From positions 1-31,621 of the IMG/VR virus record IMGVR_UViG_3300027801_002086: a DNA stretch of 31,621 nt. One strand, 5' to 3'. The first letter of the stretch is position 1; every line of letters begins with the position of its first letter. Below are positions 1 to 31,621 of this stretch, piece by piece. The DNA comes from a virus. The notes beneath the pieces were generated by a model that saw only the letters and a program-made list of their open reading frames with translations, made no database searches and had not been told where the DNA came from. Position numbers and translations under genes: made by a program.

Positions 1-9
1 CCAGAAATT

Positions 10-210
10 ATGGAAATAATTAGAATTAATGAATTGTTTGACCGACATTATAGTAGTGCAATTCAACATAAAAATTCATATCAAGTTGCCAAACGTGCAA
101 CGAATGAAGGTAGAATGGATATTGCTCAAGCAAGGTTCTCACAGTCAAAACATGAGGCTGGTAAATATAAACGTAAGATATCCAATCTTTACGAAAACAT
201 AATCCTTTAA
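10..210 (+). CDS. Small unknown protein (66 aa)
   Basis: A short basic, mostly helical protein with no family I recognise. It is rich in Lys, Arg, Ser, Tyr and Asn, and ends at a TAA just before a promoter-like region. The frame is open to the left edge of the window (no stop in positions 1-9), so the true start may lie upstream and this may be only the C-terminal part of a longer gene. No ribosome binding site can be judged because of the edge. It precedes a run of small unknown genes on the same strand. Confidence 0.5.
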   Translation: MEIIRINELFDRHYSSAIQHKNSYQVAKRATNEGRMDIAQARFSQSKHEAGKYKRKISNLYENIIL

Positions 211-216
211 TATAAT
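188..216 (+). promoter_or_regulatory. Weak sigma70-type promoter
   Basis: TTTACG at 188-193 and TATAAT at 211-216 are separated by 17 bases. The -10 is perfect and the -35 matches four of six positions. It lies at the end of the first gene, ahead of the gene at 296, and is followed by late-type motifs, giving a tandem arrangement seen elsewhere in the window. Confidence 0.45.
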
Positions 217-227
217 AGTAATATACG

Positions 228-251
228 AATGCATAAATACATTTATGCGTT
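228..251 (+). other. Intergenic hairpin containing a CATAAATA motif
   Basis: GCATAAA (231-237) and TTTATGC (242-248) are perfect inverted arms around a TACA loop; AAT/GTT extends the stem to ten pairs with one wobble. There is no T-tract directly after the right arm, so it is a poor intrinsic terminator. CATAAATA at 232-239 sits inside the dyad and fits the NATAAATA late motif, so this could be a second late promoter, an operator or a 5' RNA structure. Confidence 0.4.
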
Positions 252-256
252 AAAAA

Positions 257-264
257 GATAAATA
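257..264 (+). promoter_or_regulatory. Late promoter, GATAAATA
   Basis: GATAAATA matches the NATAAATA late motif of T4-like cyanophages. Placing it at about -13 to -6 puts the transcript start near 270, ahead of the ATG at 296. The 17 bases GATAAATACATGTAATA are identical to those at 2827-2843, which precede the fibre-like gene. Confidence 0.65.
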
Positions 265-295
265 CATGTAATATGTATCAATATTGGGATTTATT

Positions 296-898
296 ATGAA
301 TTTAAGTACAAACAAATTTTTTAATTCGACAGATGTTCACGTTTCATCACGTATGAATGAATATCTAAAGAAGAACTTTGGCTATGTAGTAGAAGGTGAC
401 TTTGATAAGTTGCACGAAGCAAAACTGTCGTTAGAGATTGAAAAAGAAGAATTAAAAAAAGAAGGTTATATGAACAAGAAGTATGTTGAAAACATGCTTA
501 TGATTGAAACAATCACTTCATTATTAAAAGCCCATGGCGAAGATACGTCATCTTCTTATACACAAGAAGAAGTTACTGAGGCACACTTGGACTTATCAGC
601 GACTGGCGATACAACTACCAGTAACGCTAGTCCAGAGATTGAAACAGTAGAAGAAGATGAAGAAAAGGGTCCTGACCATTACAGATGGAAGAATGACTCC
701 CAATTATCTATTGCTAAAGACAAATTAGAAGCCAGCATTAAACAACTAGAATATGCAATACAATATAGAGCAGAAAATAGTCATTTGATGATGCGTGGTG
801 GAGATAAAGCAGGTACTGGTGATTTATACAAAATGAAAGAACAACTTGAAAAGTTACATGACAGTTGGGATGAACAAACAGAATACTACGGAATGTAA
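296..898 (+). CDS. Unknown acidic phage protein (200 aa)
   Basis: I do not recognise the family. The frame extends upstream to a TTG at 284, but the ATG at 296 is the better start because it leaves room for the late promoter at 257. The protein has an N-terminal helical part rich in Lys/Glu, a low-complexity acidic and Thr/Ser-rich linker at about residues 80-130, and a C-terminal helical part with the sequence HYRWKND followed by a likely coiled coil. The layout suggests two helical domains joined by a flexible linker, as in many phage structural or scaffold-type proteins; that role is inference only. Confidence 0.75.
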   Translation: MNLSTNKFFNSTDVHVSSRMNEYLKKNFGYVVEGDFDKLHEAKLSLEIEKEELKKEGYMNKKYVENMLMIETITSLLKAHGEDTSSSYTQEEVTEAHLDLSATGDTTTSNASPEIETVEEDEEKGPDHYRWKNDSQLSIAKDKLEASIKQLEYAIQYRAENSHLMMRGGDKAGTGDLYKMKEQLEKLHDSWDEQTEYYGM

Positions 899-921
899 CT
901 AATTATAATCGAGGAAATAAA

Positions 922-1377
922 ATGGAAAAAACTAACTTAGAAAAGACTTTAATGGAAGAGTTAAACGCTCTACTTGAAGTTGATGCGGCTGAGGCAGAAA
1001 TCACAATGGCTGCCAGAGGCATTGTTGATGAATTACAAGATGTAATTGAGAAACTAGGTAAAATTCAAAACGACCAAATCGGTCCACTAGCAGACGAAAT
1101 GGCATACTCACATGGTCCAGAACAAGCGGCAACGTTTAGAGGTTCAGTTGATGATGCAATTAATGGTCTACTAGGACAAGCACGTTCGGCTAAAGATACA
1201 GTATCAGATGCAACACTTGTACTATCAGGTGAAAAGATGTCTGATGACATGAGTGATGTTGAACTTGGTGGCGATATGGGTGATGACTTCGCAGACGATA
1301 TAACAGCAGACATTGGTGGCGATGAATCAGCATCAGGTGAAAAGGATAGTCCGTTAGGCAGAGAAGAAAGAGCGTAA
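922..1377 (+). CDS. Unknown helical protein with acidic tail (151 aa)
   Basis: Starts at an ATG preceded by GAGGAAATAAA, a reasonable ribosome binding site. Residues 1 to about 100 are predicted helical, with a conserved-looking stretch MAARGIVDELQDVIEKLG. The last 45 residues are a low-complexity Asp/Gly/Ser tail. A helical body with a strongly acidic tail is common in phage head-core or scaffold proteins, but no specific similarity is claimed. The next gene begins two bases after the stop, so the two are probably translated together. Confidence 0.75.
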   Translation: MEKTNLEKTLMEELNALLEVDAAEAEITMAARGIVDELQDVIEKLGKIQNDQIGPLADEMAYSHGPEQAATFRGSVDDAINGLLGQARSAKDTVSDATLVLSGEKMSDDMSDVELGGDMGDDFADDITADIGGDESASGEKDSPLGREERA

Positions 1378-1378
1378 T

Positions 1379-1699
1379 ATGAAAATCGCTACGCTTTTAC
1401 TTGAGAAAGCAAACTATGACGCCCAATTAAATGGTGATATCAATGCTTATCTGATTTCATTGAAAGCAAATGATATTCCTTCTGTGACTATGGACATGAT
1501 GGTCCGTGAGTTAAATGGCATGGGATATACAGTTAACCCAGAGTCAATGGTAGACTTATTGTCTAATAGTAAATATGTAACTAAAGTCACAGTAGATACT
1601 ATAGAGTTAGATAGTAAATATGGCAAAAGTGACAAGGCTGATAAAGACTCAGTACGTAAACTGGCAGTCAAAACAGCAAAGAATAAGGTGAAAAAATAA
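1379..1699 (+). CDS. Unknown small protein (106 aa)
   Basis: Not recognised. The first 75 residues look like a compact alpha/beta domain (MKIATLLLEKANYDAQLNGD onward). The last 25 residues are very rich in Lys and Asp and end in KNKVKK, suggesting a nucleic-acid- or protein-binding tail. It starts immediately after the previous gene and overlaps the next by one base (TAATG), showing tight coupling in the 922-2109 cluster. Confidence 0.7.
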   Translation: MKIATLLLEKANYDAQLNGDINAYLISLKANDIPSVTMDMMVRELNGMGYTVNPESMVDLLSNSKYVTKVTVDTIELDSKYGKSDKADKDSVRKLAVKTAKNKVKK

Positions 1700-2109
1700 T
1701 GGCATTTATAGTTAAAGGCGGCATGAAAGAAATCTCTAAAAAAGAGATGAGAACACACATGGAAAATCTTGATAAGATAGACGACCCAATGGAAGGTCTA
1801 TCTGATGAAAAGAAACAGATGAGACTGGAAGTTCAGTCTGCAAAAAGACATCGTGAATTCATGGGCAGAGTTGCTAAGAATGAAGACAGAGATTTAGAAC
1901 ACACAATTGCAACAAATGAAATTGTATCAATTGCAGTTGGAGAGACAATAGTGGCGGCACCAGAAGAACCATCAGTAATGCCAGAAGTTGATTTCCAATC
2001 AATGACTAAAAAGCAAATTGATATGTGGGCTGAAGAAAATCTTGGTATTCAATTAGACAGACGCCACACTAAAGCAAAGTTAATAGAAGAAATACAAGAA
2101 AAACTTTAA
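1699..2109 (+). CDS. Unknown protein with C-terminal HeH/SAP-like motif (136 aa)
   Basis: The first 80 residues are charged and helical, with many Lys, Glu and Arg. The C-terminal 38 residues (SMTKKQIDMWAEENLGI followed by RRHTKAKLIEEIQEKL) match the pattern of the HeH/LEM/SAP-like helix-extended loop-helix motif, which usually binds nucleic acid. The start ATG shares a base with the upstream stop (TAATG). It is the last gene before a sigma70-type promoter at 2117. The exact function is unknown. Confidence 0.75.
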   Translation: MAFIVKGGMKEISKKEMRTHMENLDKIDDPMEGLSDEKKQMRLEVQSAKRHREFMGRVAKNEDRDLEHTIATNEIVSIAVGETIVAAPEEPSVMPEVDFQSMTKKQIDMWAEENLGIQLDRRHTKAKLIEEIQEKL

Positions 2110-2116
2110 AAAACTC

Positions 2117-2145
2117 TTGCTTTACCATTCAAAGTATAGTATAAT
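2117..2145 (+). promoter_or_regulatory. Sigma70-type promoter
   Basis: TTGCTT at 2117-2122 and TATAAT at 2140-2145 with a 17-base spacer. The transcript would start about seven bases after the -10, essentially at the ATG (2152) of the nuclease gene, so the message may be leaderless. Confidence 0.65.
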
Positions 2146-2151
2146 AGTACT

Positions 2152-2841
2152 ATGCTTAAAGAAAAATTTACCTATAATCCCCTAGAACGAGTTAACATTA
2201 AAGGCAGTCGGCATTATCAAACGCCCGACGGACAGCCTTTGCCCAGTGTTACCACAGTACTTGATGCACTAAAAGATAAAACTGCAATATTCGAATGGCG
2301 CAAACGTGTCGGAAACGAAGAAGCAGATAGAATCATGCGTCTTGCCACTGGTATCGGAACACAAGTTCACTTACACCTTGAAAAATACATCTTAGAAGAA
2401 GACAGACCTAACGGGTCAAATCTTATACATCAAATGGCAAGAGAATTGTCAGAGATTGTAATTGACAAAGGTTTATCAAACATAGACGAAGTATGGGGAA
2501 CAGAAGTTCCACTATATTATCCTGGTCTATATGCAGGCACAACAGATTGTGTTGGTATATGGAATGGCAAACCAGCAATCATTGATTTCAAAACAACTCG
2601 TAAGCCAAAGAAACGTGAATGGATTGATGATTACTTTTTACAAGGTGCGGCATATGCCGAAGCACATAATGAAATTTATGGAACTGATATAAAAACAATT
2701 GTTATTATGATGATTGGCTGGGATGCCGAGGCAGATAACATGGGTAACTACCAAGAATTTGTTGTTGAAAGTGATGATTATGACCGTTATGCATTATCTT
2801 GGGCTGGCAAGGTCCAATCGTATTTTGATAAATACATGTAA
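2152..2841 (+). CDS. PD-(D/E)XK superfamily nuclease (229 aa)
   Basis: A RecB/Cas4-like phage exonuclease fold. Visible motifs: an N-terminal LPSVTTVL segment, GIGTQVHLHLE at about 67-77 (motif I His73), Glu118, Asp132 in GTTDC, the metal-binding pair Asp145-x-Lys147 in IIDFKTTR, and the QxxxY helix YFLQGAAYA (Gln164, Tyr168). These residues form the usual catalytic site for DNA cleavage by this superfamily. Length and motif order are intact, so it is probably active in phage DNA processing or recombination, or in host DNA breakdown. It has its own sigma70-type promoter ending at the start codon and no visible Shine-Dalgarno site. The 3' end carries a late promoter for the next gene. Confidence 0.85.
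   Translation: MLKEKFTYNPLERVNIKGSRHYQTPDGQPLPSVTTVLDALKDKTAIFEWRKRVGNEEADRIMRLATGIGTQVHLHLEKYILEEDRPNGSNLIHQMARELSEIVIDKGLSNIDEVWGTEVPLYYPGLYAGTTDCVGIWNGKPAIIDFKTTRKPKKREWIDDYFLQGAAYAEAHNEIYGTDIKTIVIMMIGWDAEADNMGNYQEFVVESDDYDRYALSWAGKVQSYFDKYM
2827..2834 (+). promoter_or_regulatory. Late promoter, GATAAATA
   Basis: Lies in the last codons of the nuclease gene, with a predicted transcript start near 2840, just ahead of the ribosome binding site (GGGAG) and ATG (2857) of the fibre-like gene. It shares 17 identical bases with the late promoter at 257. Confidence 0.65.
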
Positions 2842-2856
2842 TAACGGGAGTTTAAC

Positions 2857-5097
2857 ATGGCAACAAATGTAAAAATATTATTAAGAAGAGGAAAACGTGC
2901 CGAGTTAACTGGCCAAACTTTAGTATCTGGTGAAATGGGATATACTACCGACACCAATCAATTATATGTTGGTACTGAAGTGGCAGTTAACGAAATTCGT
3001 TTTGACCCTTTTACAAATGCACACGCAACTATTCAGTCTTGGTTGGATAGTGCTGATTGTCCAACAGCAAATTTAAAAATAGATGAAGATTTAGTTATTA
3101 CTGATATTCCTGCTGGTCAAATAGATTTAATTATGACTGCGTTAAATACATACTCCCAATCTATCGTATTTAATACTGTTATTGCTACATTTAATTTAGG
3201 TGAACTTTTAACTCAATATAAAAAGAAACCAACAATACTTACATCTCCAAATTTAATTCCAGTTGTAGGTAATATTACTTCAACATTTACAGTTGAGGGT
3301 GAAACTATTACAGTGAGTGCGGTAACTGCTACATCGTTATTGGCTACACTACAAGCAAATGTGGCAATCTCAGCGGCTAAAGTAATTGTTACAACAAATG
3401 TAGATGTGAATAAATTAATATTCACAAAAATTGATGGTGGAGAATTAAATCTTACTTTCCCAACAACAGCCGATGCTACCGCAATAGGTTTTACTCAAAG
3501 TGTTTTATCAGTAAATGCAGGTTCATTTGTTGTAGGCACAAGTTATACAATAACATCATTAGGAACTGATTCCCTTGTTACAGTTTCCGCAGGTTCTTTT
3601 GTAGTTAGCACTGTTTATACGATATTAACACTCGGCACAACAACACAAGCACAATGGAATACTACTGCAGGAACTTCAGCAGTTACTTACTCAATTGGCG
3701 ACACATTTACAGCCGCAGACACAGGAACAGGAACTGGTACTGCAACTAGAGTTTCATCAACAATTCAAACAAACTGGCAACTCGCAGGAGCACCAGCAGT
3801 TACAGCCGCAGGTTCATTTGTAGTTGGAACAAAATATTCAATTGTATCGGCTGGAACAACAACATTTACCTCATTTGGTTCAGCAGACAATAATGTAGGA
3901 ACTATTTTTACTGCAACAAACGTAGGCGTACAAGAAGTAGCCGCAGGTTCATTTGTAGTTGGTTACCAATACACAATTAGTACAATCGGCAATACAGACT
4001 TTACAACAATCGGTGCAACAGCAAACACAGTTGGATTATTGTTTACAGCCTCAGCAGTTGGCTCAGGAACTGGTTTTGCGAACTATCAAGGTACAGGCAT
4101 AGCAACTTCGGTTATAGTTGGCACAGTATTCACAGCAACTGGTGTAGGCCAAGGTGATGGTACTGTAACATATGATAACGGTGCTAATACGGTAGCGGCA
4201 ATTGCCGGGTATGATGTTTATGCAAACGGAAAAATTAAATCAGCAACACAAGCCGGTGGCAATACTACAGTGGTAGCAGAGGTTGATGAAAATTCAGATT
4301 ACTTTAATTATAAACAAGAAGGCGTAAGTGCAAAACCTTACTCGAATGCACCAGATAATAGTGCTTATTTCTATTTTGGTACTCCAAGTACTGCTAACTA
4401 TTCAACATTAAGTCCATCGGTTGAGTCCACATCTGTTTCTGGTAACACAGATACTAAGATTGGATTATTTGGACATAAGAGAATGAACGTTGAAGTTCTC
4501 ACAGAAGAATCAAGAAATCAGTTATTTGCTAATCAACATTTAGTATCACATGCTTCTTCAACAGGTCTACGTTCAGACTTATATAAGAAAGAATTGGCAG
4601 TAACAGAAGTAACAATTAATGCAACTGCTTGTGTAGAGGGCAAACAATATGAAATCGTAAGTACAGGTACAACTGACTTTACATTAAATGGTTCTGCTAA
4701 CAGTACAGTTGGTACTAGATTTACTGCAAATGCCACTGTTCCAGTTGGAACAGGTACTGTAAAACAAATAGGTACATTCTTAAAATATCCTAAAGGAGAT
4801 AGTACGTCATTCTTCATAGATTATTCATTAAAGCAAACAGACGGTTCAGATACATTTGTTCGTGTTGGCACACTTAGAGTTATCAACGGTGTACCACAAT
4901 CAATCAATAAGACTAGCATAACAGATACAAATGCAGAAGTATGGCAAGATGATGGAGATAATATCGCACAATCAGATGAATTTTCAAATATTACATTTAA
5001 TGCGGTATTGAGAGACAATGACTTAGAAATTAATTACACACAAAGTACAACATTCTCAACTGAAATATCATATACTGTAAAACGATGGACAATGTAA
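2857..5097 (+). CDS. Tail-fibre-type structural protein with tandem repeats (746 aa)
   Basis: Residues 1-45 (VKILLRRGKRAELTGQTLVSG and GYTTDTNQLYVG) resemble the N-terminal domain of the phage major tropism determinant and related fibre proteins, which attaches the protein to the virion. The middle contains Thr/Gly/Ala-rich beta repeats beginning AGSFVVGTxYTI at residues 221, 245, 318 and 363, with a diverged copy near 589. The C-terminus (about 630-746) is a non-repetitive beta-rich domain that may contact the host. A virion adhesin or fibre role is inferred from these features and the low-complexity beta pattern. A late promoter (2827) and a good ribosome binding site precede it. The next gene starts directly after its stop. 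Confidence 0.8.
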   Translation: MATNVKILLRRGKRAELTGQTLVSGEMGYTTDTNQLYVGTEVAVNEIRFDPFTNAHATIQSWLDSADCPTANLKIDEDLVITDIPAGQIDLIMTALNTYSQSIVFNTVIATFNLGELLTQYKKKPTILTSPNLIPVVGNITSTFTVEGETITVSAVTATSLLATLQANVAISAAKVIVTTNVDVNKLIFTKIDGGELNLTFPTTADATAIGFTQSVLSVNAGSFVVGTSYTITSLGTDSLVTVSAGSFVVSTVYTILTLGTTTQAQWNTTAGTSAVTYSIGDTFTAADTGTGTGTATRVSSTIQTNWQLAGAPAVTAAGSFVVGTKYSIVSAGTTTFTSFGSADNNVGTIFTATNVGVQEVAAGSFVVGYQYTISTIGNTDFTTIGATANTVGLLFTASAVGSGTGFANYQGTGIATSVIVGTVFTATGVGQGDGTVTYDNGANTVAAIAGYDVYANGKIKSATQAGGNTTVVAEVDENSDYFNYKQEGVSAKPYSNAPDNSAYFYFGTPSTANYSTLSPSVESTSVSGNTDTKIGLFGHKRMNVEVLTEESRNQLFANQHLVSHASSTGLRSDLYKKELAVTEVTINATACVEGKQYEIVSTGTTDFTLNGSANSTVGTRFTANATVPVGTGTVKQIGTFLKYPKGDSTSFFIDYSLKQTDGSDTFVRVGTLRVINGVPQSINKTSITDTNAEVWQDDGDNIAQSDEFSNITFNAVLRDNDLEINYTQSTTFSTEISYTVKRWTM
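3517..4767 (+). repeat. Intragenic tandem repeats of the fibre gene
   Basis: Repeat units start at 3517, 3589, 3808, 3943 and (diverged) about 4621. The copies at 3804-3827 and 3939-3962 are identical over 24 bases and lie 135 bases (45 codons) apart. The encoded unit reads AGSFVVGxxYTI, then an Asp/Thr-Phe-Thr segment, then VGTxFTATxVGxGTGT. Identical stretches could recombine and change the repeat number. Confidence 0.8.
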
Positions 5098-5541
5098 ATG
5101 CGAGATAAAGCAATATTGCTTTATGAGTGGCGACAATTACGATTAAAACTAAAAAAAGAATTAACACAATCAACACTACAAGAAATCGTTAATTGGTGGA
5201 AAGCCTTTCCTTATCATAGCAATGGATTTAATTATGATGATGTGACTACTTGGCCAGATGTATGGGAATACATCAGTGAAGAATTCTATACAAATAGTGG
5301 TAATGGATTAGGATGTTTCTATACTCTATACCACTCCTACCCAGAACATAACCCAGAAATATGGCTAATATTAGACCTTACGGAAGGCGGTGAAATATAC
5401 TTAGTTGCCCATATGGACGGTTATGTTCTGAACAGATACAACGGTAAAGTTGAGAAATACGAAGATATTAAGAACGATATTGACATTATGGAACGAACTG
5501 TGTATAATGATATTGAACCGCATCTTAAAGATAGAAAATGA
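5098..5541 (+). CDS. Unknown phage protein (147 aa)
   Basis: Not recognised. It begins with the ATG directly after the fibre gene stop (TAAATG), so translation is probably coupled. It is rich in Trp and Tyr (for example IVNWWKAFPYH and WPDVWEYISEEFY), and contains EIWLILDLTEGGEIYLVAH, which looks like a beta hairpin. No signal peptide or membrane segment is present. Its position immediately after a fibre-type gene suggests a virion or assembly role, which remains inference. Confidence 0.7.
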   Translation: MRDKAILLYEWRQLRLKLKKELTQSTLQEIVNWWKAFPYHSNGFNYDDVTTWPDVWEYISEEFYTNSGNGLGCFYTLYHSYPEHNPEIWLILDLTEGGEIYLVAHMDGYVLNRYNGKVEKYEDIKNDIDIMERTVYNDIEPHLKDRK

Positions 5542-5559
5542 TTAAGTGCGTAGTTTCTG

Positions 5560-5567
5560 TATAAATA
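5560..5567 (+). promoter_or_regulatory. Late promoter, TATAAATA
   Basis: Exact T4 late consensus in the gap between genes. Predicted start is near 5573, with the next ATG at 5600. Confidence 0.7.
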
Positions 5568-5599
5568 AATACATATAACAACTAATAGGTAAATAAAAA

Positions 5600-5911
5600 A
5601 TGCTAAAAGAAAAAACATATGAACATGGTGATATCGTAACAGTATACTTACAGACAGGCCAAGAAATATTAGGTAAATTCGTGTCAGAAGATGACATGTT
5701 TACTACTATTAAAAAACCATTGACTATTGCAATGGGACCAAAAGGTGCGGCGTTTCAAACATTCACAGTAACAGGTGATAGCGAATACGATGTACAGTTT
5801 AAGTCAAATAAGATTATTTCAGTATTAAAAACTAGAAAAGATACGGCTGCTTCGTATACCGAAGCGACATCTACAATCATAACTCCTGACAAAGGGGGTT
5901 TGATAACGTAA
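5600..5911 (+). CDS. Small protein, possibly Sm-like beta fold (103 aa)
   Basis: Residues 8-60 (GDIVTVYLQTGQEILGKFVS, then IKKPLTIAM and a second beta stretch) have the strand pattern of an Sm-like barrel, in which a turn such as TGQEILGKF follows the first strands. The C-terminus is Thr/Ser-rich and probably disordered. This resemblance is by eye and weak; a small baseplate-associated protein is an equal possibility. It overlaps the PAAR-lysozyme start by one base (TAATG), so the two are made together from the late promoter at 5560. Confidence 0.65.
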   Translation: MLKEKTYEHGDIVTVYLQTGQEILGKFVSEDDMFTTIKKPLTIAMGPKGAAFQTFTVTGDSEYDVQFKSNKIISVLKTRKDTAASYTEATSTIITPDKGGLIT

Positions 5912-6732
5912 TGCCACATGCCGCGAGAACATCTGACCCTATATCACCTCATTCACCTTGTGGACCAGAAAAGTGTGGAGCAGGAAGTAAGAATGTGATT
6001 ATTCAAGGTTTGCCAGCATATCGTGTTGGCGATTCGACAGTTCCGCATGGTGTTCCTCATTATGTACCTGCCTTCACGTGTGTTCCACATGTTACCCCAT
6101 TAGTAAGCGGTTCTCATAACGTCTTTGTAAATGGACAACCAGCAGGAAGAGTAGGAGACAGTCATTCTTGTGGAGTAAAAGTTTTAGCAGGAGCAAATAA
6201 GGTCCATATCAATGATGCTGGTACTGGTGGCGGATATAGTAGCGTCTCAGCAAGAGTTACAGAATCTAAGTCACAAGCCTCTGCTACACAAACGAAAACG
6301 ATATCTGGTGGTGTTCCAAGTAGTTTATCAAGTTTTATTCAGCAAAAAGAAGGATTTGTTTCTTGTGCGTTTCTTGATGGTTCTCAGTATACTAATGGTT
6401 TTGGTACAGAAGCGAATAGTCCTACTGAATGTATAAGTGAGTCAGAAGCCAAAACTAGAATGGATTCAGACCTGGCTACTCGTAGAACTTTTGTTACTAA
6501 CTACAGCACCAACAATGGATATAATTGGTCATCTACACAAATTGATGCTCTTACTAGTTTTGCATATAATCTAGGTACTGGAGCAATCGCTCAAGTAACT
6601 GCTAATAGTACTCGTACAGATGCCGTTATTGTGGATAAAATTTTATTATATAATAAGGCAAGTGGAGTTGTTTCTTCTGGACTTACACAACGTAGACAAG
6701 AAGAAAGTGATTGGTTTAAATCAGGAATGTAA
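5911..6732 (+). CDS. PAAR spike tip fused to GH24-type lysozyme (273 aa)
   Basis: Residues 1-104 form a PAAR-type domain: repeated VxGxPAxRVGDS segments (around 30-42 and 72-84) with conserved His and Cys for metal binding, which cap tail spikes. A short Ser/Thr linker follows. Residues 138-273 are a T4-lysozyme-like GH24 domain: catalytic Glu147 in KEGF, Asp156 nine residues later as in T4 lysozyme, Thr161 in YTNGFGT, the FAYNLG motif, and GLTQRRQEE (257-265). T4 carries these functions on separate proteins (gp5.4 and gp5). A fusion would place peptidoglycan cleavage at the tip that first meets the cell wall. The histidine found in many GH24 enzymes after the GxG turn is Thr166 here. Confidence 0.85.
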   Translation: MPHAARTSDPISPHSPCGPEKCGAGSKNVIIQGLPAYRVGDSTVPHGVPHYVPAFTCVPHVTPLVSGSHNVFVNGQPAGRVGDSHSCGVKVLAGANKVHINDAGTGGGYSSVSARVTESKSQASATQTKTISGGVPSSLSSFIQQKEGFVSCAFLDGSQYTNGFGTEANSPTECISESEAKTRMDSDLATRRTFVTNYSTNNGYNWSSTQIDALTSFAYNLGTGAIAQVTANSTRTDAVIVDKILLYNKASGVVSSGLTQRRQEESDWFKSGM

Positions 6733-6743
6733 GGAGATAAAAA

Positions 6744-8519
6744 ATGGCAAGTGAAGCAGAAATTGAAAGATTATATCAACTATTCGTAACGAATGGTGGC
6801 GGAGCATTGTCGTTTTCTGGTACGAATTTAACACCGAAACAATATTCTGATGCAAAGGCAACATCTAATTTGACCCCACTTGAAATGGCTCAATTAGAAG
6901 CAAGACAGCATCAGTATAACAGACAAAAAGCATTAGGTGTAATTTCAGATGAAATTGGTAATAATACATTTTCTAATCCATATGCCGCTAGAGGAGTCTA
7001 TGGTAATTCACTTCTTTCGGGATTAAATGGTTCAGCAGGTGCAATTGCGGCTGGATTAATTGGTGGTGGGTTTTCTGGATTTTCAGATGTTAATAGAGCA
7101 TTGATAGTTGCAGGAGTGTTATCACAAACAGGTGTAGATTTAGAAAAGATTATAAAGGTTGCAGGCTTAATGGCATTAGGTGGTGCAATGTATTCATCTT
7201 TGACTAATCATACAAATGGACAGACAGCAAATTTACCAAAAACATTAGAAGATGCAAGTTCTTTGTCAACGATGAATGAACAATTTGGTGAACAAGGTGA
7301 CCCTTGTGGATTTTTTAATCAATTGATGGGAATATTAGGTGGTGCGTTTGACGGTACCTTAAATTTCATAGAAACAGCAATTGGTGACGTTATGTCATTA
7401 ATAAACAAGACAGGAATTCCAGCACTTTTAGGAGATATTCTTTCAGCATTAACAGGAACTGTTGCTGGAGCGATTGCAGGAGTTGTTGGATTGGTTACAG
7501 GCGCACTAGGAACAATTTTAAAAACATTATCACCTCTAGTAGGAAAACTTATTAATGCGATGAGTGATATTACTTCACAAATTGCTGGAGAGATTAGTTC
7601 TCTTACCGATATGGCAGCCGAATTATTAAAGAAAGCATTCGCATTACTTATAGGAAGTGCGGGTCTTGACCCTTGTAAAAGAGCAGTTTTAGATAATACA
7701 GGCTCACCTGAAATGAAAGATGCAATTGCTCAACTAAATCAACCTTTAGGAACAGCGGCTCCAGGTGGTATAGGTACAACAGTTGATACTAGAACGAATG
7801 CACTCGAAGTGACCAAGCAACTAAGTCAAGCAGAAGCAGAAGCATTACTTAGGGCTGGTGTTCCTCAATCACCATTCACAGATGCGGCAAGAGAATACTC
7901 AACATGGGACTCTGCTTTGCATTCCGCGGCATCTGCGTCATCTATACGTCCGAAGTTAACACCTTCTGATTTAACTACAACCTCTACAGATGCACACGGG
8001 TTCAACACTAGTGTTATGCCAGTAAGACGTGATGGTGAATCTATGACTGAATTTAGAAAACGTATTGGTGAAACTCATTCACCAACTGCAACGGAATTGG
8101 AAACAAATGCCAAGAAGTATAAGAAAGTAGTTTCACTACAAGCACGAGGACAGGTAAGAGAATGGCAAGAGAAACAAAAAAATTATATAAGAGATTCACG
8201 AGCATTAATGACTGACATGCGTAATGCCCTCACAAAGAGCAATTTTGTAAACAAAACTGCATTCAAAAGTAGAATTACCCAATTGATAGATATTCAATCC
8301 AGAAACCAAGAAACAATTAAAAACCTTACTAGCCAATATGCTCAATCATTTGAATATTCGACTGAAGGTGGCAAACCAAGCAGAGTGACAGAAGCAAAAA
8401 TACGACTCATAGTTAATGCACGTATTCGACCAGCACAAACTCGTGCATACAATAATGCAGTAACTTCATTAAATTCTGTAAAAACAGAGTTCAATAGTAT
8501 TGACTCACAGATAAGTTAA
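6744..8519 (+). CDS. Large Gly/Ala-rich predicted virion protein (591 aa)
   Basis: No specific family recognised. Residues about 85-330 contain long hydrophobic helices rich in Gly, Ala, Leu and Ile (for example LTGTVAGAIAGVVGLVTGAL), with two short DPC motifs (GDPCGFF and LDPCKRA). The C-terminal third is charged and predicted coiled coil. Such a composition is typical of baseplate-associated, internal or tape-measure-like virion proteins that interact with membranes during DNA entry. It starts at an ATG behind a strong ribosome binding site (AAGGAGATAAAA), 12 bases after the PAAR-lysozyme gene, so both are probably made together late. Confidence 0.75.
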   Translation: MASEAEIERLYQLFVTNGGGALSFSGTNLTPKQYSDAKATSNLTPLEMAQLEARQHQYNRQKALGVISDEIGNNTFSNPYAARGVYGNSLLSGLNGSAGAIAAGLIGGGFSGFSDVNRALIVAGVLSQTGVDLEKIIKVAGLMALGGAMYSSLTNHTNGQTANLPKTLEDASSLSTMNEQFGEQGDPCGFFNQLMGILGGAFDGTLNFIETAIGDVMSLINKTGIPALLGDILSALTGTVAGAIAGVVGLVTGALGTILKTLSPLVGKLINAMSDITSQIAGEISSLTDMAAELLKKAFALLIGSAGLDPCKRAVLDNTGSPEMKDAIAQLNQPLGTAAPGGIGTTVDTRTNALEVTKQLSQAEAEALLRAGVPQSPFTDAAREYSTWDSALHSAASASSIRPKLTPSDLTTTSTDAHGFNTSVMPVRRDGESMTEFRKRIGETHSPTATELETNAKKYKKVVSLQARGQVREWQEKQKNYIRDSRALMTDMRNALTKSNFVNKTAFKSRITQLIDIQSRNQETIKNLTSQYAQSFEYSTEGGKPSRVTEAKIRLIVNARIRPAQTRAYNNAVTSLNSVKTEFNSIDSQIS

Positions 8520-8528
8520 TGCTATAAT
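8500..8528 (+). promoter_or_regulatory. Sigma70-type promoter
   Basis: TTGACT at 8500-8505 and TATAAT at 8523-8528 with a 17-base spacer. The -35 lies in the end of the preceding structural gene. It would drive the kinase gene early, in tandem with the late motif at 8550. Confidence 0.7.
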
Positions 8529-8549
8529 ACAAGTATAGTACCAACTTAA

Positions 8550-8569
8550 GATAAATACTACAAAGTATT
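8550..8569 (+). promoter_or_regulatory. Late promoter GATAAATA with overlapping dyad
   Basis: GATAAATA at 8550-8557, predicted start near 8563. An inverted repeat, AATACT (8554-8559) and AGTATT (8564-8569) around an ACAA loop, overlaps the motif and the start point. Drives the kinase gene at 8587. Confidence 0.6.
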
Positions 8570-8586
8570 AGTTTCGGGAATATATT

Positions 8587-9297
8587 ATGTTTGTAAATGA
8601 AATAATCAATCAAGTAGAAGAGGGAGTATATGACCCTCATATCTTTAAAGCAGTGTTTATGGCTGGTGGACCAGGAAGTGGTAAAAGTTATATAGCAAAG
8701 TCAAGAATATTAAAAGGCGGTGGTTTAAAAATAGTAAATTCAGATGATATATTTGAATACAAGATGAAAAAAGCAGGACTAGACCATGGTGACCCAGATA
8801 CAATATACAGTCCGCAAGGACAAGAAATTCGTAATAACGCTAAAGAGTTGACAGGTAGAATGGAACAACGATATTTAGATGGCAGATTAGGTCTTATTAT
8901 TGATGGAACAGGCAGAGATGTAGATAAAATTGCTCGTGCTAAAGAAAAATTAGTTACGATGGGTTATTCATGTATCATGGTCTTTGTTAACACCAGTTTA
9001 GATATAGCACAAGAAAGAAATTTAGAGAGAGAACGAGTTTTACCAGCAGACGAAGTTGAAAAAATGTGGAATGCAGTTCAAAATAATATGATGAAATTTC
9101 AACAGTTGTTTGGTGATGGCAAATTTCAAATCGTTGATAACAACGGTGGACTAGAAGACCCAGAGAGAGCAGAAAACTTTCGTAAGGTTGAGAAAAACAT
9201 TACAGCGTTCATATCTCGCCCACCATCAAATCGTTATGCTAAGAAATGGATTGATACAGAGACAAGAAAAAAGAATGCAACTAATCAACAGGAATAA
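8587..9297 (+). CDS. P-loop kinase, zeta-toxin/polynucleotide-kinase-like (236 aa)
   Basis: Residues 27-34 are a Walker A motif (GGPGSGKS), followed by NSDD (51-54) in the substrate-site position used by zeta toxins and polynucleotide kinases. IIDGTGR (104-110) is the Walker B-type strand, and the Arg-rich segment ERNLERERVLP (143-153) fits the lid that covers ATP. The fold transfers a phosphate from ATP to a small or nucleic-acid substrate; which one cannot be told. Zeta toxins phosphorylate UDP-N-acetylglucosamine, whereas phage relatives may repair RNA or DNA ends. No antitoxin gene lies next to it, which argues against a toxin-antitoxin pair. Confidence 0.8.
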   Translation: MFVNEIINQVEEGVYDPHIFKAVFMAGGPGSGKSYIAKSRILKGGGLKIVNSDDIFEYKMKKAGLDHGDPDTIYSPQGQEIRNNAKELTGRMEQRYLDGRLGLIIDGTGRDVDKIARAKEKLVTMGYSCIMVFVNTSLDIAQERNLERERVLPADEVEKMWNAVQNNMMKFQQLFGDGKFQIVDNNGGLEDPERAENFRKVEKNITAFISRPPSNRYAKKWIDTETRKKNATNQQE

Positions 9298-9306
9298 TAG
9301 ATAAAA

Positions 9307-10164
9307 ATGGCAATAATAGATAAACTGGCCGAATATAGAAAAGAAATAGATTTAGATTTTATAAAAAAGACACACGTTCATTATTGTACTCCTTGTTACG
9401 CAGGACAAATTTCAGAACCATATTTCAGGTCATGGACTAAAGGTCACATGATGTTTACGAAATATCAAATTCCCTATACATTAACAACATCAGCAAACGA
9501 AAGTTTAATATCACGTGCAAGATGCCATATGGTAGCCTATTTTATGGCTAATCCAGAAGCAACTCATATGATGTTTATAGATGCAGATATTAACTTTGAT
9601 GCACTTGATATATTACATATGCTACAACATGATAAAGATGTTATTGTTGGCGCATATCCAAAAAAAGAATTAGATTGGGCATCTATTAAAGAGGCATCAG
9701 AAAAAGATGGCGTAGATGTCGGTGAACTCAAAGATGCAGGTTCAAATTATGCCATGAATCCAGACTGGGATTATAACGAAGAAACTGACAAACGTAAATT
9801 GCATATTGAAGATGGATTAGTAAGACTTAAAGATGCCGCAACAGGCTTCATGCTTATTAAACGAAGTGTCATAGAAAAAATGGTAGAGTCTTATCCTGAA
9901 TTGTATTTCAATAATGATTTAAGATTTGAAAAAGAATTTGCAAAGTGGACATATCTATTTTTTGATTGTATGCATGAAGAAGATACAAAGAGATATCTTA
10001 GTGAAGATTATGCATTTTGTAGAAGATGGCAAAAACTAGGTGGAGAGATTTGGTTAGACCCACTTGTTAAACTAGACCATATTGGACATTATACATTTAA
10101 CGGAAATATTAGTAAGATGTTTTATTCTTCTACTTCTTCAAGTGATGAAGATTTGAAAAGTTAA
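9307..10164 (+). CDS. GT-A type glycosyltransferase (285 aa)
   Basis: The protein has the layout of a GT-A glycosyltransferase. The metal/nucleotide-sugar motif is Asp92-Ala-Asp94 in MMFIDADINF. Downstream come GAYPKKE (about 115-121), an acceptor-loop segment DAATGFMLIKRSVIEKM (177-192), and SEDYAFCRRWQKLGG (232-246), where Glu233-Asp234 occupy the usual catalytic ED position. His258 and His261 could complete the metal site. It would move a sugar from an activated donor to phage DNA, a virion protein or a host surface glycan. It lies ten bases after the kinase gene and probably shares its transcript. Confidence 0.8.
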   Translation: MAIIDKLAEYRKEIDLDFIKKTHVHYCTPCYAGQISEPYFRSWTKGHMMFTKYQIPYTLTTSANESLISRARCHMVAYFMANPEATHMMFIDADINFDALDILHMLQHDKDVIVGAYPKKELDWASIKEASEKDGVDVGELKDAGSNYAMNPDWDYNEETDKRKLHIEDGLVRLKDAATGFMLIKRSVIEKMVESYPELYFNNDLRFEKEFAKWTYLFFDCMHEEDTKRYLSEDYAFCRRWQKLGGEIWLDPLVKLDHIGHYTFNGNISKMFYSSTSSSDEDLKS

Positions 10165-10177
10165 GTTATCCCCACAG

Positions 10178-10185
10178 TATAAATA
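10178..10185 (+). promoter_or_regulatory. Late promoter, TATAAATA
   Basis: Exact late consensus. By T4 spacing the transcript would begin at about 10191, the first base of the next start codon, implying a leaderless message. Confidence 0.6.
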
Positions 10186-10190
10186 ATCGT

Positions 10191-10649
10191 ATGCAAGAAG
10201 AAATACAAAAATGGATAGAGAATTTCGTCACCAAACCTAATAAACTATTAAATGGTTTTCCGCCATGTCCTTATGCAAGGACAGCCCTCATCAAATATGT
10301 AGAAACTGACCACTTGAATATGTTATTCGATATTCTTGAAAATTGGGATGATGACGTACAAGTAGTAGTTCTTCATACACCAACAGAGAATTACACACCT
10401 GAGGGCCTTCAATTTGTCGTAAAGAAATTTAATGAAATAGCAATGCGAAAAGATATTGTTGCATTAGAAGACCATCCAGATGATGTAGAAGATGTGAATG
10501 GCGTTAAAATGAACTTTGGTAAATGTATTATAGTCTTGGTACAACGATTAAGTAAGATAAATGAAGCCAGTCATCTACTTAAAGAAAAAGGGTATTATGA
10601 TGTATGGAGTAAAGAGAATTTAGATGATGTAGTTAACTGGAGAGAGTAA
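10191..10649 (+). CDS. Unknown protein with CPYAR motif (152 aa)
   Basis: Not assigned to a family. An N-terminal helix is followed by GFPPCPYARTALI (residues about 22-34), whose Cys-Pro-Tyr-Ala pattern looks functional. A central strand VQVVVLHTP and a second KCIIVLVQ alternate with helices, suggesting a compact alpha/beta enzyme or cofactor-binding domain. It overlaps the next gene by one base and forms a three-gene operon with a GNAT-like protein and an amidinotransferase, so it probably acts in the same pathway. No ribosome binding site precedes the ATG. Confidence 0.75.
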   Translation: MQEEIQKWIENFVTKPNKLLNGFPPCPYARTALIKYVETDHLNMLFDILENWDDDVQVVVLHTPTENYTPEGLQFVVKKFNEIAMRKDIVALEDHPDDVEDVNGVKMNFGKCIIVLVQRLSKINEASHLLKEKGYYDVWSKENLDDVVNWRE

Positions 10650-11131
10650 TGAGTTATTCGTATGCTAGAATTAACCTAGACAACACAAATTATAAAAAAA
10701 TAGAGAATTACCAGATTTTACCTAATCCTGACCCTAATCAACTTAATGAGATATACTATAAGTATTGTCGCTATCATAAGTTCAATAGTGTCATGCCAAT
10801 CTTCGATAGTGAATATGAAGATAATGAAGTTATAGGATATTATGACGGAGATATATTAGTTGCATTTTCCCTTATAGCACGTTACGATAGAGAGAATGCA
10901 GAAGCAGTACAATTTGCTTGGGACTATGTTAATCCTAAAATGTTTCTAGGTCTTTCAAGTTTAAGAAACGAATGTGCATTTTATAAAGAACAAGGATTTA
11001 AATATCTTTATATTGGCGGTGCAGATGCGTATAAAAATCAAATAGACGGACTTGAAATAATGACGCCAGTTTCTTGGATAGATGACAGATGGACAATAGA
11101 CGGATTTGAGAAAGTGCCAGGTATAGAGTAA
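10649..11131 (+). CDS. GNAT-fold protein resembling aminoacyl-tRNA-protein transferase C-terminus (160 aa)
   Basis: The stretch from about residue 68 (VIGYYDGDILVAFSLI, then FLGLSSLRNECAFYKEQG and FKYLYIGG) follows the strand-helix plan of the C-terminal GNAT-fold domain of arginyl/leucyl-tRNA-protein transferases (Ate/Bpt type), in which a YLYLG-like strand closes the site. The N-terminal zinc/cysteine region of those enzymes is absent, so it may be a different GNAT acyltransferase. It overlaps both neighbours by one base (TAATG), sitting between the CPYAR protein and the amidinotransferase. The exact substrate is unknown. The link to N-degron tagging is a hypothesis. Confidence 0.6.
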   Translation: MSYSYARINLDNTNYKKIENYQILPNPDPNQLNEIYYKYCRYHKFNSVMPIFDSEYEDNEVIGYYDGDILVAFSLIARYDRENAEAVQFAWDYVNPKMFLGLSSLRNECAFYKEQGFKYLYIGGADAYKNQIDGLEIMTPVSWIDDRWTIDGFEKVPGIE

Positions 11132-12321
11132 TGGCAAAAATTGTACCAAATTCCTATAATGGATGGGATCCATTAAAACAAGTTATTTTAGGTTCTTGTT
11201 ATACACCAGATTTCTTTGAAGATGTCAAAGATAAAAAACTACGTGACCTATTACAAAAACTCTTATGGGAAACACAAGAAGACTTACTTGGTTTTAAGAA
11301 GATGCTAAATGATGCAGGCGTTGATGCATTGCAACTTCCAAATAATACCAGTGTATTAGATTTAAATAAACAATACACAAGTGTTAATGAAATCTATGAT
11401 GAACAAGCAGATAAAAATTGGAACTATTGGTTAACACAACGAGGTGGAATACCAAAACCAGCAATCGCACCTAGAGACCAACTCATCACATACGGCAATA
11501 AATTATCAATGACAGGACATGACCCTGCAGGAAGAGATTTCTTTCTTGAAAATGATTGGATAGATAAAGAAAACTTTGATACTAGATTGGTGGATGAACA
11601 CGACTTCATGACGTTAGGACCATTAGAACCAACAAAGTATAATTTTGATGGTCGAAATATGAAATGGGATAATAGATTTATTGAAGGAACTAATGAATAT
11701 GCTCAATATCGAAATATGTCGTGGGGTTATCAAGCACCAAGTGTAACTCGTGTGGGAGATACATTAGTTGTTGATGAGATAGAAGTATCAAACTTGGGCG
11801 AATACTTACGTAAAGAATATCCACAGTTTAAGCAAACTCATCACGCAATGGGTGGGCATAATGATGGTGTATTTTGTCCTGTAAAGCCAGGAGCAATTAT
11901 CACTACAGACGAGAGAACTAACTACTCAGATACTTTTCCTGGATGGGATGTTCATGTCATTAGAAATTCATATCAAATAAAGAATGTTGGCAACTGGAAC
12001 AAACAACGTATTGGCGTAGGCGGTGAATGGTGGACACCAGAACGTGAAAGTAATACAGCATATGTTAAATTTATAGATGAGTGGTTAACTGATTGGGTAG
12101 GCGAGGTGAATGAAACAGAATTCGAAGTCAACATGTTGGTTATCAACCCTAATCTTGTCTTTTGTACGAACTACAATGAGGGCGTGTTTAACTTTCTTAA
12201 GAGTATAGATGTTGAACCTGTTATTATGCCATTTAGACATCGTTTCTTCTGGGACGCTGGATTACACTGCTTAACCCTAGATACTGTCAGAGAAGGCGGA
12301 ATGCAGTCGTATTTTAAGTAA
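11131..12321 (+). CDS. Amidinotransferase-family (pentein) enzyme (396 aa)
   Basis: Member of the guanidine-modifying pentein superfamily that includes glycine/arginine amidinotransferases and arginine deiminase. The opening VPNSYNGWDPLKQVILG is typical of amidinotransferases. Putative catalytic residues are visible: Arg115-Asp116 in APRD, His243 and Asp245 in GGHND, and Cys380 in GLHCLTLDTVREGG near the C-terminus. The family attacks the guanidinium carbon of arginine through the Cys, then either transfers the amidino group to an amine or hydrolyses it. Length fits amidinotransferases (about 350-420). It is the third gene of a coupled operon (10191-12321). Substrate and product cannot be read from the sequence. 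Confidence 0.85.
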   Translation: MAKIVPNSYNGWDPLKQVILGSCYTPDFFEDVKDKKLRDLLQKLLWETQEDLLGFKKMLNDAGVDALQLPNNTSVLDLNKQYTSVNEIYDEQADKNWNYWLTQRGGIPKPAIAPRDQLITYGNKLSMTGHDPAGRDFFLENDWIDKENFDTRLVDEHDFMTLGPLEPTKYNFDGRNMKWDNRFIEGTNEYAQYRNMSWGYQAPSVTRVGDTLVVDEIEVSNLGEYLRKEYPQFKQTHHAMGGHNDGVFCPVKPGAIITTDERTNYSDTFPGWDVHVIRNSYQIKNVGNWNKQRIGVGGEWWTPERESNTAYVKFIDEWLTDWVGEVNETEFEVNMLVINPNLVFCTNYNEGVFNFLKSIDVEPVIMPFRHRFFWDAGLHCLTLDTVREGGMQSYFK

Positions 12322-12340
12322 TAATTAGATGATTTAAGTA

Positions 12341-12369
12341 TTGCTTATTGTTTCCATATATGTTATACT
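12341..12369 (+). promoter_or_regulatory. Sigma70-type promoter
   Basis: TTGCTT at 12341-12346 and TATACT at 12364-12369 with a 17-base spacer, ahead of the YggX gene at 12400. Confidence 0.55.
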
Positions 12370-12399
12370 TACTGTAATGAATATTATGGAGAATAGCAA

Positions 12400-12687
12400 A
12401 TGAGTTATGCTGAAACATTTAAACAACGCAACGTCTTCTGTTTGAAATATAACAAAGAAATGCCCGCACTCTTTCAAGCACCTTTTCCGGGTGCAGAAGG
12501 AACAAAAATCTTAGAAAACATATCAGCACAAGCATGGCAAGAATGGCTTGAGATGCAGACTATGTTTATTAATGAAAATCAATTAAACATGATGGACAGT
12601 GAGGCTAGAGTTTTCTTGGGAGAACGAAGAAATGAATTTCTTTTTGAAGGTGGTAAGAAAATGGAACCACCAACACCTCTAGATTAG
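12400..12687 (+). CDS. yggX: YggX-family Fe(II) trafficking / oxidative protection protein (95 aa)
   Basis: The protein lines up along its length with bacterial YggX. Matching landmarks are the N-terminal NVFC (Cys14), the segment FQAPFPGAEGTKILENIS, the AWQEWLEMQTMFINENQLNMM block, and the terminal FLFEGG. YggX is a small cytoplasmic protein linked to iron handling and protection of Fe-S enzymes from superoxide and peroxide. Length is normal for the family (about 90). The gene follows its own sigma70-type promoter and is trailed by a thioesterase and an epimerase. A phage copy could protect Fe-S proteins, perhaps including the ferredoxin encoded at 15716, during infection. Confidence 0.88.
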   Translation: MSYAETFKQRNVFCLKYNKEMPALFQAPFPGAEGTKILENISAQAWQEWLEMQTMFINENQLNMMDSEARVFLGERRNEFLFEGGKKMEPPTPLD

Positions 12688-12693
12688 ATATCA

Positions 12694-13098
12694 ATGAAAA
12701 CATTAGTGTACAAATTATATACTGGTGGTGCTATGGTCAATGGACATGGTAGTGTTTATGGTGGATGGATATTTGATATATTAGATAGAGCAGGACTTGT
12801 CTGGGTAAATGAAAACATAACGAGTAAGATGGGTGATAGCACGGCAGCCGCAACGAGTACAGCAACAGTAAAATTTCATAATGCAGTTATGCCCTATGGA
12901 TTTGTTGAGGCGTATGCGGAATGTAGTGACATCTCAGTAGGCAATATTACTGTTGATGTTGAACTGTATTATAGAGAACAGGATAGTACTGTTTCAGAAC
13001 TAGCCACAAGTGGCTCACTTTCATTTAGTTTAGTAGACAGAAATACACGAAAACTAGTAAGAGTTTCTAGGGAGATAATAGATGCAATCAAAGGGTAA
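12694..13098 (+). CDS. Hot-dog acyl-CoA thioesterase, YciA-like (134 aa)
   Basis: The N-terminus carries the YciA-type signature NGHGSVYGGWIFDILDRAG, in which Asp31 corresponds to the catalytic aspartate of hot-dog thioesterases. A beta-rich remainder (ATSTATVKFHNAVMPYGFV, then VGNITVDVELYYRE) completes a single hot-dog domain. Such enzymes cleave acyl-CoA to free acid and CoA in the cytoplasm and act as oligomers. The start lacks a clear ribosome binding site. Its last 17 bases overlap the epimerase start, so the pair is co-translated. Confidence 0.82.
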   Translation: MKTLVYKLYTGGAMVNGHGSVYGGWIFDILDRAGLVWVNENITSKMGDSTAAATSTATVKFHNAVMPYGFVEAYAECSDISVGNITVDVELYYREQDSTVSELATSGSLSFSLVDRNTRKLVRVSREIIDAIKG

Positions 13099-13987
13099 AG
13101 TATTAGTAACAGGTGGAACAGGTTTTATAGGTACTGAATTAGTAGAACAATTGTACGTTAAAGGATATGAAATCACTATTTTAGATAGAAATCCACAGCC
13201 AATTGGACTAGACCATGTAAGATATATAGAGGGCGACTTATCTAATGCCGCAAGATGTGTGATGGCATGTGCTAATCAAGATTATGTCATTCACTTGGCT
13301 GCCAAAGCCAGAATTCCTGAGAGTTTTATAAATCCTGATGAATACTTTGATAGCAATGTAGTAGGCTCAAGAAACATATTAACTGCCGCTAGTGCTGTTG
13401 GTGTTAGAAAATTTGTATATGCTGGTTCAAGTTCAGTATATGGAAACAACACAGCACCTAATAAACCTAATCACAAACCAGACCCACTCAATTATTACGC
13501 AATGTCAAAATTATTTGGCGAACACTTATGTAAACAATACAAGATTATGTTTGGTTTGAACTATAACATCTTACGATTCTTTACTGTGTATTCAGAAAAT
13601 CAACCAACTTCTTTATTGTTTGGAAAGTTTGCTCAAATGGTCAAAAATGGTGAACCAGTAACTATTCATGGTGATGGTGAATTCAGAAGAGATTATATTC
13701 ATGTGTCTGATGTTGCAAAAGCATGTATTGCCAGTATGGAAAGTAAAGTTAAGAATGATACATTCAATGTAGGTACTGGAAATAATATATCAGTAAATGC
13801 AGTTGTTGAGATATTAAAGAAATATGCACCAGACTTAGTAGCAACCAATATAGATAAGCCAAGAGGATATGCACCAGAAACATTAGCAGACATTAGTAAG
13901 ACTAAAAACTTATTACATTGGTCACCAGAGATTGAGATAGTTCCTGGCATTAATGCTATGTTTGAAGAAATATTTAAAAATGAATAA
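13082..13987 (+). CDS. NAD-dependent sugar epimerase/dehydratase, extended SDR (301 aa)
   Basis: Extended short-chain dehydrogenase of the UDP-sugar epimerase type. GGTGFIG at 11-17 binds NAD, Asp35 ends the second strand, HLAAKA (71-76) and SSSVYG (116-121) line the active site, and Tyr139-x-x-x-Lys143 (YAMSK) is the catalytic pair. The C-terminal part (RRDYIHVSDVAKA and FNVGTGNNISV) is the sugar-nucleotide-binding half. It would interconvert or dehydrate a nucleotide sugar and could supply the glycosyltransferase at 9307. Length is typical (about 300-330). Confidence 0.88.
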   Translation: MQSKGKVLVTGGTGFIGTELVEQLYVKGYEITILDRNPQPIGLDHVRYIEGDLSNAARCVMACANQDYVIHLAAKARIPESFINPDEYFDSNVVGSRNILTAASAVGVRKFVYAGSSSVYGNNTAPNKPNHKPDPLNYYAMSKLFGEHLCKQYKIMFGLNYNILRFFTVYSENQPTSLLFGKFAQMVKNGEPVTIHGDGEFRRDYIHVSDVAKACIASMESKVKNDTFNVGTGNNISVNAVVEILKKYAPDLVATNIDKPRGYAPETLADISKTKNLLHWSPEIEIVPGINAMFEEIFKNE

Positions 13988-13990
13988 ATA
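13983..13990 (+). promoter_or_regulatory. Late promoter, AATAAATA
   Basis: Matches NATAAATA and overlaps the epimerase stop codon. Predicted start is near 13996, just before the AAGGA site and ATG (14018) of the deformylase. Confidence 0.5.
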
Positions 13991-14017
13991 TTACAGTATA
14001 TCAACAAGGAATAAAAG

Positions 14018-14446
14018 ATGAAATTAGTAGATAAAGATGACAAAATATTAAAGATGGTATGTGATGAACATATCATTTCGGAGCATTCTGAACCTTTAGT
14101 ATACGATATGATTGTAGCAATGAAAGAACATGATGCTATTGGTCTTGCCGCACCACAAGTCGGAGACAATACCGCATTGATGGTAATCGGACACGAAGAC
14201 AATGGGTATGTTGTATGTATAAACCCAACGTGGGAAGTAGCAGAAGATAGTGAATATGAAGAATTCTTAGAAGGATGTGTAAGTTTTCCTGGTTTGCAAT
14301 TAAAAATAACTAGGCACAATAGTATCATAGGGACATTTACAAATCTACAAGGAGAGAGAAAGTCAACAACATTTGTTGGAGTATGGGCACAAGCATTTCA
14401 ACACGAATGCGACCATCTAAACGGCATTACGTTTGATACTCTATAA
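14018..14446 (+). CDS. def: Peptide deformylase (142 aa)
   Basis: Removes the formyl group from N-terminal formyl-methionine of new proteins. All three family motifs are present: GLAAPQVG (42-49), EGCVSFPG (85-92, metal ligand Cys87) and QHECDHLNG (128-136, ligands His129 and His133 with catalytic Glu130). The C-terminal helix of the roughly 170-residue bacterial enzyme is missing, a shortening also known in cyanophage deformylases. It has a late-type promoter and a clear AAGGA site. Its stop overlaps the start of the SGNH gene. Confidence 0.93.
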   Translation: MKLVDKDDKILKMVCDEHIISEHSEPLVYDMIVAMKEHDAIGLAAPQVGDNTALMVIGHEDNGYVVCINPTWEVAEDSEYEEFLEGCVSFPGLQLKITRHNSIIGTFTNLQGERKSTTFVGVWAQAFQHECDHLNGITFDTL

Positions 14447-15306
14447 TGAACTTTTCAGAATATACTCTAGTTAGTTTCGGAGATAGTTTTACGTTTGGAC
14501 AAGATGTTGTTCCAAAATATGATGGGCTTGTCGAGAATTTTCAACTAGCACAGAAGCAGTATAAGATAGATTGTAATAATTTATCATACACAAAGTTTAT
14601 TTCTGATAGTCTAGGTTTTAAAGATTCACTTAATTTCGGAACACTAGCGGCATCTAATGAGAGGTCATTGATGCACTTAGAAACATTTTTGCGTAATAAT
14701 CCAAAAAAGAAAGTATTTGTTTTATTCAACTTTACAAGTGCCTCTAGATTTTTAAATATTTTTCAAAAGGTAAAAGACTTCGAATATACATGTATTGATA
14801 TGCACCCTAATCTAGACCCAGAGAAAAGATATAGAGGAATAACACAAAGGTCTATAGAAGAGCAATATACTTATTGGAGAAATAGTGTACAGGATGTATA
14901 TGCTCATATAAGAGATAGAAGGAACCTATATTATCTTTTGAGTAGTTACAATGCACCACATGTCTCGTTTGATATTATAAATAACACTGACCAACATATA
15001 TTAAGAGATAACCCTATAAAATATATAGACACTCAGGAGGGGGCATTTAATGAGTTTATGTACAATGAAGAAGACTATATTTTTAAAGAAATGGATTTCT
15101 TTAATTCATATTATCAAGAGTTAGTTGATGATACTCCATTACTTTGTCATATTGGAGCAAAATGTATGGGTGGTAAAAATTTAAATCACTATTTGGTACA
15201 GAAAAGCGAATCAAATAAATCATCTTATGGTACTCATTGGAGTGCTGAGGGACATAGGAAAGCATCAAAGTTAATAGAAAAATTTATAAATGAGAGATAC
15301 AATTAG
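14446..15306 (+). CDS. SGNH-hydrolase-like protein (286 aa)
   Basis: Block I of SGNH/GDSL hydrolases is clear: VSFGDSFTFGQ with Ser14 as nucleophile. Block II Gly/Asn features appear in LNFGTLAASNE. Block V appears as HWSAEGH (264-270), where His264 would be the catalytic base; the Asp normally three residues before that His is replaced (Tyr-Gly-Thr-His). The middle of the protein is longer than in minimal family members. Such enzymes cleave esters, often acetyl groups on sugars, so it may modify host or virion glycans. No signal peptide is seen. The ATG overlaps the deformylase stop (TAATG). Confidence 0.78.
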   Translation: MNFSEYTLVSFGDSFTFGQDVVPKYDGLVENFQLAQKQYKIDCNNLSYTKFISDSLGFKDSLNFGTLAASNERSLMHLETFLRNNPKKKVFVLFNFTSASRFLNIFQKVKDFEYTCIDMHPNLDPEKRYRGITQRSIEEQYTYWRNSVQDVYAHIRDRRNLYYLLSSYNAPHVSFDIINNTDQHILRDNPIKYIDTQEGAFNEFMYNEEDYIFKEMDFFNSYYQELVDDTPLLCHIGAKCMGGKNLNHYLVQKSESNKSSYGTHWSAEGHRKASKLIEKFINERYN

Positions 15307-15319
15307 AAAGGAGTAAAAT

Positions 15320-15478
15320 ATGGACTTTATAACAAGTAGAATGAAAGAAAAAGCATCACATGGTGGACTAGGTTTAGTTGCAGTGGGATTGATTATACTT
15401 TTTCTAGGTAGTTGGGTCAACATAGCCGCTTATGCCGCTATTGCCTACGGTGCCTATCAAGTAATAAGTAAAGGATAA
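15320..15478 (+). CDS. Small membrane protein (52 aa)
   Basis: A short gene with a strong ribosome binding site (AAAGGAG, six bases before the ATG). The product begins MDFITSRMKEKASHGG, then has one long or two short hydrophobic segments (about 17-48: LGLVAVGLIILFLGSWV and AAYAAIAYGAYQV), and ends in SKG. This fits a small inner-membrane protein with a short basic N-terminus. I do not recognise its function. It lies between the SGNH gene and the promoter at 15493. Confidence 0.75.
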   Translation: MDFITSRMKEKASHGGLGLVAVGLIILFLGSWVNIAAYAAIAYGAYQVISKG

Positions 15479-15492
15479 AACGTTAAAATTTC

Positions 15493-15535
15493 TTGACAAA
15501 TGCGCCAGTTTGGGTTATAATATACCTAACTGGCG
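15493..15535 (+). promoter_or_regulatory. Consensus sigma70 promoter with flanking dyad
   Basis: TTGACA at 15493-15498 and TATAAT at 15516-15521 with a 17-base spacer: a perfect consensus. CGCCAGTT (15503-15510) and AACTGGCG (15528-15535) form a perfect 8-base inverted repeat centred on the -10 box, a plausible operator for a repressor. It drives the small basic protein and ferredoxin genes. Confidence 0.8.
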
Positions 15536-15554
15536 TAATTTATGGAATGTAGAC

Positions 15555-15710
15555 GTGAAAAAGAAAAGTAAAAAAAGAATTAGAAAACCAAAGATTAATA
15601 AAAGAAATCCTGTTGCAAAAGCACTGCGTACTCCCAAATTTCGAAGCCGAGTAGAACTGGATAGAAAGAAAGAGATGAAGACTACCGGTAAATATTTAGA
15701 TGAGGAATAG
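15555..15710 (+). CDS. Small basic conserved-type protein (51 aa)
   Basis: A very basic protein ([20 protein letters not shown], then [18 protein letters not shown]) resembling small RNPVAK-type proteins common in marine phages, whose function is unknown. The charge suggests binding to RNA, DNA or the ribosome. The frame opens further upstream to a TTG at 15510, but that lies inside the promoter, so GTG at 15555 is the likely start. It ends six bases before the ferredoxin gene and shares its transcript. Confidence 0.65.
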
Positions 15711-15715
15711 ATGAG

Positions 15716-16060
15716 ATGGCGTATGTAGTAACACAAGATTGTATCAAGTGCAAGTACACGGACTGTGTAGAAGTATGTCCAGTAGACTGCTTTTATGAGG
15801 GTGAAGATTTTTTAGTAATTAATCCAGACGAATGCATTGATTGTGGTGTTTGTGAACCAGAATGTCCGGCGGATGCGATAATCGCCGATAATCATCCAAA
15901 GTTCACACAAAGACTTTTGGATATTAATGATAAGATGTCTCAGATATGGCCAGTTATCGTAGAACAGATTGAGCCCATGCCAGATGCAGATGCATGGAAC
16001 CCACAAAAGGGGTATAAAGAAGATAAAACACATTTATTAGATAAGTATGATAAAGAGTAG
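15716..16060 (+). CDS. fdxA: 7Fe ferredoxin ([3Fe-4S][4Fe-4S], FdxA type) (114 aa)
   Basis: Closely resembles Azotobacter vinelandii ferredoxin I over its length: [40 protein letters not shown] and [14 protein letters not shown]. By that comparison Cys9, Cys17 and Cys50 hold a [3Fe-4S] cluster; Cys21, Cys40, Cys43 and Cys46 hold a [4Fe-4S] cluster; Cys25 is the free cysteine. The C-terminal extension ([18 protein letters not shown]) is also conserved. It is a cytoplasmic one-electron carrier that could feed host or phage reductases. It overlaps the next gene by 14 bases if that gene starts at its first ATG. Confidence 0.93.
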
Positions 16061-16577
16061 AGGAGTGTTAGACTTGAAGACATTTAGAGCAAGAATGGAC
16101 GACTTTTTCCATTGGGTGAAAGGAACTGAATTAGTAGAGTTAACTGATATCGATGTAAGTGAAGACCCAGTAAGACCAGGATTAGATTTAGCATTTAGAA
16201 CAAGTTATGGCCGCAAGATATACGGTTTGAAGTACGAAGACACCATTGAAGGTGTTATTTGTGTAGCATACTGTAATGATGTGCCACAAAGTGAACGAGA
16301 ACTAGACCTTATTAGTCAAAATGCACATTTGAAAGAAGATTCTAATACAGCAGTCGCATACACGGTCTGGAGTCGCAAGAGAGGGGCTGGTAGAGAGATT
16401 ATGACTAAGTTGAAGTCTCATCTACTAGAACAAACAAATATTAGACGAATCGTCACCTTGTCGCCATTAACACCAATGGCAACACATTTTCATATAAAAA
16501 ATGGTGCAAAATTGCTTAATATTAACGCAACAACACAAAATTTTGAATATAAATTGAAAAAAACAGCAAAAACTTGA
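16047..16577 (+). CDS. GNAT-like protein resembling malonyl-CoA decarboxylase C-terminus (up to 176 aa)
   Basis: The C-terminal half follows a GNAT fold. Its segment [20 protein letters not shown] then GAKLLNIN resembles, by eye, the catalytic GNAT domain of malonyl-CoA decarboxylase (LSPIPG, then FHxxNGAxLxxxN). The N-terminal helical domain of that enzyme is missing, so it may be a reduced relative or another acyl-CoA-using enzyme. The start is uncertain: ATG 16047 overlaps the ferredoxin stop, while AGAGGAG at 16058-16064 would better serve TTG 16074. Confidence 0.6.
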
Positions 16578-16601
16578 CAAAACCTGGTTTTATGCTATAA
16601 T
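16574..16601 (+). promoter_or_regulatory. Sigma70 promoter with palindromic spacer
   Basis: TTGACA at 16574-16579 and TATAAT at 16596-16601 with a 16-base spacer. The spacer contains the 13-base palindrome AAAACCTGGTTTT (16579-16591), a possible operator. It drives the secreted glycine-zipper gene at 16633. Confidence 0.75.
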
Positions 16602-16632
16602 AATTAAGAATCAACAACTAAAGGAAGAGAAA

Positions 16633-17145
16633 ATGAAATATATAGTAACAGCAATTGTCTTAACAATGAGTGTCCTTGCTTCAAATGTTATGGCTTCAAC
16701 AGCAACTATCGATGGTACAGTTGTATCAAGTACTGCTATCATGCAACAAGTAATTAGAAACAACCCAGAGCGTTCTTGCTCAATTGTCGAAGTTCCCGTT
16801 TACGGTAACACTAAAGGTAATGCCTCAGATGCGATTGCAGGTGCAATCATTGGTGGTATTCTAGGTAATCAAGTTGGTGGTGGCAAAGGTAAAGATGCCG
16901 CGACTATCTTTGGTGCTATTCTAGGTGCTAAAGTAGGCGAAGAGAACGGTGGTCAAAAAGTAATCGTAGGTTACAAACAAGTTGAACAGTGTTCAATCAC
17001 ATATGTAAGAGTTACAGATAATGTGGTAGTTGGATATGAAACATCTGTTGAATTATACGGCGACATGGTTCATACTTTTGAAACAAACAGACAGTATAGA
17101 GTTGGTTCAATTGTACCAGTAAGAATGACGTTATCATTGAATTAA
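16633..17145 (+). CDS. Secreted glycine-zipper (17 kDa antigen/SlyB-like) protein (170 aa)
   Basis: Residues 1-21 are a signal peptide (basic start, hydrophobic core, cleavage after VMA). Residues 66-107 are a glycine zipper of the Rickettsia 17-kDa antigen type: DAIAGAIIGGILGNQVGGG then AATIFGAILGAKVGEENGG, two helices that insert in or span a membrane. The rest is beta-rich with Cys49 and Cys120, which could form a disulfide outside the cytoplasm. There is no lipobox cysteine at the cleavage site, unlike SlyB. It has its own consensus promoter and an AGGAAGAG site. It probably acts in the periplasm or outer membrane of the infected cell. Confidence 0.82.
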   Translation: MKYIVTAIVLTMSVLASNVMASTATIDGTVVSSTAIMQQVIRNNPERSCSIVEVPVYGNTKGNASDAIAGAIIGGILGNQVGGGKGKDAATIFGAILGAKVGEENGGQKVIVGYKQVEQCSITYVRVTDNVVVGYETSVELYGDMVHTFETNRQYRVGSIVPVRMTLSLN

Positions 17146-17180
17146 GTACGTACTAATTATAACTGATAACACAATTTCTC

Positions 17181-17198
17181 TATAATATCTCATAAATA
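17181..17198 (+). promoter_or_regulatory. Overlapping -10 box and late motif
   Basis: TATAAT at 17181-17186 lacks a good -35 (TATAAC at 17 bases). CATAAATA at 17191-17198 fits the late motif, with a predicted start near 17204. Both would lead into the hairpin at 17214 before the gene at 17266. Confidence 0.5.
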
Positions 17199-17213
17199 CA
17201 GTATGAGAGAAAT

Positions 17214-17240
17214 AAAAGCCTCTATAATAGGGGCTTTTTT
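17214..17240 (+). terminator. Intrinsic terminator or attenuator in leader
   Basis: AAAAGCCTCT (17214-17223) pairs with AGGGGCTTTT (17229-17238) around an ATAAT loop: ten pairs with one wobble, followed by more Ts. It lies downstream of the promoter motifs at 17181-17198 and upstream of the start codon at 17266, so it could end the transcript from 16601 or attenuate the downstream gene. Confidence 0.7.
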
Positions 17241-17265
17241 ATTACATTATGGAGGAGGTATTATT

Positions 17266-18756
17266 ATGTTATTTCCAATAATTACATTTATAACCGCTAT
17301 CACAATCGCGGCAATTGCCGCATGGTTCTCAGTCGCTGGCCTTATGGCTATATTCACTGCATCGGCAATTTCAGTTGCCATTATGGCAGTAGCACTTGAA
17401 GTTGGTAAATTAGTAGCGGCATCATGGGTATACCGAAACTGGAAAAGGGCACCCTTTCTTTTAAAATCTTATCTTACTGTTGCAGTAATAGTCTTAATGC
17501 TTATTACATCAATGGGTATTTTTGGTTTCCTATCAAAGGCACATTTAGAACAAGCGGCCGATAGTGAAGAAAACACTGCTCGTATTGAACGTGTCGTACA
17601 AGACATGGCAAGATACGAAAGTACAAACACCAGACTTGAATTAAAGATTACAAAATTAGATAATGAGGGTGAAACAGATACCTCAAAAGTACAAGGACAA
17701 ATCGACCAAGAAGAAACAAGAATGGACAATGTTATGGTCCGAATTCAACCTTCAATCGATGAACAAAATTTAATCATTACTACTGAACTATCAAAAGATG
17801 ATAGTAAAGTTACTCCTTATTTAAATCAAATGGACAACTTAGATAATGACCTTGACAAACTTGAAGACCAGGCAAAGAAGTATGAGAATGATATCACTAG
17901 TGTTGGCAATGACACTACGAGTTACGACTATGCAGTAGCACCATTTCAGGACCAGATTGCAAAAATTAAATCAGACATAGCAACGTTTAAAGAGATGTCA
18001 AAATCTGGCACAAATGCAGACCTTAAGAAAGCACAAGCAGTTGTCGGTATTCCTTGGGGATATTGGAGAAACGCAGAAGTTCTAAAAGAATGGAACGAAG
18101 CAAACGCATTAAAATTAACTGAACTAGGAACGAAGATTGCAGAAGTTCGTAAAGATTTCGAAAAGCAGTATAAAGCAGAACGCATCAGACTTAGTAATAT
18201 GGTAGTAAAGTTACGAGGTCAAGATACACAAAAAATCAATGACCGTAAAATGGACTTACTAGTAAAGATTGAAGAAGCAAGAGGCATGGAGTCTCCTGTA
18301 ATATCTTCTGCTAGAGTAGAAATAAAAAGACTACGTGAAAAAGCAGATAGAGAAGTTGCAGGTTCTTTAATTATCCTTGATAGATTACGTAATGAACTAT
18401 TGAACGTATCACAAGTTGATAATTCAGTAGAGATTGATACACTTCAGTTGACAATAAATTCTAATGATGATGCTATTGATGTTTTGATTGACCAGAAGTT
18501 TGAATTAGAACGTGAGATTAGAGCAATTGCGACAGAGATTGGACCTATTAAATACATTGCAGAAATGGTATACGATAACACAGATAATGACACTATTGAC
18601 CAAGCAGTAAGATGGCTTATCATTGTATTCATTTTTGTATTTGACCCATTAGCAGTATTACTCTTAATTGCCGCAAACTATAGTTTCCAAAATAGAAATA
18701 ATGGTGGTAGACAAGAAGAATTATTCGATAAAGTCTCTTTCAAAAAAAAAAAGTAA
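17266..18756 (+). CDS. Membrane protein with long coiled coil (496 aa)
   Basis: Two or three N-terminal membrane segments (about 2-44 and 66-89) are followed by a long charged coiled-coil region (about 95-440) and one C-terminal segment (about 450-474, WLIIVFIFVFDPLAVLLLIA), ending in a Lys-rich tail. It may tether or remodel the host inner membrane; the family is not recognised. The frame extends upstream to ATG 17203, but that runs through the terminator and promoter, whereas ATG 17266 has a perfect GGAGGAGG site. The final codons lie on an A11 run with an A_AAA_AAG slippery site, from which a -1 shift would add about 100 acidic residues. Confidence 0.8.
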   Translation: MLFPIITFITAITIAAIAAWFSVAGLMAIFTASAISVAIMAVALEVGKLVAASWVYRNWKRAPFLLKSYLTVAVIVLMLITSMGIFGFLSKAHLEQAADSEENTARIERVVQDMARYESTNTRLELKITKLDNEGETDTSKVQGQIDQEETRMDNVMVRIQPSIDEQNLIITTELSKDDSKVTPYLNQMDNLDNDLDKLEDQAKKYENDITSVGNDTTSYDYAVAPFQDQIAKIKSDIATFKEMSKSGTNADLKKAQAVVGIPWGYWRNAEVLKEWNEANALKLTELGTKIAEVRKDFEKQYKAERIRLSNMVVKLRGQDTQKINDRKMDLLVKIEEARGMESPVISSARVEIKRLREKADREVAGSLIILDRLRNELLNVSQVDNSVEIDTLQLTINSNDDAIDVLIDQKFELEREIRAIATEIGPIKYIAEMVYDNTDNDTIDQAVRWLIIVFIFVFDPLAVLLLIAANYSFQNRNNGGRQEELFDKVSFKKKK

Positions 18757-19058
18757 AGAAACCACTTGACATTTCACCCGAAATAAGCGATAATATTACT
18801 AATGAAGAAGTAATAGATGTCATTCCATCCATTAAAGAACTTGAAGAAGTTGTTGAAGATGTTGAAGAAAAAGAAGAACCAGAAGATGATAGTTTTGGTG
18901 TAATCTTAGATGATGCAGAGATTGATGAGATTGAAGAAGAATTGACTCCAGAAGAAGTTGTTGAAGTCAAGAAGAAGGTTGAAAGAGAGATAAATACGAA
19001 GGCAATCAAACAAGATGGTTGGTTGGATGACGTTAATACTAAATTAAGCAAAGAATAG
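18732..19058 (+). CDS. Acidic frame without start codon, likely -1 frameshift extension
   Basis: From the poly-A run this frame stays open for about 100 codons and reads [19 protein letters not shown], then a long Glu/Asp-rich stretch, then [15 protein letters not shown] before TAG at 19056-19058. It has no ATG or GTG. It is open only back to 18732 (a stop lies at 18729-18731), so translation must enter by a shift in or near the A11 run. It would extend the 496-residue membrane protein by an acidic domain of about 100 residues. Its biased composition and clean end suggest real coding. The alternative is a one-base error in the homopolymer, which would make the two frames one ordinary gene. 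Confidence 0.6.
18742..18753 (+). other. A11 run with A_AAA_AAG slippery heptamer
   Basis: Eleven As followed by G. In the frame of the membrane-protein gene the codons are AAA AAA AAA AAG TAA, so 18747-18753 is the A_AAA_AAG heptamer used for -1 frameshifting in E. coli dnaX. A shift here avoids the TAA and enters the acidic frame. Confidence 0.65.
18766..18794 (+). promoter_or_regulatory. Sigma70 promoter inside the acidic frame
   Basis: TTGACA at 18766-18771 and GATAAT at 18789-18794 with a 17-base spacer. It could give early transcription of clpX, infC and bS21. Confidence 0.6.
18989..18996 (+). promoter_or_regulatory. Late promoter, GATAAATA
   Basis: Predicted start near 19002, ahead of clpX (19066). 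It lies inside the acidic frame, so chance occurrence is possible. Confidence 0.5.
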
Positions 19059-19065
19059 GTGCATA

Positions 19066-20328
19066 TTGCCAGATAATAAAGATTTTAAATGTTCATTTTG
19101 TGGAAAACCAAAGAATGAGATAAAGACATTAATAGCAGGTCCAAACCAGTACATTTGTAATGAATGTATTGACCTGTGCCATAATATTATTCACGAAGTA
19201 AAATCAAAGGCAGATAAGACTGATTATGCATCTGTAACAGTTACTCCAGAAGAAATTAAAGAGTACCTAGACGAACATGTGATTGGTCAAGACGAAGCAA
19301 AAGAAGTTGTTGCGGTCGCAGTATATAATCATTACAAACGTATCAATTCTACTGATACAGATATCGAATTAGACAAATCTAATATCTTAGTGTTCGGACC
19401 CAGTGGTACGGGTAAAACTTTAATAGGTAAAACTATTGCTAACTTCCTTGATGTACCATTTGCTCAAATTGATGCAACCACATTAACTGAAAGCGGGTAT
19501 GTTGGTGAAGATGTTGAGAATGTAGTTCAGCGATTACTGATTGCTTCTGATTTTGATGTTGAAAAAGCAGAACGTGGTATCGTGTACATTGATGAGATTG
19601 ATAAGAAAGCCAAGAAAGGTGAAAACTTATCAATTACAAAAGACGTATCGGGTGAAGGTGTACAACAAGCATTACTTAAAATCGTTGAAGGAACAATTGT
19701 TCGTGTCCCACCTGGCGGGGGTCGCAAACATCCAAACCAAGATATGATTGAAGTTGACACAAGAAAAATCTTATTCATCGTTGGCGGTGCATTTGTAGGC
19801 ATTGACAAGATTGTAGAAAATAGAGTGAACACAAATCCTGGTATTGGATTTGGAGCAAAACATAAAAACAAAGCATCTAAGTGTAATACTAGAGAAGAAA
19901 TTAGAACACAAGACCTTCTCAAATATGGACTAATACCAGAATTTATGGGTAGATTTCCAATCGTAGTGGGACTTGATGAACTCACAGAAGAAGAATTAGT
20001 TAGAATTCTTGTTGAACCAAGAAATAGTATAGTTGCTCAGTTTAAGAAATTGTTCTCTTTAGACAATGTAGAACTAGAGATGGGTGATGACACATTGTCA
20101 GCAATCGCCAAAATTGCTCATGAGGATACTACTGGTGCAAGAGGACTACGAAGTGTAATAGAAAAGTCATTATTGAAATTGCAATTCACTCTTCCAAAAT
20201 TAGCAAAAGCAGGACTGGAGAAAGTCATTATTACTAAAGAATTTATTAATGCAGAAGTAGATACTCCTATATTAGTATATAAAGAAGAACAAACCGAGGA
20301 GACTGAGCAAAATATAGATGGGAAATAA
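19066..20328 (+). CDS. clpX: ClpX, ATP-dependent protease unfoldase subunit (420 aa)
   Basis: A full-length ClpX. It has the N-terminal zinc-binding domain (Cys9, Cys12, Cys31, Cys34), Walker A GPSGTGKT (111-118), the pore loop GYVG (144-147), Walker B IVYIDEID (172-179), the RKH loop (220-222), the IGF loop in NPGIGFGAK (260-262) that docks on ClpP, and sensor 2 GARG (357-360). It unfolds tagged or adaptor-delivered proteins and feeds them to ClpP. No clpP is seen here, so it would use the host protease or act alone as a chaperone. The start is TTG with a weak ribosome site. It overlaps infC by 11 bases. Confidence 0.95.
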
Positions 20329-20848
20329 TTACAAAAAGAATACTATCATCTATAATAATCAGATAAGGTTTGATACGTTGCGAGTGATAGACAAAGATAG
20401 AACGCCATTAGGAATAATGAAAAAGTCAGAGGCTATAGAACTTGCACAATCACATGAGTTGGACTTAGTTCTCATTGTAGAAAATGCAGACCCACCAGTT
20501 GCCAGAATCATTGAGTTAAATAAGTATAAATACGAACTACAGAAGAACGAAAAGGAAATGGCTAAGAAAGCCAGAGCCTCTCGAATAGATACTAAAGAAG
20601 TAAAGTTTAAACCTAATATAGGTGAACATGATTTACTTATAAAACTGAACCAAGCACAAGACTTTTTAGATAATGGATGTAAAGTTAAGATTACTATTCA
20701 GATGCGAGGAAGAGAGAATGCAAATAGGGCAGAAGTATTTAAACAATTTAAAAATGCAATCGAATCACATTTAGTGAACTTTAAATGGGACTCAAACTTG
20801 GCATTAAACGGAAATAGAATAATAGGATTACTATATAAAGATGGCTAA
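20318..20848 (+). CDS. infC: Translation initiation factor IF-3 (176 aa)
   Basis: Full-length IF-3 with both domains. The N-domain includes [20 protein letters not shown] and [20 protein letters not shown]; a Lys-rich linker follows (about 76-90); the C-domain includes [20 protein letters not shown] and [14 protein letters not shown]-3 binds the 30S subunit, keeps subunits apart and checks start-codon pairing. A phage copy could favour phage messages with unusual starts or leaders. It overlaps clpX by 11 bases and bS21 by 8 bases, forming one translational unit. Confidence 0.95.
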
Positions 20849-21104
20849 ATTTACACCAAGAAAGACAGTTACAGGCAGAGAAAGACCGATAGGTACTCAT
20901 GTAGAAATACAGCATGACAACTTCGAAAGAGGATTAAGACTCTGGAAGAGAAAATGCTCAGATGCAGGAACAGTTCAGGAAGTTAGAGAACGTCAAGCAT
21001 TTATTAAACCTACTGAAAAAAGAAAAAAAGCCAAAGCGGCTGCCAAACAACGCACAAAGCGTGAACAAGCAAAGAATGTATTACGTAAGAAAAGAATGTA
21101 TTAA
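20841..21104 (+). CDS. rpsU: Ribosomal protein bS21 (87 aa)
   Basis: Contains the bS21 core VEIQHDNFERGLRLWKRKC, the SDAGTVQEVRERQAFIKPTE segment and a strongly basic C-terminal helix (RKKAKAAAKQRTKREQ). bS21 sits near the anti-Shine-Dalgarno end of 16S rRNA and helps choose messages. It is longer than E. coli bS21 (71) by an N-terminal stretch. Phage bS21 proteins are known from some marine and very large phages and may replace the host copy. It overlaps infC upstream and shares one base (TAATG) with the next gene. Confidence 0.92.
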   Translation: MAKFTPRKTVTGRERPIGTHVEIQHDNFERGLRLWKRKCSDAGTVQEVRERQAFIKPTEKRKKAKAAAKQRTKREQAKNVLRKKRMY

Positions 21105-21346
21105 TGGCAATTGATATACTTGAAACGCTAGATGTAAGAACTCTCCAGAAAGAGTCCGCTAGAGCATTGCTCACCATGGATGGAACAAGTCATGGAATAT
21201 CACGTTTCAACAAATTAGCACATCATAACTCGCAGAATTGGTACAAAGCAGTACTAATAGCGTATATAGAAGAACATGGAGGCTTACCTTGTGATGTAGG
21301 TCCCGCAAAAGATTTAGTGTTATTCTCTGAAACAATCGGTTTATAA
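21104..21346 (+). CDS. Unknown small protein (80 aa)
   Basis: Not recognised. It is mostly helical with DILETLDVRTLQKESARALL and a central SRFNKLAHHNSQNWYKAVLI. No signal or membrane segment is present. Coupling to bS21 by TAATG overlap suggests a role in the same translation-related unit, but that is only context. Confidence 0.7.
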   Translation: MAIDILETLDVRTLQKESARALLTMDGTSHGISRFNKLAHHNSQNWYKAVLIAYIEEHGGLPCDVGPAKDLVLFSETIGL

Positions 21347-21447
21347 GACTAAATAAGAGTGTACTAAGCAATAGTGTTTAGTATATTACAGAGATGCCGA
21401 TAGGGTCTCGAAACAATAATAACTTGCTTAATATAAGGAGAAAAATT

Positions 21448-21876
21448 ATGACAAGACACGTAACCACACTAACCCTGCCCGACTTCCACAGAACAATGCT
21501 AGGATTTGACCGATTGGTCGAAGACTTTCATACGTTCAATACAACAACGAACAACGGCTACCCCCCTTTCAACGTAGAGACTTCTGGTGATGACAAGTAT
21601 CAAATCACACTAGCACTCGCTGGATTCGTACGTGACGATTTAAACATCGATGTACAAGAAGGCATTCTTACTATTACAGGTGAGAAAGTAGAAGCAGAGT
21701 CCGAAGAAATTCAATATCTACACAAGGGTATTGCTAATAGAAGTTTCACAAGAACTTGGAAATTAGCAGAATACGTTGAAGTAGTTGAAGCAAAGATGGA
21801 AAATGGTATGCTTTACATCTCACTAGAACGTCTAGTTCCAGAAGAAAAGAAACCAAAATCTATCAAAATTAACTAA
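21448..21876 (+). CDS. Small heat shock protein, Hsp20/IbpA-like (142 aa)
   Basis: An alpha-crystallin domain at about 38-130 carries PFNVETSGDDKYQITLALAG, the GILTITGEK strand and ENGMLYISLERLVPEEKKPK, followed by the C-terminal IxI anchor (Ile139-Lys-Ile141) used for oligomer assembly. It holds unfolding proteins without ATP. The frame opens upstream at ATG 21394, but ATG 21448 has an AAGGAG site six bases before it and matches family length. Hsp20 genes are known in T4-like cyanophages. A promoter and terminator follow it closely. Confidence 0.92.
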   Translation: MTRHVTTLTLPDFHRTMLGFDRLVEDFHTFNTTTNNGYPPFNVETSGDDKYQITLALAGFVRDDLNIDVQEGILTITGEKVEAESEEIQYLHKGIANRSFTRTWKLAEYVEVVEAKMENGMLYISLERLVPEEKKPKSIKIN

Positions 21877-21884
21877 AAAGTTAC

Positions 21885-21913
21885 TTGACATTAACTACTA
21901 AATTAGTTATAAT
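21885..21913 (+). promoter_or_regulatory. Consensus sigma70 promoter
   Basis: TTGACA at 21885-21890 and TATAAT at 21908-21913 with a 17-base spacer. The spacer contains the inverted repeat TAACTA/TAGTTA. A transcript starting near 21920 would run straight into the hairpin at 21919-21947. Confidence 0.75.
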
Positions 21914-21918
21914 TGAAG

Positions 21919-21947
21919 GAGAGGTACAGAAATGTGTCTCTCTTTTT
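21919..21947 (+). terminator. Intrinsic terminator with GAAA tetraloop
   Basis: GAGAGGTACA (21919-21928) pairs with TGTGTCTCTC (21933-21942) around a GAAA loop: ten pairs including two G-T wobbles, followed by five Ts. It can end the hsp20 transcript and would also end the transcript from the promoter just upstream. Confidence 0.75.
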
Positions 21948-21969
21948 AGTAACATTCGGGTGATTTTTG

Positions 21970-21977
21970 TATAAATA
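21970..21977 (+). promoter_or_regulatory. Late promoter, TATAAATA
   Basis: Exact late consensus. Predicted start near 21983, followed by a GAGGGAGAG site and the clpS ATG at 22002. Confidence 0.7.
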
Positions 21978-22001
21978 TATACTATATGAGGGAGAGTAGT
22001 A

Positions 22002-22319
22002 ATGATTGAAAGTAACGAAAAAGAAAAGATACAATCGTCCGATAATTCGTTATTAACAATAGGCGAACCGAAGCAGTATTATGTAGTAATGCATAATGAT
22101 GATAGCACTCCGTTCGATTTTGTTATTGACATACTTATGGCGTTATTTAATCACGACCAAGGCACATCGGCTGATTTAGCACATAAGATACACCAAGATG
22201 AAAAGGCAATTGTAGGAATGTATAATTTAGAAATCGCAGAACAAAAAGTAGAAGAAACTGTTAAAGCAAGTAGAGTTGCAAATTATCCTTTATCAGTATC
22301 TTTAGAACCAACGACATAA
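22002..22319 (+). CDS. clpS: ClpS, N-degron adaptor (105 aa)
   Basis: ClpS fold: YYVVMHNDDSTPFDFVIDIL at 26-45, the KIHQDEKAIVGMYNLEIAEQ helix region at 62-81, and the terminal NYPLSVSLEP. The N-degron pocket residues are present: Asn32, Asp33, Asp34 (E. coli Asn34, Asp35, Asp36) and His64 (E. coli His66). The E. coli gatekeeper Met40 is Phe38 here, which may change which N-terminal residues fit. ClpS normally delivers proteins with bulky N-terminal residues to ClpAP; no clpA is seen, so it would work with the host ClpA. Late promoter and good ribosome site upstream. Confidence 0.92.
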   Translation: MIESNEKEKIQSSDNSLLTIGEPKQYYVVMHNDDSTPFDFVIDILMALFNHDQGTSADLAHKIHQDEKAIVGMYNLEIAEQKVEETVKASRVANYPLSVSLEPTT

Positions 22320-22324
22320 CAAAT

Positions 22325-23014
22325 ATGCACCATCGCATACTCCAATATTGTAATAACGATTGGCTTCACGGAAGTGATTACTTTGATGAAGTAACTACTG
22401 ACATAGATTACGCATTATTCCAAAGACTACCAATTAAGAATGAGTTGTCGAGTTCAAACATAAAAGAAATTCATTTAGAAAGAAGTATTTCTAATATGAG
22501 AGATTCTTTATATGTGGGGATTGCACGATTAGAAGGAACTTCAAAGTTTAATTCGTGTGTATCGTTTAATCTACCAAGTAAAGATATAGTTCGAGAAACA
22601 AAGAATAAGTTTCAAGGCTCTAAAGCATTATGTACGGGTGTAGATAAAGTTGTGTTTTGTAGTATGTTGCCATGTTATCCAAATAAACAAGATGGCGGCA
22701 GTATAGTTGGCAAAGATACATTAGAAGATGTTGAATTTATTCTGAATAAACTTCAATACACTAAAGCAGTTATATCAGGTGACTTTCATCATCTTCCAGG
22801 AGATTTCAAGGAATTAGAAGACTTAATTAAACAATATGGTTTCATATCATATCTTGATAAACACGATACATTCTTCAAGGGTGGTGATAAATTTAATTTA
22901 GATAGGATGATATCAAACATACCAAATTTAGTTGTTGATAATATTAAAGTCCATCAACCAAATAAACCAAAAAATCATTTAGCAATATCTTATGATATTG
23001 AATATAATATATAA
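22325..23014 (+). CDS. EEP-like (endonuclease/exonuclease/phosphatase) protein, degenerate (229 aa)
   Basis: The order of motifs fits the metal-dependent EEP fold: RILQYCNNDW at the start (an ILQxN-like strand), VVFCSMLPCYPN at 109-120, VISGDFHH at 149-156 where families usually have GDFN, LDRM at 192-195, and NHLAIS at 217-222 where SDHxxI is usual. The Asn of GDFN and the Asp of SDH are replaced, so nuclease activity is uncertain; it may be an altered enzyme or have lost activity. It follows clpS by five bases. Confidence 0.65.
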   Translation: MHHRILQYCNNDWLHGSDYFDEVTTDIDYALFQRLPIKNELSSSNIKEIHLERSISNMRDSLYVGIARLEGTSKFNSCVSFNLPSKDIVRETKNKFQGSKALCTGVDKVVFCSMLPCYPNKQDGGSIVGKDTLEDVEFILNKLQYTKAVISGDFHHLPGDFKELEDLIKQYGFISYLDKHDTFFKGGDKFNLDRMISNIPNLVVDNIKVHQPNKPKNHLAISYDIEYNI

Positions 23015-23025
23015 AAGAGACCAAA

Positions 23026-23703
23026 ATGAATTTAAAAATCTTAACTGAATTAGATAGAATACTCAAAAACAATCCAGCATTAACACATGATACACACGCA
23101 TTTTGTCAAGTCGTTAATGGTGTATTTGATGTCGAACTAAATCAAATTGATGATACAGAAATTCATGCATTAGCAGAACAAATTGATAGGGAATGTTTGC
23201 GTAATTATTTCGGTAAAGTCTGGCAAGCAGAAACAAAGAGATACAAGTATAGTGGTCTTGCAATTATTGATGAAGTGAATGCTATGAATCCAGACAACGT
23301 AATTGATATCGGATGTGGATTTAACGAATTCAAAGGAAAGATTAAAAATCTAGTTGGTATTGACCCATATAATGATAAAGCAGATATTATGGTTCATACA
23401 TTAGATTATAAACCAGATGTCGAATATGATGTTGCTATTTGTTTAGGTAGTATCAATTTTGGTAGCAGTGATAAGATACTAGGCGAACTTGAAAATGTAG
23501 TAAACATGGTCAAGTCAGGTGGTTTCTTATATTTCAGAGTTAATCCAGGTATTCAGCATACTCGTCCAGCGGCTAAATGGATTAATTTTTATGACTGGGA
23601 TCCAGTATTCATTTCAAATGCCGCAAGACATCTTGGATGTGATGTGTTAATCTTACGACAAGATGACAACGATAGACTATATTTCGTATTACGTAAGAAA
23701 TAG
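23026..23703 (+). CDS. Class I SAM-dependent methyltransferase (225 aa)
   Basis: A Rossmann-type methyltransferase domain starts near residue 90. Motif I is VIDIGCGFN (92-100), the acidic residue that binds the SAM ribose is Asp113 in VGIDPY, and motif IV-like DVAICLGSINFG is at 135-146. The N-terminal 85 residues are helical and could recognise the substrate. No DPPY/NPPY motif is present, so it is probably not an adenine or cytosine DNA methylase. The substrate is unknown. It is 11 bases after the EEP-like gene. Confidence 0.8.
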   Translation: MNLKILTELDRILKNNPALTHDTHAFCQVVNGVFDVELNQIDDTEIHALAEQIDRECLRNYFGKVWQAETKRYKYSGLAIIDEVNAMNPDNVIDIGCGFNEFKGKIKNLVGIDPYNDKADIMVHTLDYKPDVEYDVAICLGSINFGSSDKILGELENVVNMVKSGGFLYFRVNPGIQHTRPAAKWINFYDWDPVFISNAARHLGCDVLILRQDDNDRLYFVLRKK

Positions 23704-23717
23704 TCGCAGTTAAAAAA

Positions 23718-23746
23718 GATAAATAAAACTAGTGCAGAACTGCACT
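23718..23746 (+). promoter_or_regulatory. Late promoter GATAAATA plus 5' hairpin
   Basis: GATAAATA at 23718-23725 predicts a start near 23731. AGTGCA (23731-23736) and TGCACT (23741-23746) form a hairpin that would be the first thing in the RNA. The TctA gene begins at 23816, with AAGGA at 23803-23807. Confidence 0.6.
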
Positions 23747-23815
23747 TCAATCATGTATTACAGAATTGTAAAGGCATGTCTTAAATAATTTAATAAATTT
23801 TAAAGGACATTACCC

Positions 23816-25255
23816 TTGGCAGCAATTCTGACCCTACTCGCAGGAACATTTTACGGACTAATCATAGGACTTATACCTAGTGCAGGAGCCACAACTGGAC
23901 TCGTAGCACTATTTGGTTTCATAAGTTACTTTAGTTTCGACCCATATCTAGGCGTAATCTTCTGTATGGCAGTAGTTGCCTCAAGTACAACGGGCGATAC
24001 TTATGCAGGAATACTATTAGGTATCCCAGGCGCAAACTCAGCCGCAGCCACAATGGTTGATGGATATCCACTAGCACAACAAGGCAGAGCCACAGAGGCA
24101 CTAACAGCCGCAATCACAACAAGCACAATCAACGGACTATTTTGGGGCACATTAACTTTTGCCCTATTGCCTCAGTACGCAAAACTCATTATGTATTTTG
24201 GTATTCCAGAGTTGTGGGCTTTCATCTTGTTAAGTTTGGCATGTGTGGGATTTGTCAGTAATAGATTTTGGTTTAGAAGTATTATAGCAATATGCGTAGG
24301 TATCTTTATAGGGTTAATAGGAATAGACCCAGAAACAAACATAGACAGATTTACTTTTGGATGGGACTATCTAGGTGATGGTGTACAACTTATGCCATTA
24401 GTTGCTGGACTATTTGCTTTTCCTGAGATAATCGCTGGTTGGAGAAGAGGCAACTCAATCGCAACAATAGGCGAAGAAACACATACGCATCAGACTTGGG
24501 AAGGTATTAAAGCAGTTTGGAAATATAAATGGGATGCACTACGTGGTGGTGCTATTGGCGCCTTTGTAGGGTTTTTACCTGGATTAGGTGGAGCAATGGG
24601 AGATTGGATGAGTTACGGTGCCACAGTAGCAAGTCATCCCGAAGAAGAATTTGGAAATGGCAATATGAGAGGCGTTGTAGGTCCAGAAGGAAGCAACAAT
24701 GCCCAAAAAGCAACTAGTATGATACCAACAGTATTGTTTGGCATACCAGGAGCAAGTTTTGCCGCAGTACTATTAGGACTATTTGCGTACTTAGGTTTCG
24801 AATTGGGAACACAAGAAATCGCCGCAGATATAAAGTTCTTTGACAGTTTAACATTTGGATTTATGTGGGCGACAGTAATTACTGGTATACTTTGTGTAGC
24901 ATTTAATAAGCAAATTGCAAAGATAACTTATGTTCCCTACATTTATTACTTCCCATTCTTAGTGGGATTTATCATCTGGGCTTGTGTTCAATACACAGGC
25001 GGATGGCAAGACTATGCTATATTAGGTATTACTACCTGTTTAGGATTGTTTATGAAGAAGTACAAGTTTAGTAGACCTGCCTTGTTAATGGCATTTATAC
25101 TTGCAATGAAAATAGAGGCATTATCTTTACAAATGTGGTTCATTTACTCAGTAGACACACTAGTAACACGACCATTATTTTTAGGTATAATGACTGTAGT
25201 AATTATGCTATTAGTATTCAGCATAGTTAAGAGAAGTAAACTAGAATATGCTTAA
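23816..25255 (+). CDS. tctA: TctA-family tripartite tricarboxylate transporter permease (479 aa)
   Basis: A very hydrophobic multi-pass membrane protein with TctA signatures: GLIIGLIPSAGATTGLV at the N-terminus (about 14-30), a second GFLPGLGGAMGDW near 252-264, and PTVLFGIPGASFAAVLLG near 303-320. TctA is the large membrane subunit of tripartite transporters that import citrate or related carboxylates using a TctC binding protein and a small TctB subunit. The start is TTG, eight bases after AAGGA. A late-type promoter precedes it and a TctC-like gene follows. No TctB gene lies between them. Phage transporters of this family would be unusual. Confidence 0.9.
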   Translation: MAAILTLLAGTFYGLIIGLIPSAGATTGLVALFGFISYFSFDPYLGVIFCMAVVASSTTGDTYAGILLGIPGANSAAATMVDGYPLAQQGRATEALTAAITTSTINGLFWGTLTFALLPQYAKLIMYFGIPELWAFILLSLACVGFVSNRFWFRSIIAICVGIFIGLIGIDPETNIDRFTFGWDYLGDGVQLMPLVAGLFAFPEIIAGWRRGNSIATIGEETHTHQTWEGIKAVWKYKWDALRGGAIGAFVGFLPGLGGAMGDWMSYGATVASHPEEEFGNGNMRGVVGPEGSNNAQKATSMIPTVLFGIPGASFAAVLLGLFAYLGFELGTQEIAADIKFFDSLTFGFMWATVITGILCVAFNKQIAKITYVPYIYYFPFLVGFIIWACVQYTGGWQDYAILGITTCLGLFMKKYKFSRPALLMAFILAMKIEALSLQMWFIYSVDTLVTRPLFLGIMTVVIMLLVFSIVKRSKLEYA

Positions 25256-25309
25256 GGATGCACCACACGTGCTTGAGTACAATTTAATGTGGAAATAGGA
25301 AATAAAAAA

Positions 25310-26451
25310 ATGAAGAATATTATAATGGCAGCGGCGCTATCAGCGTGTATCGCCACATCAGCACTTGCTGAAACATTTACATTTGTTGTTCCGCAGAAGC
25401 CAGGTTCTGGTACTATGTATGGACAGAAATTGTATTGAAAGAATTGGCTAGATTTATGCCAGGACACACTCTAAAACTTAGGAACTTCCCAGGTGCTAGA
25501 GATATTCCAGCAGTAAACGCCTTTCAAAACGAGTTAAGATTCGATAATACTATTATTATGGTATCTCATGGCGGTAATGGTGTATCATTCTTGCAAGAGA
25601 ATGTAGACTATAACTATGCTGATTGGGAATCAATTGGTATGATGAACTTAAACATCATCGTTGGTAAAAGACTTGATGCAGACTTAGAAAACATTGTCTT
25701 TGCATCAAAATCAGGACGTGTTCCAGATGCAATGGGTATGGCTCTACTATTATGTGGAAAACTAGACTCGATTGCTGAATACACAACTTGTTTCAAGTCG
25801 AAAGTTAACTGGGTACCAGGATTTGGTAACGGTGGTGACAGACGTTTAGCATTTAAACGTGGCGAACTAACTGTTGACAGAGAAAATCCAGCGGCATATA
25901 AGAAGCATATTGCTCCTAATGGCGATGCTGAAGTTTGGTTCCATCACGGAATTCTACAAGCAGACGGCACACACGCAGATGATGTCAACTATCCAGGTCT
26001 ACAGATGGAAATCTTGTATGAGCAAAAATGGGGCGAAGCACCTTCAGGTCCAATGTATGATGCATATGTACTTGTTAAGTCATTCCGCGATGCTATGCAA
26101 AAAGCATTTTGGGTAAACGCTGGCAATCCTAATGCAGAAGTATTACAAAAAGCATTGTTAGAAATGTCTAAAGACCCACAAGCAATCAAAGCCATTCAAA
26201 AGAAAGTTGGTAAGTACGAATGGGTTCTTGGTGAAGCAGGAAATGCCCGTAGAGATGTACTAATGTCATTTGTTACAGAAGATGCATTACGTGACTTAGT
26301 TACATTCTCGAATGATGCATTGAACATCAAAGCAGTATACAAAGAAAGCATTGTTAATCCAGACGCAATACTAACAGTCGTAGAAGACGTTGCTGAAGAA
26401 GAAACTCTAGTACAGCGTGTTAGTAATTGGTTTAAGAAGATAACAAAATGA
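25310..26451 (+). pseudogene. TctC-like periplasmic binding protein, frameshifted
   Basis: The ATG at 25310 gives a signal peptide (MKNIIMAAALSACIATSALA, cleaved before ETF) and the start of a mature protein (FTFVVPQKPGSGTM), then hits TGA at 25436-25438. The next frame continues as WTEIVLKELARFMPGHTLKL and NFPGARDIPAVNAF for over 330 residues to 26451. Adding one G after ATG at 25414-25416 would join them as GTMVWTEIV. The family binds carboxylates in the periplasm for TctA. The break is a one-base deletion or a sequencing error; TTG 25435 could start a fragment without a signal peptide. The long body is otherwise intact, so the loss, if real, is recent. Confidence 0.8.
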
Positions 26452-27116
26452 AAACGAATATATTAGTGCTTACTGGACCTCAAGGGTCTGGTAATCACCT
26501 ATTCTCAAAAGCATTATCTATGCATGATGATGTTTCAGGTTGGGATGACCTGCTAAGAGAATATTGGATAAACCACGATGCGGCACCTTTTAAAGATATT
26601 TGGTCACATCCAGAAACTATTAGTGGACACGATTGGTCACTAAGCGACAACTGGGTACTGAGTGTAAGCGGACCATACGTAGACATCATTAACGGGCAAA
26701 AGCAAACTGTTTATCCAAACTATAAAGAAGTATTAAGTGAACTTAGTAAAGTAGGAAATGTTCAAGTTGGTATTATTGGTAGAGACCAAAATATTATGGG
26801 ACAAAATCAACTAAGAAAACGAGGAGTAGAAAGTTATCACAACTTTCTTAACAAAGTAGAAGACCTAACAGCACACCCTCATGTGTTTTTAAGTGTAGAA
26901 CTATTGTACTTGTTTAGGCATCAGTACCTGAAGTCACTAGATGCCTTACTTGATATTCCTGTAGATGCGAGTGATGAAAGACTTCACTTTATTCTTAATA
27001 AAGACCCCAATGCTAAATATGTTCATAGAGTTGAACATAGTTGGTTAGATAAGAGAAAGAGAGATGGACTGTTAAACGATAATAGCCATCCACATGATGA
27101 AACCGATGTACAGTAA
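26448..27116 (+). CDS. P-loop protein, sulfotransferase- or kinase-like (222 aa)
   Basis: Residues 9-20 (TGPQGSGNHLFS) form a nucleotide- or PAPS-binding loop; the Lys of a classic Walker A is Asn, and the following His resembles loops of sulfotransferase-like proteins. The middle has IGRDQNIMGQNQLRKRG, where the acidic and Arg residues could contact a nucleotide. The C-terminal RVEHSWLDKRKRDG is basic. It may be a degenerate kinase or a sulfotransferase-type enzyme. Its ATG overlaps the TctC-like stop (ATGA), so it belongs to the same operon. Confidence 0.65.
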   Translation: MKTNILVLTGPQGSGNHLFSKALSMHDDVSGWDDLLREYWINHDAAPFKDIWSHPETISGHDWSLSDNWVLSVSGPYVDIINGQKQTVYPNYKEVLSELSKVGNVQVGIIGRDQNIMGQNQLRKRGVESYHNFLNKVEDLTAHPHVFLSVELLYLFRHQYLKSLDALLDIPVDASDERLHFILNKDPNAKYVHRVEHSWLDKRKRDGLLNDNSHPHDETDVQ

Positions 27117-27363
27117 GAAACAAGATAAATCGGTTGTAATCGTCAAGTACGCTTCTGCGGTACTAATACTAGTTGCAATGATATTTCATGTTGCTGGTAT
27201 TACACCGTGGAATAGTATTTTACAAATGATTGCCGCAAGTGGTTGGATATATGTAGGTTGGAAATGGAAAGAGAAAGCAATTTTACTTAACTTTATTCCA
27301 CAGTTTGCTATTATTATACCAATGCTAATTTGGATATATTATATAAAGGATACGGGACTATGA
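27094..27363 (+). CDS. Small three-pass membrane protein (89 aa)
   Basis: Three hydrophobic segments: VVIVKYASAVLILVAMIFHV, NSILQMIAASGWIYVGW and AILLNFIPQFAIIIPMLIWI. The N-terminus is basic. It overlaps the previous gene by 23 bases; ATG 27106 is an alternative start that overlaps less. It is too short for a typical TctB (about 150 residues with four segments), although its place in the transporter operon makes a link worth considering. Family not established. Confidence 0.65.
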   Translation: MMKPMYSKKQDKSVVIVKYASAVLILVAMIFHVAGITPWNSILQMIAASGWIYVGWKWKEKAILLNFIPQFAIIIPMLIWIYYIKDTGL

Positions 27364-28013
27364 AATCAAACTGGGAACTAGGCAAAGAATTATCAAATTA
27401 CCATTTTGATAAGTCACTGAAAGATACAGATGCATACCAAAAATGCGGAAGATTTGTAGGCGATTGGAAAGATGAACTTGAAGAATCTTACAAGACTATG
27501 ACTAGTATCACTTGGAATAACAGGTGGGATAAGCATGGTAAGAAAGACCCACGTGGTAACTTATCAGAGAATGAAATAAAAGATATTATTGATGCTGGTG
27601 GAGACCCAGAGATGTCAATGTATCAAGGTTCTTACACTATTGGACCTGTGATGCAAAAGATGATTGATACATTGGGTATGGATGATAGTAGACACAAACT
27701 ACACATTCAAGTCACTGGTGAAGTCGTTACCATGCATATGGACAAGCATTACGATGTAGAAGATGGCAGAGAAGCACGTAGATTTCTAATTGCATTAGAA
27801 GATTGGGAACCAGGACAAATATTAGTCTTCGGTAATCAAATATGTGAACGATGGACTGCTGGAGATATCATTACATGGGAATGGAAAGACATGCCCCATG
27901 GCACTGCAAATTGCAGTTTACATAAACGACCAATGTTAGCAGTAACGGGCGTTGTTACAGAGACAACACAAGACTTACTAGATAACCCAAAACTAAGATA
28001 TAATTTATACTAA
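27360..28013 (+). CDS. 2OG-Fe(II) oxygenase-like protein (217 aa)
   Basis: The iron-binding triad is visible in a double-stranded beta-helix core: His126-x-Asp128 (VTMHMDKH) and distal His180 (MPHGTAN), with Arg190 ten residues later to bind 2-oxoglutarate. The strands RRFLIALEDWEPGQILVFGN and ERWTAGDIITWEW lie between them as in aspartyl/prolyl hydroxylase-type enzymes. It would hydroxylate a protein or small molecule using oxygen and 2-oxoglutarate. The start is ATG 27360, overlapping the previous stop (ATGA), not the upstream ATG 27330. Such oxygenases are common in T4-like marine phages. Confidence 0.82.
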   Translation: MKSNWELGKELSNYHFDKSLKDTDAYQKCGRFVGDWKDELEESYKTMTSITWNNRWDKHGKKDPRGNLSENEIKDIIDAGGDPEMSMYQGSYTIGPVMQKMIDTLGMDDSRHKLHIQVTGEVVTMHMDKHYDVEDGREARRFLIALEDWEPGQILVFGNQICERWTAGDIITWEWKDMPHGTANCSLHKRPMLAVTGVVTETTQDLLDNPKLRYNLY

Positions 28014-28029
28014 ATATCACTAGAAACTC

Positions 28030-28058
28030 TTTACTAATCATACTGGTTGTGTTATAAT
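28030..28058 (+). promoter_or_regulatory. Sigma70-type promoter
   Basis: TTTACT at 28030-28035 and TATAAT at 28053-28058 with a 17-base spacer, ahead of the nucleosidase gene at 28088 (GAAGGA site). Confidence 0.6.
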
Positions 28059-28087
28059 AGTATTTTGTAGACGAAAGAAGGAACAGA

Positions 28088-28801
28088 ATGACAGTAGGAA
28101 TAATTTCAGCAATCCCAGAAGAATATACCCGATTAGAATGGGACAGTGAGCCGAAAAAAGAAATAATTATAAACAAAATTTTTAAATTCGGTAAGATGAA
28201 TGGCATTGATGTTATCGCCGCTGAATGTGGAATAGGCAAAGTAAACGCCGCATTAACAACTGGCTTACTTTTAGGTCATTTTGGATGTGATAGTATCGCA
28301 TTTAGTGGCTGTGCAGGTGGTTTAAATCCAGAGTTGGCAACAGGTGATATACTTATTGCTGACGAACTTATTCAACACGACTATGGTGCAATCGTTAATG
28401 GTCAATTGATTAGTTCTATTCCTGGTAGTTTTCCAGCATTAGACGATACAGATGAAAACATAGCATATGTTATGCCAGAAAGATTAAAAAATGCACTAGT
28501 GAATGTAATAGGACTAGAACCAAAGTTTGGTCGTATTCTCACAGGTGATACTTACTTAGCATGTGAACGTACTAGGAAAATGTTCCGTGGACAGTTTGGT
28601 GCAGATGCAATTGAAATGGAAGGTGGTGCAATTGCACAAGTATGTTCTTCTTGGCATGTACCATTTGTTATTGTGAGGGTGTTAAGTGACTTAGCAGGTA
28701 GAGATTCACACGTAGAATTTGATGAATTTATAGATGATGCTAGTAAAAAAGCCGCTCAGACAGTAAGTAGAATTCTTCCTGTATTGGATGAGTGGAAATG
28801 A
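28088..28801 (+). CDS. mtnN: MTA/SAH nucleosidase-like enzyme (237 aa)
   Basis: Matches 5'-methylthioadenosine/S-adenosylhomocysteine nucleosidase: the opening GIISAIPEE (catalytic Glu12), GIGKVNAA (48-55), SGCAGGL (73-79), TGDTYLA (152-158), AIEMEGGAIAQVC (174-186, with Glu178) and VRVLSDLAG (196-204, Asp201). It hydrolyses MTA and SAH to adenine plus methylthioribose or S-ribosylhomocysteine, removing SAH that would inhibit methyltransferases such as the one at 23026. Length is close to E. coli MtnN (232). Transcribed from 28058; its stop overlaps the next gene (ATGA). Confidence 0.92.
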   Translation: MTVGIISAIPEEYTRLEWDSEPKKEIIINKIFKFGKMNGIDVIAAECGIGKVNAALTTGLLLGHFGCDSIAFSGCAGGLNPELATGDILIADELIQHDYGAIVNGQLISSIPGSFPALDDTDENIAYVMPERLKNALVNVIGLEPKFGRILTGDTYLACERTRKMFRGQFGADAIEMEGGAIAQVCSSWHVPFVIVRVLSDLAGRDSHVEFDEFIDDASKKAAQTVSRILPVLDEWK

Positions 28802-29241
28802 TGATTAAAGAGTTTAAAGACACTCCATTTGAGTTAAATAACCAAGAAGTTCTAGTAGATGAAGAATTTTATAAGGTATATCCCGACATTTGGCCAGCGT
28901 GTGATGGACACTTATTATTCGTTCCTAAACTAAATACAGCAGAATATATAACAAAAACATTAGGTGAAGCAATTGCACATGGAAACAGTTTGATAGAAAG
29001 TGGAGAAATCGACGGATATCATTTTGGTATGAATATGGGAGAACCAGCAGGCCAAACTGTAATGTGGCCACATGTTCACTTCCTACCAAGAAAAACTGGT
29101 GATATAGAAGGTTTCCCAGGAAGTGTCAGACTGGCACATAGAGGACATAGAGGGGCAGAGTATTATGGAAATCATCCAGAATACATGGCTAAATACAGAC
29201 GAGCCCACCCACTTTTATGGAATGACGAGGACAATACATGA
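28798..29241 (+). CDS. HIT-family protein with altered triad (147 aa)
   Basis: The core GQTVMWPHVHFLPRKTGD at 85-102 corresponds to the HIT motif HxHxHxx, with the first His replaced by Trp90 and the other two kept (His92, His94). Upstream, VYPDIWPACDGHLLFVPKL matches the HIT opening, in which phosphate groups are reached through a HLLFVPK strand. HIT proteins hydrolyse or transfer nucleotides. The loss of one His may change but need not abolish activity. The start ATG 28798 overlaps the nucleosidase stop; GTG 28792 is less likely. It overlaps the aminopeptidase start (ATGA). Confidence 0.78.
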   Translation: MMIKEFKDTPFELNNQEVLVDEEFYKVYPDIWPACDGHLLFVPKLNTAEYITKTLGEAIAHGNSLIESGEIDGYHFGMNMGEPAGQTVMWPHVHFLPRKTGDIEGFPGSVRLAHRGHRGAEYYGNHPEYMAKYRRAHPLLWNDEDNT

Positions 29242-30650
29242 ACAAATCATATGAATCAAAATCAGCAATAATTATTCTTTACGGCTCATCAGAGTATAAG
29301 ACATTAGATAAGAAACTAAATGGTCAACTTGATACTATGTGTCAATCAAATAGTATCGATAGTAAAGATAATTTAGAAACTGAAATGACATACCCATCCA
29401 AAGTTAACACACAAGCAATTTGTGTAGTTAAAACTGACAAGCAATCTAATAATGATTGGAGAGATATTGGTGGCAAATATTATAGTAGATACAAAGAGCA
29501 GGTAGAACACGTTTATTTTGATGATGAAATGCCTAAAGAAGTCTATGATGGCGCAATGATGGCAAGATATTCATTTTCTAAGTATAAAACTAAAGACACT
29601 CCAACTTACGCAAGTATTCATGTTGACGATACAGATACAATTGCGTTAATGCACGAAAGTGTATATTTTTCACGTGACTTAGTATCGGAGCCTGGAAATG
29701 TTTTATATCCAGCAGAATATGCCAAGAGAATTAATGATACATTATCACCATTAGGTGTTAACGTAAAAATTTATCATCAAGCACAACTAGAAGAAATGGG
29801 TCTTGACCTATTGTTAAGTGTAGGACAAGGTTCTGCAAGAGATAGTTATGTTGTTGTAATGGAACATATGAACGGTAAAAAAGGTGACAGTCCTATTGCC
29901 TTAGTGGGCAAGGGTGTTACATTTGATACTGGTGGTATTAGTCTTAAACCTGGTCGTAACATGGGCGACATGAAATATGATATGGGTGGAAGTGCCGCAG
30001 TTGTTGGTGCAATGCATGCCATAGCAAATCATAAAGTGAAAAAGAATGTGATTGGTATCGTAGGACTTGTTGAGAATATGCCTGATGGCACAGCAATCAA
30101 ACCAGGCGATATTGTTACTTCACTTAGTGGATTAACAGTCGAAAACCTTAACACAGACGCCGAAGGCCGCTTGGTCCTCGCAGATATTCTAACTTACGTA
30201 CAGAATGAGTATAGTCCGTGTTGTATTGTTGATTTAGCAACACTAACAGGTGCTATTGTACAAACATTAGGTCACGAGATGGCAGGATTATTTACGAACT
30301 CTACTATGTGGGGAGATGCGATAATGGATGCTGGTGACGAAGGTGGCGAAGGTTTCTTCCGTATGCCAATGGGACAAAATTGGAATAAAATGACTGATAG
30401 TAAGATTGCTGATATGCAAAATATTGGTGGTCCATTTGGTGGTTCAACAACAGCCGCTGAATTTCTATACAGATTTGTAGACCAAACTACTCCATGGGCA
30501 CACTTAGACATTGCTGGTATGGCATGGAATAGTGAAAACAAAGATACATGTCCAATTGGCGCAGTTGGCTTTGGTGTAAAAACTCTTTATAACTTAGTAA
30601 ACTCAGATTTTTCTAGTGAAATGCCAATCGATGGACCTATGAAGTACTAA
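29238..30650 (+). CDS. pepA: M17 leucyl aminopeptidase (470 aa)
   Basis: Contains the full M17 catalytic core: VGKGVTFDTGGISLKP (223-238), MKYDMGGSAAVVGAM (245-259) and the signature NTDAEGRLVLAD (305-316). By comparison with PepA, metal ligands are Lys225, Asp230, Asp248, Asp307 and Glu309, with catalytic Lys237 and Arg311. It removes N-terminal residues from peptides, recycling amino acids from degraded proteins, and acts as a hexamer in relatives. Length is normal for the family (about 480-500). Third gene of the coupled 28088-30650 operon. Confidence 0.93.
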   Translation: MNKSYESKSAIIILYGSSEYKTLDKKLNGQLDTMCQSNSIDSKDNLETEMTYPSKVNTQAICVVKTDKQSNNDWRDIGGKYYSRYKEQVEHVYFDDEMPKEVYDGAMMARYSFSKYKTKDTPTYASIHVDDTDTIALMHESVYFSRDLVSEPGNVLYPAEYAKRINDTLSPLGVNVKIYHQAQLEEMGLDLLLSVGQGSARDSYVVVMEHMNGKKGDSPIALVGKGVTFDTGGISLKPGRNMGDMKYDMGGSAAVVGAMHAIANHKVKKNVIGIVGLVENMPDGTAIKPGDIVTSLSGLTVENLNTDAEGRLVLADILTYVQNEYSPCCIVDLATLTGAIVQTLGHEMAGLFTNSTMWGDAIMDAGDEGGEGFFRMPMGQNWNKMTDSKIADMQNIGGPFGGSTTAAEFLYRFVDQTTPWAHLDIAGMAWNSENKDTCPIGAVGFGVKTLYNLVNSDFSSEMPIDGPMKY

Positions 30651-30653
30651 TTG

Positions 30654-30680
30654 TATAAATACGTATATAATAATATACGT
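30654..30680 (+). promoter_or_regulatory. Late promoter TATAAATA with 8-base dyad
   Basis: TATAAATA at 30654-30661 predicts a start near 30667. ACGTATAT (30661-30668) and ATATACGT (30673-30680) are perfect inverted arms around AATA. The lipase start is at 30692. Confidence 0.65.
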
Positions 30681-30691
30681 GAGGACACAAC

Positions 30692-31621
30692 ATGGCATTC
30701 ATAATAGGTTTTACTCTTAGATGGTTACTCAAAGGCTGGATTTTAGCCAAACTTGCAATAGTAGTAAGAAGATGGTTGGTTAAAAAATACAATCTCGAAG
30801 CAAATTTCAAACAAAATAAATCAGATGAACAGATTAAATGGGCAGACATACGTTGGTATGCCGATCTGGCAGCCAATGTCTATAAAGCCAAAGAAAAGAT
30901 ATTAGCGGCTTACGAAAAAGACTTTGCAGTTTATATTAACGAAATCAATGAAATTAGATACATTGTATTGACTGATGAATCTACTAAGTGCCATTATGTA
31001 TCAGTAAGAGGTACAGCAAACTCTCACAACGCAATGCAAGATATTAATTTCTTTAAAGACAAGAGTAAGAGATTAGGTATCAACGTTCACACAGGATTTC
31101 ATAGAACAGCAGAAATGATTGCTGACGACTTATTATCCAGACTAAAAGAAGATTACAAAGTATGTGTCACGGGACACAGTCTTGGTGGCGCCGCGGCAGT
31201 AGTTGTTTCGTGGTACTTAGACTATGCGAATTTTAATGTCGGAGAATGTATTACATTTGGTCAACCAAAAGTTACAGACTCACATGGTAATAGAAAGATG
31301 CGTGATAAAATTAAATTAACACGTGTTGTCAATGAAACAGACGTAGTTCCTTTAGTACCACCAACTGGTACACACAGACATAGATATGCTCATACTGGAA
31401 CAATGGTTAAATTACTAGACGATGGCAAATTCTGTCATCTACAAGAACCAGATAGTTTAAACTTTGGTGTGAATAGTTTCTGGTTATTTGCAGCCAGAGA
31501 AAGTTTTTCTTTCTATGAAATAGGTAAAGAATTACCAGACCACTTTATGACTAGTTATATTGAAAACATGAAAATGTGTTCAAGTAACGAAAGTGGTGAA
31601 GAAGTATTATGGAAAGATAGA
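30692..31621 (+). CDS. Class 3 lipase-like, membrane-anchored (partial, 310 codons in window)
   Basis: The gene runs off the right edge with no stop. Residues 4-25 (IIGFTLRWLLKGWILAKLAIVV) look like an N-terminal membrane anchor or signal-anchor. The lipase core has GHSLGG at 161-166 with nucleophile Ser163, Asp217 in NETDVVPLVPP, and His284 in DHFMTSYIENM as a candidate triad, the arrangement of lipase class 3 enzymes that cleave acylglycerols. The RGTANSHNAMQDINF segment is also typical. A strong late motif precedes it, so a late role such as membrane weakening or lipid recycling near lysis is plausible but not shown. Confidence 0.85.
   Translation, partial: MAFIIGFTLRWLLKGWILAKLAIVVRRWLVKKYNLEANFKQNKSDEQIKWADIRWYADLAANVYKAKEKILAAYEKDFAVYINEINEIRYIVLTDESTKCHYVSVRGTANSHNAMQDINFFKDKSKRLGINVHTGFHRTAEMIADDLLSRLKEDYKVCVTGHSLGGAAAVVVSWYLDYANFNVGECITFGQPKVTDSHGNRKMRDKIKLTRVVNETDVVPLVPPTGTHRHRYAHTGTMVKLLDDGKFCHLQEPDSLNFGVNSFWLFAARESFSFYEIGKELPDHFMTSYIENMKMCSSNESGEEVLWKDR

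Follow-up and report, generated by a model that had tools for sequence, protein, structure and literature searches.

A conserved clpX-infC-bS21-hsp20-clpS gene block in large phages

We analysed a stretch of viral DNA of 31,621 nucleotides (IMG/VR record IMGVR_UViG_3300027801_002086, positions 1 to 31,621), which we call the window. The window contains a block of genes for ClpX, translation initiation factor IF-3 (infC), ribosomal protein bS21, a small helical protein (U80), Hsp20 and the N-degron adaptor ClpS. This block is a real, conserved module. Its parts are of known kinds and have mostly been published; for the ordered set we found no earlier account. On balance, we think it probable that large phages with T4-type late transcription use this conserved block for host takeover, directed at late translation and protein quality.

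So far, most reports have listed the ribosomal proteins and initiation factors of phages one at a time. The block addresses a question on which two studies disagree: one suggests that a viral bS21 may require extra virus- or host-encoded factors (PMC6375957), whereas Pelagimyophage S21 lies in no gene cluster and was taken to need no further viral factor (PMC7029224). The infC-bS21 overlap in many large phages, the natural infC-less versions and the cultured phage Atu_ph07 make the question of a helper factor for bS21 directly testable. Because ClpX, Hsp20 and ClpS so regularly accompany the translation genes, these phages may run protein making and protein clearing as one programme.

The gene block and its proteins

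The preliminary description of this DNA had reported four overlapping genes between 19066 and 21346. The overlaps are exactly as it gave them: by ORF coordinates 11 bases are shared by clpX and infC, 8 by infC and bS21, and 1 by bS21 and U80. The block is longer than these four genes. A membrane/coiled-coil protein gene precedes clpX, and hsp20 and clpS follow U80 (Table 1). The true start of hsp20 is probably 21448. Every gene of the block, U80 included, is under purifying selection (median pN/pS 0.06-0.23). Because gene order and short overlaps also recur in independent contigs, the arrangement is not due to chance.

Table 1. Coordinates of the block genes and expression signals in the window, and of inverted repeats in sister phages
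Feature	Position	Strand	Remarks
Perfect-consensus sigma-70-type promoter	16574..16601	+	upstream of the 170-aa gene preceding the block; conserved in relatives
T4-late-promoter-like motif CATAAATA	17191..17198	+	ahead of the membrane-protein gene; conserved in close relatives
Membrane/coiled-coil protein, first gene of the block	17266..18756	+	revised start (a call from 17203 is probably overlong); SD GAGGAGG in relatives
A11 run, then an acidic -1-frame tail	18742..19058	+	end of the membrane-protein gene; candidate frameshift/slippage site
clpX	19066..20328	+	TTG start; 420 aa; Pfam, PDB alignment
infC (translation initiation factor IF-3)	20318..20848	+	176 aa; Pfam, PHROG 9787 (2e-42), PDB alignment
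Ribosomal protein bS21	20841..21104	+	87 aa; Pfam, alignment with E. coli bS21
U80, small helical protein	21104..21346	+	80 aa; family without a name; at least 278 viral relatives
hsp20	21448..21876	+	Pfam 2.1e-19; start set by SD AAGGAG; longest ORF from 21394
Perfect sigma-70 promoter, then at once a T-run hairpin	21885..21950	+	between hsp20 and clpS; compensated stem changes in relatives
Late-promoter-like motif TATAAATA	21970..21977	+	ahead of clpS
clpS, N-degron adaptor	22002..22319	+	Pfam 4.8e-24 (PF02617), PDB alignment
Inverted-repeat sites (sister phages)	L016:1438-1497, L102:4572-4634, L104:4349-4408, L105:4384-4438, L107, L118		

According to Pfam and alignments, clpX, infC and bS21 are intact, as had been claimed for the latter two. 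Window IF-3 matches both IF3_N (5.7e-24) and IF3_C (8.6e-18), covering the profiles almost fully, and in the alignment a lysine-rich linker joins the N- and C-terminal domains. It is 39% identical to E. coli IF-3 over residues 15-150 (53/136) and keeps the RGRE motif. Of the basic residues of the E. coli C-domain, K110, R131 and R133 are kept, and four are changed (R99K, R112N, R116D, R129Q); position 99 is an arginine in 36 of 40 phages with the module.

The bS21 protein matches the Ribosomal_S21 profile (PF01165, 1.1e-14). It has the S21 core and the basic C-terminal helix, and aligns with E. coli bS21 down to the C-terminus, via the C-terminal RMY/RLY. A basic extension of about 15 residues is added at the N-terminus. 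Across the module phages the median extension is 27 residues with infC and 20 without (p = 0.05, uncorrected for kinship), a link on which we do not rely.

ClpX matches the ClpX zinc finger (zf-C4_ClpX, 4e-17) and AAA_2 (1.9e-32). Aligned to the E. coli protein, it retains the zinc-binding domain, Walker A and B, the GYVG pore loop, the RKH loop and the IGF loop. The IGF loop is the part of ClpX that docks on ClpP. ClpS retains the NDD motif and the histidine of the N-degron pocket (alignment to E. coli ClpS).

The gene ahead of clpX ends in an unusual way. A stop follows a run of eleven A (A11, 18742-18752); nowhere else does the window have eight or more A in a row. After the run, the -1 frame is open for 101 codons (18753-19058) and ends just before clpX. 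The end of this -1-frame tail matches the in-frame C-terminus of the protein in sister phages (e.g., L107). Run length at this site is A9-A11 in close relatives and A8-A9 in a second clade. These features point to a likely programmed -1 frameshift or transcriptional slippage at A11.

Conservation of the block and its known relatives

To describe conservation we used the window clpX as query, which yielded 80 loci on viral contigs, or 52 lineages at 90% clpX identity. At least 3 kb of downstream sequence was present in 49 of the 52, and partners were counted within 6 kb of clpX. All proportions thus hold for the lineage of the window clpX and not for phage clpX in general. The most constant partner is bS21 (46 of the 49 lineages), followed by hsp20 (44), clpS (40), infC (38) and U80 (17). 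The order clpX-infC-bS21-hsp20-clpS is the commonest (19 lineages), then its U80-containing version (12), and the same block order is found in dozens of very large phages. A membrane/coiled-coil gene lies upstream of clpX in most clpX loci. Junctions between clpX and infC mostly overlap or abut, and spacings of -8 and -4 recur between infC and bS21.

Pairing of IF-3 with bS21 is common within this clpX lineage. In scans of whole records, many of them fragments, bS21 was present in 38 of 38 records with infC, and 8 records had bS21 without infC. The same scans, again with many fragments, found no infC elsewhere in records whose block misses it. Tree distances are correlated within the block (Mantel 0.57-0.61 among clpX, infC and bS21; 0/500 permutations), which shows joint inheritance. 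The absence of infC clusters on the clpX tree: a well-supported clade of seven lineages keeps bS21 without it, and a pair has lost both genes. Two lineages (L156, L166) carry clpX-hsp20-clpS with neither infC nor bS21. On the clpX tree infC was lost separately several times. The two genes also occur together where clpX is missing from its place: in a contig of a metagenome-assembled genome, infC overlaps bS21, and no clpX separates the two from the membrane-protein gene.

Agrobacterium phage Atu_ph07 is a cultured representative. It has clpX (gp2), IF-3 (gp1), bS21 (gp713), Hsp20 (gp710) and ClpS (gp708) in the order of the window and on one strand, spanning the start of the record; gp713 is annotated as hypothetical, and we identified it as bS21 with PF01165. 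In contrast to the window, the block genes of the group formed by Atu_ph07, AP-J-162 and Phosso are spaced, with others between them, and do not overlap. In Sinorhizobium phage Phosso clpX adjoins IF-3, as in the window, but bS21 follows about 6.5 kb further on; clpX adjoining IF-3 has also been noted in Sinorhizobium phage AP-J-162 (PMC11242549). The authors who worked on this group saw ClpX as connected with DNA replication, and their papers do not present the genes as a module.

Other cultured phages have parts of the block. In Pseudomonas phage PA5oct and its kin (Wroclawvirus) clpX overlaps bS21, and hsp20 and clpS follow, as in the window. However, the PA5oct genome is without IF-3, and two other genes separate bS21 from hsp20. 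In Escherichia phage 121Q (Asteriusvirus), the gene for a phage IF-3 has ClpS and a DnaJ-like gene immediately behind it, but the genome is without bS21 and its gene order differs. Since 121Q has IF-3 without bS21, and infC-less lineages keep bS21, the pair is not obligate among phages. IF-3 matches in records named 'Acinetobacter phage MD-2021a' (L170) lie in thrS-infC-rpmI-rplT; this is bacterial DNA, and we did not count it as phage IF-3.

The huge phages of Al-Shayeb et al. 2020 (PMC7162821) resemble the window in having IF3 and an N-extended rpS21; the main text of that paper is an inventory of parts and holds no ordered clpX-infC-bS21-hsp20-clpS block. Chen et al. 2022 (PMC9723584) described bS21 phages of freshwater Bacteroidetes and, in some of 900 phages, counted Hsp20 and Clp genes within ten genes of bS21. 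Unlike in the window, the bS21 gene of the Bacteroidetes phages is surrounded by capsid genes and is on the opposite strand, and the main text makes no mention of IF3. For pelagiphage HTVC008M, Mizuno et al. 2019 (PMC6375957) showed that bS21 incorporates into ribosomes and described no companion IF-3. IF3, ClpX, ClpS and Hsp20 of jumbo phages have each been mentioned (PMC7824862). In the main texts of the open literature we found no description of the ordered module. The coupling of IF-3, bS21 and ClpX had been called unusual; it is real and conserved, and we found no earlier account of it as a module, but a phage IF3 is in itself nothing unusual.

Start sites, promoters and timing

Translation starts in the window look ordinary. 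Shine-Dalgarno (SD) matches of at least 4 nt precede 20 of 41 starts, compared to 146 of 837 other ATGs (17%). Both genes that had been noted for TTG starts, clpX and tctA, carry SD matches of 5 nt (AGGTG for clpX), and the TTG of clpX is kept in close relatives. IF3 discriminates only against non-canonical start codons, of which UUG is not one, and antagonises leaderless mRNAs (PMC4611024). The preliminary description had taken the TTG starts and apparently leaderless messages as a motive for a modified initiation machinery. This motive falls away, because both TTG genes have an SD, SD sites are enriched overall and IF3 works against leaderless messages. Two apparent leaderless starts come after a late-promoter-like motif. 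The one at 17203 was mis-called: in relatives this frame is closed, and the gene starts at the position that corresponds to 17266. A single leaderless message is possible at 10191, with only 5 nt between such a motif and the start.

Four perfect sigma-70 promoters are present in the window, where 0.05 are expected. One of them directly precedes a hairpin between hsp20 and clpS; promoter and hairpin are conserved in relatives and may perhaps form an attenuator or a short RNA. T4-late-promoter-like NATAAATA motifs are enriched ahead of starts; the membrane-protein gene that opens the block has one, and so does clpS. For ATAAATA, 12 of 15 copies lie at most 80 nt upstream of starts, a zone that holds 10% of positions. 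A gp55-type late sigma factor (phrog_12791, 1e-79 or better) is encoded in each of the five records that carry the block and reach at least 187 kb; the window fragment itself contains none.

In sister phages an inverted repeat surrounds the late-promoter-like motif GATAAATAC, and its 3' arm extends over the SD of the gene that heads the block. The arms are 9-15 pairs long. Folding predicts that the SD is hidden in read-through RNA and freer in RNA started at the motif, most clearly in six phages. Such control would be similar to that of T4 gene e, which is translated only late. We looked for an SD-hiding late hairpin in the clade of the window as well; it is absent there, and a T-run hairpin lies between motif and SD.

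From these signals, late expression of the block appears likely, and the window phage itself probably expresses the block late. Phage bS21 expression has been found to be late elsewhere (PMC9723584).

Possible functions of the block

Genes for IF1, IF3 and an S21 with a basic N-terminal extension have been described in huge phages, and the proteins have been proposed to redirect host translation (PMC7162821). For the block we propose that phage IF-3 and bS21, made from overlapping genes, would join the host 30S subunit. The phage bS21 would enter as an exchangeable ribosomal protein, positioned where the SD-antiSD helix forms, and IF-3 would act through its control of subunit joining and start selection. 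Most likely the two would together sustain initiation, and they may bias it toward phage messages during bulk synthesis of virion proteins. Selective control of initiation by the phage pair is plausible. Phage ClpX could dock on the ClpP of the host, or on that of the phage if it encodes one, and ClpS would deliver N-degron clients to host ClpAP. ClpX, Hsp20 and ClpS would absorb the load of folding and turnover and may remove host proteins. The translation genes and the proteolysis genes may also be tied to each other directly.

Several observations count against such a takeover. IF-3 and bS21 are not an obligate pair, and the length of the bS21 N-extension is not clearly tied to infC. Window IF-3 appears to lack a number of basic residues that the C-domain has in E. 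coli. The viral bS21 of HTVC008M enters E. coli ribosomes, and translation then drops to about 5% (PMC6375957). Pelagimyophage S21 lies outside any cluster (PMC7029224). In E. coli, coupled genes are re-initiated less often when IF3 is in excess (PMC2268962), so that extra phage IF-3 could damp the phage's own overlapping operon.

A possible, though rather doubtful, alternative is that IF-3 and bS21 simply top up loosely bound host factors that become limiting. Start choice would then be unchanged, and the genes would be grouped by shared late expression. The ordinary, SD-enriched starts of the window fit this idea, as does the fact that either half can be missing (121Q has IF3 without bS21, PA5oct bS21 without IF3, and infC was lost several times). 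Against it stand the basic N-terminal extension of window bS21, a feature that has been read as a sign of altered binding (PMC7162821), and the finding that viral bS21 was not functionally neutral in E. coli (PMC6375957).

It is unlikely that ClpX, Hsp20 and ClpS alone form the true unit, one of late protein quality control serving capsid assembly or the removal of host proteins, with infC and bS21 as passengers in a late operon. Lineages L156 and L166, which keep clpX-hsp20-clpS without the other two genes, speak for such a unit, and so do the ClpP-family genes found in 20 of the 49 clpX-lineage records. A further point in its favour is that earlier authors had linked phage ClpX to DNA replication, given neighbouring topoisomerase genes (PMC6102473). 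Yet the most constant partner of clpX is bS21, overlapping it or a few bases away, and infC can overlap bS21 where clpX is missing from that place.

There is a slim chance that host takeover goes further than we propose, by analogy with the low activity of ribosomes containing viral bS21. In that case bS21 and IF-3 would be a matched pair: bS21 alone would spoil the host 30S subunit, and phage IF-3 would restore activity selectively on phage messages. ClpX with host ClpP would remove host factors, and the ribosomes would be fully converted late in infection.

Finally, it is highly improbable that the block alters initiation for leaderless or non-ATG messages with U80 as a new ribosome factor: the conserved TTG of clpX and the motif at 10191, which permits one leaderless message, agree with it, but both TTG genes have SD sites within an overall enrichment, the start at 17203 was mis-called, IF3 antagonises leaderless mRNAs (PMC4611024) and the genomic context of U80 is one of radical-SAM genes.

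U80 had been suggested to be a new ribosome-linked factor, to be checked by a survey of its gene neighbourhood. We ran this survey, and it leads away from the ribosome: outside the block U80 has mostly a radical-SAM context and shows no sign of a link to translation genes. The family has no match in Pfam, PHROG or NCBIfam. We kept the best 80 of at least 278 viral loci, which come mostly from phages without the block. Among these best 80 of 278, 71 loci outside the block were compared: 24 have a radical-SAM homologue that starts at most 100 nt downstream of U80, and a further 40 have one at some other place in the locus. In a 518-kb record, the U80 domain forms the N-terminus of a radical-SAM protein (L175:2677-4020); the block in this record is without infC, bS21 and U80. 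Viral records with U80 outside the block, many of them fragments, contain bS21 in 1 of 38 cases and IF3 in 0 of 38. Inside the block, the distance from U80 to bS21 varies from -37 to 4039 nt, and U80 usually lies about 300 nt or less from hsp20. In cellular genomes U80 was found in one MAG contig only.

The structure model of U80 is helical (pLDDT 92). Its closest PDB matches, to death domains, have E values of 2.7 or worse, and we draw no meaning from them. PDB matches to designed repeat proteins, and weak profile matches of single members of the family (Lnu(B), GerAC, an endonuclease PHROG), we take as chance. Our best guess is that U80, small and helical, serves elsewhere as a partner or recognition domain linked to radical-SAM enzymes.

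The window has no tRNA genes that we could find and no match to Rfam families. Outside the block it contains a further translation-related gene, for peptide deformylase (14018-14446). The protein encoded at 10649-11131 weakly resembles an arginyl-tRNA-protein transferase (ATE_C, with an E value of 0.0014 that misses the cut-off), which is of interest since the phage also encodes ClpS, an N-degron adaptor. A TctA-type transporter gene of the tripartite tricarboxylate family lies at 23816-25255 and is 97% identical in two relatives (L005, L006).
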